From positions 806,001 through 870,000 of the forward strand of contig NZ_VJXX01000001.1 of NCBI RefSeq assembly GCF_009377195.2: a stretch of 64,000 nucleotides of DNA. The letters run 5' to 3'. How positions within the stretch are numbered: position 1 is the stretch's first letter; each line of letters starts with the position of its first letter. Origin of the DNA: Arthrobacter bussei (GTDB taxonomy: Bacteria > Actinomycetota > Actinomycetes > Actinomycetales > Micrococcaceae). The position numbers and the translations under genes are program-made. The notes under the pieces are model-generated. The model was not told the DNA's origin, did not search any database, and saw nothing but the letters and a program-made list of their open reading frames with translations. This document shows, one piece after another, positions 1 to 64,000 of the stretch.

Positions 1-371
1 TCCGCCCCGGCTCCGGCCTCGACGAAGTCACCCTGCTTGAGCTTGTTCGGTGCGACGATGTAGCGCTTGGTGCCGTCGACGTAGTGCAGGAGGGCGATGC
101 GCGCGGTGCGGTTCGGATCGTATTCGATCTCCGCGACGCGGGCGTCGACGCCGTCCTTGTCGTGGCGGCGGAAGTCGATCAGACGGTACTGACGCTTGTG
201 TCCACCGCCCTTGTGGCGGGTCGTGATCTTACCGGTGTTGTTGCGTCCACCCTTCTTGGGAAGGGGACGGACCAACGACTTCTCCGGCGTCGACCGGGTG
301 ATTTCTGCGAAGTCGGCAACGCTCGAGCCACGACGGCCCGGGGTTGTCGGCTTGTATTTACGGATTCCCAT
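1..371 (-). CDS. rplB: 50S ribosomal protein L2, N-terminal part (cut by window edge)
   Basis: L2 is a large-subunit protein near the peptidyl-transferase centre. Only the first 123 codons are inside the window; the rest runs off the left edge. The reading begins [12 protein letters not shown] and contains [18 protein letters not shown], both typical of L2. The ATG at 371 is preceded by GAGG at a suitable distance. It is the fifth gene of the S10 operon here, after rplW with a 32-base gap. Identification is secure. Confidence 0.97.
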
Positions 372-403
372 AACTCAATTCCTCGTTAAAGTGGTCTCCG
401 CTC

Positions 404-709
404 TCAGGAGAGCGGACCGCCGAAGATGTCGATCGAGCCCTCTTTGAGGGACACGATGGCACGCTTGGTGCCCTTGCGCTGGCCCCAGCCGAACTTGGTG
501 CGCTTGCGCTTGCCAACCCGGTTGATGGTGTTGATGGAGTCGACCTTCACGGAGAAGATCTTCTCGACCGCCAGCTTGATTTCTTCCTTGTTCGAGCGGG
601 GGTCGACCAGGAAGGTGTACTTGCCTTCGTCGATCAGGCCGTAGCTCTTCTCCGAGACGACGGGTGCAATGACGACGTCGCGCGGGTCCTTTGCGATGCT
701 GCCGCTCAC
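404..709 (-). CDS. rplW: 50S ribosomal protein L23
   Basis: L23 lies at the exit of the nascent-peptide tunnel and is the docking site for SRP and trigger factor. The 101-residue product has the usual length and features: [15 protein letters not shown] near the start, [13 protein letters not shown] in the middle and [21 protein letters not shown] toward the end (quoted in part). The start is GTG at 709, which overlaps the TGA of rplD in a GTGA arrangement, so translation is probably coupled. It is part of the S10 operon. Confidence 0.97.
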
Positions 710-1329
710 GTGGCATCCTCCTCGGTGATGACATCAGCCGAACCGACGAACTGGTCGTAGGCGGCCTTGGTGAAGATCACGTCATCGGACACCAGCACGT
801 CGTACGTGTTGAGCTGGTCCACATAGAGGACGTGTACCTCGGGGACGTTGCGCACGGACAGTGCGGCGACGTCGTTGGCACGCTCGATCACGACGAGCAG
901 GCGGGGCCGCTCGGAGATCGCGCGCAGGGTCTCGATGGCACCCTTGGTGGACGGCTTGCCGCCGTCGACCAGGGACTCGAGAACGTGGATACGACCGTTG
1001 CGTGCCCGGTCCGAGAGGGCGCCACGCAGTGCAGCAGCCTTCATCTTCTTGGGGGTGCGCTGGCTGTAGTCGCGGGGCGTGGGCCCGTGGACGACGCCAC
1101 CACCGGTCATGTGGGGGGCGCGGATCGAACCCTGGCGGGCGCGACCGGTTCCCTTCTGCTTGAACGGCTTGCGGCCTGCGCCGCTGACCTCGGCACGCGT
1201 CTTCGTCTTGTGCGTGCCCTGGCGGGCGGCAGCAAGCTGAGCCACGACGACCTGGTGCAGCAGCGGCACGTTGGTCTGTGCGTCGAAGATCTCCGCGGGG
1301 AGATCGACCTGTACTGGATTGGCAGCCAT
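706..1329 (-). CDS. rplD: 50S ribosomal protein L4
   Basis: L4 binds 23S rRNA and lines the exit tunnel. In E. coli it also represses the S10 operon; whether it does so here cannot be judged. The 207-residue product shows the L4 core: [19 protein letters not shown], then [17 protein letters not shown], and [20 protein letters not shown] start at 1329, only 4 bases after rplC, and its end overlaps rplW. Confidence 0.97.
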
Positions 1330-1333
1330 GTGG

Positions 1334-1990
1334 CTATGCTCCCTTCACGGCGGTGCGTACGAGGACGACCTGGCCGCGGGCGCCGGGGACGGCGCCCTTG
1401 ATCAGCAGCAGCGACTTCTCGGCGTCGACAGCGTGAACCTTGAGGTTCAGCGTGGTCTGACGAACGGCACCCATGCGGCCTGCCATTTTCATTCCACGGA
1501 AGACGCGGCTGGGGGTGGATGCTCCACCGATGGAACCGGGCTTGCGGTGGTTCTTGTGGGCACCGTGCGATGCACCGACGCCGTGGAAACCGTGGCGCTT
1601 CATGACGCCCGCGAAGCCCTTGCCCTTGGTGGTGCCGATGACGTCGACCGTCTGGCCGGCCTCGAACATCCCGACGGACAGTTCCTGACCGAGCGAGTAG
1701 GAGTCGGCGTCGGAGGTCCGCAGTTCGACGACGTGACGGCGAGGCGTGACGCCTGCCTTCTCGAAGTGGCCGACGAGCGGCTTGGTGACCTTGCGGGGAT
1801 CGATCTGGCCGAAGCCGATCTGCACGGCGGTGTAGCCGTCCTTCTCCTCGTCGAGGAGCTGCGTGATGACGTTCGAGTCAGCCTGGACGACGGTGACGGG
1901 GATGAGGATGTTGTTCTCGTCCCAGACCTGGGTCATGCCGAGCTTGATGCCCAGCAGGCCCTTGACCTGGCGCGTAAGTGAAGTAGACAT
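1334..1990 (-). CDS. rplC: 50S ribosomal protein L3
   Basis: L3 is a primary assembly protein of the large subunit, and its loop reaches the peptidyl-transferase centre. The 218-residue product begins with a short actinobacterial leader, then [17 protein letters not shown]. It carries the signature [19 protein letters not shown] and [23 protein letters not shown] start at 1990 with AAGGGAGAG upstream. Second gene of the S10 operon, 16 bases after rpsJ. Confidence 0.97.
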
Positions 1991-2006
1991 GTGTATCCGC
2001 TCTCCC

Positions 2007-2315
2007 TTACAGCTTGATTTCGATGTTCACGTCCGCAGGCAGGTCGAGACGCATCAGCGAATCGACGGCCTTGGGCGTGGGATCAATGATGTCGATCAGA
2101 CGCTTGTGAGTACGCATTTCGAAGTGCTCACGGCTGTCCTTGTACTTGTGCGGGGACCGGATGACAACGAAAACGTTCTTCTCCGTGGGCAGCGGCACGG
2201 GGCCCACTACCGTTGCGCCTGCGCGCGTCACCGTCTCAACGATCTTCCGGGCTGAAACATCGATGACCTCGTGGTCATATGACTTCAGCCGGATGCGGAT
2301 TTTTTGTCCCGCCAT
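2007..2315 (-). CDS. rpsJ: 30S ribosomal protein S10
   Basis: S10 is a small-subunit head protein that also acts as the antitermination factor NusE with NusB. The 102-residue product is full length: [20 protein letters not shown] at the start, [20 protein letters not shown] in the middle, and a C-terminus ending NIEIKL. ATG at 2315. It is the first gene of the S10 operon, so the operon promoter should lie in the 468-base gap upstream. Confidence 0.97.
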
Positions 2316-2783
2316 GGCGTCTCGACTCTCTCTCTACATAACTGCCTGGGCAGTTCCGGTACGTACGTACATTTCCTGCGTCCGTTGCGCGACGCTCCCC
2401 GAACAGGCTGAATCCGGATGGATCCGGGTTCCTCACCCTGCCGGGACTCCGACCCCCGCGCTCGGGCGTGTCGCACTTCCTAGACACACACGGTCCGCTG
2501 TTTCGGACGAGCCGAACGGGGTGGATTTTATCTTTGGGCCATACCGAGCGGTGGATCCGACCCCTGCATCAGGCATTATCCTGACCGGGATGAGGTCTCA
2601 GACCGCGCGCACTGGCGCTTGAACAACTTATCTAGTGTCGCAGATCGCCGGGATGAATGCGAACCGGCGCGGAAGTGCCGCGCCGTGATCCCGCACACCC
2701 GAACCGTGCCGCGAGCATTCAGGGAGAGCGTGAGCAAGCCTCGGACCAGGCCGGAAGGATCAGGGAGGGCAGACGCCGGCCCA
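2316..2783 (-). promoter_or_regulatory. Upstream region of the S10 operon
   Basis: No gene is visible in this 468-base gap, which is AT-richer than its surroundings in places. On the minus strand there are -10-like hexamers: TAAAAT at 2527-2532 and GATAAT near 2575-2580. No convincing -35 partner was found for either. The first is the better candidate for the S10 operon start, leaving a leader of about 200 bases. The long leader leaves room for regulation, but I could not recognise an L4-binding structure. Confidence 0.35.
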
Positions 2784-5700
2784 TCAGGCATCGAGCTCCC
2801 GGCCCGGCCTGCCGGCGGGCTGTACGGCGTCCGGTGCGGCCTGCCCGCTGCCCGGTCGCACAGGGTCCCCTCCACCGTCGTCCCGCGCCGGGACGACGAC
2901 CGGCCCGGGCGGCACAGACGCGGGGGCCTCGCTCCCCCGTGTCTGGGTGTTGAGCTTCCAGACCGCGAAGGCCAGCAGTGCGAGCGCTGCGACGGTGAGC
3001 AGCAGGAAGGTGTAGCCCCGCAGGAACCACAGCAGTGCGAGGACTATCCCGACGGCGCCCCAGAGGCTGAAGAGCCTGCGGGACAGCGCGACACCCGCCG
3101 CCAGGAGCAGCACGTGACCGCAGAGTGCCCAGACCTGCGTACCCGCCGTCCCGCCGGTGATGGTCAGCAGCCCGGTCCCGGAGAGCACGACGGCCGCTGC
3201 GGAGAGCCAGACCGGCCCACGCCGGGCGCTGCCGCGCAGGAACGAGTAGGCGGCGAGGACCGCGAAGGCCACCGCCCACCACTGCGCTGCCCAGAAGAAG
3301 GTGATGCCGCCCGACACCACCCAGGCGATGCGCTGCGCAGCGGCGACGAGCACCAGGAACGCCAGTTCCGCGGTGACCGGCCGCCGTTGCACCGGCACCT
3401 CGCGCACCGTCAGGACGGCCACCGCTCCGAGGACCACCGACCCGGCAACGGCTTCCTGTTGGGGCACCGTAGCGGCCAGCGCTGCGACGGCGGCCCAGCA
3501 GAGCGCCGTCGTGCCGAGGATCCGGTAGCGGAGCTCGCCGTGATCATCCATGGCCAGCAGGTCCCGGGCGAGGTACAGGAGGCCTGCTGCCAGGACGGCG
3601 CCGATCAGCAGCCGCATCAGGGCCGATCCGGGTAGACCCCCCATGCCCAGCGTGACCTCCTCCACGAAGACCGTCGCGAGGACGATGACCGCGAGGGCGG
3701 CGACCGCATCGAGCCAGGGGAGGCGGTCGACGCGCGAGAAGACGAAGAGGGCGCCGGCGACGACCGCAGCGACGAGGACCCGGTCCCAGCCGCCATCGGC
3801 GAACGAGAGGAGGCCTGCCTCGAGGGCGAAGAGCCCCGCTCCCACCCGGACGGGGAGCCTCCTGCTCTTCTCGCCGGAACGCGATCCCAGGACGACGAGG
3901 GCGAGGAGGCAGGCAGCCGCCAGCAGCGCTCCGACCCACATGGCCAGTGGCGCGCGAGTCAGCCATCCCTGCGGTGCGGTTTCCAGCACACCCGCCAGGA
4001 CGGCGATCGAGGCAGCGAGCGCGTACAGGGCAGGGTAGGCGGCAGCCGTCCTGTGCTGGACGGTGAACAGGATGACGGAGACGACCAGGAGGAGAGCCAG
4101 ATGCACCACGATGACCCCGAGCTGGACGGTCGGACCCGCCAGCACCGAGTACGCCAGGGGCAGTGCGGCCAGAGCCGCGGTACTCAGCCAGGCCGACGAC
4201 GATTGCAGACCGAGGGCCCGGAGCCGCCGTCGGATGATCACGCGGACGATCTCCTGCAGCGCGATGCCGACGGCCACGACGGTCAGTACGCCGTGCACGG
4301 TGAGGTCCAGGTCCCTGGACACGAGCGCGGTGAGGGCGGTGAAGGCGATCTGCGCCGCGAGCAGGTAGGCACCGCGTCGGCGGTGATCGATGGCACGGCG
4401 TGCCGTCAGACCGCCGTGCACGACGGCGCATGCGAGCAGGACCTCGAAGGTGCGGTACCCGAACCCCGCGGCGGCGCTCGCGAATGCCGCCACGAGCAGG
4501 GAGACCGGACCGGCTGCCTCGACGTACCACCCCTGCAGCACCGGGCGCGTGGCCCGCGGTCCACCCTGCTGAGTGACCGGTCCCCCGGGCGGCTGCGTCG
4601 TCGTGCTCTCATCCACGAGCGGCAGCACGAGCGTCGTCAGGAGGCCGGCGGCGACGGTGCTCCAGATGGCAACCGCGGCGACCACTCCCAGTCCTGAGCC
4701 GGCTGCGGCGACGAGCGCTGCCACGAGCGAGAGGACGCTCGAGGTGCAGATGACCCACGGGCTGTACAACGTTGCACGCATGGCACGGGTCCGCACCACC
4801 TCGGCCAGTTGATTCGCGACCGCCCCCAGGACCACGGCGAGGACGGCAAGCTCCTCCAGTCCGGCGTCGGGAAGCTCCAGCAGGCGAAGGTGGACCATCA
4901 CCGCCACCGGCAGCAGGAGGACGCCGCCCGCCCGTGCGGCGAGGAGGAACCGCTCGCGCAGGATGTCGGCCGAGGCTCGCGCCCGGAGCAGGAGGTATCC
5001 GACGGACAGAACCAGCACTACTTCGGTGCGCCAGGGGGACTCGACCGGCGCGGTCACCGCGAGCAGGATGCCCGGCAGCACCAGCACTTCCGCCGCTCCT
5101 CCGAAACGCTCGGCGATCCACATGCCGAGGGCCAGCACGAGCAGCACAGGAATCAGGACATCGGGCCCGTCGGACCCGGCGCCACGGAGCGGGGACGCCA
5201 CGACGGCGGCGGCCAGGGCGGTGAGCGCGAAGGTTCCCAGGACGTCCCAGCGGTACCGGGCCCGCGCGCGCTCTTCCGGATCGACCTTCCTGCTGACCGA
5301 GGCGGTCGAGGCCGGGCCGGCCAAGGACGGGCTGGCGACGGATGGGCTGGCGAAGGACGGGCTGGCGATCGACGGGCTGGCGATCGATGGGCTGGCGACG
5401 GATGGGCTGGCGATCGACGGGCTGGCAACGACGGAGTACGCCTCGGCTGAGCCCGGGCCCGTCGCGCTGTGCGATGCGGCAGGAGCTGCGGTTCCGCGGG
5501 CTCCACCCGGGCCATCGGGGGCGTGGGCTCCCCCCGAGGCATCGGCATGCGGTGCTCCGCCCGGGCCATCGGGGGTGCGGGCATCGTCCGCGACAGCGCC
5601 GGTATGATCCGAAGGCGGTGTCGCACCCGGTGTGAGGAGCCGACGCAGGGGTGCTGCGAGGACAAGGGCTCCGGCCACCTGCAGGGCGGTGCAGAGAGCC

Positions 5701-6971
5701 AGGACCATGACGGCCCAGAAGAAGGGAAGGTCCAGCGCGGCCATGATGAAGACGGCTGCCAGCGTCGCGACCAGACGCGTCGCGTAGAAGTGCAGGATCC
5801 TCAGCACCGGGACGAACACCAGAAGGGCGCCGTAGTGGACGGCTGCGACGACCCACAGGAGCGCTCGATCGGACGGGGCCAGAAGACTGCCGAGCAGAAG
5901 GGACGCCGCGAGGGCCAAGGGTGTCAGGACACGGTGCGCGTCGAGCACGGCGCGGGTGAGGACCTCGGGCATCCACCGGGGAGCAGGATGGGCCAGCACA
6001 GCGAACAGCGCCGCTACACCGATGGAGCAGGTGAAGTACCAGATGAGCGCGCCGCCGATCAGCGACACCGAGGACAACGCGATCGACAGGAAGAACGGGA
6101 GGCTCAGATAGGCGACCACCCGGCTCTGGAGGCGGACGGCGGCGAGGAGGTAGGCGACGGTTCCGATCAGTGCCGTGCCGAACCAGGCCAGAGGGCCCTC
6201 ACCGGTCAGGACACCGAACAAAAGACCCGCCACCGGCAACAGGGCAAGGCCGGTGCCCGCGAACGCCACTGCAGCGGGACGCAATCGGGGCAGCTGTGCG
6301 TGGAGGATCAGGCCGCCGGCGTAGAAGAGCGCGACGACCGCGCAGATCGTCACGGCGCGCGCCGGACCGGGCACCGCGGCTCCGATGAACAGTCCTCCCG
6401 CGGCCACGAGCAGGAGGCTTGCCGCGTACAGCGCGATGTTGATGGTGCGCAGGTCCCGCACTGCTTTCGCGGCCGTCCGGTCCTCGGGCGACGGCGGCAC
6501 AGGCGACACGGGCGCTGCGGGTGGTCCGATCAACGAGGGCTGTCCGGTCAGAGGGTGCGCGAGCGACGCGCTAGGAACGGTCAGCGAAGACTGTCCGGTC
6601 AGAGGCGGCGCGGGCGACGCGCTAGGGACGGTCAGCGAGGACTGTCCGGTCAGAGAGGGCGCGGGCGGCGCTGACGCAGGCGCTGGCGGCGCTGACGCGG
6701 GCGCTGGTGACCAAGCCTGCAACGGACGGCCCGATGCTCCGGTGCCTCCCTCCGCTCCGAGGGGATCCTGCGCCTCCTGGGCTGCCCGGTAGCCGGCGTC
6801 GAAGCCCTCCTCGTACACGACAGCCGGCGGCGGCACATCCCGAGGCCAGCTTCCCGACCGGCGTGCGCTCCGCGCTCCGAGGAACCAGCCGAAGGCCACG
6901 AACGCGCCGAGGAACACCACCAGGACCAGGACCAGGATCAAACCCTCTGCACTCCCCCACTTCGGACGCAC
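2784..6971 (-). CDS. Very large polytopic membrane protein of unknown function
   Basis: 1395 residues. A first membrane helix (about residues 10-32) is followed by a proline/serine-rich stretch with a 17-residue repeat (about residues 104-155, [13 protein letters not shown]). Hydrophobic helices then run almost without break to the end. They are interrupted by a second low-complexity linker with repeated [10 protein letters not shown] units (about residues 513-556). No enzymatic motif was recognised. The layout resembles large predicted membrane proteins with dozens of helices, but I cannot assign a family. It lies between tuf and rpsJ on the same strand, separated from tuf by a strong hairpin, so it is probably transcribed separately. 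Both repeat tracts are clean in-frame DNA repeats, so their length may vary between strains. Confidence 0.8.
5329..5433. repeat. Seven tandem 15-bp units inside the large membrane protein gene
   Basis: The unit GGGCTGGCGATCGAC recurs with few changes at 5329, 5344, 5359, 5374, 5389, 5404 and 5419. It keeps frame and encodes five residues (SPS[IVF]A) in the hydrophilic linker. A degenerate eighth unit precedes it. It looks like slippage-prone coding repeat, not CRISPR, since there are no spacers. Confidence 0.9.
6541..6665. repeat. 51-bp direct repeat, two full copies plus a partial third
   Basis: The string TGTCCGGTCAGAG begins copies at 6541, 6592 and 6643, giving an exact 51-bp period. It encodes 17-residue units ([13 protein letters not shown] and variants) in the N-terminal Pro/Ser-rich part of the large membrane protein. 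The third copy decays after about 25 bases. Confidence 0.88.
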
Positions 6972-7020
6972 GCCCGTGCGTCCTCCGGCCAGTGTAGGGG
7001 TCGGTCCCGCCCGGGACGCC

Positions 7021-7056
7021 GAAGGGCCCCCGCTGTCGAGACAGCGGGGGCCCTTC
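7021..7056 (-). terminator. Strong hairpin after tuf
   Basis: A perfect 16-bp inverted repeat with a four-base loop (arms 7021-7036 and 7041-7056) lies 40 bases after the tuf stop. A smaller hairpin (ACCGGCC / GGCCGGT) sits at 7064-7080. There is no U-tract, as is common for actinobacterial terminators. It probably ends tuf transcription before the large membrane protein gene. Confidence 0.75.
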
Positions 7057-7095
7057 GTGGATCACCGGCCGAGGCCGGTCTCCGGTGGAGCGGTC

Positions 7096-8286
7096 TTACT
7101 TCATGATCTTCGTGACACGTCCCGAACCGACGGTGCGGCCGCCTTCGCGGATCGCGAAGCCGAGGCCCTCTTCCATGGCGATCGGCTGGATGAGCTCGAC
7201 CGTCATTTCGGTGTTGTCGCCCGGCATGACCATCTCGGTGCCCTCGGGGAGGGTGATGACGCCGGTCACGTCCGTGGTGCGGAAGTAGAACTGAGGGCGG
7301 TAGTTCGAGTAGAACGGGTTGTGACGCCCGCCCTCGTCCTTCGCCAGGATGTAGACGTTGGCCTCGAAGTCGGTGTGCGGGGTGATGGAACCCGGCTTCA
7401 CGATGACCTGGCCACGCTCGACGTCCTCGCGCTTGATGCCGCGGAGCAGGAGACCACAGTTCTCGCCGGCCCATGCCTCGTCGAGCTGCTTGTGGAACAT
7501 CTCGATACCGGTGACCGTGGTCTTCTGGACCGGACGGATACCGACGATCTCGACCTCGGAGTTGATGGCGAGGGTTCCGCGCTCGGCGCGGCCCGTGACG
7601 ACGGTTCCACGACCGGTGATCGTGAAGACGTCCTCGACGGGCATGAGGAACGGCTTGTCCTTGTCACGCACGGGGTCAGGAACGTTGTTGTCAACGGCTT
7701 CCATGAGGTCCTCGACGGACTTGACCCACTCGGCATCGCCTTCGAGGGCCTTTAGGCCGGAGACGCGGACGACAGGAGCGTCGTCACCGTCGAAGCCCTG
7801 CGAGCTGAGGAGCTCACGCACCTCCATCTCGACGAGATCGAGGAGTTCCTCGTCGTCGACCATGTCGGACTTGTTGAGCGCAACCAGCAGGTAGGGGACA
7901 CCGACCTGGCGTGCGAGCAGGACGTGCTCGCGGGTCTGCGCCATCGGGCCGTCAGTGGCGGCGACGACCAGGATCGCACCGTCCATCTGGGCAGCACCGG
8001 TGATCATGTTCTTGATGTAGTCGGCGTGGCCGGGGGCGTCTACGTGTGCGTAGTGGCGCTTCTCGGTCTGGTACTCGACGTGCGAGATGTTGATCGTGAT
8101 GCCGCGCTGCTTCTCCTCGGGAGCCGAGTCGATCGACGCGAAGTCACGCTGCTCGTTGAGAGTGGGGTACTTGTCGTACAGCACCTTCGAAATGGCAGCC
8201 GTCAACGTGGTCTTTCCATGGTCGACGTGACCGATGGTGCCGATGTTAACGTGCGGCTTAGTCCGCTCGAACTTTGCCTTCGCCAC
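7096..8286 (-). CDS. tuf: Elongation factor Tu
   Basis: EF-Tu is the GTPase that brings aminoacyl-tRNA to the ribosomal A site. The 396-residue protein is complete. It has GHVDHGKTT (P-loop), the switch region [31 protein letters not shown], and the C-terminal barrel domains with the [19 protein letters not shown] stretch. The start is GTG at 8286 behind a strong TAGGAGG. It follows fusA by about 200 bases with its own candidate promoter, as expected for the most abundant protein of the operon. Confidence 0.98.
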
Positions 8287-8354
8287 GGGTTCCTCCTAGA
8301 ACGTTTGAGAAGAATTGCTTCCCAGCCACGCTGTTCGCGGCTGAAACTCATGCA

Positions 8355-8384
8355 AGTCTACTGGGGGCTTTTGGTTTTGATGAA
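8355..8384 (-). promoter_or_regulatory. Candidate tuf promoter
   Basis: On the minus strand TAGACT (8355-8360) is a good actinobacterial -10 (TANNNT). TTCATC (8379-8384) lies 18 bases upstream as a weak -35. It is placed in the AT-richer part of the fusA-tuf gap and would give a leader of about 60 bases. Confidence 0.5.
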
Positions 8385-8421
8385 ATTGCTGGTTGCTGCC
8401 GGGACCGCGTGGTCCGGCCGC

Positions 8422-8466
8422 CGGAGAGCGGGTCAGGCTGCCGGTGACAGGCCGACCCGCTCTCCG
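8422..8466 (-). terminator. Inverted repeat just after fusA
   Basis: Thirteen-base perfect arms (8422-8434 and 8454-8466) with a 19-base loop start 19 bases after the fusA stop. It could be a partial terminator or RNA-stability element that separates fusA from tuf output. No U-tract is present. Confidence 0.5.
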
Positions 8467-8485
8467 CGGTTCCCGTCTCCGGGTG

Positions 8486-10600
8486 TTACTCGCCGCGCGT
8501 CTTCTGGATGATCTCGTCGGCTACTGCCTTCGGGACCTCCGAGTAGCTGTCGAACTTCATGGAGTAGACGGCCCGGCCCTGGGTCTTCGACCGAAGGTCA
8601 CCGATGTACCCGAACATGCCCGAGAGGGGCACGTGGGCGGTGATGACCTTGACGCCGCTGGCGTCCTCCATCGACTGCATCTGGCCACGGCGGGAGTTGA
8701 GGTCACCGATGACTTCACCCATGTATTCCTCAGGGGTGCGGACCTCCACCTCCATCAGCGGCTCGAGCAGCACGGGCTTGGCCATGCGCGCGGCTTCCTT
8801 GAACGCCATGCGACCGGCGATCTTGAAGGCCATCTCCGAGGAGTCGACGTCGTGGTACGCGCCGTCGAGGAGCGTCGCCTTGATGCCGACCACCGGGTAG
8901 CCGGCGAGCACGCCGTCGTTCAGCGCATCCTGGATGCCGGCGTCGACACTCGGGATGTACTCGCGCGGCACGCGGCCGCCGGTCACCTTGTTGTCGAAGG
9001 CGTACATGACACCCTCCTCGACCTCCATCGGCTCGATCGCGATCTGGATCTTCGCGAACTGACCCGAGCCACCCGTCTGCTTCTTGTGGGTGTAGTCGTG
9101 CTTGGCGACCTTGCTGCGGATGGTCTCGCGGTAGGCCACCTGGGGCTTGCCCACATTGGCCTCCACGCGGAACTCGCGGCGCATGCGGTCCACCAGGATG
9201 TCCAGGTGGAGCTCGCCCATGCCGGCGATGATCGTCTGCCCGGTGTCCTCGTTGAGGGACACCTGGAACGTCGGGTCCTCGGCCGAGAGCTTCTGGATGG
9301 CCGTCGACAGCTTCTCCTGGTCACCCTTCGTCTTCGGTTCGATGGCCACCGAGATCACGGGTGCCGGGAAGCTCATCGATTCGAGCACGATCTGGTTGGC
9401 CGAGTCGGAGAGGGTGTCACCGGTGGTGGTGTCCTTCAGGCCGATCGCCGCGTAGATGTGCCCGGCCGAAGCCTCTTCGACGGGGATCTCCTTGTTGGCG
9501 TGCATCTGGAAGAGCTTCCCGATGCGCTCCTTCTTGCTCTTCGTGGAGTTCACCAGCTGCGTGCCGGCGGTGACGTGACCGGAGTAGACGCGGATGAAGG
9601 TCAGCTGTCCGAAGAACGGGTGCGTGGCGACCTTGAACGCGAGGGCCGAGAACGGCTCCTCGGTGCTCGGCTTGCGCGTCAGCTCGACCTCTTCGTTCCG
9701 GGGATCGTGACCGATCATCGGGGGGACATCCAGCGGCGAGGGCAGGTAGTCGATGACGGCATCGAGCATCGGCTGGACGCCACGGTTCTTGAACGCGGAG
9801 CCACACAGGATGGGGTAGAGCTCGGAGTTGATCGTCATCTTGCGGATGCCGGCCTTGAGTTCCTCGACGGAGATCTCTTCGCCTTCGAGGTACTTGTTCA
9901 TGAGCTCGTCCGAAGACTCGGCGACGGTCTCGACGAGGGCCGCGCGGTATTCCTCGGCCTTCTCCTTGAGATCCGCGGGGATCTCCTGGATCTCGTACTT
10001 GGCACCCATCGTCACGTCACCCTTGGAGTCACCGGGCCACACGAGAGCACGCATGTAGAGCAGGTCGACGACGCCCACGAAGTCGTTCTCGGCTCCGATG
10101 GGGAGCTGGAGCACGAGCGGCTTGGCGCCGAGGCGGCTGATGATCGTGTCGACGGTGAAGTAGAAGTCCGCGCCGAGCTTGTCCATCTTGTTGACGAAGC
10201 AGATGCGGGGGACTTCGTACTTGTCGGCCTGGCGCCAGACGGTCTCGGACTGGGGCTCGACGCCCTCCTTGCCGTCGAACACCGCGACGGCGCCGTCGAG
10301 CACGCGGAGCGAACGCTCCACCTCGACGGTGAAGTCGACGTGTCCGGGGGTGTCGATGATGTTGATCTGGTTGTTCTCCCAGAAGCAAGTCACGGCGGCA
10401 GACGTGATGGTGATGCCGCGCTCCTTCTCCTGTTCCATCCAGTCGGTGGTGGAGGCGCCGTCGTGCGTCTCGCCGATCTTGTGGTTGACACCCGTGTAGA
10501 ACAGGATGCGCTCGGTAGTAGTGGTCTTGCCGGCATCGATGTGGGCCATGATGCCGATGTTGCGGACCTTGTTGAGGTCGGTAAGCACGTCCTGTGCCAC
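8486..10600 (-). CDS. fusA: Elongation factor G
   Basis: EF-G drives ribosomal translocation and, with RRF, ribosome recycling. The product has 704 residues. It shows [19 protein letters not shown], the switch [29 protein letters not shown], the domain IV stretch [15 protein letters not shown], and the usual C-terminal half. The start is GTG at 10600 with AAGGGAGA upstream. It follows rpsG in the conserved str operon order, with an 86-base gap. Confidence 0.98.
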
Positions 10601-10686
10601 GGTGTCTCCCTTATGACGAGAATGGAGTTCAGCTGGAGCGCCGGCCGGATCGCGACCCTGAGGTCACGATCCGCCCGGCAGAAGTG

Positions 10687-11157
10687 CTACCAGCGGTAGT
10701 GTGCGAAGGCCTTGTTCGACTCGGCCATCTTGTGCGTGTCCTCGCGGCGCTTGACTGCGGCTCCGAGACCGTTCGACGCGTCGAGGATCTCGTTCTGCAG
10801 GCGCTCGGTCATCGTCTTCTCGCGGCGGGCCTTGGAGTAGCCGACCAGCCAGCGCAGGGCCAGCGCGGTCGAACGACCGGGCTTCACCTCGACGGGCACC
10901 TGGTAGGTTGCACCACCGACGCGGCGTGAGCGGACCTCGAGGGTCGGCTTCACGTTGTCCATGGCCTTCTTGAGCGCTGCGACGGGGTCGCCGCCGGACT
11001 TGGCGCGGGCACCTTCGAGGGCGCCGTACACGATGCGCTCTGCGGTGGACTTCTTGCCGTCGACGAGCACCTTGTTGATCAGCTGCGTGACCAGAGGGGA
11101 GCCGTAGACGGGATCTACAACGAGCGGCCGCTTCGGGGCCGGGCCCTTACGTGGCAT
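10687..11157 (-). CDS. rpsG: 30S ribosomal protein S7
   Basis: S7 starts assembly of the small-subunit head and contacts tRNA at the E site. The open frame extends further upstream, but the true start is the ATG at 11157. From there the product is 156 residues, beginning [16 protein letters not shown], the normal S7 length and N-terminus. The frame also has [21 protein letters not shown] and [14 protein letters not shown]. The start sits one base after the rpsL stop, so the two are tightly coupled. Confidence 0.97.
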
Positions 11158-11158
11158 A

Positions 11159-11533
<375 letters not shown>

Positions 11534-11860
11534 TTTCGTGTTCTCCGTAATGTCTGAAGATGAGATCTCTGTCGCCCTTCTCCGCGGTGGCGGCCGCCTC
11601 TCGGGGCCGTGCCACCCGGAGTCCGGGATGATCAGTCGTTTGGCGCGACGCCGACCGACAAGCTGCCGCAGAACGACTGTAGGCGTGCGAAAAAGTGGCA
11701 TTCGCTGTACAACTTACGTACAACACGGAGATACGTTTCGCAACGCCAATCCACTGCCACACAAACAATTACCGTCCAGTCTACCAGAGGTCCGACGGCG
11801 GCCCGTGCGCTCCCCGGCCGCCCCGGCTCTCCTCGTCCTCCGATTCGATCCTCCCACAGC

Positions 11861-11899
11861 AGGACAGGCCCTGGACCGTGTAGTCCAGGGCCCGTCCTG
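11861..11899 (-). terminator. Second hairpin downstream of rpoC
   Basis: Arms AGGACaGGCCCTGGAC and GTCCAGGGCCcGTCCT pair with one mismatch around a seven-base loop. It is a strong GC stem placed between rpoC and rpsL, probably a backup terminator for rpoBC. Confidence 0.65.
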
Positions 11900-11935
11900 A
11901 GGACCCGGGCCGCTCAGTGCGGTCGGGTCCGGGGC

Positions 11936-11961
11936 GTCACCGGGATCGTTCTCCCGGTGAC
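11936..11961 (-). terminator. Hairpin immediately after rpoC
   Basis: Perfect 10-base arms (GTCACCGGGA and its complement) with a six-base loop, starting about ten bases after the rpoC stop. No U-run. It is likely the first of two stem-loops ending the rpoBC transcript. Confidence 0.6.
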
Positions 11962-11970
11962 GACGACGTC

Positions 11971-14900
11971 CTAGCGGAAGTCGCTGTTGCCCATGTCGTA
12001 GTCGTCCAGCGGGATCGCGTGGAACTCGGGGCTCAAGCCGCCCTCGACACCGGCGTAGTCGAAGTCGCTGAACGCGCTCGGACCGGTGAACAGGTTCGCC
12101 TTGGCCTCCTCCGTGGGCTCGACCGTGACCTTCGTGTAGCGGTCCAGGCCGGTTCCGGCCGGGATGAGCTTACCGATGATGACGTTCTCCTTGAGCCCGA
12201 GCAGCGGATCGCTCTTGCCTTCCATGGCGGCCTGCGTGAGGACACGCGTGGTCTCCTGGAAGGAGGCGGCCGACAGCCACGAGTCCGTGGCGAGCGACGC
12301 CTTGGTGATACCCATGAGCTCGGGACGGCCGGAGGCCGGCTTCTTGCCCTCGGACACCACGCGACGGTTCTCGTCCTCGAAGCGGCGACGCTCGGCCAGC
12401 TCGCCGGGAAGCAGGTCCGACTCGCCGGACTCGATCACGGTGACGCGACGCAGCATTTGGCGGACGATGACCTCGACATGCTTGTCGTGGATACCGACGC
12501 CCTGGCTGCGGTACACGCGCTGGACCTCGTCCACCAGGAATTCCTGGGCCTTGCGCGGGCCGAGGATCCGGAGGATCTGCTTCGGGTCGACCGCACCGAA
12601 GACGAGCTGCTGTCCGACCTCGACGTGGTCGCCGTCGGACACCAGGAGGCGTGCTCGGCGCAGGACCGGATACGCGATCTCCTCGGACCCGTCGTCGGGC
12701 GTGACCACCAGGCGAAGCTGCTTCTCGGCATCCTCGATGGTGACGCGTCCGGCGACCTCGGAGATCGGGGCGACACCCTTGGGGGTACGCGCCTCGAAGA
12801 GCTCCTGGATACGGGGCAGACCCTGGGTGATGTCCTCGGCCGAGGCCACACCACCGGTGTGGAAGGTACGCATGGTCAGCTGCGTGCCGGGCTCGCCGAT
12901 GGACTGGGCCGCGATGATGCCGACGGCCTCTCCGATGTCCACGGTCTTGCCGGTCGCGAGCGAACGGCCGTAGCAGAGGGCACAGGTACCGACGCTGGAC
13001 TCACAGGTCAGGACCGAGCGGACCTTGATCTCCGTGATGCCGGCCTCGAACAGCTCCCCGATGACGACGTCCCCGAGGTCCGACCCCGCGGCAGCGAGGA
13101 CGGCGCCCTTGGCGTCGACGACGTCGGTCGCCAGCGTACGGGCGTACGCCGAGTTCTCGACCTCCTCGTGCAGCACCAGCTCACCGTCGACGTTCGGCAC
13201 GGCGATCGTGACCTTGAGTCCACGCTCCGTACCGCAGTCGTCCTCGCGGACGATGACGTCCTGCGAGACGTCGACGAGGCGTCGGGTCAGGTAGCCCGAG
13301 TTCGCCGTCCGCAGTGCGGTGTCCGCGAGGCCCTTACGGGCACCGTGGGTGGCGATGAAGTACTCCAGGACCGACAGTCCCTCGCGGTACGAGGACTTGA
13401 TCGGACGCGGGATGATCTCGCCCTTGGGGTTCGCCACGAGGCCACGGATACCGGCGATCTGGCGGACCTGCAGCCAGTTACCACGGGCACCGGAGGACAC
13501 CATGCGGTTGATGGTGTTGTCCTTCGGCATGGCGGCACGCATCGAGGCTGCCACCTCGTTGGTGGCCTTGTTCCAGATGTCGATGAGCTCCTGGCGGCGC
13601 TCCTCGTCGGCGATGAGGCCCTTGTCGAACTGCGACTGGACCTTGGCGGCCTGCGTCTCGTAGCCCTCCATGATCCCTGCCTTGTTGATCGGCGCGGAGA
13701 TATCCGAGATGGCGACGGTGACGCCCGAGCGTGTGGCCCAGTAGAAACCGGCGTCCTTCAGGTTGTCCAGCGTCGCCGCCGTGACGACCTTCGGGTACCG
13801 CTCCGCGAGATCGTTCACGATCGTCGAGAGCTGGCCCTTGTCGGCGACCTTCTCCACCCACGGGTAGTCCAGGGGAAGGGTCTCGTTGAACAGGACCTGC
13901 CCGAGCGACGTCTCGATGAGCGCAGGCGTCCCCGACTCCCAGCCCTCGGGAGCGGCGATGTCCGCACTCGGCACGAAGTTGTCGACGCGGATCCGGACCA
14001 CCGAGTTGAGGTGGAGCGAGCCCATGTCGAACGCCATGATGGCCTCGGCGACGCTGGTGAAGACGCGGCCTTCGCCGGCACTCCCCTCACGCTTGGTGGT
14101 GAGGTGGTGCAGACCGATGATCATGTCCTGCGAGGGCAGGGTGACCGGACGGCCGTCGGACGGCTTCAGGATGTTGTTCGAGGAGAGCATCAGGATGCGT
14201 GCCTCGGCCTGGGCCTCGGGGCTCAGCGGCAGGTGCACTGCCATCTGGTCGCCGTCGAAGTCCGCGTTGAAGGCGCCGCAGACCAGCGGGTGGAGCTGGA
14301 GTGCCTTGCCTTCCACGAGCTGCGGCTCGAACGCCTGGATGCCGAGACGGTGCAGGGTGGGTGCACGGTTCAGCAGCACGGGGTGCTCGGTGATGATCTC
14401 CTCGAGCACGTCCCACACCTGGGGGCGGTAGCGCTCGACCATGCGCTTGGCGCTCTTGATGTTCTGTGCGTGGTTGAGGTCCACCAGGCGCTTCATCACG
14501 AACGGCTTGAAGAGCTCCAGCGCCATCTGCTTGGGCAGACCGCACTGGTGCAGCTTCAGCTGCGGGCCGACGACGATGACCGAACGGCCCGAGTAGTCGA
14601 CGCGCTTGCCGAGGAGGTTCTGGCGGAAACGACCCTGCTTGCCCTTCAGCATGTCCGAGAGGGACTTCAGGGGACGGTTGCCCGGTCCGGTGACCGGACG
14701 GCCACGACGGCCGTTGTCGAACAGGGAGTCGACCGCTTCCTGCAGCATGCGCTTCTCGTTGTTCACGATGATCTCGGGGGCACCGAGATCGAGCAGGCGC
14801 TTGAGGCGGTTGTTCCTGTTGATGACGCGGCGGTACAGGTCGTTGAGGTCGGACGTCGCGAAGCGGCCACCGTCGAGCTGGACCATCGGGCGCAGCTCCG

Positions 14901-15864
14901 GCGGGATCACCGGAACGGCGTCGAGGACCATGCCCAGGGGGCTGTTCGTCGTCGTCAGGAAGGCGTTGACCACCTTGAGACGCTTCAGGGCGCGCGTCTT
15001 CCGCTGGCCCTTACCGTTCTGGATGATGTCGCGCAGCATCTCGGCCTCAGCCGGCATGTCGAAGTTCTCGAGGCGCTTCTTGATCGCCTCGGCGCCCATG
15101 GAGCCCTCGAAGTACAGTCCGTAGCGGTCGCGCAGCTCGCGGTACAGGCCTTCGTCGCCCTCGAGGTCGGCGACCTTGAGGGTCTTGAAGCGCTCCCACA
15201 CCTGGACGAGGCGCTCGATGTCGGCGTCCGCACGCTTGCGGACGTTCGCCATCTGGCGGTCGGCCGAGTCGCGGGCCTTCTTCTTGTCGGCAGCCTTGGC
15301 GCCTTCACCCTCGAGACGGGCGAGCTCGTCCTCGAGGTCCTTGGCGATCGCGGCGATGTCGGAGTCGCGCTGGTCCGTCATCTGCTTCTTCTCGAGGTCG
15401 TGCTCGGCCTGGAGGTTGGGCAGCTCGGCGTGGCGGTTCTCCTCGTCGACCGAGGTGATCATGTACGCGGCGAAGTAGATGACCTTCTCGAGGTCCTTCG
15501 GAGCGAGGTCCAGCAGGTAGCCGAGGCGCGAGGGAACGCCCTTGAAGTACCAGATGTGGGTGACGGGAGCGGCGAGCTCGATGTGGCCCATGCGCTCGCG
15601 ACGCACCTTGGCGCGGGTGACCTCGACGCCGCAGCGCTCACAGATGATGCCCTTGAAGCGCACGCGCTTGTACTTGCCGCAGTAGCACTCCCAGTCACGG
15701 GAAGGGCCGAAGATCTTCTCGCAGAAGAGGCCGTCCTTCTCGGGCTTGAGCGTGCGGTAGTTGATGGTTTCCGGCTTCTTGACCTCGCCGTAGGACCAAC
15801 CGCGGATTTCGTCCGCGGTGGCAAGGCCGATTCGCATGAGGCCGAAGGAGGATTCGCTGGACAT
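11971..15864 (-). CDS. rpoC: RNA polymerase subunit beta'
   Basis: Beta' carries the Mg-binding active site of RNA polymerase. The product is 1297 residues, normal for actinobacteria. Seen in order: the N-terminal zinc site (CYCGKYK ... CERCGVEV), the catalytic NADFDGDQM, the second zinc site (CGTERG ... [13 protein letters not shown]), and the [19 protein letters not shown] trigger-region motif. It starts ATG at 15864 and follows rpoB with an unusually structured 174-base gap. Confidence 0.98.
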
Positions 15865-15935
15865 AGGGTCCCTGTTCTCTCTTTGTTCTCTAAATTCTTG
15901 AAGTCTTATGGGGTGCGGCGGAAAGCCCGGCGGAT

Positions 15936-16028
15936 GCCGTACCGGTGTTCGAGGAAGGGGCCTTCAATATTTCAAGGCCGCTCGCGGCCGCGGAAATTTC
16001 GTTGGCCCCGTTCGAACGCCGGTACGGC
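15936..16028 (-). promoter_or_regulatory. Large nested hairpin between rpoB and rpoC
   Basis: Arms at 15936-15952 and 16012-16028 pair at 16 of 17 positions. Inside them GGGGCC (15957-15962) and GGCCCC (16004-16009) pair again, and a GCCGCTCGCGGC-like stem caps the structure. The start of rpoC is about 70 bases downstream. It could be a processing site, a stability element or an attenuator. No terminator U-tract follows, and rpoC has no evident separate promoter. Confidence 0.65.
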
Positions 16029-16038
16029 GTCCTGAAAC

Positions 16039-19000
16039 CTAGACTTCCTCGACAGAGCTCGGCTCGGCCCGTGAGAGGTCGATGCCCAGTTCCTCCGCGG
16101 CCCGGAAGACTTCTTCATCCGAGTCACGCATCTCGATCGTCGTACCGTCGGTGGAAAGGACTTCCACGTTCAGGCAGAGCGACTGCATTTCCTTGATCAG
16201 CACCTTGAAGGACTCGGGGACACCCGGCTCGGGGATGTTCTCGCCCTTGACGATGGCCTCGTACACCTTGACGCGTCCGTGGATGTCGTCCGACTTGATG
16301 GTCAGGAGTTCCTGCAGCGTGTAGGCCGCGCCATAGGCCTCGAGGGCCCAGACTTCCATCTCACCGAAGCGCTGGCCACCGAACTGCGCCTTACCACCCA
16401 GCGGCTGCTGCGTGATCATCGAGTACGGACCGGTGGAGCGGGCGTGGATCTTGTCGTCCACCAGGTGGTGGAGCTTCAGGATGTACATGTAGCCGACGGA
16501 GATCGGGTCCGGGAACGGCTCGCCGGAGCGGCCGTCGAACAGGCGCGCCTTGCCGGACTCGCCGATGAGGCGCTGTCCGTCACGCGTGACGTTCGTGGAG
16601 CCCAGCAGGCCGACGATCTCGTCCTCGGTGGCACCGTCGAACACGGGGGTCGCGACGGTGGTCGAGGAGATCTCCCGGGGAAGGTTCGGGAGGTTCTTCA
16701 TCCACTCGGGGTCACCCTCGATCTTCCAGCCCTGCTTGGCTGCCCAGCCGAGGTGGATCTCGAGGACCTGGCCGACGTTCATGCGGCCCGGGACACCCAG
16801 CGGGTTCAGGACGATGTCGACGGGCGTGCCGTCCTCCATGAACGGCATGTCCTCGATCGGGAGGATCTTGGAGATGACGCCCTTGTTGCCGTGGCGGCCA
16901 GCGAGCTTGTCGCCGTCCGTGATCTTGCGCTTCTGTGCCACGTAGACCCGGACCAGCTGGTTGACGCCCGGGGGCAGCTCGTCGTCGTTGTCGCGGTCGA
17001 AGATGCGCACACCGATGACCGTGCCCGACTCGCCGTGGGGCACCTTCAGGGAGGTGTCGCGGACCTCACGGCTCTTCTCGCCGAAGATGGCGCGCAGCAG
17101 GCGCTCCTCCGGGGTCAGTTCCGTCTCACCCTTGGGGGTGACGCGGCCGACGAGGATGTCCCCGGCTTCGACCTCGGCACCGATGTGGATGATGCCGCGC
17201 TCGTCGAGCGCTCCGAGGACTTCCTCGGACACGTTCGGGATGTCACGCGTGATCTCCTCGGCACCGAGCTTGGTGTCGCGGGCATCGACTTCGTGCTCCT
17301 CGATGTGGATCGACGTCAGGACATCGTCGGAGACGATGCGCTGCGACAGGATGATCGCGTCCTCGAAGTTGTGACCCTCCCAGGACATGAACGCCACGAG
17401 CATGTTCTTGCCCAGCGCGAGTTCACCCTGATCGGTCGACGGACCGTCGGCGATGATCGTGTTGAACTCGACGCGGTCGCCCTCGGCGACCAGGACACGC
17501 TGGTTGTACGCGTTGCCCTGGTTGGAGCGGGCGAACTTCATGATCGGGTAGTTCGTCTCGGTGCCGTCGTCGTTGAGGATGCTGACGAGGTCGGCCGACA
17601 CCTCCTTGACGACGCCGGCCTTCGTCGCGGTGACGGCGTCACCGGCGTCGACGGCTGCGTTCTTCTCCATGCCGGTGCCCACGAGGGGACGCTCGGAACG
17701 GAGCAGGGGCACGGCCTGGCGCTGCATGTTCGCGCCCATCAGGGCGCGGTTGGCGTCGTCGTGCTCCAGGAACGGGATCATCGCGGTCGCGACGGACACC
17801 ATCTGGCGCGGGGAGACGTCCATGTACTCGACCTCGTCGGGCGTGACGAGCACGGGCTCGCCCGAACCACCACGGGTCCGCACCAGGACCATGTCCTCGG
17901 TGAACGTGCTGTTCGCATCGAGGGGCGCGTTCGCCTGGGCGATGAGGCGCTCCACCTCGTCGTCCGCGGTCAGGTAGTCGATCTGGTCGGTGACGATGCC
18001 GTCGACGACCTTGCGGTACGGGGTCTCGATGAAGCCGAACGCGTTGATGCGGCCGTACGAGGCGAGCGAACCGATGAGGCCGATGTTCGGGCCTTCAGGG
18101 GTCTCGATGGGGCACATGCGTCCGTAGTGCGAGGGGTGGACGTCACGGACCTCCATGCCTGCGCGGTCACGGGACAGACCACCCGGGCCCAGCGCGGACA
18201 GGCGACGCTTGTGCGTCAGGCCGGCGAGCGGGTTGTTCTGGTCCATGAACTGCGACAGCTGGGAAGTTCCGAAGAACTCCTTGATCGCGGCCACGACGGG
18301 ACGGATGTTGATCAGGGTCTGCGGCGTGATCGCCTCGACGTCCTGGGTGGTCATGCGCTCTCGGACGACACGCTCCATACGGGACAGGCCCGTGCGGACC
18401 TGGTTCTCGATGAGCTCGCCCACGGCGCGGATACGGCGGTTGCCGAAGTGGTCGATGTCGTCGACCTCGACGCGGAGCTCCACGTCACCGCCGTCGCGCT
18501 TGCCGCCGAGGGTCTTGTCCCCGGCGTGCAGGGCAACCAGGAACTTGATCATCGCGACGATGTCGTCGATGTTCAGCACCGAGGCGTCGGAGTCCGTGAG
18601 GTCCTTGTCGATCCCGAGCTTGCGGTTGATCTTGTACCGGCCGACCTTCGCGAGGTCGTAGCGCTTGGGGTTGAAGTACAGGTTGTCCAGGAGGGTCTGG
18701 GCAGCCTCGACAGTGGGGGGCTCGCCCGGTCGCAGCTTGCGGTAGATGTCGAGGAGGGCGTCCTCGCGGGTCTCCGTCGCGTCCTTCTCCATGGTCGCCC
18801 GGATGGAGTCGTACTGGCCGAACTCCTCCAGGATCTGGCCCTCGGTCCAGCCGAGCGCCTTGAGCAGGACGGTGACGGACTGCTTGCGCTTGCGGTCGAG
18901 GCGGACGCCGACCTGGTCGCGCTTGTCGATCTCGAGCTCGAACCAGGCGCCACGCGACGGGATGATCTTCGCGCTGAAGATGTCCTTGTCACTGGTCTTG

Positions 19001-19548
19001 TCGGCGGTCCGCTCGAAGTAGGCACCCGGCGAACGGACGAGCTGCGACACGACGACGCGCTCCGTGCCGTTGATGACGAAGGTGCCCTTGTCGGTCATGA
19101 GGGGGAAGTCACCCATGAACACGGTCTGCTGCTTGATCTCGCCCGTGTTGTTGTTCATGAACTCGGCCTTGACGTACAGGGGGGCGGAGTAGGTCGCGTC
19201 GCGATCCTTGCACTCGGCCATCGTGTACTTGGGGTCGGCGAACTCCGGCTCGGAGAAGCTCAGGGACATGGTGCCCTGGAAGTCCTCGATGGGGGAGATC
19301 TCTTCGAAGATGTCCGCCAGACCGGAGGTCGTGGCCACACCCTGCAGGCCCTTCTCCAGTGCTTCCTCGACGCGCGCCTTCCAGCGCTCGTTGCCGATCA
19401 GCCAGTCGAAACTGTCCGTCTGCAGGGCAAGGAGATTGGGAACGTCCAGCGGTTCGTGAATCTTTGCGAATGAGAGCCGGGGTGCGGCGCCGTCGGCGTC
19501 GACCTGGCTGGTAGCGGTTGCATTATTAGAGGTGCTCGGGGCGACCAA
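16039..19548 (-). CDS. rpoB: RNA polymerase subunit beta
   Basis: Beta is the second-largest RNA polymerase subunit and the rifampicin target. The rifampicin region reads [19 protein letters not shown] and [21 protein letters not shown], wild type at the usual resistance positions. Later motifs include [24 protein letters not shown] and the C-terminal [18 protein letters not shown] place the start at TTG 19548 (product about 1169 residues), because GGAAGGA lies six bases upstream. A GTG at 19563 is in frame but has no ribosome site. Confidence 0.96.
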
Positions 19549-19746
19549 GAGGGATCCTTCCACAGACCGTCAGGCTTGTCAGCGCCCTCGCCTCGGCACC
19601 GCCACCGCAGGATGCTGCGGGGATCTCAGTGCTCACCGGAGTCTGCTCGCGCGATTCCCAACCAGGTGGCCAGGTAGAACGACGAGAGCAGAGCAAAGCC
19701 CACCGCTATATGAAGGCTGAGGTTCAGAGGGAAGACGCAAAGACCT

Positions 19747-19776
19747 ACACTACGGCACGCGCAGCGTTAAGTCCAA
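19747..19776 (-). promoter_or_regulatory. Candidate rpoB promoter
   Basis: On the minus strand TTGGAC (19771-19776) and TAGTGT (19747-19752) are separated by 18 bases, a good match to actinobacterial housekeeping promoters. It lies just after the crtI end and would give a leader of about 190 bases. The rest of the 19564-19840 gap shows no gene. Confidence 0.6.
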
Positions 19777-19840
19777 TAGCGCTTCTCCCCCATCACCGTC
19801 AAGCCCGCCGCGCCCGGAAGGGGGGAGATCGGGGCGCAGC

Positions 19841-21460
19841 CTAGCCGAGCGCCGGCTCCGGCAGGGGTCCCGTACTCGTGTCCCCGCGCAGCCGCTTCAC
19901 GATCAGCTCCGCGCTGATCAGGCACATCGGGATCCCGATACCCGGCACCGTGGAGCTGCCCGCGTAGAAGAGGTTGGCGACCTTCCCGCTCCGGTTCGAA
20001 CCGCGGAAGAACGCGCTCTGCTTCAGGATGTGCGCCGGCCCGAGGCTCGTCCCGCGCCAGGCGTTCAGATCGGTGGCGAAGTCCTGGGGGCCGTAGCTGC
20101 GCCGGACCACGATCCGCTCCGCGAGGTCGGGGATCCCCGCCCACCCGGAGATCTGCGCGATGACCTCGTCGGCGATCTTTTCGACCCGGGCGTCTCCCCC
20201 GCGGTCCAGCCCGCCCTTGCCGATGGACACGTCGGCGGGGATCGGCACGAGGACGAAGACGTTCTCGTGCCCCTCCGGTGCCACGGAGTCGTCGGTCGCG
20301 CTCGGTCGGCATACGTAGAGCGACGCCGGTGACGGCACCGAGGTCTCCTTGCCGAAGATCCGGCCGAAATTGTCGCGCCAGTCCGTGGTGAACAGCAGCG
20401 TGTGGTGCTCGAGCTGCGGCAGGCTCCCCCGGACGCCGAGGTAGAGCAGCAGGGCGCTCGGACCGGGGACGCGCTTCTCCCAGTACTTCTCGGGATAGGT
20501 CTGCAGGGGGGTCGGCAGCAGCGTGGTCTCGGTGTGGTGGAGATCCGCGGCGGAGACGACGATGTCGGCGTCGAGCGTCGTGACCGCTCCTGCGGACCGG
20601 TACGTCACCGACCGCACCGAGGCCGCCCTGCGGTCCAGCGGCGACCGACCCGGTGTCCGGGGATCGGTGTCGATCGAGACGACGTCGGCGCCCGTGCGGA
20701 TCGTCACGCCGGCCGCCACCGCCACGCGCTGCATCGCCTCGACCAGCGTGGTGAAGCCGCCCATCGGATAGAGGACGCCGTCGTCCAGGTCGAGATGGCT
20801 CATGAGGTGGTACATGCTCGGCGCGTCGAAGGGGGAACTGCCGAGGAAGACCGCCGGGTAGCCGAGGATCTGCTGGATCCTCGGATCCTTGAAGCGCTTC
20901 TCGACGAAGGACTGCAGCGGCTGCAGCAGGAGCGAGCCGATGCGCGGGAGCCGCCTGAGGACGTCCGGCCGGATGAACGGCAGGAAGGACTGGAAGGTCG
21001 AGTAGAGGAAGCGCTTCTTCGCGATCTCGTAGGCGTCCTCGGCGGAGTCGAGGTACTTCGACAGCTGCTCCCCTGCGCCCTCCTCCATCGACTCGAAGAG
21101 CTTGGTCACCGCCTCGCGCTCGGCGGGGACGTCGACGGAGCCGCCCTGCTCGAACATCACCCGGTAGCCGGGGTCGAGCAGCCGGAGGTCGAGTTCCTCC
21201 TCGGCGCTCGTGCCCATCATCTTGAAGAAGTGGTCGATCACCTCGGGCATGAGGTACCAGGACGGCCCGGTGTCGAAGCGGAAGCCGTCCTGTTCCCACG
21301 ATCCCGCACGGCCACCGACCTGGTCGCGCTTCTCGAGCAGCGTCACGTCGTGGCCCTCACGCGCGAGGAGCGCCGCCGTCGCCAGTCCGCCGATCCCGCC
21401 GCCGATCACGACGACGTCCTGTCCGCCCACGCGCGCGCGTCCGTTCTGCTCGGTTGTCAT
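19841..21460 (-). CDS. crtI: Phytoene desaturase, lycopene-forming
   Basis: A FAD enzyme that introduces the double bonds turning phytoene into lycopene. The 539-residue product has the dinucleotide-binding GGGIGGLATAALLAREG near residue 20. A GRAGSWEQDGFRFDTGPSWY stretch follows, and the C-terminal bacterial CrtI signature reads FYAGSSTVPGIGIPMCLIS. ATG start at 21460 overlaps crtB by four bases. It is the last gene of a crtE-crtB-crtI operon. A CrtD-like paralogue is at 38622-40055. Confidence 0.95.
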   Translation of the reverse strand: MTTEQNGRARVGGQDVVVIGGGIGGLATAALLAREGHDVTLLEKRDQVGGRAGSWEQDGFRFDTGPSWYLMPEVIDHFFKMMGTSAEEELDLRLLDPGYRVMFEQGGSVDVPAEREAVTKLFESMEEGAGEQLSKYLDSAEDAYEIAKKRFLYSTFQSFLPFIRPDVLRRLPRIGSLLLQPLQSFVEKRFKDPRIQQILGYPAVFLGSSPFDAPSMYHLMSHLDLDDGVLYPMGGFTTLVEAMQRVAVAAGVTIRTGADVVSIDTDPRTPGRSPLDRRAASVRSVTYRSAGAVTTLDADIVVSAADLHHTETTLLPTPLQTYPEKYWEKRVPGPSALLLYLGVRGSLPQLEHHTLLFTTDWRDNFGRIFGKETSVPSPASLYVCRPSATDDSVAPEGHENVFVLVPIPADVSIGKGGLDRGGDARVEKIADEVIAQISGWAGIPDLAERIVVRRSYGPQDFATDLNAWRGTSLGPAHILKQSAFFRGSNRSGKVANLFYAGSSTVPGIGIPMCLISAELIVKRLRGDTSTGPLPEPALG

Positions 21461-22356
21461 GCCGTCCTCTCCTGCGCGGCGAGTTCCGGTACCGCGCGAC
21501 CGGTGAAGGCTTTCGCCATGATGCGGAACTTCACCGGATTGGGGACCCGGATCCGTGCCCTGAGGAGTTCGTCGGCCGGCGTCCGCCTCAGCCGCAGGGC
21601 GAGTTCGGTGAACAGGCCCTGGGCGAGGGCGACGGCGCGGCGGGGGGTGGGCGGCAGACCCGGGAGGGCCGCGGCTGAGATGCGGAGATCCTCGTCGATG
21701 TCCGCGAGGAGTCGGAGCTTGTCCGCTTCCGTGAAGTTCCCCGGACGGACGCCCGGGAAATAGCTGCGGCCGAGGGTGGAGAAGTCCTCCGCGAGGTCAC
21801 GCAGGAAGTTGATCTTCTGGAACGCGGCCCCGAGGTGGCGCGCGCCGTCCACGAGGACGGCTTCCTCCTCCGTGGTCACGGGACGTCCGACGAGGAACGC
21901 CCGCAGGCACATCAGGCCCACGACCTCCGCCGATCCGTAGACGTACCGGTCGAAGGACTTCTGGTCGTGCTCGCGCTGCGTGATGTCGGCGCGCATGGAG
22001 GCGAAGAACGGACGCGTGAGGTCCGTGCCGATGCCGGTGGTCCGGGCCGTGACCGCGAAGGCGTGCACCACGAGGTTGGCGCTGTATCCCGTGCCCATGG
22101 CCGTCTCGGTGTCGCGCTCGAGGCCGTCGAGCAACTGCTCCACGACGTCCGAGGAGAGGCCCGCCCCGGCCGCGGCGCCGTCCACGATCTCGTCCGCCAC
22201 GCGCACCAGCGCGTAGACGGCCTCGATGTGGCTCCGCGTGGTGCGGTCGAGGATGCGGGACGCCATACCGAACGACGTCGAGTAGCAGCGGATGACCTCG
22301 GCGGAGGTCTTCAGTGCCGCCGCGTTGTAGCGGGCGAGCGAGTCCTCGACGCCCAC
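21457..22356 (-). CDS. crtB: Phytoene synthase
   Basis: Condenses two geranylgeranyl diphosphates to phytoene. The 299-residue protein carries YSTSFGMASRIL, the first Asp-rich site (RVADEIVDG) and the second (NFLRDLAEDF), plus RSYFPGV. It starts one base after the crtE stop and overlaps crtI, so the three are surely one operon. Confidence 0.95.
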   Translation of the reverse strand: MGVEDSLARYNAAALKTSAEVIRCYSTSFGMASRILDRTTRSHIEAVYALVRVADEIVDGAAAGAGLSSDVVEQLLDGLERDTETAMGTGYSANLVVHAFAVTARTTGIGTDLTRPFFASMRADITQREHDQKSFDRYVYGSAEVVGLMCLRAFLVGRPVTTEEEAVLVDGARHLGAAFQKINFLRDLAEDFSTLGRSYFPGVRPGNFTEADKLRLLADIDEDLRISAAALPGLPPTPRRAVALAQGLFTELALRLRRTPADELLRARIRVPNPVKFRIMAKAFTGRAVPELAAQERTA

Positions 22357-23424
22357 CTAGTGGACCCGGTCCACGACGGCGGACACGACCGGCTCGAGGG
22401 CGGACCGGAGGGCGGACGGCACGACGTCGGACTCCAGGTGGGTCCGGGCCCGGGACGCGTACTCCGCGGCGAGGTCCGCCGAGTAGTCCTTCGCTCCGCT
22501 CTCGACGAGGACACGCCTCACGTAGTCGGCCTCGGCCGCGGACATGCCCGGCGTGCCGATGAGCGCGGAGATGCTCTCCCACTCGGGGCGGGAGGAGACG
22601 TAGGACAGCAGGGCCGTGCGCTTGCCCTCGCGCAGGTCGCCCCAGTTGGTCTTGCCCGTGCGGGTCTCGTTGCCGAACACCCCGAGGAGGTCGTCCGCGA
22701 TCTGGTAGGCGATGCCGGCGTCGCGTCCGAAGTCGCCCAGCCGGTCGACCACTTCCTCCTCGGCACCCGCGAGCACGGCACCGGCCTGCAGGGGGCCCTC
22801 GAAGGAGTACACGGAGGTCTTCAGCCGGGCCATCTGCACGATGTCCTCGAGCGGGGGCATGGAGCGGTCCAGCGACGTCTCGATATCGAGGAACTCGCCC
22901 GCCGCCGAGGCGAAGACGGCTTCGTCGAGGATCTCGCCGAGCCTGCGGCGCACGGCTGCCGGCGCCTCGACGCGCTCGAGCAGACGGTAGGCGTTGGACA
23001 GGGCCAGGTCCCCGGCGATGACACCGGCGGAGAAGCCGACGTGGCGAGCGGCCTCGGGCGACATGCCGGCCGACTCGGCGATGCTGCGGTAGCGACCGGA
23101 GACGTTCGGGATCCCCCGGCGGACGAAGTCGCGGTCGATGACGTCGTCGTGCACGATCAGTGCGGTGTGCAGCAGTTCGAAGGCCGCGCCCACCCCGGCT
23201 GCGTTGTCGAGGTCGCGGCCACCGAGCATCTGGTAGGCGGACATGACGAGCCGGGGCCGGAACCGCTTGCCCCCGGCGGTGCAGCGTTCGAGGGTCTCCC
23301 ACAGGCCGCGGTACCCGGGGCCCACCTTCGCCGCCCGGATCTTCGATTCATCGAAGAGCCGGTCGAGCGCACCCTCGACCTGCTCGAGCCCGACGGGCTC
23401 GACCAGCAGAGTGTCCATGTCCAT
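22357..23424 (-). CDS. crtE: Geranylgeranyl diphosphate synthase
   Basis: Makes the C20 (possibly also shorter) prenyl diphosphate for carotenoids. Visible motifs: GGKRFRPRLVMSAY, first Asp-rich motif HDDVIDRDFVRRG, and YQIADDLLGVFG in place of the usual second DDxxD. The open frame begins earlier, but homologous sequence starts at MDMDTLLVEP, so I use the ATG at 23424 (355 residues). No ribosome site precedes it. TTTACT lies exactly six bases before the ATG, so the mRNA may be leaderless. It diverges from idi. Confidence 0.93.
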   Translation of the reverse strand: MDMDTLLVEPVGLEQVEGALDRLFDESKIRAAKVGPGYRGLWETLERCTAGGKRFRPRLVMSAYQMLGGRDLDNAAGVGAAFELLHTALIVHDDVIDRDFVRRGIPNVSGRYRSIAESAGMSPEAARHVGFSAGVIAGDLALSNAYRLLERVEAPAAVRRRLGEILDEAVFASAAGEFLDIETSLDRSMPPLEDIVQMARLKTSVYSFEGPLQAGAVLAGAEEEVVDRLGDFGRDAGIAYQIADDLLGVFGNETRTGKTNWGDLREGKRTALLSYVSSRPEWESISALIGTPGMSAAEADYVRRVLVESGAKDYSADLAAEYASRARTHLESDVVPSALRSALEPVVSAVVDRVH

Positions 23425-23563
23425 AGGTAAAGTAAACAACGAGAAGGGCGCCCCTGACGAAACGCGGGGCGAATGCAGCCGGGCCGACCACCGCCACGCA
23501 GCGGACAGCGTGCGTGCGCAGGGCACGGGCGATCACCGGGCAAGCGACGACCAGCGGAAATGA

Positions 23564-24190
23564 GTGCCGATCATGGCGAGCGAAGCAGGAACCATCGGGC
23601 AGGGCCCCGCCCGCGACGGCCAGGACAGCGGCACGACGTCCGCCACCGAGATCGTGGTGCTGCTCGCGGAGGACGGCTCGGCCATCGGGACGCACGAGAA
23701 GGCCACCGTCCACACCCTCGACACCCCCCTCCACCTCGCCTTCTCCACGCATGTCTTCGACGACGCCGGCCGCATCCTCGTGACCCGCCGCGCTCTCAGC
23801 AAGAAGGCGTGGCCGGGAGTGTGGACGAATTCCTTCTGCGGGCACCCGGCACCGGGTGAGGCCTTCGAGGACGCCGTCACGCGACGCGCGGCCCAGGAAC
23901 TCGGCTTCACGGTCCGGGACATCCGCCCGGCACTCCCCGACTTCCGGTACCGCGCGGTGGACGCCTCCGGGATCGTCGAGAACGAGATCTGCCCCGTGTA
24001 CACCGCCGTCGCCGACAGCGCGCCGGCTCCGCTGCCGGATGAGGTGATGGACGTGCAGTGGGTGGACGCCGCCGAGCTGGTGCGCGCCGTCACCGCGACG
24101 CCGTGGGCGTTCTCACCCTGGCTCACGCTCCAGCTGCCCCTGCTCTACCCCGAGGGCGCCGACGGGCCGGGCCCGCGCGACGCCATCTGA
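23564..24190 (+). CDS. idi: Isopentenyl-diphosphate isomerase, type 1
   Basis: Interconverts IPP and DMAPP, supplying the starter unit for CrtE. The 208-residue product has the Nudix-like fold with the catalytic Cys in WTNSFCGHPAPGE and the catalytic Glu in ENEICPVY. It also has TRRALSKKAWPGVW. Start choice is open: GTG at 23564 with GGAAA upstream, or ATG at 23573. It is divergent from crtEBI, with which it forms a functional block. Confidence 0.93.
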   Translation: MPIMASEAGTIGQGPARDGQDSGTTSATEIVVLLAEDGSAIGTHEKATVHTLDTPLHLAFSTHVFDDAGRILVTRRALSKKAWPGVWTNSFCGHPAPGEAFEDAVTRRAAQELGFTVRDIRPALPDFRYRAVDASGIVENEICPVYTAVADSAPAPLPDEVMDVQWVDAAELVRAVTATPWAFSPWLTLQLPLLYPEGADGPGPRDAI

Positions 24191-24252
24191 TCGTGGCCCC
24201 CACCACCTAAGGTTGTAGCGGCACCATTTCAACGACGAAAGAGAGTCTCGCC

Positions 24253-25452
24253 ATGGCGACACCCACGCCGGCCCCCCATGACGTCGTCATCGTCGGCGGC
24301 GCCCGGACACCCCTCGGACGCCTCAACGGACAGCTCGCCTCCTTCACCGCCGTCGACCTCGGAGCCCTCGCGATCTCCGCCGCGATGGAGCGCTCGGGTG
24401 TCGACCCGGGGAACGTGGACGCAGTGATCATGGGCCACGTGGTCCAGGCGGGCTGCGGCCAGAACCCTGCCCGCCAGTCCGCGGTCCGTGCGGGCATCCC
24501 GTGGAACGTCCCCGCCGTGACCCTGAACAAGGTGTGCCTGTCCGGCCTGACCGCGATCATCGACGCGGCCCGGCTCATCCGCAGCGGCGAAGCGCGCGTG
24601 GTCGTCGCCGGCGGCCAGGAGTCGATGACGCGGGGCCCGCACCTCCTGCCCGGCTCACGGCAGGGCTGGAACTACGGCTCCATCCAGGCGCTCGATTCCG
24701 TGGCACACGACGGCCTGACCGATGCCTTCGACAACGACTCGATGGGCGCCTCGACGGAGCGGGGCAACGTGCGCCTCGAGATCGACCGGTCGGCGCAGGA
24801 CGCCGTCGCCGCCGCGTCGCACCAGCGGGCCGCTGCTGCGACCGAAAGCGGGATCCTCGCGGAGGAGATCGTGCCCGTCACCGTCGTCCAGCGGAAGGGC
24901 GACGACATCGTCCTGACCAGTGACGAAGGGATCCGGCCCTCCACCACCGTCGAGTCCCTGGCGAAGCTGCGGCCGGCCTTCAACGCCGACGGTGCCATCA
25001 CGGCCGGGAACTCCTCCCCGCTGTCCGACGGCGCTGCGGCCGTCGTCCTCACGACCAGGGCGCATGCGGACGAGGCCGGCCTGGCGGTGCTCGCCGTCGT
25101 CGGCTCGCCCGGCCAGGTGGCCGGGCCCGACAACACGCTCCACTCGCAGCCGTCAGCGGCCATCCTGCAGGCGCTCGACCGCGCCGGCTGGAGCGCTGCC
25201 GACCTCGACTTCATCGAGATCAACGAGGCCTTCGGATCCGTCGCGGTGCAGTCCCTCAAGGATCTGAACTACCCGCACGAGCAGTGCAACATCCACGGCG
25301 GAGCGATAGCCCTGGGGCACCCCATCGGCGCTTCCGGAACACGGCTCGCCCTGCACGCGGCGATGGAGCTGGCGCGCCGGGGTTCCGGCCGGTCCGCCGT
25401 CAGCCTCTGCGGCGGCGGCGGTCAGGGCGAGGCCGTCCTGCTCTGGCGCTAG
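24253..25452 (+). CDS. Acetyl-CoA C-acetyltransferase (thiolase)
   Basis: Condenses two acetyl-CoA to acetoacetyl-CoA or cleaves the reverse. The 399-residue product has the nucleophilic Cys in NKVCLSGL (about residue 92), the His in GGAIALGHPIGASG and the second Cys in SLCGGGGQGEA. GAAAGAGAG precedes the ATG. It follows idi on the same strand by 62 bases. No other mevalonate-pathway genes are present, so a role in isoprenoid supply is not shown; fatty-acid or polyhydroxyalkanoate metabolism is equally likely. Confidence 0.92.
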   Translation: MATPTPAPHDVVIVGGARTPLGRLNGQLASFTAVDLGALAISAAMERSGVDPGNVDAVIMGHVVQAGCGQNPARQSAVRAGIPWNVPAVTLNKVCLSGLTAIIDAARLIRSGEARVVVAGGQESMTRGPHLLPGSRQGWNYGSIQALDSVAHDGLTDAFDNDSMGASTERGNVRLEIDRSAQDAVAAASHQRAAAATESGILAEEIVPVTVVQRKGDDIVLTSDEGIRPSTTVESLAKLRPAFNADGAITAGNSSPLSDGAAAVVLTTRAHADEAGLAVLAVVGSPGQVAGPDNTLHSQPSAAILQALDRAGWSAADLDFIEINEAFGSVAVQSLKDLNYPHEQCNIHGGAIALGHPIGASGTRLALHAAMELARRGSGRSAVSLCGGGGQGEAVLLWR

Positions 25453-25490
25453 GCCGCTGACGCAGCAGGACGCCTGTACCGGTGACAACG

Positions 25491-25526
25491 AGAAGAGCCC
25501 CGCTTCGTGAGAAGCGGGGCTCTTCT
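25491..25526. terminator. Bidirectional terminator between thiolase and rplL
   Basis: A perfect 16-bp stem with a GTGA loop (arms 25491-25506 and 25511-25526) lies between two convergent genes and can serve both. It resembles the hairpins after tuf and glnR. Confidence 0.85.
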
Positions 25527-25576
25527 GCTGTCCTGCAGCGGATCCGGCCACGAGGCCGGTCCGCGGAGCAGGGGTC

Positions 25577-25954
25577 CTACTTGAGGGTGACGGTGGCGCC
25601 GGCAGCCTCGAGGGACTCCTTGGCCTTCTCTGCTGCTTCCTTGGTGGCGCCTTCGAGGACGGCTTTGGGAGCGCTGTCGACAACGTCCTTGGCTTCCTTG
25701 AGGCCCAGCGAGGTGAGCGCGCGGACTTCCTTGATCACTGCGATCTTCTTGTCGCCTGCAGCTTCGAGGATGACGTCGAAAGCCGTCTGCTCCTCGGCCT
25801 CGGCCTCGGCTCCGCCACCGGCGGGGCCTGCAACTGCAACTGCAGCGGCGGTGACATCGAAGGTCTCCTCGAACAGCTTCACGAAGTCCGAGAGTTCAAT
25901 GATGGACAGTTCCTTGAAAGCTTCAATGAGCTCTTCGTTGGTGAGCTTCGCCAT
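25577..25954 (-). CDS. rplL: 50S ribosomal protein L7/L12
   Basis: The flexible stalk protein that recruits translation GTPases. The true start is ATG at 25954 ([16 protein letters not shown]), giving 125 residues; the upstream extension of the frame is not used. An N-terminal dimer helix, an Ala/Gly/Glu hinge ([14 protein letters not shown]) and a C-terminal domain ending GATVTLK are visible. GGAAGGA precedes the start. Last gene of the rplJL operon. Confidence 0.97.
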
Positions 25955-26011
25955 GGGAGGCGTCCTTCCTTTAGTGGTGCACGGCACCTTCAGTATGTGG
26001 ACGAAGGGAAA

Positions 26012-26611
26012 CTAGTTCGCTTCGGTTGCTGCGGCTTCCTCGGCGGGAGCCTCCGCGGCAGCTTCTGCGGGTGCAGCAGCTTCCTCGGCAGCAGAAGGAT
26101 CGGCGTCCGCTGCGGGTGCAGCACCAGTTCCCTCTTCGAGCTTGATGCGCAGTGCATCGACGGTGCGGGCCAGAGCGGACATCGGTGCCTTGAGGACACC
26201 AGCCACCCGGGCGAGCTGGAGTTCACGCGATTCGAGGGCCGCCAGGGCGATGACCTCGGATGCGTCGAGGGCCTTGCCCTCGAAGATTCCAGTCTTGATG
26301 ACGAGCTTCGGGTTGGCTTTCGCGAAATCCGTGAGGCTCTTGGCTGCAGCGACGGCGTCACCCTTGATGAAGGCGATCGCGGTGGGTCCGGACAGCTGGC
26401 CGTCGAACGCGTCGATGCCTGCTTCCTTCGCCGCGATGCCCGTCAAGGTGTTCTTGACGACCGAGAACTTCGTGTCCGCACCCAGGGCGCGACGCAGTTC
26501 CTTGAGCTGAGCAACGGTGAGCCCGCGGTATTCGGTCAGGACAGCCGCGGTGGAGTCCTTGAAATCGGTGGTGATCTCATCCACTGCAGAAACCTTTGTT
26601 GGCGTTGCCAT
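26012..26611 (-). CDS. rplJ: 50S ribosomal protein L10
   Basis: L10 anchors the L12 dimers to the ribosome and in many bacteria represses its own operon. Start at ATG 26611 (MATPTKVSAVDEITTDF), 199 residues; GGAAGGAGGG is just upstream. The core TAAVLTEYRGLTVAQLKELR is clear. The C-terminus has an Ala/Glu/Pro-rich tail typical of high-GC actinobacteria. A leader with a terminator-like hairpin precedes it. Confidence 0.96.
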   Translation of the reverse strand: MATPTKVSAVDEITTDFKDSTAAVLTEYRGLTVAQLKELRRALGADTKFSVVKNTLTGIAAKEAGIDAFDGQLSGPTAIAFIKGDAVAAAKSLTDFAKANPKLVIKTGIFEGKALDASEVIALAALESRELQLARVAGVLKAPMSALARTVDALRIKLEEGTGAAPAADADPSAAEEAAAPAEAAAEAPAEEAAATEAN

Positions 26612-26650
26612 AACCCTCCTTCCGGGGAATATGCGCCGGCTTTCCCGCTC

Positions 26651-26683
26651 CAATAAAAAACGCCCCATGCAGATGCACGGGGC
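26651..26683 (-). terminator. Attenuator-like hairpin in the rplJ leader
   Basis: On the minus strand GCCCC and GGGGC (with an inner TGCA/TGCA stem) are followed directly by GTTTTTTATT, a textbook intrinsic terminator 40 bases upstream of rplJ. Placed in front of a ribosomal operon, it suggests conditional termination in an L10-type leader; it may also stop read-through. A leader of a further 100-150 bases upstream is GC-rich and could form the alternative structure. Confidence 0.65.
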
Positions 26684-26875
26684 TTGGCTCGACGCGGAGG
26701 TGATCCGCGGGGAGGAGCTTCGTTCACCTGCGTAGGCCGTCCCTCACGGGAACTTTCGGATCCTTCTCCTTCTTCACCCGCTCGTGCCGAAACACAGGAG
26801 GGAAGCGGAGGAGGATCGACCGACGGTCTTTGGTCCTTCAAGCGTACGGGACCGCACTGCCGCCACCAAATCGGC

Positions 26876-28003
26876 TCAGGTCAGGACCCGCTGCCATCCC
26901 GCGGTGCGCCCCGACGGCCGGAATCCGAGGGCCACGTTCACCTCCAGCATGAAGCTGTTCTCCTCGGCGTTCCAGGTGTAGATGCGCTCGGCATCGGTCC
27001 AGCTGTCCGCTGCACGCCGCAGGTTGCTCGCCTTCAGCCACATGCCGAGTCGGTGCCCGCGGTGCTCGTCGAGGACCAGGGTGTCCTCCTGGTAGACGAC
27101 GGCGGGCCTCGAGTCGAAGCGCTCGAGGATCGTGTGCCCTACGAGTCGGCCTGATTCCCGGTGCAGTACCGCCTCCACGAGGGTCGAGGTGCCGGCTGCG
27201 AGCGACCGCTCCTCCTCGCGCCGGATCCGGCCCGCGTCCCAGAGTTCCTCCTGCTGGACGAAGCCTCCGAGCGGCGGGTCGGTACTCATCCGACGGCGTA
27301 GCAGGGCGTAGTCCTCCACGCGGTCCTCGGGACAGCGGTCCACCCAGCGGACCAGGCCGTAGCCCTCCGATCCCCTGGTCCGCGCCTCGGCCTCCTGCCG
27401 GAGCAGGATGTCACGGCCGCGATCCGACCGGACCTCCGCCAGATGCAGGACGCTCTGACGATCGACCTGCACGAGGTCGAACCCCCGGCCGACCGCCAGC
27501 CGGGCGGCGGGGTCGGCGGCGGGGTACCAACCAGCCCCGGTGGGTGGAACAAGCCTCTCGACCACCGCCACGCCCGCATCCGCATCTGCGTCCCCGTCGA
27601 CGCCCATCCGCGCGTCGCTCCAGGACATGATGGTGGTCCGCCCCCGCAGCGTGAGCTGCTGCTCGGCGAAGGCCAGGAGCGCCGAGGCGATACCCTGCCG
27701 CCGCTTCCCGGGCAGAACCTCGAGCTGGACGTACGCGGCCTGCAGGTTGTCGCGCAGCGGGATGCTGATGCGGGCATTGCCGACGATCCTGCCCTCCGCC
27801 CGGGCCACCCCGAGGACGTACTCGCGCTCCGGTGTGGGCTGCGCCATGAGGATCCGGTCCTCCACATCGGTGGCGAAATCGTCGTGTCCCCACAGATGGT
27901 GCTCGACGGCGTTCCCGACTGCCGCGCTCTGCGCGAAGTCGTCGCCGCCCTCGGCATCGAGGGCGGCGGGGATGGCGAGTCGTTCAATCCGGGTGCGCAT
28001 CAT
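26876..28003 (-). CDS. Tandem GNAT-domain N-acetyltransferase
   Basis: 375 residues with two acetyltransferase-like halves. The first has LEVLPGKRRQGIASALLAFA (acetyl-CoA loop RRQGIA, about residue 100). The second has DTLVLDEHRGHRLGMWLKA and the terminal YTWNAEENSFMLEVNVALGF. The substrate is unknown. It sits between rplA and rplJ but is isolated by a terminator on the upstream side and has its own apparent promoter. TAGGCT ends six bases before the ATG, implying a leaderless message. Confidence 0.85.
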   Translation of the reverse strand: MMRTRIERLAIPAALDAEGGDDFAQSAAVGNAVEHHLWGHDDFATDVEDRILMAQPTPEREYVLGVARAEGRIVGNARISIPLRDNLQAAYVQLEVLPGKRRQGIASALLAFAEQQLTLRGRTTIMSWSDARMGVDGDADADAGVAVVERLVPPTGAGWYPAADPAARLAVGRGFDLVQVDRQSVLHLAEVRSDRGRDILLRQEAEARTRGSEGYGLVRWVDRCPEDRVEDYALLRRRMSTDPPLGGFVQQEELWDAGRIRREEERSLAAGTSTLVEAVLHRESGRLVGHTILERFDSRPAVVYQEDTLVLDEHRGHRLGMWLKASNLRRAADSWTDAERIYTWNAEENSFMLEVNVALGFRPSGRTAGWQRVLT

Positions 28004-28065
28004 GCCCTGAGCCTAGCCCCAGTGATTGGCCTTCCTCAATGGGTAGGGTCTCCCCAGACGAAAAA

Positions 28066-28089
28066 GCCCCGCAGCACGAGCTGCGGGGC
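28066..28089 (-). terminator. Intrinsic terminator after rplA
   Basis: On the minus strand a 10-bp stem (GCCCCGCAGC with its complement, loop of four) is followed by a run of T (GGGGCTTTTTCG), a classical rho-independent terminator ending rplKA about 17 bases after the rplA stop. Confidence 0.88.
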
Positions 28090-28105
28090 TTCTCGGAGGA
28101 TTCAC

Positions 28106-28810
28106 CTAGACGGCGAAGACCTTGGTGACGCTCGGGTCGACGGAGATACCGGGGCCGAAGGTCGTCGAGACGGTGGCCTTCTGGATGTAGCGGCCCTTCG
28201 ACGCGGACGGCTTCAGGCGGAGGATCTCCTCGAGGGCAGCGGCGTAGTTCTCGCCCAGCTTCTGCTCGTCGAAGGACACCTTGCCGATGATGAAGTGGAG
28301 GTTGGAGTGCTTGTCGACGCGGAAGTCGATCTTTCCACCCTTGATGTCCGTGACAGCCTTGGCGACGTCCGCCGTGACCGTTCCGGTCTTCGGGTTCGGC
28401 ATCAGGTTACGGGGGCCGAGGATCTTGCCCAGGCGACCCACCTTGCCCATGAGGTCAGGGGTGGCGACCGCGGCGTCGAAGTCGGTCCAGCCGCCGGACA
28501 CCTTCTCGATCATGTCGTCCGATCCGACGAAGTCGGCGCCGGCGGCGATGGCCGCCTCGGCCTTCTCGCCGGTCGCGAACACGAGCACACGGGCGGTCTT
28601 GCCCGTGCCGTGGGGAAGGTTCACGGTGCCGCGGACCATCTGGTCCGCCTTGCGGGGGTCCACTCCGAGACGGAAGGACACCTCGACCGTGGCGTCGAAC
28701 GTCGAGGGGTTCGTCGCCTTGGCGAGGACGACCGCGTCGAGGGGGGCGTACTGCTTGTCCGCCTCGATCTTCGCGGCAGCTCCCTTGTATGCTTTGCTGC
28801 GCTGTGCCAT
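28106..28810 (-). CDS. rplA: 50S ribosomal protein L1
   Basis: L1 forms the mobile stalk at the E site and represses the L11 operon in several bacteria. Start at ATG 28810 ([16 protein letters not shown]), 234 residues. The frame shows [20 protein letters not shown], the signature region [18 protein letters not shown] and [14 protein letters not shown]. The 149-base gap to rplK holds an inverted repeat (CACGACG with CGTCGTG) around 28866-28898 that may be an L1 site, but this is a guess. Confidence 0.97.
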
Positions 28811-28959
28811 CTGCTTGTTCTCCTTATGCAGTCGTGGTCGTCGGACCGCGCTGGGCCCTGCCACTCACGACGGCCTCCCCGCGGGGCGGCGGCGTCGTGC
28901 TGTGAAATTGGTGGTGTGCCCGCTCCGGCGGGGCCGGGTCGGGCGATGGTGCGGGGTGT

Positions 28960-29391
28960 TCAGCCCTCGACCGTGATGCCCATCGAACGGGCGGTCCCGG
29001 CGATGATCTTCGCAGCGGCCTGGACGTCATTGGCGTTGAGGTCCTCCATCTTCATGGTGGCGATCTCTTCGACCTGGGCGTTCGTCAGCTTCGCGACCTT
29101 GACGGTGTGGGGCGTACCCGAACCCTTGGCGACGCCGGCAGCCTTCTTGATGAGCTCGGCGGCCGGAGGGGTCTTGGTGATGAAGGTGAACGAGCGGTCC
29201 TCGTACACCGTGATCTCCACGGGGATGACGTTTCCGCGCTGGGACTCCGTGGCGGCGTTGTACGCCTTGCAGAATTCCATGATGTTGACACCGTGCTGGC
29301 CAAGCGCGGGACCGATGGGAGGAGCCGGGTTGGCGGCGCCTGCATTGATCTGCAGCTTGATGAGGCCGGTGACCTTTTTCTTGGGGGCCAT
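28960..29391 (-). CDS. rplK: 50S ribosomal protein L11
   Basis: L11 forms the GTPase-associated centre and is needed for RelA-type stringent signalling. Start at ATG 29391 ([14 protein letters not shown]), 143 residues. The product has the conserved [20 protein letters not shown] and a C-terminal [30 protein letters not shown] lies upstream. First gene of the L11-L1 operon. Confidence 0.97.
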
Positions 29392-29418
29392 GAAAGGGTC
29401 CTTCTCTTGCATTGCGTT

Positions 29419-29470
29419 CCCGCGGGACAGGAGCGTCCCGCGGGGTGGTGGCCATCATGGCGTGATGGCC
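29419..29470 (-). promoter_or_regulatory. Two hairpins in the nusG-rplK leader
   Basis: A perfect 10-bp stem (arms 29419-29428 and 29435-29444) lies beside an 8-bp stem (29450-29457 and 29463-29470), both in the 122-base gap upstream of rplK. Neither has a U-run. They may act as an RNA processing or L1-responsive leader, or as a weak terminator after nusG. Confidence 0.5.
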
Positions 29471-29513
29471 TGACGACGCTCCCCGGTTAAGCACGCCGGG
29501 TGGCGTCGAAGCT

Positions 29514-30425
29514 TTACTGGATCTTGGTGACCTGGCTGTAGGAGAGCGTCACCGGGGTCTCGCGCTCGAAGATCGACACGAGCACCACCAGCTGCTGCGA
29601 CTCGTGCTTGATCTCGGAGATCGACGCCGGGAGGGTCTCGAACGGACCCTCGTTGACCGTGACGGACTCGCCGATCTCGAAGTTGACCGTCGCAGGGGTG
29701 AACTGCGGCTGGACGGGCTTGCCCGATTCCGCATCGGTGTGGACGATCGTGTGCTCGAGCATCGAGAAGACCTCGGACAGGCTCAGCGGCACCGGGTTGT
29801 GGGCGTTGCCCACGAAGCCCGTGACGCCGGGAGTGTGCCGGACGGTTCCCCACGACTCGTCGGTGAGATCCATGCGCACCAGGACGTAGCCCGGGATCCG
29901 GACGCGGTTGACGATCTTCCGCGTCGTGTTCTTGATCTCGACGACCTCCTCCATCGGGACCTGGATCTCGAAGATGTAATCTTCCATGTCCAGCGTCTGG
30001 ATGCGGGTCTCGAGGTTTGCCTTCACGCGGTTCTCGTACCCGGCGTAGGAGTGGATGACGTACCAGTCACCCTCCTGGCGGCGGAGCTTGGCCTTGAAGG
30101 TCTCGACCGGATCCTCGGCGGGAGCCTCGTCCGACTCGTCGGCGTCTGCGGCCTCGTCGGCCTCCGACGAGGCAGCCTCGTCGACGGCGTCCGTCGCAGT
30201 CGCCTCGATCTCGTCCGCTGCGTCGTCCGACTCCGTGGGATCGGCCTCGGCGTCGTCGGCGAGGAGCCCGTCCTCGGCGGCGACGTCCGCATCGGCGGGG
30301 TATGTCTCGGAGCCGTCAGCAGGCACGTCGAGGTCGGAGGCTTCCACGCCCGCCTCCGTCCCGTACTCCTCGTTCTCCAGACCATCTTCGGGAGTGATCT
30401 GCCGTTCGAGTTCTTGCTCGGACAC
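29514..30425 (-). CDS. nusG: Transcription elongation/antitermination factor NusG
   Basis: NusG binds RNA polymerase and couples it to Rho or to ribosomal S10. The product is 303 residues. An acidic, Ala/Asp/Glu-rich extension of about 110 residues is followed by the NGN domain ([47 protein letters not shown]) and a C-terminal KOW domain ([16 protein letters not shown]). The long acidic N-terminus is usual for actinobacteria. It follows secE by about 100 bases. Confidence 0.97.
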
Positions 30426-30528
30426 CTAGCCGCCTGCTTTCTGACATTCTTCGGGAGTTGTTCTGCTTGCCTGTACTGCACCCGTCACGGAACCACTGCT
30501 CCGGGTTGCGCCTTCGTGCGGGGCGGCG

Positions 30529-30786
30529 TCAGTTGCCGCCGAAGACCCACACCGCGCCGGCCCCGAACAGGAGGTCCAGGGCGGTCACGAGGAGCATCAT
30601 GATGACCACGAAGACGAGGACGGTGATGGTGAACCGGACCAGTTCCCGGCGGGTGGGCGTGACGACCTTCCCGAGCTCCGCGAGGACCTGGCGGATGAAC
30701 AGCATGATGCGTCCGAAGAACCCGCGACGGGGAGCCTTCTTCTCGGAGGGGCTTCCCTTGGAGCTGCTCGCAGCCGTATCGGTCAC
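30529..30786 (-). CDS. secE: Preprotein translocase subunit SecE
   Basis: SecE clamps the SecY channel in the membrane. It is a short protein with a charged N-terminus, the conserved amphipathic FIRQVLAELGKVVTPTRREL and one membrane helix (FTITVLVFVVIMMLLVTAL). I prefer GTG at 30786 (85 residues), preceded by GATGAGG. ATG at 30798 would add four residues but leaves no ribosome site. It lies upstream of nusG in the classical order. Confidence 0.94.
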   Translation of the reverse strand: MTDTAASSSKGSPSEKKAPRRGFFGRIMLFIRQVLAELGKVVTPTRRELVRFTITVLVFVVIMMLLVTALDLLFGAGAVWVFGGN

Positions 30787-30939
30787 CGTCAACCTCATCA
30801 ATCTGTGTGGTGTCCCAGCCGGACCACCAGTGGCGCACCCAGCTGATCATGTGTACCGCCGCGCGGGGCCTGTGCCTGCGCCGGGGCTTCGTGATCTGTT
30901 TCTGCCGTACCTTCGCGGACTACCCGCGAAGGCCACGCG

Positions 30940-31012
30940 CAGGGCAGACAGGACTCGAACCTGCAACCTGCGGTTTTGGAGACCGCTGCGCTACCAATTG
31001 CGCCACTACCCT
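30940..31012 (-). tRNA. tRNA-Trp (CCA anticodon)
   Basis: 73 nt on the minus strand. The acceptor stem AGGGTAG pairs with CTGCCCT. The D-arm has GCGCAATTGGTAGCGC, the anticodon loop contains CTCCAAA (anticodon CCA), and the T-loop is TTCGAGT. No CCA is encoded. Its position just upstream of secE is the standard arrangement in bacteria. Confidence 0.96.
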
Positions 31013-31313
31013 TCGGTTTTGAACCGCTGTCGCGTCCACTCCGGCCCCCCCGGTCAGGGCACGAACCATCATGGTGTTTCAACACCGAGAATCAAGTCTA
31101 CGCATTGACCGCCGGAACGTCGAACCGGTGCCCGTCGGGGCCTGGTCGGGGCCCGCGCGGAGAGCAGCCGACACCCGGCGGTGCTTGCTCCCGGGCGGAC
31201 CGTGGACCGGTGACCGCCGGTCCGTGACGCCGTCGTGAACCGGCGATGCGGGGCAGCCCGGGGGCCACCGCCTAAGCTGGGACCTGCCACAGAACCTCAC
31301 GGAACGGGACCCG
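31013..31313. promoter_or_regulatory. Divergent promoter region of tRNA-Trp and the aminotransferase
   Basis: About 300 bases with no gene. Toward the tRNA (minus) TCGACG (31118-31123) and TAGACT (31095-31100) are 17 bases apart, a good promoter with a leader of about 75 bases. Toward the aminotransferase (plus) TAAGCT at 31273-31278 is a likely -10, with a leader of about 30 bases. Confidence 0.55.
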
Positions 31314-32549
31314 ATGAACGCCACGACCGATGACTCCATCCGCGCAGCACTTCCCCGGATCTCCCGGCGGATCGACTCGATCGCGGAGTCGGCGACACTG
31401 GCCGTGGACGCCAAGGCCAAAGCCCTGAAGGCGGCCGGCCGGCCGGTCATCGGCTTCGGGGCGGGCGAACCCGATTTCCCGACACCGGACTACATCGTCG
31501 AGGCGGCGATCGACGCCGCACGCCAGCCGCGGTTCCACCGCTACTCCCCCGCGGGCGGACTTCCCGACCTCAAGCAGGCCATCGCCGACAAGACGCTGCG
31601 CGATTCCGGCTACGAGGTCGACCCGACCCAGGTTCTCGTGACGAACGGTGGGAAGCAGGCCGTGTACGAGTCCTTCGCCGCGCTCCTCGATCCCGGGGAC
31701 GAGGTTCTCGTGCCCACACCCTTCTGGACCACCTACCCCGAGGCGATCCGCCTGGCGGGCGGCGTTCCCGTCGAGGTCTTCGCCGGACCCGAGCAGGGCT
31801 ACCTGGTGACCGTCGAGCAGCTCGAGGCGGCGCTGACGCCGAGGACCAAGGTGCTGCTGTTCGTCTCGCCGTCCAACCCGACCGGCGCGGTCTACGGCGC
31901 CGACGCGGTCCGCGAGATCGGCGAGTGGGCCGCCGGACGTGGACTGTGGGTGGTGACGGACGAGATCTACGAGCACCTGACCTACGACGGCGTTCCCTTC
32001 ACCTCGATCGCCACCGCCGCACCGTCGCTCGGGGACAAGGTGGTCATCCTCAACGGGGTCGCCAAGACCTACGCGATGACCGGCTGGCGGGTCGGCTGGA
32101 TGATCGGCCCCAGGGACCTCGTCAAGGCCGCGACCAACCTGCAGTCGCACGCGACCTCCAACGTGTCCAACGTCCCGCAGATGGCCGCCCTCGCCGCCGT
32201 GTCCGGGCCGCTGACGGCGGTGGACGAGATGAAGGTGGCGTTCGACCGGCGCCGTCGCGCCATGGTGTCCGCCCTCAACTCCATCGAGGGGGTGGAGTGC
32301 CCGACGCCGCACGGGGCCTTCTACGCCTACGCGGACGTCCGCTCCCTGCTCGGCAGGAGCATCGGCGGGGCGACGCCGGCCACGTCCGCCGAGCTTGCCG
32401 CGCTGATCCTCGAGAAGGTCGAGGTCGCCGTCGTTCCCGGCGAGGCGTTCGGACCCAGCGGTTACCTGCGGCTCTCCTACGCGCTCGGGGACGAGGACCT
32501 GGCGGTCGGCGTCGAACGCCTGCAGGACTTCCTCGGTTCGGCCGGCTGA
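31314..32549 (+). CDS. Pyridoxal-phosphate aminotransferase, aspartate aminotransferase type
   Basis: Class I/II aminotransferase, probably aspartate:2-oxoglutarate or a related specificity. 411 residues with [15 protein letters not shown] near residue 50, [41 protein letters not shown], and the PLP-binding Lys in [16 protein letters not shown]. The close of the protein ([19 protein letters not shown]) also fits. ACGGGA precedes the ATG. It is a single gene downstream of the secE-tRNA region, ending against the 61-bp repeats. Exact substrate is not shown by sequence. Confidence 0.92.
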
Positions 32550-32737
32550 CGGGCGACAGCCGGCCGGCCCGGCAGGCTGCCGGATGCGCACATCCGCCGC
32601 GTCCGGCGGACGGGAGACAGCCGGCCGGCCCGGCAGGCTGCCGGATGTGCACATCCGCCGCGTCCGGCTAACGGGAGACAGCCGGCCGGCCCGGCAGGCT
32701 GCCGGATGCGCACATCCGCCGCGTCCGCCGGGCCGGA
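32541..32737. repeat. Three tandem 61-bp repeats between two convergent genes
   Basis: GACAGCCGGCCGG begins copies at 32555, 32616 and 32677, an exact 61-bp period; a 5' partial copy reaches back into the aminotransferase stop region. Each unit carries a near-perfect palindrome CGGATGTGCACATCCG (exact in copy 2) and a second inverted element AGCC...GGCT. The third copy diverges after about 52 bases. There are no spacers, so it is not CRISPR. It may act as a terminator cluster for both convergent genes or be a REP-like element. Confidence 0.9.
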
Positions 32738-32749
32738 CCGTGGGCGGCC

Positions 32750-33463
32750 TCAGAGGAGCCGCCGCTCCGTGGCCCAGCGCGTCAGTTCGTGGCGCGAGGA
32801 GAGCTGCAGCTTCCGGAGGACGGCCGAGACATGGGTCTCGATGGTCTTCACCGAGATGAAGAGCTCCTTCGCCGTCTCCTTGTAGCTGTAGCCGCGGGCG
32901 ATCAGGCGCATGACCTCGAGCTCACGGGCCGAGAGCCGGTCGAGCTCGTCGTCCACCGCAACGGACGCCGTACCGAACGCGTCCAGCACGAACCCTGCGA
33001 GCCGCGGGGAGAACACGGCGTCACCCGACGCGATGCGCTGCACGGCGTCGGTGATCTCGGGTCCCGAGATGGTCTTGGTCACGTAACCCCGAGCTCCTGC
33101 CCGGATGACGGCGACGACGTCCTCCGCCGAATCGGAGACGCTCAGGGCGAGGAACCGGGCGGTGGTTCCCTGCCGCGTACAGCGGTGGATGACCTCCGCT
33201 CCCCCGCCGCCGAGTCCGCCGGGCAGGTGTACGTCGAGGAGGACGACGTCGGGCGCGGTGGCCCCGATGACGGCTTCGGCCTCCTCGACCGTCGCGGCCT
33301 CGCCGAGGACGCGGATCACCGGACCCAGCGCGGCCCGCAGACCCGAGCGGAAGATGCCGTGATCGTCCACGATCACCACCGAGACCGTCCCGTCCACCGG
33401 CCCGTCAGCTGCCACCGTCTTCTCCTCCACGTCCGTCCCTCCTCCGACCGCTCGGCCGTCCAT
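32750..33463 (-). CDS. NarL/LuxR-family response regulator
   Basis: Two-component regulator that binds DNA when phosphorylated. 237 residues: receiver from about residue 28 (VIVDDHGIFRSGLRAAL), phospho-acceptor Asp in VVLLDVHLPGG, Lys in GYVTKTISG, and a C-terminal LuxR helix-turn-helix (LSARELEVMRLIARGYSYKE). It lies 51 bases downstream of the histidine kinase on the same strand, its obvious partner. Confidence 0.93.
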   Translation of the reverse strand: MDGRAVGGGTDVEEKTVAADGPVDGTVSVVIVDDHGIFRSGLRAALGPVIRVLGEAATVEEAEAVIGATAPDVVLLDVHLPGGLGGGGAEVIHRCTRQGTTARFLALSVSDSAEDVVAVIRAGARGYVTKTISGPEITDAVQRIASGDAVFSPRLAGFVLDAFGTASVAVDDELDRLSARELEVMRLIARGYSYKETAKELFISVKTIETHVSAVLRKLQLSSRHELTRWATERRLL

Positions 33464-33514
33464 CGCTGTCGTACCGATTGTCCTGCGCCGGATGCCTGGA
33501 TGTGGTGCAGCCGC

Positions 33515-34891
33515 TCACCGCTGTCGCTCACCCTCGGTCGGCACGGCATTCGCTTCCGTCCTCGGCAGGCAAAGGCGGACCTCCGTGCCGTCCCTGTCGC
33601 TCCTGATCGCCGACGAGCCGCCGTGGCGCATCATCCGGCTGTGGATGGACTCGCGGATCCCGGCCCGATCCGCCGGGACCGCTGACTGGTCGAACCCTGC
33701 GCCGCGGTCCCGCACGAAAACCTCGACGGTGTCCGGGCCGGCCTCGAGGTATACAGAGACAGCGACACCGGCGTGCCGGGCGGCGTTCAGCATGGCTTCA
33801 CGCGCTGCCTGCGCGAGGGCGTCCTCCGCCGACCCGAGGTGGGCGTCGCCGACGGCGACGACGGACACGGGATGACCGTACAGGTCCTCGACCTCGCCCG
33901 CTGCGACCTTGAGCCGCTCCGCCAGGCTGCCGGGGTCCCGGGTGGGGTCCGCGAAGAGCCACTGACGCAACTCGCGTTCCTGCGCACGGGCCAGGCGCAG
34001 AACGTCCGTCTCGGAGTCCGCTCTGTTCTGGATCAGGGCGAGCGTCTGCAGGACGGAGTCGTGGAGGTGGGCGGCGATCTCCGCCCGCTCCGTCTCCCGG
34101 ACGCGGGCTGCGCGTTCGGCCTCGAGGTCGCGCCAGAACTTCAGCCCCCATGGAGCGAGCACCAGGCCGACTCCTGCCAGCACCGCGAGCACGGCGACGA
34201 GCGTCGCCATGGTCAGGGTCCATGAACCGCTGCTGGACAGGGCCACCAGCACGCCCGTCACGACGAGCACGATCCCGGCGAGAAGGCGCAGGGTCCCCCC
34301 GGCGCGCTCGGCCCCCGCCCGGTTCATGACGCGTGCGCGGCGCACCTCGTCCAGTTGCGACCAGGCGAGCGCAGCGCCCGTCGCGACCACGGCGATGGGC
34401 ACGAAGAACCCCCAGTCGACCTGCACGCCGAGCAGCTGCAGGACGAGGACGGCCGCTGCGAGAAGGAGCGCCGTACCGAACAGGACCTCCCGCCGCCCCG
34501 CTCGCAGGGTCCGTTCACGCCAGCCCTCGGCGTCGAACGCGCCCGCTGCCGGTGCGGATGACGGATCGCCGAGGATCCGGGCCGTCTGGCCCGTAGCCCT
34601 GCTGCCCGCTCCCGCCGGCACGGCACCAGCAGCTCCGACCCCGGCGCCGACGCCGACGCCGTGCATGAAGGCCGCAGGGCCGGTCTGCCGTCCGGACTCC
34701 GCCGCGCGGTCCGCCGCGGTGGGAACGAAGATCCACAACCAGGCATAGAGCAGGACACCCGCGCCGGAGGCGAGGGTCAGGACCCCCATGCCGATCCGGA
34801 CCCACGAGCGCTTGACGCCCAGATGTGCGGCCAGCCCGGCGCACACGCCGGCGATGATGCCGTCGGGGCTGCGCAGCAGGGGTGGTCTCAT
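33515..34891 (-). CDS. Sensor histidine kinase with N-terminal PspC domain
   Basis: 458 residues. A PspC domain (SPDGIIAGVCAGLAAHLGVK) comes first, with a membrane helix at about residues 35-55. A proline/alanine-rich linker and four more helices follow. The kinase core has the phospho-His in AAHLHDSVLQTLALIQNRA, the N-box EAMLNAARHAG and the ATP-lid DRGAGFD with GIRESI. The His-box type is that of NarL-partner kinases. The PspC domain suggests sensing of membrane or cell-envelope stress. It diverges from the PspC/LiaF-like operon, which is the likely target. Confidence 0.92.
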   Translation of the reverse strand: MRPPLLRSPDGIIAGVCAGLAAHLGVKRSWVRIGMGVLTLASGAGVLLYAWLWIFVPTAADRAAESGRQTGPAAFMHGVGVGAGVGAAGAVPAGAGSRATGQTARILGDPSSAPAAGAFDAEGWRERTLRAGRREVLFGTALLLAAAVLVLQLLGVQVDWGFFVPIAVVATGAALAWSQLDEVRRARVMNRAGAERAGGTLRLLAGIVLVVTGVLVALSSSGSWTLTMATLVAVLAVLAGVGLVLAPWGLKFWRDLEAERAARVRETERAEIAAHLHDSVLQTLALIQNRADSETDVLRLARAQERELRQWLFADPTRDPGSLAERLKVAAGEVEDLYGHPVSVVAVGDAHLGSAEDALAQAAREAMLNAARHAGVAVSVYLEAGPDTVEVFVRDRGAGFDQSAVPADRAGIRESIHSRMMRHGGSSAIRSDRDGTEVRLCLPRTEANAVPTEGERQR

Positions 34892-35015
34892 GCCCTCATC
34901 AAAACACGTGGGGGGATCCCAAGGGGTGCTCCCGGACCGGAATCAGGGCGGACTCAGGGTCGAGTCAGGGTAGGCCCCGATGGTCCGGCGCCTCCGCCGC
35001 CGGGAGGATGGAGGC

Positions 35016-36935
35016 ATGACCTCAGCACCCACCCCAGGCGGGCCGTCCTGGCAGCACGAACCGGCCGCACCGACCGCGGGACCTCCCGCCTCCTCCCCGT
35101 TCTTCCGCTGGATCCGTGGACTCGACATCACCCGGGCACCCGATCGATGGGTCGGGGGCGTCTCCGGGGGGATCGCCCGGCGTACGGGCCTCGACCAGGC
35201 CCTCGTCCGGGGGCTCATCGTGATCCTCTCGGTCTTCGGCGGGATCGGCGTGCTGCTGTACGGCCTGGCCTGGGCACTGCTGCCCGAACCGGACGGACGC
35301 ATCCACGTGGAGCAGGCCGGCCGAGGGTCGTGGACGTCCGGCCTGACCGGCGCGGCCGCCCTCGTGGCGATCGGCCTGCTGCGCCCCAACATCCCCCTGT
35401 TCGGCGACGGCGGGACGGGCGGCCTCCTGTGGACCCTCTTCTGGATCGGCGCGGTGGTCCTCTTCGTCTACTGGATCGTCAATCGGAACGGTGGCAAGGG
35501 CCGGCCCGGGGGGCCCGGCTTCCAGGGTCCCGGCGCCGGGCCTGCTTCCGGCGGACCCGGCTTCGGCGGACCAGGTGCCGGCGGACCCAGCTTCGATGGA
35601 CCAGGTGCCGGCGGACCCGGCTTCGATGGTCCCGCTTCCGGCGGACCAGGTGCCGGCGGACCCGGCTTCGATGGATCCGGGTCCGGGCCGTCGCAGCCCT
35701 TCGGACCGGCACCTTCGAACTCCGCGGCCCCCGGTTCCGCGGCTGTCGGGCCCCCGCCCACCGGACCCGCGCCCACCGCATCAGATCCGGACGGACCGGC
35801 ATCCGCGGCGGCGAGCGGGGCCGGCTCGGCCACGACCGATACCGACCCGTCCGGAGGTACACCGTCCGGAAGTACACCGTCCGGTGGCGCGTCCGTCTCC
35901 ACTACTTCGGGCGCGGCGGCGGGGGCAGAGACCGGACCGCCCATCCGGTCCGTCGGAGCAGCACCGGGCGCCACTCCGGAGGGTGACGGCCCGGTCACGG
36001 GTGCCGACCCGGTGACAGAAGACCACGACGACCGCACCGTCCCCCTGCCCTACCGTCCGGATACCCTGACCCGCCCCCTTCCCGGCCCCTTCCCCTACGC
36101 CGCCGACACGGACGGGCCGGGTTGGTCGGGCTCCGGGTCCTATGCCCCCTTTCCCGCGCCCTACGCATCGGGGCCAGGGACAGGTCCGGTCACCCTCCGC
36201 GCACCGCGGCCCGTCCGCATCCGCCCGAGCCGCCCGTCGGGGCCCGCCACGGCGCTGCTCATCGGCGGTGCCCTCGTCGTCGCTGCAGCACTGCTGGCCG
36301 CCGACTACCTCGGCGCCCTCGCCGTCACCGATGCAGCGGTCGTCGCCTGCGCCGCAGCCGCCGTCGTGCTCGCCCTCGGCGTGATCGCGCTCGGGCTGCG
36401 GGGGCGCACGTCGGGTCTTGTCGGAGTGGCCGCCACCCTGACCCTCCTCGGCGGGCTGATCGCGTCCTTCTCGGTGATGGGCGGTACGTGGATCGTCGCG
36501 CAGGAGAGCCGGACCGCGCCCGCCGTACTCGCCCGCGCGGCTGACGGCTACAGCATCCTGGCGGCCCAGAGCACGATCGACCTCTCGGACGTCCGTCGCC
36601 CCACCCGGGATGTCGTCGTGCCGGTCAACGCGCTGGTCAGCGAGGTCACCGTGATCGTCCCGGGCGACGTACCCGTGGAGGTCCGGAGCCGCATGGCACT
36701 CGGTGCCGCGGAAGCCCGCGGGACCGCCGTCGACGATGCGGCGGCCCCGGAGTTCCGGAGCGACGGCGGCGTCCTGCAGCTGGACAACCGCGAGCTCAAT
36801 CCGGACGCCTCCGGTCCCGCCATCGTGCTGGACGTGAGGGGCGCCCTCAGCGACGTCACCATCATGACGGCCTCGCCGTCGGACAGCCCGGCACCCAGGA
36901 CCAGTGCACCCACCCCCACAGGAGACACCCCATGA
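35016..36935 (+). CDS. PspC-domain membrane protein with LiaF-like C-terminus
   Basis: 639 residues from ATG 35016. N-terminal PspC domain (RWVGGVSGGIARRTGLDQAL) is followed by two membrane segments. A long Gly/Pro/Ala-rich linker has repeated GGPGAGGPGFDGP units. After it come three to four helices (about residues 415-500). The soluble C-terminal domain resembles the LiaF/toastrack type (STIDLSDVRRPTRDVVVPVN ... VEVRSRMALGAAEARG). Envelope-stress role is inferred from PspC and from the divergent PspC-kinase. Extended low-complexity sequence makes homology calls in the middle unreliable. Confidence 0.85.
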   Translation: MTSAPTPGGPSWQHEPAAPTAGPPASSPFFRWIRGLDITRAPDRWVGGVSGGIARRTGLDQALVRGLIVILSVFGGIGVLLYGLAWALLPEPDGRIHVEQAGRGSWTSGLTGAAALVAIGLLRPNIPLFGDGGTGGLLWTLFWIGAVVLFVYWIVNRNGGKGRPGGPGFQGPGAGPASGGPGFGGPGAGGPSFDGPGAGGPGFDGPASGGPGAGGPGFDGSGSGPSQPFGPAPSNSAAPGSAAVGPPPTGPAPTASDPDGPASAAASGAGSATTDTDPSGGTPSGSTPSGGASVSTTSGAAAGAETGPPIRSVGAAPGATPEGDGPVTGADPVTEDHDDRTVPLPYRPDTLTRPLPGPFPYAADTDGPGWSGSGSYAPFPAPYASGPGTGPVTLRAPRPVRIRPSRPSGPATALLIGGALVVAAALLAADYLGALAVTDAAVVACAAAAVVLALGVIALGLRGRTSGLVGVAATLTLLGGLIASFSVMGGTWIVAQESRTAPAVLARAADGYSILAAQSTIDLSDVRRPTRDVVVPVNALVSEVTVIVPGDVPVEVRSRMALGAAEARGTAVDDAAAPEFRSDGGVLQLDNRELNPDASGPAIVLDVRGALSDVTIMTASPSDSPAPRTSAPTPTGDTP

Positions 36936-37246
36936 GCACCGCCATCACCCCACCTCCGCGCCGCGTGCGCCTCGTCACCGTCGTGTGGGGGATGGTCATC
37001 CTGACCGTCGCCGGGCTCCTGCTCGCCGGCCAGTTCATCGCCCTGTCCATCGACCCGGTGGTGGTGGCCCTGGGTCTCCTGGTCGGCGTCGGACTCGCGC
37101 TCGTCGCAGGAGGCCTTCTGTCCCTGCGTGGACGCGGCACGCCGATCGGTCAGCAGGACAGGGACAGCGCGGGTATCGCGTCGTTCGAGGACGACGACGA
37201 CCTCCCGTCCGCCGGGCACGGCCCGTATTCCCCCACGGCATACTGA
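36932..37246 (+). CDS. Small two-helix membrane protein
   Basis: 104 residues, unknown function. Two adjacent membrane helices (VWGMVILTVAGLLLAGQFIA and VVVALGLLVGVGLALVAGGL) are followed by a polar tail with FEDDDDLP. ATG overlaps the stop of the PspC/LiaF-like gene by four bases, so the two are co-translated and probably work together in the membrane. Confidence 0.82.
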   Translation: MSTAITPPPRRVRLVTVVWGMVILTVAGLLLAGQFIALSIDPVVVALGLLVGVGLALVAGGLLSLRGRGTPIGQQDRDSAGIASFEDDDDLPSAGHGPYSPTAY

Positions 37247-37384
37247 AGCGGAGCACCGGATCCCCGCATCAGGCGGCGCTCCGACCCCGGCATCACCGGG
37301 GCGCCACCCAGGCAGCGCCGAGGCAGCACCCGATCGACCGACCGACAGTCACGGCCGACACGGCCAGAACCCGAAAGGCACACC

Positions 37385-37624
37385 ATGCAGTCCTTCTACC
37401 GCATCCTCCGCTCCTCCCCCATCAAGCGCGCACCCGGGGGAATCCTCGGCGGCATCGCCTCCGGCATCGCCCGGGAGTACGGCTGGCGGGTGAGCTACGT
37501 CCGGATCGCGATGCTGCTGAGCTTCCTGCTCCCGTTCATCGGCCTTCCCCTCTACGCGGTGCTCTGGCTGCTGCTGCCGACGACGGACGGCACGATCGCG
37601 CTGGAGAAGGCACTCAGCCGCTGA
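37385..37624 (+). CDS. Stand-alone PspC-domain protein
   Basis: 79 residues, essentially only a PspC domain: PGGILGGIASGIAREYGWRV, then a membrane helix (IAMLLSFLLPFIGLPLYAVL) and WLLLPTTDG. GAAAGG precedes the ATG. Third PspC protein of this cluster; PspC family members interact with membrane stress regulators. It is followed by a terminator. Confidence 0.88.
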   Translation: MQSFYRILRSSPIKRAPGGILGGIASGIAREYGWRVSYVRIAMLLSFLLPFIGLPLYAVLWLLLPTTDGTIALEKALSR

Positions 37625-37649
37625 CACCCGCCAGGACGGGCGCGACGGG

Positions 37650-37678
37650 GACGGGGCCTTCGGAGACGATGCCCCGTC
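37650..37678 (+). terminator. Terminator after the PspC operon
   Basis: GACGGGGC and GCCCCGTC (arms 37650-37657 and 37671-37678), followed by CTTCTCC, about 25 bases after the stop. A plausible intrinsic terminator with a weak pyrimidine tail, ending transcription just before the CruF-like gene. Confidence 0.65.
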
Positions 37679-37698
37679 CTTCTCCGTGACCTGCAAGG

Positions 37699-38505
37699 AT
37701 GGATGCCGTGCCGAAGACCTCCGCTGCCCGAAGCTTCCCCCTCCTGCTCGTCGTCGCCTGCGCGTTCCTCTTCGTATCCGGCTACTTCGTGGTGCGGTTC
37801 CCCGACGTCGAGGGCGCCGAGTACGCGTCCTACGGCTTCAACCTCCTCATCGCGCTTCCGGCTTTCGTCGCCCTCGTCCACCAGTTCGGCGCCGCACGCG
37901 GCGCCGCGACGCTGATCGCGGTGTCGGTCTTCGGTTACCTGATCGAGGGATTCGGGGTGGCCACGGGTGTCCCCTACGGCGAGTTCTACTACGGCAGCGC
38001 CATGGGCCCCACCATCCTCGGCCTCGTCCCGTACCTGCTGCCGCTGTCCTACGTGCCCCTCGTCATCGGAGCCGTGGCCATGGTGTCGGGCGCGGGTTCC
38101 CCCCTGCGAAGGATCCTGCTCGGCGGTCTCCTGCTGGTCGTGATCGACGGCGTGCTCGACCCGGGCGCCGTGGCCCTCGGATTCTGGATCTGGCCCGGTG
38201 GCGGCCCCTACTACGGCGTACCGCTCTCCAACTACGGCGGCTGGCTGATCTCCGGACTCATCGCATCGGCACTCGTGACCCTGATCGGCGGACGGCGCAT
38301 CGCCGATCAGCCGCTCCGGCCCGGCCTGCTCGACAGCCTGCTCGTGTCGATGTTCCTTTGGCTCGGCGTGTGCATCTTCTCGGGCCTCGCGTTCCCGGCC
38401 GTCCTCGCCGCGGTGCTCATCGCCGGCATCGTCCGCCGGCGGCTGCAGCTGACCCGGAGCATCGCAGCCCCGCAGGCCTCCGGCGCCCGCGCACACTCCG
38501 GCTGA
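37699..38505 (+). CDS. cruF: CruF-type carotenoid hydratase (bisanhydrobacterioruberin hydratase-like)
   Basis: 268 residues with about seven membrane helices. The family signature region includes GYLIEGFGVATGVPYGEFYY, VLDPGAVALGFWIWPGG and YYGVPLSNYGGW. Known CruF members add water to end groups; the haloarchaeal one performs the last step to bacterioruberin. Here it faces a CrtD-like desaturase and a UbiA lycopene elongase, the same three functions found together in haloarchaea. Start is ATG 37699, or GTG 37708, which has better spacing from AAGG. Confidence 0.85.
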   Translation: MDAVPKTSAARSFPLLLVVACAFLFVSGYFVVRFPDVEGAEYASYGFNLLIALPAFVALVHQFGAARGAATLIAVSVFGYLIEGFGVATGVPYGEFYYGSAMGPTILGLVPYLLPLSYVPLVIGAVAMVSGAGSPLRRILLGGLLLVVIDGVLDPGAVALGFWIWPGGGPYYGVPLSNYGGWLISGLIASALVTLIGGRRIADQPLRPGLLDSLLVSMFLWLGVCIFSGLAFPAVLAAVLIAGIVRRRLQLTRSIAAPQASGARAHSG

Positions 38506-38621
38506 CCGGCCGCCACCGCGGTCCATGCGGCCGGGTGGAAGATTCAACCGCCTGAACCGGAGGAGTCCCGCATCCCGTGCCGCGAGGCGGAAACCGGTCG
38601 GTTGCCCGCCGATGAGGCTCC

Positions 38622-40055
38622 CTAGGCCACCGGTCCCAGCCGCGCCAGGAGCTTCTGCGTGGACATCATGGCCCCGCCGAGGACGGCGGGCAGCCCACCT
38701 CCCGGATGCACGGACGCACCCACGCGCCACAGCCAGGGCCGCAACGGGTCCGAGTACGGCGGGACGTGGAACGGCCCGCTCATCCAGGCCGGGTGCACGG
38801 CGCCGTACAGCGCCCCGCCGGCCGACCCCCGCTCGCCGAAGTATCCGGGGTCGAGCACCGTCGACGACGCGACGTAGTTCTCGAGGGGCTCGGGCAGGCC
38901 GAGGACGCGGGTGGTGCGGGCCAACTCCCGCCGGACGAAGGGATCCTCGAGCGTGTAGGTCCGGCCGTTCGCCGGGGCGGTGAGGAGCAGGGCGAGGGTC
39001 GCCGACCGGTTGGGATACACCTCGTCAGCGGGATAGTAGTTGGCGAACGCCATGGTCTGCTCCGGCTCGGAGCCTTCTTCGAGGCTCGCGTAGAGCGCCG
39101 CGGGATCGTCCGGCATGATGACGCCGTGCCGCGGGGTCCCCTCGGGCAGGGGGCGCGAGAGGACCGCGTACACACCGACGGCGGAACAGGTGAGCCTGCG
39201 CGGCGTCCTCGGACGACGACCGGCCAGCAGCCCTGCGAGCCGATGGGCGTCGAGGCCACTGACGACGGCGTCGGCCGGGTACGTCCCCTCCGCCGTGACC
39301 ACGCGACGCCGGCCTATCCGCCGTGCAGGCTCCCCGGTGCGGATCTCGACGCCGGCGCCGACAGCCAGCCGTTCCAGGGCGAGCACGAGCTCGTAGATGC
39401 CACCGCGCGGGATCCAGACGCCGTCGTGCGCCATGATCGCCGGCATGCTCGCGTAGAGGGCGGGCGTCCGGGTGGGGCTGACCCCGGCATTGAGCGTGTG
39501 GATCGCGATGACCTCCCGTAGCCCCTCGGGCAGCCAGTGGAGGCTGTCGAGGTAGCTGCGGGTGGTGAGGCGACGCCCGTAGAGGCCGGCGAGCTTGGCC
39601 AGCGCCGGGTGGGACTGCCGGTCGAGCGGACCGGTCGTCAGCAGGCGTGAGACGTCGCCCCCCAGCACACCGTGCTCGGCGGCGAAGCGTTCCCAGGCGT
39701 CGTGCCACGGGTGTCCCGGGGGGACGGGCAGCGGGCAGGCCTCCCCGCGGTAGTAGTAGGTGCCGATCTCGGCCAGGCGCTCGAGATCCAGGCCGGCCTC
39801 GGCGGCGGCCGATGCGGGATCGGTGGAAGCGGGGGTGACGGCGTCGAGCAGGTCCAGCAGCTCCCGCCAGACCGTCGGGAAGGTGAACAGCGACGGCCCG
39901 GTGTCCATGCGCTGGCCGTCCACCTCGATACGGCGGCTCTTGCCGCCCACATGGTCCGATGCCTCGAGCAGCGTGACACTGTGACCCGCGCGGCCGAGGA
40001 GCGCGGCGGCGGTGAGACCACCGATCCCGCCCCCGACGACGACGACGCGGCTCAT
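38622..40055 (-). CDS. crtD: CrtI/CrtD-family carotenoid desaturase
   Basis: 477 residues with an N-terminal FAD motif (VVVVGGGIGGLTAAALLGRA), GGKSRRIEVDGQRMDTGPSL, and the C-terminal family stretch VGASVHPGGGLPAVLGGAMM. It is distinct from CrtI at 19841-21460. Next to a lycopene elongase and CruF, the likely step is 3,4-desaturation in C50 carotenoid synthesis, as for haloarchaeal CrtD; this is inferred from context. Its start overlaps the elongase gene by four bases. Confidence 0.85.
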   Translation of the reverse strand: MSRVVVVGGGIGGLTAAALLGRAGHSVTLLEASDHVGGKSRRIEVDGQRMDTGPSLFTFPTVWRELLDLLDAVTPASTDPASAAAEAGLDLERLAEIGTYYYRGEACPLPVPPGHPWHDAWERFAAEHGVLGGDVSRLLTTGPLDRQSHPALAKLAGLYGRRLTTRSYLDSLHWLPEGLREVIAIHTLNAGVSPTRTPALYASMPAIMAHDGVWIPRGGIYELVLALERLAVGAGVEIRTGEPARRIGRRRVVTAEGTYPADAVVSGLDAHRLAGLLAGRRPRTPRRLTCSAVGVYAVLSRPLPEGTPRHGVIMPDDPAALYASLEEGSEPEQTMAFANYYPADEVYPNRSATLALLLTAPANGRTYTLEDPFVRRELARTTRVLGLPEPLENYVASSTVLDPGYFGERGSAGGALYGAVHPAWMSGPFHVPPYSDPLRPWLWRVGASVHPGGGLPAVLGGAMMSTQKLLARLGPVA

Positions 40056-40918
40056 CGGTAGAGCCCCAGCGTGAGGGCGACGACGAGCTGGACGCCCGCA
40101 ACGGTGCCCGCCACATAGGGGAAGGCGATGGAGTAGCGGTAGAGCCGGTGGCCGGTCTCGGGCCGCGGATCACGCCACAGGCCCCGGAGGAGCCACCCGG
40201 CGATCAGCGCGTTCACGACGGCGACCGGGATGTTGACGAGGGCGAAGCACACGGTGGAAAGGGCCCACCACGCACCGCTCCACGCGACGACCCCACGCGG
40301 CCCGAGCCGGACCGCCGTCGTCGTGATCCCCACTCCCCTGTCCTCGTCGATGTCCTGGACGGCGTCGTAGGTGTGTTTCGCCGCACTCCAGGCCATCAGG
40401 CCTACGGCGGCCGCCCAGACCGGCTCGGCACCCAGGGCGTAGGGCACGATCACGAGGGGGAAGGCGTAGGCCGCGTTGCTGATCGAATCGAGGTAGGGAC
40501 GCGCCTTGAAGCGCAGGGGTGGCGCCGAGTAGAACACGAACACCAGGGCGTAGGCCGCGATCCAGGCGAGCGCCGCAGGAGGCAGCGTGACGGCGAACCA
40601 CGCGAGGAACGGCACGTTGGTCGCGAGGACCGCGATCCAGATGGCCCGGACCTCCGATGCCCGGATGAGCGCCCCCTCGAGGGAGCCCTTGCGCGGGTTG
40701 AGCGCGTCGGTGTCCTGGTCGAAGATGTCGTTGACGCCGTAGATGAGGAGATTGAACGGCAGCGTGAGCCAGACCAGGAGCGCCAGGACCTCCCACTGCC
40801 AGAACGCCCCGGTGAGCCACAGGCCCACGACGCCGGTGCCCAGCGTGTTGATCCAGAGGACCGGCCGGGAGATGTGGACCATGCGCAGCGCCGCTGGCGC
40901 AAAACCTGCCTGGGGCAC
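40052..40918 (-). CDS. lyeJ: UbiA-family prenyltransferase, lycopene elongase/hydratase type
   Basis: Integral membrane prenyltransferase, 288 residues from GTG 40918, with GGAGG nine bases upstream. The longer frame start is rejected. First Asp motif NDIFDQDTDALNPRKGSLEG, second DAVQDIDEDRGVGITTTA, with about eight helices. This type adds C5 units to lycopene to give C50 carotenoids. It is the first gene of a pair with the desaturase, divergent from pfkA. The symbol follows the haloarchaeal naming; crtEb is used for corynebacterial relatives. Confidence 0.86.
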   Translation of the reverse strand: MPQAGFAPAALRMVHISRPVLWINTLGTGVVGLWLTGAFWQWEVLALLVWLTLPFNLLIYGVNDIFDQDTDALNPRKGSLEGALIRASEVRAIWIAVLATNVPFLAWFAVTLPPAALAWIAAYALVFVFYSAPPLRFKARPYLDSISNAAYAFPLVIVPYALGAEPVWAAAVGLMAWSAAKHTYDAVQDIDEDRGVGITTTAVRLGPRGVVAWSGAWWALSTVCFALVNIPVAVVNALIAGWLLRGLWRDPRPETGHRLYRYSIAFPYVAGTVAGVQLVVALTLGLYR

Positions 40919-41154
40919 TGCTGGTGTCCTCCTCGGACCTGCGGGGGATCGCTCGGCGGGACTCGGTCCGCCGTGCGCCGGTCCGTCCCAGCCTACGTGC
41001 TCCCCGGCACACCCGACGCCGGACCGGCAGGGGGTCCGGGCAGGGTGTGACGCGTTCGGGTGGCCGGGCCGGGGTGTGTCTAGAATCATAGGCGGGCCCA
41101 ACGGCGTGCTCCTGACGGACCACCCACCCCCTCTCCGAAGGAAACCCACCCCTC

Positions 41155-42180
41155 ATGAAGATCGGAATCCTCACCAGCGGCGGCGACTGCCCCGGGCTGA
41201 ACGCCGTCATCCGTGGCGCCGTGCTCAAGGGCATCAAGACGTACGACCAGGAGTTCGTGGGATTCCGGGACGGGTGGCGAGGCGTCGTCGAGGGTGACGT
41301 CGTCGACCTTCCCCGCCATGCGGTGCGGGGCATCTCCAAGCAGGGCGGCACCATCCTCGGCACCTCGCGCACCAACCCGTTCGAGGGCAAGGGCGGCGCG
41401 GAGGCCATCAAGGCCAATCTCGACCGGTTGGGCATCGACGCGGTCATCGCCATCGGCGGCGAGGGCACGCTGGCCGCCGCGAAGCGGCTGACGGACCTCG
41501 GCCTCAAGATCGTGGGTGTTCCCAAGACGGTCGACAACGATCTCGACGCCACCGACTACACCTTCGGGTTCGACACCGCCGTGCAGATCGCCACCGAGGC
41601 GATCGACCGCCTGCGCACCACCGGCGAATCCCACAGCCGCTGCATGATCGCCGAGGTCATGGGGCGCCACGTCGGGTGGATCGCCCTGCATGCCGGCATG
41701 GCCTCCGGTGCGCACGCCATCCTCATCCCCGAGCAGCAGACGAGCATCGAGCAGATCGCCGAATGGGTCTCGGATGCCAACGCCCGAGGCCGCGCGCCCC
41801 TCGTGGTCGTCGCGGAGGGCTTTGTGCCCTCGCACATGGAGCAGGCCCACTCGGAACGCGGACTGGACACCTTCGGCCGCCCCCGCCTCGGCGGCATCGC
41901 CGACCAGCTCGCACCCGAGCTGGAGTCCCGCACAGGCATCGAGACCCGCGCCACCATCCTCGGACACATCCAGCGCGGCGGCGTGCCGACGTCCTTCGAC
42001 CGCGTCCTCGCCACGCGCCTCGGCATGGCGGCGGTGGATTCCGTCAAGGACGAGCTGTGGGGCACGATGGTCTCGCTGAACGGCACGGAGATCGCCCACG
42101 TGGGCTTCGAGGCCGCACTCGGAAATCTGAAGCGGGTTCCGCAGCACCGCTACGACGAAGCCGCCATCCTCTTCGGGTGA
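41155..42180 (+). CDS. pfkA: 6-phosphofructokinase
   Basis: Phosphorylates fructose 6-phosphate in glycolysis. 341 residues with TSGGDCPGLNAVIRG, GGEGTLAAAKRL and PKTVDNDLDATDYTFGFDTA, then EVMGRHVGWIALHAG. The Gly in GGEGT points to ATP as donor, while the Lys in PKTVDND is typical of PPi enzymes; this mix is known from other actinobacterial (group III) enzymes. TAGAAT at 41081-41086 is a good -10. GAAGGAAA lies upstream of the ATG. Confidence 0.95.
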   Translation: MKIGILTSGGDCPGLNAVIRGAVLKGIKTYDQEFVGFRDGWRGVVEGDVVDLPRHAVRGISKQGGTILGTSRTNPFEGKGGAEAIKANLDRLGIDAVIAIGGEGTLAAAKRLTDLGLKIVGVPKTVDNDLDATDYTFGFDTAVQIATEAIDRLRTTGESHSRCMIAEVMGRHVGWIALHAGMASGAHAILIPEQQTSIEQIAEWVSDANARGRAPLVVVAEGFVPSHMEQAHSERGLDTFGRPRLGGIADQLAPELESRTGIETRATILGHIQRGGVPTSFDRVLATRLGMAAVDSVKDELWGTMVSLNGTEIAHVGFEAALGNLKRVPQHRYDEAAILFG

Positions 42181-42908
42181 CCGTGGAACTCGATCCCGGC
42201 ACCGTCTCGATCATCAGGCTCGCCTGGTCACGGCTTCTCGGACTGGAGGACGGCGCCCTCGAGGGCGACGGCGGCGATCGCCTCTACAGCGTGGACGACG
42301 ACACCGGGGTCCTGACCTTCGTGACCCTGTTCGGCCGCGAGATCCTGAAGGGTCCGCGGTGGGCGGTCGACGCGGGCAGGACGCTGACGGGTCCCGACCT
42401 CCGGAGCCACTCGACCCTGCTCTCCCTGAGCCGCGACCACGGCGGCCGGGGACTCGGCGAGGCACGGCTGTACTTCTGCGACACGCTGCCCCGCTTCGAC
42501 GGCCCTCCGGCGGTGGTGTCGGGCGAGCGGGATCTCGTCCTCGATCTCGAACGCCGGTGCCCGCCCGACGATGTCGCGGAAGCCGGCCTCAGCGAGTCGG
42601 AGCACCCTTTCGTACTGGTGGAGGGCGACGGCGAGCCGGAAGCGGGCCGCCCGGTGCCGCTGGCCGGGGCGGGCTACGACATCTGGGAGGGGATCCTCGC
42701 GCACCTGGCCGTCATCACCCCGCCCGACGAACGGCGGAAGGGCTACGCCCAGCGCATCGCGGCCGTGGCGGTGGCGGAGTCCATGGCTGCCGGCCTGGTG
42801 CCCCAGTGGCGCGCTCGGACGGACAACACAGCATCGCAGCGCACCGCGCTGCGGGCGGGATTCGCCTACGCCGGGACCCAGACGTCGGTCATCCTCGACG
42901 CGAAGTGA
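42177..42908 (+). CDS. GNAT-family N-acetyltransferase
   Basis: 243 residues from GTG 42177, which overlaps the pfkA stop as GTGA (a GTG at 42183 is also possible). The acetyl-CoA region is LAVITPPDERRKGYAQRIAA, and the end NTASQRTALRAGFAYAGTQT is typical GNAT. The N-terminal half has no recognised domain. Translational coupling to pfkA is suggested; substrate unknown. The long open frame upstream inside pfkA is a shadow. Confidence 0.82.
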   Translation: MTVELDPGTVSIIRLAWSRLLGLEDGALEGDGGDRLYSVDDDTGVLTFVTLFGREILKGPRWAVDAGRTLTGPDLRSHSTLLSLSRDHGGRGLGEARLYFCDTLPRFDGPPAVVSGERDLVLDLERRCPPDDVAEAGLSESEHPFVLVEGDGEPEAGRPVPLAGAGYDIWEGILAHLAVITPPDERRKGYAQRIAAVAVAESMAAGLVPQWRARTDNTASQRTALRAGFAYAGTQTSVILDAK

Positions 42909-42962
42909 CCCTCCCGGCAGGCCGGAACGGCGGGCACCCTGCTGACGGGCGCGCGGAGGCGG

Positions 42963-43397
42963 TCACCCGTCGAACAGGGCCATGAGCTCGGTCCGGCCGA
43001 ACATCTCCGCTGCGGCCCGAGCGGACGGGGTACCGGCGTCGGGGTCCGCTCCCGCGTCGAGGAGCAGCCGCGCGACCTCGGTGTGACCCTTGAAGACGGC
43101 GCCCGCGAGCGGGGTCTGCCCGCGGTCGTTCGCCTGGTCGGCGTCGCCTCCGCGCGCCAGCAGGTCACGGACGATCGCGGGATGCCCGCTGTAGGCGGCC
43201 AGCATGAGCAGGCTGTCGCCCGCCGTGTTGGTCAGCGTGTGGGGCACCCCGGCGTCGAGGTAGCGGGTGAGCGTCGCGGCGTCGCCCTGCCGCGCGGCGT
43301 CGAACAGGGCATGCGCCAGGGCGATCGCCGCCGCCGCTCCGTCGTCGCCCGGGGCCGCCTGCCGGCCGCCGCCCTGACCGTCATGGACACCGGTCAC
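42963..43397 (-). CDS. Ankyrin-repeat protein
   Basis: 144 residues with three to four ankyrin units: AARQGDAATLTRYLDAGVP, TNTAGDSLLMLAAYSGHPAI, NDRGQTPLAGAVFKGHTEVA and LLLDAGADPDAG. A protein-protein interaction module with no catalytic motif. It overlaps ygfZ by four bases and probably shares its transcript. Function unknown. Confidence 0.9.
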   Translation of the reverse strand: MTGVHDGQGGGRQAAPGDDGAAAAIALAHALFDAARQGDAATLTRYLDAGVPHTLTNTAGDSLLMLAAYSGHPAIVRDLLARGGDADQANDRGQTPLAGAVFKGHTEVARLLLDAGADPDAGTPSARAAAEMFGRTELMALFDG

Positions 43398-44491
43398 CGC
43401 GGCGCCCTCAGGAAGCCCGTGGCGCGTCCGACCACCTGGCCGGCGTCAGGCGCGACGATGACCTCCTGCGCTGCGGCGTAGAGCTCGTCGCCGTCCTGCA
43501 CCAGGAGGTCCGCGGAGGCGTCGACGGACCGCTTGAGGACGGCGAGGGCGATGGGGCCCATCTCGTAGTGGTGACCGACGGAGGTGACCCGGCCCACGGT
43601 CCTGCCCTCGCTGAGCACCGGGCTGCCCGCCACGGGAAGCGTGTGCTGGCTGCCGTCGAGGTGCAGGAAGGTCAGGCGCCGCGGAGGATGCCCGAGGTTG
43701 TGCACGCGCGCGACGGTCTCCTGACCCTTGTAGCAGCCCTTGGCGAGATGCACGGCGGTGCGCATGAGGTCGAGTTCGTGCGGGATGGTCTTCTCGTCGG
43801 TCTCGAACCCGGGCCGGGGCCGCCAGGCGGCGATCCGCAGGGCTTCCGCGGCCGATGAACCGGCCAGGGCGAGCCCCGTCCGGGTCACGGTCGTGTCCAG
43901 TGCTCCGCGCGGCACGAGGTACTCGAACCAAGGGCGCTCGCGGCCGGGGTGGGAGCCTGCCTCGACCGTGGAGTACGCGTACCCACCCACGCCGACGGCG
44001 GGCCAGGGATCCTCCCAGACGACGACATCGGTGCCCAGCTCGGGCAGCGCGCCGGTCGCTCCGAGCACCGCCCACTCGTCCGTGGCGTCCGTCACCTCGA
44101 CCCGCAGCATGAACTTCATGCGCTCGAGCCAGGCGGCGAGCGGCGCGGCCTCCCCACCCTCGGTGATCAGCCAGGCCGTGGTGCCGTCGTCGACGATGTG
44201 GATCGAGTACTCGATGCGCCCCTGGACGGTGAGCAGCAGGGTCTCCGAGCTCTGCCCGGGCCGCAGTCCGAGCAGCAGCTGGGAGGACAGGGTGTTGAGC
44301 CAGCTCAACCGGTCCGGTCCGGCGACCGTGACGACACCGCGGTGCGAGAGGTCCACGACGGCCTGCCCCTCGGCGAGGACACGCTGCTCACGGAAGGGAT
44401 CCCCGTAGTGGGACGCGACGTGTGCGTCCGCTCCCCCGCCTTCGACGGCGCCGGGACGGGCAAGGAGTGGGCTGGGTGTGCTCATGACCAT
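43394..44491 (-). CDS. ygfZ: Folate-binding protein YgfZ (GcvT-like)
   Basis: Tetrahydrofolate-binding protein that supports repair or assembly of some Fe-S enzymes and tRNA modification. 365 residues. It shows RLSWLNTLSSQLL near the start and the diagnostic Cys motif in LAKGCYKGQETVARVHNLG. ATG at 44491 has GGAAGG upstream; a second ATG two codons on is also possible. First gene of a pair with the ankyrin protein. Confidence 0.92.
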   Translation of the reverse strand: MVMSTPSPLLARPGAVEGGGADAHVASHYGDPFREQRVLAEGQAVVDLSHRGVVTVAGPDRLSWLNTLSSQLLLGLRPGQSSETLLLTVQGRIEYSIHIVDDGTTAWLITEGGEAAPLAAWLERMKFMLRVEVTDATDEWAVLGATGALPELGTDVVVWEDPWPAVGVGGYAYSTVEAGSHPGRERPWFEYLVPRGALDTTVTRTGLALAGSSAAEALRIAAWRPRPGFETDEKTIPHELDLMRTAVHLAKGCYKGQETVARVHNLGHPPRRLTFLHLDGSQHTLPVAGSPVLSEGRTVGRVTSVGHHYEMGPIALAVLKRSVDASADLLVQDGDELYAAAQEVIVAPDAGQVVGRATGFLRAPR

Positions 44492-44540
44492 GTAACGCCT
44501 TCCGAGCGTGACTATTCCTGCGGTGGTGCGGGCGGCAGCC

Positions 44541-44598
44541 GGACGGGCGGCAGGGTCAGGACGTCTTCCGGACGGGCGGCAGGGTCAGAACGTCTTCT
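44541..44598. repeat. 29-bp tandem duplication spanning the nitrobindin gene end
   Basis: GGACGGGCGGCAGGGTCAG begins copies at 44541 and 44570, 29 bp apart, one base different. The second copy contains the stop codon (44585-44587) and the last four codons of the gene, so the first is a duplicated gene end lying just downstream. It looks like a recent small duplication. Confidence 0.85.
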
Positions 44599-45184
44599 TG
44601 AGGATCGCCGATGCGTGCGCCTCGAGCGCGTTGCCGTCCGCCGCGACGTCCCAGCGCCAGTAGAGATCACCCTCCACCAGGCCGAAGAGGCGCGTGGCCG
44701 CGGTGTACTCCTTGGAGTGCTGTCCGCGCATCACGAGGTCCGTGCTCAGCTGGATCTGCGGACCCTTGATGCTGCCGTAGTACAGTTCGGCGATGCCGCC
44801 GGGGTGCACGATGGTCGCCGTGATGTCGAAGCCGCCGGCGTCGTTGCGGAACTGCTCCACCTCGTCGGCGCTCTTCAGGGCGGGGACGATGTCGGCGGGG
44901 TTCAGACCCGGGCCGACGTCGGAGTCGTCGAGCTTGCGCTCCAACGACCAGAAACCCGTCTCCACCGAGAGCGGGCGCAACTGCGCGCCCTGCTCGTCGA
45001 TGAGCCAGGACTCCGCGCTGTACTGCAGGTAGGGAAGGCCGTGCTGGGAGAAGACGACACGCTGGGAGAAACGCTCCGATTCAGCAGTCCCCTCACCGAG
45101 CATCCCGGTGCCCTCCCAGGTTCCGAGGAGCCACGACAGCGGGACGAGCTCGGGCGTGAGGTCGGTGGGCAGATCGATCGACAT
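44585..45184 (-). CDS. FABP/nitrobindin-like heme-binding domain protein
   Basis: 199 residues with the family mark GTWEGTG (about residue 21), then FSQRVVFSQHGLPYLQYSAE and GGFDITATIVHPGGIAELY. This is the THAP4/nitrobindin type of beta-barrel, known to bind heme and nitric oxide in relatives; the function here is inferred. ATG 45184 lies 19 bases after a tiny membrane-protein gene, probably in one transcript. Its last codons fall in a 29-bp duplication. Confidence 0.88.
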   Translation of the reverse strand: MSIDLPTDLTPELVPLSWLLGTWEGTGMLGEGTAESERFSQRVVFSQHGLPYLQYSAESWLIDEQGAQLRPLSVETGFWSLERKLDDSDVGPGLNPADIVPALKSADEVEQFRNDAGGFDITATIVHPGGIAELYYGSIKGPQIQLSTDLVMRGQHSKEYTAATRLFGLVEGDLYWRWDVAADGNALEAHASAILKKTF

Positions 45185-45203
45185 GGGGCTCCGGGCCGAT
45201 CGG

Positions 45204-45317
45204 CTACTTCTGGCCCTTGTAGAGGCGCGTGATCACGAGGGCTGCGAAACCGGCCATGCCGAGACCGGCGAGGACCAGCAGCGAGATGAAGAAGATTTCA
45301 AGAGCGAGGATGGACAT
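45204..45317 (-). CDS. 37-residue single-helix membrane protein
   Basis: Too short for usual gene finders. It reads MSILALEIFFISLLVLAG, then LGMAGFAALVITRLYKGQK: a single membrane helix of about 27 residues with a basic end. TAGGAT lies exactly six bases before the ATG, the leaderless-promoter pattern seen at other genes here. It is followed closely by the nitrobindin-like gene. Function unknown. Confidence 0.65.
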   Translation of the reverse strand: MSILALEIFFISLLVLAGLGMAGFAALVITRLYKGQK

Positions 45318-45417
45318 GCCTCCATCCTAGCGCGGGGCACCGACGCCCCGGGACGTGCTCGCCGCAGCGCGGACGGCTTCCCGGGCGGAGGCAGCGGCAC
45401 GCCCGGTGGGAGGACGA

Positions 45418-46170
45418 TCAGGCCAGGAGCAGCTTCTCGAGGAAGTACACGACGGCGCCGAGGGCCAGCACCGGGGCCACGCCCGCCGCGATCGCCGCGG
45501 TGGTGTCGAGGGGGGACTCGCGGGCCACGAGGAGGCGGCGGGTGCCGGCGAGGACCGCTCCGCACGCCACGCCCACCACGGCGGCGGGAAGGGCCGGGAC
45601 ATCGGTGAACAGGAGTGCGCCCAGCGGACCGGCGAGCGCTGCGAGGACGACGGCGGCAGGAGCCACGAGGCGGTCGGGCAGGGGCAGGAGGCACACGGCG
45701 ATCGCGATGATGATGCTCACCCCCGTGACGAGGAGGACGCCCGAATCGGCAGCATTCACCCCCAGCCTGTCGGCGGCCACCCAGCCCGATCCCATGGCCA
45801 CGGCGATCACTCCCGAGCTCGCCCCGAGCGTCGATTCCAGGCGGTAGCTCTGTCCCGTGCCGCGGATCAGCTGGATCATGAAGACGGCCCCGACACCGAG
45901 GGCCACCGACGCGGGGAACCAGGTCAGGAAGGACGGCCCGGGGCCGGCGGCGGTGAGGACGACGGCCAGCAGGGCGCTCAGTCCGATCGCCGCGGCCTGG
46001 CTCTTCCGGGCGGGCACCCGGAGGATCGCGGGCCAGCCGATCGCCGCGACGAGGCACAGCACTCCGGCGACGATCGCCACCGACGGCGACGAGACATAGG
46101 AGGCCCCGACGATCGCCGCCGTCGCCCCCGACGCGGCCCCTGCCGCTGCGGCCACACTCGTCCTCTTCAT
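45418..46170 (-). CDS. Polytopic membrane protein of unknown function
   Basis: 250 residues with about eight to nine hydrophobic helices covering nearly the whole length (for example IVAGVLCLVAAIGWPAIL and SIIIAIAVCLLPLPDRLVAP). No transporter or enzyme motif was recognised. It stands alone between the small membrane gene and divergent glnR. Confidence 0.8.
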   Translation of the reverse strand: MKRTSVAAAAGAASGATAAIVGASYVSSPSVAIVAGVLCLVAAIGWPAILRVPARKSQAAAIGLSALLAVVLTAAGPGPSFLTWFPASVALGVGAVFMIQLIRGTGQSYRLESTLGASSGVIAVAMGSGWVAADRLGVNAADSGVLLVTGVSIIIAIAVCLLPLPDRLVAPAAVVLAALAGPLGALLFTDVPALPAAVVGVACGAVLAGTRRLLVARESPLDTTAAIAAGVAPVLALGAVVYFLEKLLLA

Positions 46171-46373
46171 CCCAGCAATACTGCCCTACGTCCTCGGGGG
46201 GCGGGAAAACGGCGGCGGGACGCCCGGCGCACGGACACCGTCGCGTGCGCCGCATCACAGGCCGGGGAGGCCTGCGGCTATACTTGCCCACATCTCTACC
46301 CGCCTCGCCCACCCGTCCAGGGGGCGGTGGCGCCGCTGCCCGATGATGCGCATTCCCGACCCGTGGAGGACAC

Positions 46374-47081
46374 ATGCCGCACATCCTGATGCTCACGAAC
46401 ACGACCGGATCGTCCGTCGACATCCTGCCGGCCCTCGAACTGCTGAACCACAAGGTGCACATCCTCGCGGCCGAGCCCACGGCCCTCCTCGAGACGGAAC
46501 CGTGCGACGTCGTCCTCGTGGACGCGCGGAAGGACCTCGTGGGCGCCCGGTCGCTGACCCAGCTGCTGAAGGCGACGGGCCTGAGTGCCCCCCTGGTCCT
46601 CGTCCTGACGGAGGGCGGTATGGCCGCCGTCGCGGCCAACTGGCTCGCCGACGACGTCGTGCTCGACTCCGCGGGTCCTGCGGAGGTGGAGGCCAGGCTG
46701 CGCCTAGTCATCGCGAGGTCCGCCGCTGCCGGCGAGGAGACCAGCACGGAGATCCACGCCTCCGGGGTGGTCATCGACGAGGCCAGCTACACGGCCCGGG
46801 TCGGCGGCGAGCCGCTGAACCTGACCTACAAGGAGTTCGAGCTCCTGAAGTACCTGGCGCAGCACCCCGGCCGCGTCTTCACCCGTGACCAGCTCCTGCA
46901 CGAGGTCTGGGGCTACGACTACTACGGGGGCACGCGCACCGTCGACGTGCACGTGCGGCGCCTCCGGGCGAAGCTGGGCTCGGACCACGAGCAGCTCATC
47001 GGCACCGTGCGCAACGTCGGGTACCGGTTCACACTCACCCGTCTCCCCGAGGACCGCAGCTCGGTCAACCAGGACGCCTGA
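46374..47081 (+). CDS. glnR: GlnR-type orphan response regulator
   Basis: OmpR-like winged-helix regulator, 235 residues. The receiver lacks the usual acidic pair at its start ([10 protein letters not shown]) and the conserved Lys, but keeps an Asp at residue 50 ([10 protein letters not shown]). The DNA-binding domain is complete: [51 protein letters not shown]. No kinase is adjacent. Position just before mshD matches the mycobacterial glnR-mshD neighbourhood, supporting a nitrogen-control role. TATACT at 46279-46284 is the probable -10; GTGGAGG precedes the ATG. Confidence 0.86.
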
Positions 47082-47119
47082 CCGGAGGCCGCCCGGACAA
47101 GGACCCCCGCGGGAACGAC

Positions 47120-47154
47120 GAAACCCCCTTCCACCACGGGTGGAAGGGGGTTTC
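47120..47154. terminator. Strong hairpin after glnR, usable from both sides
   Basis: A perfect 16-bp stem with a 3-base loop (arms 47120-47135 and 47139-47154). On the plus strand it lies 38 bases after glnR and ends GGGGGTTTC. On the minus strand it lies just after the tRNA-like element and could end that transcript. Confidence 0.85.
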
Positions 47155-47175
47155 GCTGTCCCGGTGACGGGACCG

Positions 47176-47230
47176 TGGTGGAGGACATACGGGTCGAACG
47201 TATCGCGGGCACCCCACTGGTGCATCCCCC
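47176..47230 (-). ncRNA. 55-nt tRNA-like mini RNA with encoded CCA
   Basis: Reading 5' to 3' on the minus strand: acceptor strand GGGGGAT; hairpin GCACC-AGTGG-GGTGC; linker CCGCG; T-arm ATACG, loop TTCGACC, CGTAT; acceptor strand GTCCTCC; then ACCA. The acceptor pairs at all seven positions (two G-U). The T-stem is perfect and the T-loop fits the tRNA consensus. There is one short hairpin where D and anticodon arms should be, so it cannot decode. A promoter-like pair lies just upstream and a strong hairpin downstream. It could be a tRNA-like regulatory RNA, a tmRNA-like relic or a degenerate tRNA. Confidence 0.55.
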
Positions 47231-47244
47231 TCGAGCAGGTCACG

Positions 47245-47273
47245 ACACTACCCCACGCCCGGGCGACCGGCAA
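47245..47273 (-). promoter_or_regulatory. Candidate promoter of the tRNA-like RNA
   Basis: On the minus strand TTGCCG (47268-47273) and TAGTGT (47245-47250) are 17 bases apart. Transcription would start about eight bases before the acceptor stem, as is common for tRNA genes. The same -10 hexamer occurs in the candidate rpoB promoter. Confidence 0.5.
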
Positions 47274-47308
47274 ACCGGCACCGACCGGGGCAGGGCTAGG
47301 CTGGGCGC

Positions 47309-48280
47309 ATGACCGCCGTCGAGCACACACCCACCTGGTCCGTCGACAGGATCGCCGGCGCGCCGGCGGTCGCGACCCTCGAGGAGATCCGCCGCCTCGC
47401 CGCGGCAGCCTCCGAGGCCGACGGCAACCCTCCCCTCTCGGAGCAGACCCTCGTCACGCTGCGCGCCGAGGACGCCGGCGAGCGACTGCTCGTCATCACC
47501 GCGCGGTCCGCGGGCCAGCCGGACAGCGATCTGGCCGGAGTCGCGGTGATCACCCGCGGGTCGGGCGACGGCTCCGTCCTCGAGCTCGTCGTCGGGCCGG
47601 ACTGCCGGGGGGAGGGCGCCGGAACGGCGTTGATCGAGGCCGTCCTCGCCGAAGGGATCACCGATCTCCGCGGCTGGTCCCACGGCAACCATTCGGCGGC
47701 CGCCGACCTCGCCGCGCGCTTCGGCTACGCGCCCGTGCGGGAACTCTGGCGCATGCGGCTCACGCGTGCCGCCGTCGAGCAGTCGGTCCCCGCCCTGCGC
47801 CTGCCCGACGGCGTCGTGCTGCGTCCCTTCGTCCGCGGTCGGGACGAGGAGGCCTGGCTCGCCGTCAACGCCGCCGCCTTCGCGCACCATCCGGAACAGG
47901 GGGCGACGACGCGCGCGGACCTCGAGGCACGCCTGGACGAGGACTGGTTCGACGCCGCGGGCTTCCTGCTCGCCGTGCGGTCCGCGGACGACACCCTGCT
48001 CGGCTTCCACTGGACGAAGGTCCACCCGGGCACCGGCGGGCACCCGGCCATGGGCGAGGTCTACGTCGTCGGGGTGGCGCCCGAGGCGCAGGGTACCGGC
48101 CTCGGTAAGGCGCTGACCATCGCGGGGATCGACCACCTGCACGGCAAGGGCCTGCAGGCGATCATGCTCTACGTCGACGCGGACAACACCGCCGCCGTCG
48201 CGCTGTACCGCGCCCTCGGTTTCACCCGGTGGGACGTGGACGTCATGTACGCGCGGACCGCGGCGCAGGCCACCTTGTAA
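47309..48280 (+). CDS. mshD: Mycothiol synthase
   Basis: Acetylates the cysteine amine of Cys-GlcN-Ins with acetyl-CoA, the last step of mycothiol synthesis. 323 residues made of two GNAT domains. The C-terminal half has VYVVGVAPEAQGTGLGKALT, HLHGKGLQAIMLYVDADN and AVALYRALGF, diagnostic of MshD. TAGGCT ends six bases before the ATG and there is no ribosome site, so the mRNA is probably leaderless. Next to glnR as in mycobacteria. Confidence 0.94.
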   Translation: MTAVEHTPTWSVDRIAGAPAVATLEEIRRLAAAASEADGNPPLSEQTLVTLRAEDAGERLLVITARSAGQPDSDLAGVAVITRGSGDGSVLELVVGPDCRGEGAGTALIEAVLAEGITDLRGWSHGNHSAAADLAARFGYAPVRELWRMRLTRAAVEQSVPALRLPDGVVLRPFVRGRDEEAWLAVNAAAFAHHPEQGATTRADLEARLDEDWFDAAGFLLAVRSADDTLLGFHWTKVHPGTGGHPAMGEVYVVGVAPEAQGTGLGKALTIAGIDHLHGKGLQAIMLYVDADNTAAVALYRALGFTRWDVDVMYARTAAQATL

Positions 48281-48355
48281 GGTTATTTTCGAGGCGTACC
48301 CCTGCCCGATCACGGCGGGGTACGCGATGATGCCCGCCCACCTGCAGGAGACGCC

Positions 48356-50578
48356 ATGGATTCGAAGACCACACCCCGGGGTGCCTCGCTCTACGGCTCG
48401 TCCGAGACGGCCCCCGCGCGGGCGACGCAGGACCGCATCGACATCCCGGAGTTTGCTCCGAGCCTCCTGCCCTCCGGCGACATCCGGCCGGACCGCTTCC
48501 TCGACCGCGAGATCAGCTGGCTCGACTTCAACGCCCGCGTGCTCGAACTCGCGGAGGACCCCGAGCTCTTCCTGCTGGAGCGGGTCAACTTCCTCTCCAT
48601 CTTCGCGTCCAACCTCGACGAGTTCTTCATGGTCCGTGTCGCCGGGCTGAAGCGCCGCATCGCCACCGGGCTCGCCGTCCCCTCGGCCGCGGGACTCAGC
48701 CCGATCGAGCAGCTCGAGAAGATCATGCAGGACGGCTACCAGCTGCAGCAGCGCCACGCGGCCGTGTTCGCCGAGCACATCCGGCCGGCCCTCGCCGAGG
48801 AGCAGATCCACCTCACCACCTGGCAGGAACTCGACGGGACCGCGCGGGCGGAACTGCACAAGATCTTCGCGGAGAAGGTCTTCCCGATCCTGACGCCCCT
48901 CGCCGTCGATCCCGCCCACCCGTTCCCCTACATCTCCGGGCTCTCCCTCAACCTCGCCGTCGTGGTCCGCAACCCGGTCAGCGAGAAGGAGCTCTTCGCC
49001 CGCGTGAAGGTGCCGGACCAGCTGCCGCGCCTCATGTCCGTGGACGGGCCGCGTGCCGGGAACGTCGCCGGGCGGATCGCGCGCTTCATCCCGCTCGAGG
49101 AGGTCATCGCCGTCCACCTCGACCAGCTGTTCCCCGGCATGGAGGTGCTCGAGCACCACCTGTTCCGCGTGACCCGCAACGAGGACCTCGAGGTCGAGGA
49201 GGACGACGCCGAGAACCTGCTGCAGGCCCTCGAGAAGGAGCTGCTCCGCCGCCGCTTCGGTCCGCCCGTGCGCCTCGAGGTGACCACGGACATCAATCCG
49301 AGCATCCGCGCCCTGCTGTCGCGCGAGCTCGGCGTCGAGGAGGACGAGGTCTACAACCTCCCCGCCCCCCTGGACCTCCGGGGACTCAGCGTCATCGCCG
49401 GGATCGACCGCGGCGACCTGCACTACCCGAAGCACGTCCCGCACACGAGCCGCCACCTCAACGAGAGCGAGACCTCGAAGGCCGCGAACGTCTTCGCCGC
49501 CATGCGCCGCCGGGACATCCTCCTGCACCACCCCTACGACTCCTTCTCGACGTCGGTGCAGGCGTTCCTGGAGCAGGCCGCGGCCGACCCCAAGGTGCAG
49601 GCCATCAAGCAGACGCTGTACCGCACCTCGGGTGACTCCCCGATCGTCGACGCCCTGATCGACGCCGCGGAGGCCGGCAAGCAGGTCCTCGCGCTCGTCG
49701 AGATCAAGGCGCGCTTCGACGAGCAGGCGAACATCTCCTGGGCCCGGAAGCTCGAGCAGGCAGGCGTGCACGTGGTGTACGGGATCGTGGGCCTGAAGAC
49801 GCACTGCAAGCTCTCCCTCGTGGTGCGGCAGGAGATCGACGGGTTGCGCCGGTACTGCCACATCGGCACCGGCAACTACCACCCCCGCACGGCGCGGTAC
49901 TACGAGGACCTCGGTCTCCTCACCGCGAACGAGCAGGTGGGCCAGGACCTCTCCAGGCTGTTCAACCAGCTCTCCGGGTACGCCCCGAAATCCACGTTCA
50001 AGCGCCTGCTCGTCGCTCCGCGCTCGGTCCGCTCAGGCCTGATCGACCGCATCGAGCGGGAGATCGCCAACAAGCAGGCCGGTCTCGCCGCGCGTGTGGT
50101 CATCAAGGTCAACTCGATGGTGGACGAAGCCATCATCGACTCGCTCTACCGGGCCTCGCAGGCCGGCGTGCAGGTCGACGTGATCGTCCGCGGCATCTGC
50201 TCCGTCCGCCCCGGCGTCCCGGGACTCAGCGAGAACGTGACGGTGCGCTCCGTGCTCGGCCGGTTCCTCGAGCACTCCCGCGTCTTCGCGTTCGCCAACG
50301 GCGGGGAGCCCGCCGTCTTCATCGGCTCGGCGGACATGATGCACCGCAACCTCGACCGTCGCGTCGAGGCACTCGTCCAGCTGAGCGCACCGGAGGACAT
50401 CTCCTACCTGATGACCCTCATGGACCGCTACATGAACCCGGGCGTCTCCAGCTGGCACCTCGACGAGACGGGCTGCTGGACCCGGCACCACAAGGACGAC
50501 GGCGGCGCACCGCTCGAGGACATCCAGTCGTGGCTGCTCGCCTCCCGGGCGCGCCAGCGAGCGGTGTCGCGCCGCTGA
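48356..50578 (+). CDS. ppk: Polyphosphate kinase 1
   Basis: Reversibly makes long-chain polyphosphate from ATP. 740 residues with the N-domain [20 protein letters not shown] and [20 protein letters not shown]. The two catalytic-histidine regions are [15 protein letters not shown] and [19 protein letters not shown], and [12 protein letters not shown] is near the end. The stop overlaps the start of the MutT1-like gene (TGATG), so the two are coupled, as in mycobacteria where ppk and mutT1 are neighbours. Confidence 0.96.
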
Positions 50579-51546
50579 TGGCGACGTCGACGAAGGACGC
50601 GACCGCCCAGACCGCACCGGGCAGTGGCGCCACGGTCATCGCGGCAGGCACGCTGTGCTGGCGCGTGGAGAAGGGGTCCCTGGAGGTCATGATCATCCAC
50701 CGGCCGCGCTACGGCGACTGGTCGTGGCCCAAGGGCAAGCTCGATCCGGGTGAGACGACGCCCGAATGCGCCGTGCGCGAGACGTTCGAGGAGGTGGGGG
50801 TGAGCGTCAAGCTCGGCATCCCGCTCGCGACCATCACCTATCCGGTCACGTCGGGTGGGAAGACGGTGCACTACTGGGCGGCGAGGACCGAGCGGCTCAC
50901 GCCCGTGCCCGACGGCAAGGAGGTGGACCGCTTCGAGTGGGTGGCCCCGGAGCGGGCCCGGACGATGCTCAGCAACCCGTCCGATGTCGAGCCGCTCGAC
51001 GCGCTGGTCGCCGCGCACCGCGCGAAGGACCTGCAGACCTGGCCGCTGATCGTCGTGCGTCACGCGAAGGCGAAGCCGCGCTCGTCGTGGAGCCGCGCCG
51101 AGGGCGAGCGTCCCCTCGCCGCCACGGGCCGGCGCCAGGCGATCGCGGTCGGCCGGCTGCTGCAGGCCTGGAACCCCGAGCGCGTGGTCAGCAGCCCCTG
51201 GGTCCGGTGCGTCCAGACCGTCTCCCCCTACGTCAATCAGCGCAGCGCGAAGCTCAAGCTCGTGGATGCCCTGACCGAGCACGACGCCGCTCGCCGGCCC
51301 GGGCGCGCGCGGTCGGCCGTCGAGCGGGTCTTCGACAAGCGCCGGTCTGTGGCGATCTGCACCCACCGGCCCGTGCTGCCCCTGGTCTTCTCGGTGCTCG
51401 GCAACCACATGACCGGCACCCTCCGGGCCCTCCTGCCGGTCGAGGACCCCTATCTGGCGCCCGGCGAGGCCGTGATCTGCCAGGTCAGCAGCGCCAACCA
51501 GGGGCGGATCGTCTCGGTGGAGCAGTTCAGGGCGTACGACGACTGA
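50578..51546 (+). CDS. mutT1: MutT1-like Nudix hydrolase with C-terminal histidine phosphatase domain
   Basis: 322 residues. The Nudix box is GKLDPGETTPECAVRETFEE plus VGV (about residues 55-77). A phosphoglycerate-mutase-like domain starts LIVVRHAKAKPRSSW and contains VVSSPWVRCVQT and the second His in AICTHRPVLP. This two-domain layout is that of mycobacterial MutT1, which removes 8-oxo-(d)GTP and cleaves dinucleoside polyphosphates. The start ATG overlaps the ppk stop; the frame upstream inside ppk is not used. Confidence 0.9.
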   Translation: MATSTKDATAQTAPGSGATVIAAGTLCWRVEKGSLEVMIIHRPRYGDWSWPKGKLDPGETTPECAVRETFEEVGVSVKLGIPLATITYPVTSGGKTVHYWAARTERLTPVPDGKEVDRFEWVAPERARTMLSNPSDVEPLDALVAAHRAKDLQTWPLIVVRHAKAKPRSSWSRAEGERPLAATGRRQAIAVGRLLQAWNPERVVSSPWVRCVQTVSPYVNQRSAKLKLVDALTEHDAARRPGRARSAVERVFDKRRSVAICTHRPVLPLVFSVLGNHMTGTLRALLPVEDPYLAPGEAVICQVSSANQGRIVSVEQFRAYDD

Positions 51547-51673
51547 GCCCCGACACTCCTACCGGACGCACCCGTGCTGATCAGCCACGACGATGATCGG
51601 TTCACGGAGGATCACCCGCCGGTCCCGCCCCGTTCATGCCTGGTTCATCGGCCTTCCCTAGGGTCGGAAGCTC

Positions 51674-51949
51674 ATGCACAGCACGAACCGACGGACGGGA
51701 ACCGCAGGGATGGCCGATGTGAAAGGCGTTGTGCGGGGACTCGCACCGCACGAGATCGAGGAACTCCAGAGCATCGGGCCGGCCGGGCCGCTGACACCCC
51801 GGCTCGTGCACGCGATCGACCGCGCAGCCGGCGGCCCCGGGGAGGGACGCGGATACTATGTGTACGGCCGGCGAACCGACGCCGACCGACCGCGCCCGTT
51901 CATCCTGCGCGATGACGTCTGCACCGAACTCTTCGACGTCCGTCCCTAG
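51674..51949 (+). CDS. Small hypothetical protein
   Basis: 91 residues from ATG 51674, or 79 from ATG 51710 (MADVKGVVRGLAPHEIEEL), the latter being more protein-like. No domain recognised; soluble, ends ILRDDVCTELFDVRP. Neither start has a good ribosome site. Codon use is plausible for the genome. It ends at the beginning of a 14-bp tandem repeat array. It could be a real small gene or chance. Confidence 0.45.
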   Translation: MHSTNRRTGTAGMADVKGVVRGLAPHEIEELQSIGPAGPLTPRLVHAIDRAAGGPGEGRGYYVYGRRTDADRPRPFILRDDVCTELFDVRP

Positions 51950-52017
51950 GGGTCCGTCACCAGGGATCCGTTACTAGGGGTCCGTCACCGGGATTCCGTC
52001 ACCAGGGATCCGTCACC
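51948..52017. repeat. Five tandem 14-bp units
   Basis: Units close to AGGGATCCGTCACC begin at 51948, 51962, 51976, 51990 and 52004, each differing at one to three positions; a partial sixth (CGGATCC) follows. The array starts at the stop codon of the small hypothetical gene and lies upstream of the phosphopantetheinyl transferase gene. Confidence 0.9.
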
Positions 52018-52125
52018 CGGATCCACCGGCACGGATCCGCCGTCGTACCCTTGCGCAGGGCCCGTCTGGCCATCGTCCGTGGGCAGGACCACCTCGCGGG
52101 AGCATCCATCGACCATCATGGGGTG

Positions 52126-52992
52126 ATGACGTCCCGATCGCTGCCCGGCGCCGCCTCCCCGGAGCCGCCGTCCGGCGTCGTCGTCCGGCTCGTCCGGACC
52201 GGTCCCGCACCCGGTCCTCGCCCTGGGCCCGACCCGTCGGGCGAGCCGGGCGGGCGGGCCCCTGCCCGGTTCGAAGGCTTCGACGATGTCGACGGTCTCG
52301 ATGCCCTCGAACGTGAGCGCGCCGGTCGTTTCGTCGATCCGGTTCGGGCAGGGCAATTCGTGGCCGGCCGTGCGGCCCTCCGGGAGCTCGCCGCGGAGCT
52401 GCTCGACGTCGATCCCGGACGCCTCCGGTCCGACTTCGCCTGTCCCCGGTGCTCGCCCGCCGGCGGGTCCGACCACGGGAGGCCCGGCTACACCGTGGAC
52501 GGCGAGCGGACGCCTCTGTCCCTCAGCCTCTCCCGCGCCGCGGGGTTCGTCCTGGTCGGCGCCCTCACCGTGATCGGCGACCGGGCGGACAAGCCGCAGA
52601 GCCTGGGCGTGGACCTCACCGCCGTGACCGAGGTGGACTTCGACGGCTTCGACGACGTGGCCCTGACGGCCCGCGAGCGCCGGTCCGTGCACGGGATGCC
52701 ACCGGACGGACGCGCAGCGACGCGGGCACGGCTCTGGGCGCGGAAGGAGGCCGTAGCCAAGGCTCTCGGGACCGGCTTCGGCGGCGGTACGGACCCGGGT
52801 GCCGGCGCCGGTCCCCAGACGGGTGCGCGCGCAGGCGCGGAGGCGCTCAGCGGCGCGGGGCGCGGTACACGGCCCCTCGATCCGCACGAACTCGACGTCC
52901 TCGACGATGGCCGGGTCAGGGATCTGCACCGGATCGACGGAGTGCTGCTGAACGGGCACGGACTGACGGCCGCCGTCGCCGTCGTGCCCTAG
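52126..52992 (+). CDS. 4'-phosphopantetheinyl transferase superfamily protein
   Basis: Attaches the phosphopantetheine arm to carrier domains. 288 residues from ATG 52126. Family marks: FVAGRAALRELAAELL, the Mg site SLGVDLTAVTEVDF, and ARLWARKEAVAKALGTG. Pro/Gly-rich insertions near the N-terminus and after the WARKEA helix are unusual. It converges on the pls-like operon, whose carrier domain needs such an enzyme, so it is a natural activator. CATCAT stands six bases before the ATG. Confidence 0.85.
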   Translation: MTSRSLPGAASPEPPSGVVVRLVRTGPAPGPRPGPDPSGEPGGRAPARFEGFDDVDGLDALERERAGRFVDPVRAGQFVAGRAALRELAAELLDVDPGRLRSDFACPRCSPAGGSDHGRPGYTVDGERTPLSLSLSRAAGFVLVGALTVIGDRADKPQSLGVDLTAVTEVDFDGFDDVALTARERRSVHGMPPDGRAATRARLWARKEAVAKALGTGFGGGTDPGAGAGPQTGARAGAEALSGAGRGTRPLDPHELDVLDDGRVRDLHRIDGVLLNGHGLTAAVAVVP

Positions 52993-53021
52993 TCCCGGGC
53001 CGTGGCCCTCGGCCGCCGGGC

Positions 53022-53140
53022 GGCAGGCCGCGCGCGTCGACCAGGGAAGCGGGCCCGGTGGCAGGCCGCACGCGCCGACCAGGGAAACGGTCCGGGCGGC
53101 AGGCCGCGCGCGTCGACCAGGGAGGCGGGCCGGGCGGCAG
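53022..53140. repeat. Three tandem 38-bp repeats between convergent genes
   Basis: GGCAGGCCGCGCGCGTCGAC begins copies at 53022, 53060 and 53098, and a fourth begins at 53136 before decaying: an exact 38-bp period with a few substitutions. It fills nearly all of the 172-base gap between the phosphopantetheinyl transferase and peptidase gene ends. No spacers, so not CRISPR. Confidence 0.88.
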
Positions 53141-53164
53141 CGGCCCGTCGCCGGACGATCCGCT

Positions 53165-54535
53165 CTACGGGGCGGGAAGCGCCCCGGTGTGCAGCCACGG
53201 ACCGAGGAGCGCCTCGGCGTCGGTCCCGGGCAGGGTACGGGTCACGAAGGCGAGGAAGTCCGGCGTCGTGACCGAACCGAAGCGGTGCTCGGCCGTCCAC
53301 GAACGGAGGAGGCCGAAGAAGGCGTCGTCGCCCACGGCGGTGCGGAGTGCATGCAGCGCGAGTGCGCCGCGCTTGTACACGCGGTCGTCGAACATGTCCG
53401 CGGCGCCGGGGTCGCCGATCACGAGATCCTGGGGTTCACCGGCGAGACGCTGGTGCGTCGAGCGCGCATGCGCCTCCGCCGTCGTCGCCCCGCTCGCCTC
53501 GGACCAGAGCCACTCCGCGTAGCAGGCGAAACCCTCGTGCAGCCAGATGTCCTGCCAGCGGGCGGTGGTGACCGCGTTGCCGAACCACTGGTGCGCGAGC
53601 TCGTGCGCGATCAGCCGTTGCGCCTCCCAGCCCTCGTCGAGGTGGTTGCGCCCGATGATGGACAGCGTCTGCGCCTCGAGGGGGATCTCCAGCTCGTCGT
53701 CCGCCACCACCAGGAGGTACTGCGGGAACGGGTAGGGCCCGAAGCACTCCTCGAAGGCGGTCATCATCTCGTGGTGCCGGCCGAGGGAGGCCTTCGCCGC
53801 GTGCGCGAGGGCCGCCGGCACGGCCGCGTACTGGGGAACGGGACGCCCCCTTTCCCGTCCGCCGCCCGCATGGCGGGGAAGGTGGACGGCGGGCTGCGCC
53901 GGGTCGTTCAGTGCCACGAGGTCGTACCGGCCGATCTGCACGGTCGCGAGGTAGGTGGGCATCGGCTCCGACTGCTCGTACACCCAGGTGGTGCGGCTGG
54001 ACTTCGCGATGCGCGAGACGAGCACGCCGTTGCACACCGCGCGGTAGCCTGCGTCGGTGGTCACGGTGAACCGGTAGGACGCCTTGCCGGAGGGGTGGTC
54101 GTTGCAGGGGAACCACGACGGCGCACCGGTCGGCTGCCCGGCCACGAGGACGCCGTCGGTGAGCTCCTCCCAGCCGACGTCTCCCCAGATACCGCTGATG
54201 GGTGCCGGGTTCCCCTCGTACCGGATGTCGAGCCGCAGCTCGGCGTCGTCGGGCACGGGATCACGGAAGGCGACGACCAGCTTGCCCGCCCGCTCCTTGA
54301 ACGATCGCACGCGCACCGTGTCGGAGGTGACCTTGGTGGTCCGCAGCCCGCTCAGGTCGAGCTCGAGCTGGTGCAGCTCGCGGTGGGCGGCCATGGTGAG
54401 GACCGCACGGCCGGAGAGGCGGTTGCTGGCGAGCTTGTAGTCCAGGGTGAGGTCGTAGTGCTTCACGCGGTAGGCGGTGCTGCCGTTGCCCGGCGTGTAG
54501 GGATCGGGCGCGGAGCCCTCGGAGCTACTGCCCAC
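53165..54535 (-). CDS. M1-family zinc aminopeptidase
   Basis: 456 residues: an N-terminal beta domain, then the zinc site HELAHQWFGNAVTTARWQDI with the third ligand Glu in WLHEGFACYAEWLW. The substrate-binding GAMEN-type motif is altered to EIPLEAQTL. GTG start at 54535 overlaps the end of the Pls-like gene by 11 bases, so they are co-expressed. The shorter length (no large helical C-terminal domain) is common in actinobacterial M1 proteins. No signal peptide is seen. A role in trimming the Pls-type product is a guess from position. Confidence 0.88.
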   Translation of the reverse strand: MGSSSEGSAPDPYTPGNGSTAYRVKHYDLTLDYKLASNRLSGRAVLTMAAHRELHQLELDLSGLRTTKVTSDTVRVRSFKERAGKLVVAFRDPVPDDAELRLDIRYEGNPAPISGIWGDVGWEELTDGVLVAGQPTGAPSWFPCNDHPSGKASYRFTVTTDAGYRAVCNGVLVSRIAKSSRTTWVYEQSEPMPTYLATVQIGRYDLVALNDPAQPAVHLPRHAGGGRERGRPVPQYAAVPAALAHAAKASLGRHHEMMTAFEECFGPYPFPQYLLVVADDELEIPLEAQTLSIIGRNHLDEGWEAQRLIAHELAHQWFGNAVTTARWQDIWLHEGFACYAEWLWSEASGATTAEAHARSTHQRLAGEPQDLVIGDPGAADMFDDRVYKRGALALHALRTAVGDDAFFGLLRSWTAEHRFGSVTTPDFLAFVTRTLPGTDAEALLGPWLHTGALPAP

Positions 54536-57500
54536 GCACGGGTCCGGGCCCGGTCCACGAGCTGACCGGGTTCCCCATCCAGGAGCTGCCGGCGGGAACG
54601 GTCTCTCCCCGCATGACGAGCGAGGCGGGTCCCACGGTGGCGCCGGAGCCGATGTCCGCCGCGGGGAGGATCACGCTGTGCGGGCCGAGGGTCGCGCCTG
54701 CAGCGAGTTCCACGGTGTCCATGCTCATGATCCTGTCATGGAAGAGGTGCGTCTGCACCACGCAGCCACGGTTGACGGTGGACCCGGCGCCCAGCGTCAC
54801 GAGGTCCGCCTCGGGGAGCCAGTAGCTCTCGCACCAGACACCCTGCCCGATCTTCGACCCCAGCGCACGCAGCCACCACACCAGGGCGGGTGTCCCGCTG
54901 GCGGCGCGGGCGAACCACGGGGCGCTCACGCTCTCGATGAAGGTGTCCACCACTTCGTTGCGCCAGATGAACGAGCTCCAGAGCGGGTGCTCCCCCGCCC
55001 GGATGCGTCCCACGAGCAGCCACTTCGCGAGGACGGCGCTTCCCGCGGCGACGGCTCCGAGTGCCATGAACACCAGGCCGCTGAGCAGCGCTGCGACCGC
55101 ATGCCCGGCCCACAGGGCGAGCGCGTCGACGATGACGAGCGAGGCTGCGGCGATCATGACCGTCAGGATGATCGGCACGATCCGGCAGAGCTCCCAGAAC
55201 GCACGGGCGGCCTTGAGCCGCGGAGGCGGCTGGAAGGTGCGGCTGCGGTCTCCCGTCACGGCGAGGCGGCGCAGGCGCGACGGCGGACTGCCCAGCCAGG
55301 AGCTCCCGGCCTTGGCCTTCGCGGGGGTGGCCGAGAGGACGGCGACGAGCGAGTTCTTCGGGACGCGCCGGCCGGCCGACGTCATGCCGGAGTTGCCGAG
55401 GAACGCGCGCCGGCCGATCTTCGCCGGAGCGATGCGCAGGTGGCCGCCGCCGAGCTCGTAGGACGCCACCCTGGTGTCGTCCGCGAGGAACGCCCCTTCG
55501 CCGATGGTCGTCATCGCCGGGATCAGGAGCACCGTGGACGCCTCGACGTTCCGCCCCACGCGCGCCCCGAGCAGGCGGAGCCACACCGGCGTGACGAGGC
55601 TCGCGTAGAGGGGGAAGAGGAGGTCGCGCGCCATGTCGAGCGTGCGTTCGGTGGCCCAGATCCGCCACCCGGTGCGGCTGCGTGCCGGGTAGTGGCCCTC
55701 CTGGAGTCCGAGGCCGAGCAGCCGCACGGTGACGACGACGAGGAGCGCGTTGACCAGGAGCCACAGGACCGCGGCGAGGACCACCGGACCGACGAGCGTG
55801 GGCCATACGGCGGCGAGCGACGGCGCACCGCGGAGGGCGGCCACCACGGGCAGGGACGCGACGACGGCGGCGACGAACGGGATCAGCGCCAGCGCACCGG
55901 ATGCTGCGGCGAAGGCCAGGAACGCCATGCGCGCTCGGAACGGCGAGCGGGACGGTGGGGCGTCGGGCCAGTCCTGCCGGGCGCGGCCCTCCCGTACCGC
56001 CGGCGACCCGGAGAAGAGCTGCCCGGCCTTCACCGCGCCCTGCACCGCGGACCCGGGTGCCACTTCAGCCCGGGCGCCGACCCTCGCGCCCGGCATCAGC
56101 GTGCTGCGCGCACCGACGACGGCACCGGCCCCCACGTCGATGGCACCGATGTGGACGCGGTCGCCGTCGATCCACCAGCCGGAAAGGTCCACCTCCGGCT
56201 CCACGGAGGCGCCTGCACCGAGCGTCAGGAACCCCGTGACGGGCGGGACGGAGTGGAGGTCGACGTCGGGCCCGATCCTCGCCCCGAGGGCCCTGGCGTA
56301 CACGGGGACCCAGGGGGCACTCGCCAGGCCCACGGCGCCGACGCTGTCCGAGATCTGCTCGGCGAGCCAGAGCCGCAGGTGCACCCTGCCGGACCGCGGG
56401 TACACCCCAGGCAGGACGCCCCGCAGCAGGATACGGGCGGCGGCGACGGAGAGGGCCATGCGGCCGAAGGGACTCACGAAGACCAGCCAGGACGCCGCGA
56501 CCCAGGGCCACGGCACGGTGGGCGCCGCGGTGAGGACGCCGAGGCCGACCAGGACGTTCGTCGCGATCATGGCGTACGTCAGCCAGCGCATGCCCGCGAG
56601 GAACTGCAGCGGGATCCCCATGAGGGTCTGGAAGACCTGCGACCTCCGGCTGGTGCGCCGCACGGTCCGGACGGGGGCGGCCTGCTGCTCGTCGCCGTCG
56701 CCCGTGCTCGCAGCGAGCGCCGCGAGCGCACCGAGCCGCGGGTGCGCGTAGATGTCCGCGACGGTGACGACCGGGTAGCGGGCGCGGATCAGGGAGACGA
56801 GCCGGGCAGCGGCGAGGGAGCCGCCGCCGTGGAGGAAGAAGTCGGCGTCCCCGTCGACCGGGACGGTACCGAGCACGGCCGCCCACTGGTCGGCGATCCA
56901 CTGGACCTGCGGGTCGAGGGCCTCGAGCGGCGTCGCGTCCCCGGCCTCCTCCCTGCCGGCCACGGGCCAGGGCAGCGCGTCCCGGTCCACCTTGCCGCTG
57001 GTCTTGGTGGGCAGCGCGTCGGTCACGGTCAGGAGGGGCACGAGGGCCGCGGGGAGCTGCTCGGCCAGCAGGGCGCGGAGGACCGCGAGGTCGGGGGCGG
57101 CGGAGGCAGCGACGAGGTACCCGACGAGCAGCTGGTTGCCGGACGGCGTCGTCCGCACGGCGGCGGCCGCCCCGGCGATGCCCGGGAGGGCCTGCAGTGC
57201 GGCGTCGACCTCCCCGAGCTCGACGCGCCGCCCGCCGAGCTTCACCTGGTCGTCCGCGCGGCCGACGAACACCAGACCCGCCGCCTCCAGCTTCACGAGA
57301 TCCCCGGAGCGGTAGGCGCGGTCCCAGCCGAGGGTCGGCAGCGGCGCGTACTTCTCTGCGTCCTTCGCGGGATCGAGGTAGCGGGCGAGACCCACTCCCC
57401 CGATGATCAGTTCGCCGACGGCGCCCTCGGGCACGGGCACGCCTGATCCGTCGACGACGGCGAGGTCCCAGCCGTCCAGCGGCAGGCCGATGCGGACGGG

Positions 57501-58493
57501 CCCGCCGCCGCCGAGGCGCGCGGCGCAGGCGACGACGGTCGCCTCGGTGGGCCCGTACGTGTTCCACACCTCGCGGTCGTGCACGGCGAGGCGCTGCGCG
57601 AGGTCCGGCGGGCAGGCCTCGCCGCCGAAGATGAGCAGCCGGACGTTCTCGAGCGCATCCGCGGGCCAGAGTGCTGCGAGGGTCGGCACCGTGGATACGA
57701 CCGTGATGCCGCGGGCGATCAGCCACGGACCGAGGTCGACGCCGGTCCGCACGAGCGCGCGCGGCGCCGGCACGAGGCACGCACCGTGGCGCCAGGCCAG
57801 CCACATCTCCTCGCACGAGGCGTCGAACGCGACCGACAGGCCCGCCAGCACACGGTCGGCGGGGCCGATCGGCTCGCGCTGCAGGAAGAGGCGGGCCTCC
57901 GCGTCGACGAACGCCGCGGCCGAGCGGTGCGTGACGGCGACACCCTTGGGCGTGCCGGTGGAGCCGGAGGTGAAGATGATCCAGGCGTCGTCGTCGGGCG
58001 TCGGTGCCCCGTCGATACCCCGGACACGTCCCGCGGGGGTGAGTGCCAGGCCCGGCCCGACGACGACGGCGGCCCGTGACTCGGCGAAGACGACGAGCGC
58101 GCGCTCGTCGGGATCGTCGGCGTCCACGGGGACGTAGGCCGCACCCGCCGTGAGGACGCCGAGGATCGCGATGTACAGCTCGCTGGTACCCGAGGGCAGG
58201 CGGACACCGACAGCGTCCCCACGGCCGACCCCCGCCCGCCGCAGGGTAACGGCGAACGCCTCCGCGGCAGCGACCAGCTCCGCGTAGCTGAGAGCCGAGG
58301 TGCCGTCGTCGAGCGCAGAGGCGCTGGGGTGCGCCGCGGCGGTCGCGTGGAGGATGTCCAGCAGCGTCCGGGGCTCCGGCGCGCGTCCGGAGGCGGCGAA
58401 CTGCGCCTGCCGGACAGCGGGACGGCCCGGGGACACGGCGGGATCGACGGCGGGATCGACGGTGGGTGCTGTCTCGGGCGGGGGGATGGTCAC
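54525..58493 (-). CDS. Pls/PosA-type nonribosomal amino-acid polymerase
   Basis: 1322 residues. The adenylation domain (about 45-520) has IIFTSGSTGTPKGVAVTH, WNTYGPTEATV, YRSGDLVKL, GRADDQVKLGGRRVELGEVD and TKTSGKVDRDAL. A carrier domain with FFLHGGGSLAAARL follows. The second half has six or more membrane helices around three soluble domains with hexapeptide-like turns (IGAIDVGAGAVVGARSTLMP). This is the layout of epsilon-poly-lysine synthetase. Pocket residues read by hand give D-A-E-S-I-G-T-V-V-K, close to the lysine code. GTG 58493 with GGAAG upstream is preferred over TTG 58514. Confidence 0.9.
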   Translation of the reverse strand: MTIPPPETAPTVDPAVDPAVSPGRPAVRQAQFAASGRAPEPRTLLDILHATAAAHPSASALDDGTSALSYAELVAAAEAFAVTLRRAGVGRGDAVGVRLPSGTSELYIAILGVLTAGAAYVPVDADDPDERALVVFAESRAAVVVGPGLALTPAGRVRGIDGAPTPDDDAWIIFTSGSTGTPKGVAVTHRSAAAFVDAEARLFLQREPIGPADRVLAGLSVAFDASCEEMWLAWRHGACLVPAPRALVRTGVDLGPWLIARGITVVSTVPTLAALWPADALENVRLLIFGGEACPPDLAQRLAVHDREVWNTYGPTEATVVACAARLGGGGPVRIGLPLDGWDLAVVDGSGVPVPEGAVGELIIGGVGLARYLDPAKDAEKYAPLPTLGWDRAYRSGDLVKLEAAGLVFVGRADDQVKLGGRRVELGEVDAALQALPGIAGAAAAVRTTPSGNQLLVGYLVAASAAPDLAVLRALLAEQLPAALVPLLTVTDALPTKTSGKVDRDALPWPVAGREEAGDATPLEALDPQVQWIADQWAAVLGTVPVDGDADFFLHGGGSLAAARLVSLIRARYPVVTVADIYAHPRLGALAALAASTGDGDEQQAAPVRTVRRTSRRSQVFQTLMGIPLQFLAGMRWLTYAMIATNVLVGLGVLTAAPTVPWPWVAASWLVFVSPFGRMALSVAAARILLRGVLPGVYPRSGRVHLRLWLAEQISDSVGAVGLASAPWVPVYARALGARIGPDVDLHSVPPVTGFLTLGAGASVEPEVDLSGWWIDGDRVHIGAIDVGAGAVVGARSTLMPGARVGARAEVAPGSAVQGAVKAGQLFSGSPAVREGRARQDWPDAPPSRSPFRARMAFLAFAAASGALALIPFVAAVVASLPVVAALRGAPSLAAVWPTLVGPVVLAAVLWLLVNALLVVVTVRLLGLGLQEGHYPARSRTGWRIWATERTLDMARDLLFPLYASLVTPVWLRLLGARVGRNVEASTVLLIPAMTTIGEGAFLADDTRVASYELGGGHLRIAPAKIGRRAFLGNSGMTSAGRRVPKNSLVAVLSATPAKAKAGSSWLGSPPSRLRRLAVTGDRSRTFQPPPRLKAARAFWELCRIVPIILTVMIAAASLVIVDALALWAGHAVAALLSGLVFMALGAVAAGSAVLAKWLLVGRIRAGEHPLWSSFIWRNEVVDTFIESVSAPWFARAASGTPALVWWLRALGSKIGQGVWCESYWLPEADLVTLGAGSTVNRGCVVQTHLFHDRIMSMDTVELAAGATLGPHSVILPAADIGSGATVGPASLVMRGETVPAGSSWMGNPVSSWTGPGPVRGQ

Positions 58494-58589
58494 GGCTGGA
58501 GTCTTCCGGTGCAAGGTGAACGGCAGATGACCGGCGCTCTCCCCGGCCCCGGAAGTCTACCGGCGCCTCATCCGCTCTAGACTTGCCGG

Positions 58590-59417
58590 GTGAGCTCCCC
58601 CATCCCCACCCCGTACGAGGACCTGCTGCGCGACGTCATGGCGAACGGCGCGGCGAAGAGTGACCGGACGGGCACCGGGACCCGCAGTGTCTTCGGCCGC
58701 CAGCTGCGCTTCGACCTCGCCGAGTCCTTCCCGCTGATCACCACCAAGCGCGTGCACTTCAAGTCGGTGGCGCTCGAACTGCTGTGGTTCCTCCGCGGCG
58801 ACTCCAACGTGCGCTGGCTCCAGGAGCGCGGGGTGTCCATCTGGAACGAGTGGGCGGACGACGACGGCGAGCTCGGCCCCGTGTACGGAGTTCAGTGGCG
58901 CTCGTGGCCCACACCCGACGGCGGGCACATCGACCAGATCGCGCAGGTGGTCGAAGCCCTGCGGACCAACCCCGACTCCCGCCGCCACCTCGTCTCGGCC
59001 TGGAACGTCTCCGAGATCAAGGACATGGCCCTGCCGCCCTGCCACGTGTTCTTCCAGTTCTACGTGACCCCCGGCCAGGACGGCGCTCCCGGGAAGCTCT
59101 CGTGCCAGCTGTACCAGCGCTCTGCGGACACCTTCCTCGGCGTGCCCTTCAACATCGCGTCCTACGCCCTGCTGACCCTGATGGTCGCCCAGCAGACGGG
59201 CCTGGAACCCGGCGAGTTCATCTGGACGGGCGGGGACGTGCACGTCTACGACAACCACGTGGAGCAGGTCGCGGAGCAGCTGTCCCGCGACCCGTACCCG
59301 TACCCGCGCGTCGAGCTCACCCGGAAGCCGGCCGGCATCTTCGACTACGAGCTGGAGGACTTCGCCGTGCTCGACTACCGGCACCACCCCACCATCAAGG
59401 CGCCGGTCGCGGTATGA
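58590..59417 (+). CDS. thyA: Thymidylate synthase
   Basis: Makes dTMP from dUMP with methylene-tetrahydrofolate. 275 residues with [33 protein letters not shown], the catalytic Cys in [14 protein letters not shown], and [23 protein letters not shown] start at 58590 lies exactly six bases after TAGACT (58578-58583) without a ribosome site, so the mRNA is likely leaderless. Overlaps dfrA (ATGA); the two enzymes work in one folate cycle. Confidence 0.97.
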
Positions 59418-59977
59418 GCCAGGACAGCCCGCCCCGTGCCCTGACGGTCTCCGACGCGGTCCGGGCCAGGCCCGTGATCGGCATGATCTGGGCCCAGACG
59501 GAGAACGGGGTGATCGGGAAGGACGGCGGCATCCCCTGGCACGTCCCCGAGGACCTCGCACACTTCCGTGTGACCACCACGGGGCACCCGGTGATCATGG
59601 GCCGCCGCACCTGGGAATCGTTCCCCGAGCGCTTCCGGCCCCTGCCGGACCGCACCAACATCGTCATCTCGACCTCCGTCACCGATCTGCCCGGCGCCGT
59701 CGTCGTCCCGTCGCTCGACGCCGCGCTCGCAGCGGCTGCGGCTGCCCCGGGGGCGGACGAGGTCTGGATCATCGGCGGCGGGCGCGTGTACGCCGACGGT
59801 ATGGCCCACGCCCACGCCGCCCTCGTCACGGTGGTCGAGGACGCCGCGGAGGGTGACACCCTGGCGCCCGCCCTCGGTCCGGACTGGTCGCTCACCGCGC
59901 TGACGCCCGAGACGGGCTGGCTGGAGTCCTCCAGGGGTCCGCGGTACCGGATCAGCCTCTGGACGAGGCAGGACTGA
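59414..59977 (+). CDS. dfrA: Dihydrofolate reductase
   Basis: Regenerates tetrahydrofolate used up by ThyA; trimethoprim target. 187 residues from ATG 59414 (the frame inside thyA is not used). Motifs: [20 protein letters not shown], the conserved [34 protein letters not shown] and [13 protein letters not shown]. Coupled to thyA by ATGA overlap. Confidence 0.96.
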
Positions 59978-60030
59978 GCCGGGCCGGTCACAAAGCGGGC
60001 CGGACTCCCCCTCCCGCCTAAACTGGGCGT

Positions 60031-61170
60031 ATGACTTCAGCACCCGAGAGCGCCGCCCTGCCGTCCGTCGGATTCGTCGGCTGGCGCGGCATGGTCGGCT
60101 CGGTCCTCATGCAGCGGCTCCAGGACGAGGGCGACTTCGCGCGCATCAACCCCGTGTTCTTCTCGACGTCGGCCGCGGGCGGCGCGGCGCCGGCGTTCGC
60201 CGACGGCGCGGACCCCCTGCAGGACGCGTACGACGTCGACACCCTCGCCACGCTCCCCATCATCGTGACGGCGCAGGGCGGCGACTACACCTCCGAGGTG
60301 TACCCGAAACTGCGCGACGCAGGCTGGACCGGGCTGTGGCTGGACGCCGCCTCCACCCTGCGCATGGATCAGGACAGTGTGATCGTCCTCGACCCGGTCA
60401 ACCGGTCCGCGATCGACGCGGGCCTCGCGAGCGGCGTCCGCGACTTCATCGGCGGCAACTGCACCGTGTCCTGCATGCTCATGGGCCTCGGCGGGCTCTT
60501 CCGCAACGGCCTCGTGGAGTGGGGCACGTCCATGACCTACCAGGCGGCCTCGGGCGGCGGCGCCCGGCACATGCGGGAACTCCTCACGCAGTTCGGCGAC
60601 CTCCACGGCACCGTGGCGATGAACCTCGACGATCCCGCGTCGGCCATCCTCGACATCGACCGGGCCATCCTCGCGAAACAGCGCCACCCGAGCCTGGAGG
60701 CCTCCCAGTTCGGTGTGCCGCTCGCCGGCTCCGTCATCCCGTGGATCGACAGCGACCTCGGCAACGGCGTGTCCCGCGAGGAGTGGAAAGCGGGCGCGGA
60801 GACCAACAAGATCCTCGGCACCGACGCGCGCATCCCCTTCGACGGACTGTGTGTCAGGGTCGGCGCCATGCGCTCGCACTCCCAGGCCCTGACCCTGAAG
60901 CTGACCGAGGACCTGCCCGTCGGTGAGATCGAGGCGATCATCGCGGCGGACAATGACTGGGTCCGCGTCATCCCGAACACGAAGACGGACACGCTCGCGT
61001 CCCTGACCCCGGTCGCCGCCACCGGATCGCTGACCGTCCCCGTGGGGCGTATCCGCAAGCTCGAGATGGGCCCGGACTACATCAGTGCGTTCACCGTCGG
61101 TGACCAGCTGCTGTGGGGTGCGGCCGAGCCGCTGCGCCGCATGCTCATGATCGCCACCGGCAACCTCTAG
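60031..61170 (+). CDS. asd: Aspartate-semialdehyde dehydrogenase
   Basis: Reduces aspartyl phosphate to the semialdehyde, the branch point to lysine, diaminopimelate, threonine and methionine. 379 residues, of the longer enterobacterial-like type: [17 protein letters not shown] at the NADP site, the catalytic Cys in [17 protein letters not shown], and the His region [24 protein letters not shown] (60019-60024) ends six bases before the ATG, suggesting a leaderless message. It follows dfrA on the same strand by 53 bases. Confidence 0.95.
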
Positions 61171-61317
61171 CCCTCACGGCCCGCCGCAGGATCCGCGACG
61201 GCGAGGACACCGCCCGTCCCCCTCGGCCGGCGGGACCGGGCGACCTGGTGGACCGGCGGGGCGGGACGGTCGGGGCAGGTGTCTCAAAAGGTCGGTGGGC
61301 GGCGGCACCATGGGCGC

Positions 61318-61746
61318 ATGGATCCGACGAACGCAGACACCATCCTCCGGCGCTTCTTCGCCGTGAGCGGCCACACCCGGCATCCGGAGAGCCTGCTGCG
61401 CTACGAGCGGGTCCAGTCCCACCTCCGTGGATATCTCGAGGGGGTGGCCGCCGCGCGGCTCGAGGGACCCGCGCGCGATCTGCTCGACCTGGAACGCCAG
61501 TTCGACGCCGAGGCCCCCTACGCGCGGCTCCTGGGAGCGCGGGAGCTGCTGCACGCGCTCCCGGAGTTCCTCGCCGTCCCGCAGCTCCTCCCCGACTTCC
61601 ACGACCGGCTGGCCCAGATCAGCGTCGCCTCCCGGCTGGCCCAGTGGCTGTGCTCACGCCGGCTCGTGCAGCGCGAGGACAGCTGGGACGACGTCGTCCT
61701 CACCCGCGCCGCCGCGGAGCAGGCCCGGCGCTCTCCCGCCCTGTGA
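61318..61746 (+). CDS. Hypothetical helical protein
   Basis: 142 residues from ATG 61318 (MDPTNADTILRRFFAVSGH). Mostly predicted helical, with Leu/Arg-rich segments such as LLRYERVQSHLRGYLEGVAA and LHALPEFLAVPQLLPDF. No known domain seen, no membrane helix. It ends 12 bases before the convergent murB. Function unknown. Confidence 0.7.
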   Translation: MDPTNADTILRRFFAVSGHTRHPESLLRYERVQSHLRGYLEGVAAARLEGPARDLLDLERQFDAEAPYARLLGARELLHALPEFLAVPQLLPDFHDRLAQISVASRLAQWLCSRRLVQREDSWDDVVLTRAAAEQARRSPAL

Positions 61747-61758
61747 CCCGCCCCCGCC

Positions 61759-62850
61759 TCAGAGCGAGCAGTTGATGAGCAGAGGCTCGGGCTCGAGGCG
61801 GATGCCGAACCGCGCCTCCACGCCGTCCCGCACGAGCCGCGCCACGGACAACAGGTCCGAGGTGGTCGCCCCGCCCCGGTTCGTGACCGCCAGCGTGTGC
61901 TTCGTCGAAAGGGAGGCCCGGCCCTCAGCGGCGGCGTACCCGTCGTCGTCCCCCAGGCCGAAGCCCTTCGAGAAGCCCGCCCGCTCGATCAGCCACGCCG
62001 CGCTGAGCTTCACCTGGCCCTCGAGACCGGCAGGATAGCGCGGTGCATCGGCTGGAAGCCCTGCGGCGACGTCCTCGGACACGATCGGGTTGGTGAAGAA
62101 GGAGCCGGTGCTCCAGGTGTCGGGATCCGGTGTGTCGAGCACCATCCCCTTGCCGGCACGGAGGCGCAGGACCGCCCGGCGGACATCGTTCGCGTAGGCC
62201 CGTTCCCCCACCCCGATACCCAGGGCGCGCGCGAGTTCCGCGTACCGCACGGGCTTGCTCATCCGGCCGAGACCGAGCTGGAACTCCACCGAGAGGACCA
62301 CGTAGCGGGGAGACCCGCCGACAGTGCTGCGCTTCAGGAGCGAGTCCCGGTAGCCGAACCCGAGCTCGAAGTTCGTGAAGCTCTTGATGCTGTCCGTCTC
62401 GCGGTCGAAGGTGCGGACCGTCGCGATGGTCTGCGCCACGTCCGAGCCGTACGCGCCCACGTTCTGCACCGGCGTCGCCCCGGTGGAGCCCGGGATCCCG
62501 GACAGCGCTTCCAGACCGGAGAACGCGTGGAGCACGGTGTAGCGGACGAGGTCGTCCCAGTCGTGGCCGGCCTGCACCTTGACCATGACCCCGCCGCAGG
62601 TGGCGTCGTCGTCGTCCACGGTGAACCCCGAGGACGTGATGCGCACGACGGTCCCGTCGAAGCCGTCGTCGCCGATCAGCAGGTTCGATCCCCCGCTCAC
62701 GATCAGCAGCGGCTCGCCCGCTGCGTCCGCCGCCCGGACGGCCGCCACGATCTCCTGCTCGGTACCCGCCTCCACGAGGGTCCGGGCGGCACCGCCCACG
62801 CGCGCGGTGGTGAGGTCGGCCAGGCGTGGGCCGGTCACGGGGGCGCTCAC
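61759..62850 (-). CDS. murB: UDP-N-acetylenolpyruvoylglucosamine reductase
   Basis: FAD enzyme that completes UDP-N-acetylmuramate for peptidoglycan. 363 residues from GTG 62850, which overlaps the hadB stop. Motifs: TTARVGGAARTLVEAG, VSGGSNLLIGDDGFDGTVV, IPGSTGATPVQNVGAYGSDV, the catalytic-Ser area STGSFFTNPIV, and the end VRDGVEARFGIRLEPEPLLI. The longer upstream frame lies inside hadB and is rejected. Confidence 0.95.
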   Translation of the reverse strand: MSAPVTGPRLADLTTARVGGAARTLVEAGTEQEIVAAVRAADAAGEPLLIVSGGSNLLIGDDGFDGTVVRITSSGFTVDDDDATCGGVMVKVQAGHDWDDLVRYTVLHAFSGLEALSGIPGSTGATPVQNVGAYGSDVAQTIATVRTFDRETDSIKSFTNFELGFGYRDSLLKRSTVGGSPRYVVLSVEFQLGLGRMSKPVRYAELARALGIGVGERAYANDVRRAVLRLRAGKGMVLDTPDPDTWSTGSFFTNPIVSEDVAAGLPADAPRYPAGLEGQVKLSAAWLIERAGFSKGFGLGDDDGYAAAEGRASLSTKHTLAVTNRGGATTSDLLSVARLVRDGVEARFGIRLEPEPLLINCSL

Positions 62851-63287
62851 GGCAGCCTCACCACGGCCTGCGCCTTCACGAGGACCTTCTGACCGCCGTA
62901 GGTGACGGTCAGGTCGATGCGCGCGGTCGACCGCTCGGCGTCGAGCGCGCCCACCGTGCCGGTCACCTCGACGACGGCACCCGGCTCGCCGGGCCGGGCC
63001 GTGGTGTCCTCGACGACCACGGGCTTGGTGAAGCGCGTCTGGTAGTCCACGACGGCGGCCGGATCCCCGCACCAGTCGGTGACCAGCTGGACGGAGGCAC
63101 CCATGGTGAACATGCCGTGGGCGATGACGCCGGGGAGGCCGACTCCCTCCGCGAACGACTGGTTCCAGTGGATCGGGTTGAGGTCCCCGGACGCTCCGGC
63201 ATAGCGGACGAGATCCTGCCGCGTGACGTCGATGGTGCGGGTACCGATCTGCTGACCGACCTCGAGGGTGGCGAATCGTGCGCTCAT
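62847..63287 (-). CDS. hadB: MaoC-like (3R)-hydroxyacyl dehydratase subunit B
   Basis: Hot-dog fold dehydratase with the hydratase motif YAGASGDLNPIHWNQSFAEG (Asp and His catalytic pair) and GVIAHGMFTMGASV. 146 residues. In mycobacteria the homologous HadB is the catalytic partner of HadA or HadC in fatty-acid elongation. It follows the HadA-like gene by two bases and overlaps murB, matching the conserved hadAB-murB neighbourhood of actinobacteria. Confidence 0.9.
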   Translation of the reverse strand: MSARFATLEVGQQIGTRTIDVTRQDLVRYAGASGDLNPIHWNQSFAEGVGLPGVIAHGMFTMGASVQLVTDWCGDPAAVVDYQTRFTKPVVVEDTTARPGEPGAVVEVTGTVGALDAERSTARIDLTVTYGGQKVLVKAQAVVRLP

Positions 63288-63289
63288 GG

Positions 63290-63739
63290 CTACTGGTCCT
63301 CTCCGCGGACGAGGAGCGACGACGTCGTCGTCGCCGTGTGGATGCCGTCGACCGTCGAGATCTCGGCGCGCGTGGTGATCATCGCGCCCCCGCCCATGGC
63401 ACGGACCTGGTCCACGTGCAGTTCGGCGACCAGTTCGTCACCGGCGACGATGGGACGGTGGTGGACGAAGCGCTGGTCCGCGTGGACCACGCGCGTGAAG
63501 TCGATGCCCGCGCTCGGGTCCGCGATCAGCTGAGCATCCGCCCGCTGCGCGACGACGATCGCGAAGGTCGGCGGCGCGACGAGGTCGGCGTGTCCGAGCG
63601 CCACCGCTGCGTCGACGTCGAAGTGTGCGGCGTGCGTCGCCTTGACGGCCCGGGCGAAGTCGCGGATGGCCTCGCGTCCCACGGAGTAGGTCTCACCCGC
63701 AGGGTAGCTGCGTCCCTGCAGGTCTGGGTCGATGGTCAA
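63290..63739 (-). CDS. hadA: MaoC N-terminal-domain dehydratase subunit A
   Basis: 149 residues. Non-catalytic partner type of the MaoC family: LVAPPTFAIVVAQRADAQLI, DQRFVHHRPIVAGDELVAEL and HVDQVRAMGGGAMITTRAEI. It lacks the Asp-His hydratase pair and is expected to bind the acyl chain together with HadB. ATG at 63739, with GGAGGATCC just upstream. First of the three-gene hadA-hadB-murB unit. Confidence 0.88.
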   Translation of the reverse strand: MTIDPDLQGRSYPAGETYSVGREAIRDFARAVKATHAAHFDVDAAVALGHADLVAPPTFAIVVAQRADAQLIADPSAGIDFTRVVHADQRFVHHRPIVAGDELVAELHVDQVRAMGGGAMITTRAEISTVDGIHTATTTSSLLVRGEDQ

Positions 63740-63809
63740 TGGATCCTCCGATGGAAGGGGACAGGATGGACGGCCGCGCCGGGCGGAACCGGCGGAAGGA
63801 GCCGGGGTC

Positions 63810-64000
63810 TCAGCTGCGGTCCCGCAGGCGGCGGCGCGTGTCCCGGGACCGCACCACCATGCCGGCGAGGTGGCAGACCATACCGGCGACGATGATCGGG
63901 ATCGCCGTGAAGACGAGGACGCTCTGGTCGGTCGCCGCGCCGAGGACCGCGATGAGGATGCCGATACCCGTGGTCGCGAGTGCGGAGACCACCAGCTTCC
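63810..64000 (-). CDS. Small membrane protein (5' end may lie beyond window)
   Basis: At least 60 residues from GTG 63992 with two hydrophobic helices (ALATTGIGILIAVLGAAT and VLVFTAIPIIVAGMVCHLAG) and a basic tail RSRDTRRRLRDRS. The frame stays open to the window edge, so the real start may be further upstream. No family recognised. A 70-base gap separates it from hadA. Confidence 0.6.
   Translation of the reverse strand, partial: KLVVSALATTGIGILIAVLGAATDQSVLVFTAIPIIVAGMVCHLAGMVVRSRDTRRRLRDRS

Follow-up and report, generated by a model that had tools for sequence, protein, structure and literature searches.

The tRNA-like domain of tmRNA carries the alanine identity pair G3:U70 together with a T-arm and has no anticodon, and fragments of alanyl-tRNA synthetase (AlaRS) of about 461 residues charge minihelices that bear G3:U70. 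The Schimmel-type alanine minihelix and the 461-residue AlaRS fragment are both reportedly laboratory constructs. PesT of Corynebacterium glutamicum is taken here to be a putative esterase. According to a 2023 review, Staphylococcus possesses non-proteinogenic tRNA-Gly species that are peptidoglycan bridge donors kept from translation, and the way in which MprF diverts aminoacyl-tRNA is an open question (PMC9976931). In C. glutamicum, alaDAGS encodes an Ala-diacylglycerol (Ala-DAG) synthase of the LPG_synthase_C family, and the available part of the source on AlaDAGS/PesT mentions neither a dedicated RNA nor an AlaRS paralog (PMC10580965). Mycobacterial LysX is an MprF fused to LysRS, i.e., a lipid aminoacyl-transferase supplied by its own synthetase.

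The 55-nt RNA gene described here shares traits with these systems. Like the tRNA-like domain of tmRNA, it has G3:U70 and a T-arm and lacks an anticodon; unlike tmRNA, it is only 55 nt long, too short for a tag reading frame and pseudoknots, and neither ARAGORN nor Rfam gives a tmRNA match for it. Like the Schimmel-type constructs, it is an acceptor/T-arm RNA with G3:U70, paired in some lineages with an AlaRS core of about 460–470 aa that has no further domains; unlike them, RNA and enzyme are encoded by adjacent natural genes, and a D-like hairpin is added to the RNA. As with the Staphylococcus tRNA-Gly species, the RNA is proposed to be reserved from translation and its amino acid to go to the envelope, but the former are tRNAs whose EF-Tu elements are altered, whereas the 55-nt RNA lacks an anticodon arm, bears alanine identity elements, and in some lineages adjoins a truncated synthetase-like gene. 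The combination of an MprF-type transferase with an esterase recalls AlaDAGS/PesT (PMC10580965), a likeness by type and not by sequence comparison. LysX is comparable in the supply of a lipid aminoacyl-transferase by its own synthetase and differs in its amino acid (lysine) and fused synthetase, with no special RNA mentioned in the accessible sources. Titles and abstract openings, from a collection that lacks bioRxiv and most subscription papers, contained no description of such an RNA; it is possible that one has been described elsewhere.

Architecture of the Locus

The window, i.e., the whole 64,000-nt stretch of Arthrobacter bussei DNA that was analyzed, contains the gene on its minus strand at exactly the coordinates given in the preliminary description (Table 1). 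The acceptor stem, single hairpin, T-arm with consensus loop, and encoded CCA attributed to it there are all found. Read from its 5′ end, the gene runs through the 5′ side of the acceptor, the D-arm-like hairpin, a 5-nt linker (CCGCG), the T-arm, the 3′ side of the acceptor, and an A followed by CCA. The linker stands in place of an anticodon arm, the absence of which had been recognized from the outset, while the acceptor stem, the T-arm, and the CCA or CCA-addition site of a decoding tRNA are present. Two of the seven acceptor pairs, G3:U70 and U7:G66, are wobbles.

ARAGORN calls no tRNA or tmRNA at this locus, its sole call in the window being a tRNA-Trp elsewhere, and the Rfam 15 comparison proposed earlier yields no tRNA match up to E 10, no tmRNA match, and nothing at gathering score. 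With no call from the former and no match over threshold in the latter, the gene is one that standard annotation would overlook. The predicted fold is the expected one, with an energy no better than the composition would give (z 0.05, with 97 of 200 shuffles as good), so that the fold alone is no evidence for the RNA. The genome holds a single copy.

The TTGCCG/TAGTGT pair with its 17-base spacing and the downstream hairpin are present as initially claimed, and like sequences recur across loci. Among the matches listed from named genomes, promoter-like pairs occur at 90 of 116 loci and stems of 9 bp or longer follow the RNA at 95 of 117, against 2.9 and 15.9, respectively, expected from mononucleotide shuffles. 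The RNA in the window overlaps neither mshD nor glnR. A weak match to the sodF sRNA (25.7 bits, gathering score 46) at window positions 47105-47155 covers the terminator hairpin.

Table 1. Features of the RNA gene and its surroundings, in window coordinates
Feature	Position	Strand	Remarks
Anticodon-less tRNA-like RNA gene, 55 nt	47176..47230	minus	5′ end 47230, CCA end 47176
Acceptor stem, 5′ side, GGGGGAT	47224..47230	minus	G3 at 47228
D-arm-like hairpin, GCACC-AGTGG-GGTGC	47209..47223	minus	helix with most variation and covariation
T-arm, ATACG-TTCGACC-CGTAT	47187..47203	minus	pairing kept in distant relatives
Acceptor stem, 3′ side, GTCCTCC	47180..47186	minus	pairs G3 with U70, U7 with G66
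Discriminator A73 and encoded CCA	47176..47179	minus	
Promoter-like TTGCCG (47268-47273), 17 nt, TAGTGT (47245-47250)	47245..47273	minus	upstream of RNA
Downstream hairpin, probable terminator of RNA	47116..47156	minus	possibly shared with convergent glnR
mshD (mycothiol synthase), divergent neighbor	47309..48280	plus	TIGR03448, 347 bits, cut-off 163
glnR-like regulator, convergent neighbor	46374..47081	plus	PF21695

Conservation and Covariation

The RNA is a real, conserved, and structured tRNA-like gene without an anticodon. It is matched in 38 of 38 genomes of the genus, the best match in each running from the first nucleotide to position 53 or beyond. Across 30 genus loci, the RNA itself averages 0.971 in pairwise ungapped identity, against 0.528 for the 55 nt upstream, which contain the −10 region, and 0.335 for the 55 nt downstream, in a comparison anchored on the RNA with ungapped flanks, which favors the RNA and lowers the flank values.

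The pairing was assessed in three alignments, in all of which the percentage paired and the covariation score exceed all 500 shuffles. In a set of 30 distinct sequences, 99.8% of cells are paired and all five measures exceed all 500 shuffles, with the weak locus L066 supplying the acceptor and T-stem changes of this set. In a set of 34 sequences without L066, changes on both sides of a pair are confined to the D-like hairpin, and two of the five measures are not above the shuffles (reached by 261 and 295 of 500). In a set of 29 distinct sequences that includes a distant type, such changes occur at three T-stem and three hairpin pairs, acceptor pairs 2 to 6 are invariant, and two measures are reached by 6 and 22 of 500 shuffles; the pair counts of this set come from a model-guided alignment that leans towards structure, MAFFT having misplaced the D-like hairpin of the distant type. 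The T-stems of the distant relatives are TCAGG/CCTGA or CCAGG/CCTGG, with pairing kept. The covariance-model search and pairing check thus uphold the original claim of a tRNA-like mini RNA gene, conserved with compensatory changes, and the pairing that might have been lost in relatives is kept there, with the D-like and T stems covarying. Three distant copies (L236, L244, and L245) have the T-loop TGCGA, not TTCGA, and a D-like loop without GG, which look as if the elbow contact had been lost on both sides together.

Alanine Identity of the Acceptor

A 2023 review names G3:U70 as the main identity element of tRNA-Ala (PMC9976931). In the RNA, this pair is found in 29 of 29 distinct aligned sequences, while other stems covary, and U70 in 119 of 119 pattern-found copies among the matches listed; the pattern applied to the named genomes fixes the T-arm and the first C of CCA and permits C70. 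All aligned sequences have A73 as discriminator. Of the 119 copies among the matches listed, 50 encode CCA, and its first C is also present in the model-found copies listed. Pair 7:66 is U:G, with C:G in one distant copy, and a dropped weak match (L066) has C3:G70. G3:U70 with A73 gives the acceptor its alanine identity, a feature that the preliminary description overlooked and one that points to alanylation rather than sensing.

Distribution and Gene Neighborhoods

The first covariance model, R1, was built from seven sequences and matches 98 of 295 Micrococcaceae genomes, or 96 once two weak ones are dropped, namely G059 (32.9 bits; locus L066) and G049 (27.6 bits). In a wider R1 search, G049 and 11 genomes outside the family (23.5–32.2 bits) were also set aside. 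R1 suggested that the RNA is confined to the Micrococcaceae, which proved wrong, as a pattern scan, the R2 model, and a scan of paralog loci found others.

All 32 strong Micrococcaceae loci tested, which came from the 96 R1-positive genomes and from further members of the genus, share one arrangement: the RNA and mshD diverge, with 65 to about 350 nt between them. This synteny is absent from L066, the single weak locus examined. A position beside mshD is the Micrococcaceae synteny. In several members of the family, glnR is displaced or was not found in the stretch and the RNA is retained. No local partner gene recurs across 12 gapped or rearranged loci, bar a GntR-like regulator that lies between the RNA and glnR in two Sinomonas loci (L062, L072), and no alanine-transfer gene adjoins the RNA in the Micrococcaceae loci looked at, apart from Arthrobacter cryoconiti. 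Arthrobacter sp. Br18 (L174) has two RNAs about 750 nt apart with glnR-like pieces repeated, which reflects either a local tandem duplication or faulty assembly.

Named genomes yielded at least 117 stretches with the RNA, of 8 kb each. Among the matches listed, 117 loci comprise 103 with mshD and/or glnR, 12 with lipid-side genes, and 2 with neither. The 12 lipid-side loci among the matches listed (L108, L130, L134, L146, L147, L160, L183, L191, L194, L204, L210, and L221) belong to Williamsia, Gordonia, a Rhodococcus MAG, a contig labeled Kitasatospora, and A. cryoconiti. A membrane esterase (PF00756) is present in 11 of these 12, an LPG_synthase_C protein (PF09924) in 9, and a truncated AlaRS paralog (PF01411 only) in 6, some of the clusters running past the ends of their 8-kb stretches. 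Two Williamsia loci run from the RNA through the esterase to the transferase, with the AlaRS paralog following on the opposite strand; in L130, a DUF2254 gene precedes the paralog. In A. cryoconiti, the RNA lies 374 nt before the transferase start and the esterase comes next, all on one strand, with no mshD beside the RNA in the 10.5 kb read.

The R2 model gives 6 matches in 394 genomes of the class, 3 of them outside the Micrococcaceae. Two of the latter have replaced T-stems (TCAGG/CCTGA), and both adjoin an AlaRS paralog, which was no part of the query. In the family of genome G875, the RNA is found in 8 of 109 genomes, or 7 after the weak match in G1031 (28.7 bits) is dropped; six of the 7 belong to one Williamsia-like genus and hold one or two copies each. 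In the Mycobacteriales and in Microbacteriaceae-like genomes, the RNA adjoins the AlaRS paralog and/or the esterase and lipid aminoacyl-transferase. Linkage of the RNA to the truncated AlaRS, the lipid aminoacyl-transferase, and the esterase thus recurs.

Several further observations concern individual loci. Two RNA copies are present in Williamsia soli (L108, L205), Gordonia desulfuricans (L160), and three Williamsia-like genomes (L264-L266, L271-L273). Neither the second W. soli copy (L205) nor the Williamsia limnetica copy (L185) has alanine-transfer genes in its 8-kb stretch. A membrane-like protein adjoins the Gordonia/Rhodococcus clusters (L160:2719-3945, L146, L239), the L160 copy having no Pfam match, and may be another part of the system. 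Arthrobacter-type synteny occurs in records labeled Vibrio cholerae 35D, an Acidobacteria MAG, and Sporosarcina (L120, L166, L190), and the Kitasatospora arboriphila contig (L134) resembles Williamsia muralis, with a GlmS-like protein that is 99% identical. These four are probably mislabeled or contaminated assemblies.

A Truncated AlaRS Paralog

With a profile of 7 paralogs, 7 of the 394 class genomes match at E 1e-95 or below, and all 7 lie outside the Micrococcaceae. The RNA lies about 90–125 nt from the paralog in five of these seven genomes, including two (G501 and G440) in which it was found by scanning the paralog loci and missed by the genome-wide R2 search. By R2 genome-wide alone, the RNA occurs in 3 of 7 paralog-bearing genomes versus 3 of 387 others (Fisher 7e-5, in a test that ignores kinship). 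No RNA was found near the paralog in G361 (L247) or G954 (L250) within the 13–14 kb scanned; it may lie elsewhere in these genomes or be too diverged. The divergent gene next to the paralog of G954 resembles, by eye, an LPG_synthase protein.

The translated paralogs are 459–473 aa long, with one (L160) extending to the end of its stretch. Four of four scanned match only PF01411, over the first 429-433 of its 552 positions, with no other Pfam domain, and lack the editing and C-terminal domains of canonical AlaRS. Two score 380 and 348 bits against TIGR00344 (NCBIfam), under the alaS cut-off of 457, and the best solved matches of the two that were compared are AlaRS cores of 435 and 465 residues. 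The motif residues of RHTTFFEMLGN, ExGN, and VDxGGGLxRIAA are invariant in 7/7 paralogs, and the Glu of GLER is replaced by Ala in 2/7. In Escherichia coli AlaRS, the residues contacting G3:U70 are presumably N303 and D400. The position aligned to N303 is Asn in four paralogs and has lost it in three, and that aligned to D400 is Asp in five and Glu in two, the changes falling in some Gordonia/Rhodococcus copies. The genome of the window (G000) has one AlaRS by paralog query, a canonical one in an 898-aa open frame, and no paralog at cut-off. Plasmid AlaRS matches were not used, all being below 60% identity and most among the matches listed being annotated as alaS/alanine-tRNA ligase.

As an alternative, the paralog could be no synthetase but an alanyl-transferase like AcmF, with the RNA as its donor and the ordinary AlaRS doing the charging. 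Ascamycin biosynthesis involves AcmF, a transferase that resembles a truncated AlaRS, has an alpha/beta-hydrolase encoded nearby, and is reported to be without most ATP-binding residues (PMC12945691). An esterase is a neighbor here too, the tRNA-contact residues are altered in some paralogs, and the Micrococcaceae keep the RNA without the paralog. However, the three motifs above are invariant in all seven paralogs, despite the GLER change in two, and many clusters have a separate LPG_synthase_C transferase; an AcmF-like role is unlikely.

Envelope Aminoacyl-Transferases

The genome of the window has one LPG_synthase_C protein of about 895 aa, encoded on another contig. Among solved structures, it matches an alanyl-PG synthase first (1.6e-20), with lysyl-PG synthases at 1.9e-20, scores so nearly equal that sequence leaves the amino acid of this transferase unsettled. 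C. glutamicum also matches PF09924.

In the draw of 295 family genomes, taken as the same set for RNA and transferase because size and handles agree, the transferase occurs in 74 of 96 RNA-bearing genomes versus 54 of 199 without an RNA match (odds ratio 9, ignoring kinship); transferase without an RNA match thus accounts for 54 of the 295. Outside the genus of the window, 66 of 74 RNA-bearing family genomes have the transferase. Within it, the transferase is found in 8 of 22 genomes of the family draw and PF09924 in 9 of 29 tested, versus the RNA in 38 of 38. The lipid transferase had been expected to be an obligate partner of the RNA, an expectation that failed in this genus, where 20 of 29 genomes are without LPG_synthase_C; another user must therefore exist there.

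FemAB-type proteins (PF02388) occur in all 15 genus genomes tested, each of which has several matches, but are not discriminating: of 19 genomes from genera in which the RNA was not matched, 18 have them too. Elsewhere, PF02388 is present in G934 and G954, three Williamsia-like genomes gave one weak partial match, and none was found in G560, G501, G440, G361, or G875. The presence of FemAB fits, and does not prove, a peptidoglycan role in the genus of the window.

The retention of the RNA in the 20 genus genomes that lack the lipid transferase family would also suit an aminoacyl carrier for some other product, such as a peptide, a small metabolite, or a protein terminus. Against this stands the repeated linkage to LPG_synthase_C and the esterase in the Mycobacteriales and A. 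cryoconiti, and such a product is an improbable destination.

Proposed Function

A regulatory sRNA or sensor would, charged or not, titrate AlaRS, RNase P, or a CCA enzyme or act on glnR/mshD. Such a function would suit the 103 of 117 named-genome loci, among the matches listed, in which mshD and/or glnR is beside the RNA, and the Micrococcaceae loci looked at, which, bar A. cryoconiti, have no adjoining alanine-transfer gene. However, in other orders the RNA is kept among wholly different neighbors, which are alanine-transfer enzymes; it overlaps neither mshD nor glnR in the window; and its invariant features are those that aminoacylation needs. The regulatory role linked to glnR and mshD that the preliminary description entertained is unsupported, since the neighbors change wholly in other orders and glnR is displaced while the RNA stays, and there is little likelihood of regulation or sensing in general. 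It is extremely improbable that the gene is a degenerate 3′ half of a tRNA or tmRNA from an integrative element, as also contemplated there, or a recombination site: its T-arm and CCA do resemble the tRNA 3′ ends generally known to serve as attachment sites, but both acceptor sides are conserved, the D-like and T stems covary, the position divergent from mshD is constant in all 32 strong Micrococcaceae loci tested, the genome of the window has a single copy, and searches of phages and plasmids turned up nothing significant (2 phage records with a best E of 0.6, no plasmid).

The RNA is instead likely to be a dedicated alanyl carrier, charged by AlaRS or its paralog and donating alanine to the envelope. 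It would be a tRNA-Ala of which the acceptor/T half survives together with a D-like hairpin while the anticodon is gone, and the alanine that it carries probably goes to the cell envelope and not to the ribosome. The RNA would have a promoter of its own and mature as tRNAs do, with CCA added where the gene does not encode it. Because of the identity pair and the gene linkage, it is expected to be charged with alanine via G3:U70 and A73, by the truncated paralog where present and by the ordinary AlaRS in the organism of the window. Since the RNA is unable to decode, its alanine would be kept out of translation and used by envelope aminoacyl-transferases. In the Mycobacteriales-type clusters and A. 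cryoconiti, gene linkage suggests as user the neighboring LPG_synthase_C protein of the MprF/AlaDAGS type; its product would be an alanylated lipid, for example Ala-diacylglycerol, on which the esterase would act next. In the genus of the window, the likeliest other user may be a FemAB-type peptidoglycan-bridge transferase, a tentative assignment.

If this is true, the question of how MprF obtains aminoacyl-tRNA in the face of translation would be directly answered for one bacterial group by an alanyl carrier that has no anticodon and is encoded next to a truncated AlaRS. A private carrier would solve the competition with EF-Tu. The laboratory minihelix experiments that underlie ideas about how tRNA arose would also gain a natural counterpart. 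On a slight balance of plausibility, the Actinobacteria may possess a natural aminoacyl-minihelix system, in which a decoding-less tRNA, served in some lineages by a half-size AlaRS, would form a private alanine channel to lipids and perhaps to peptidoglycan.
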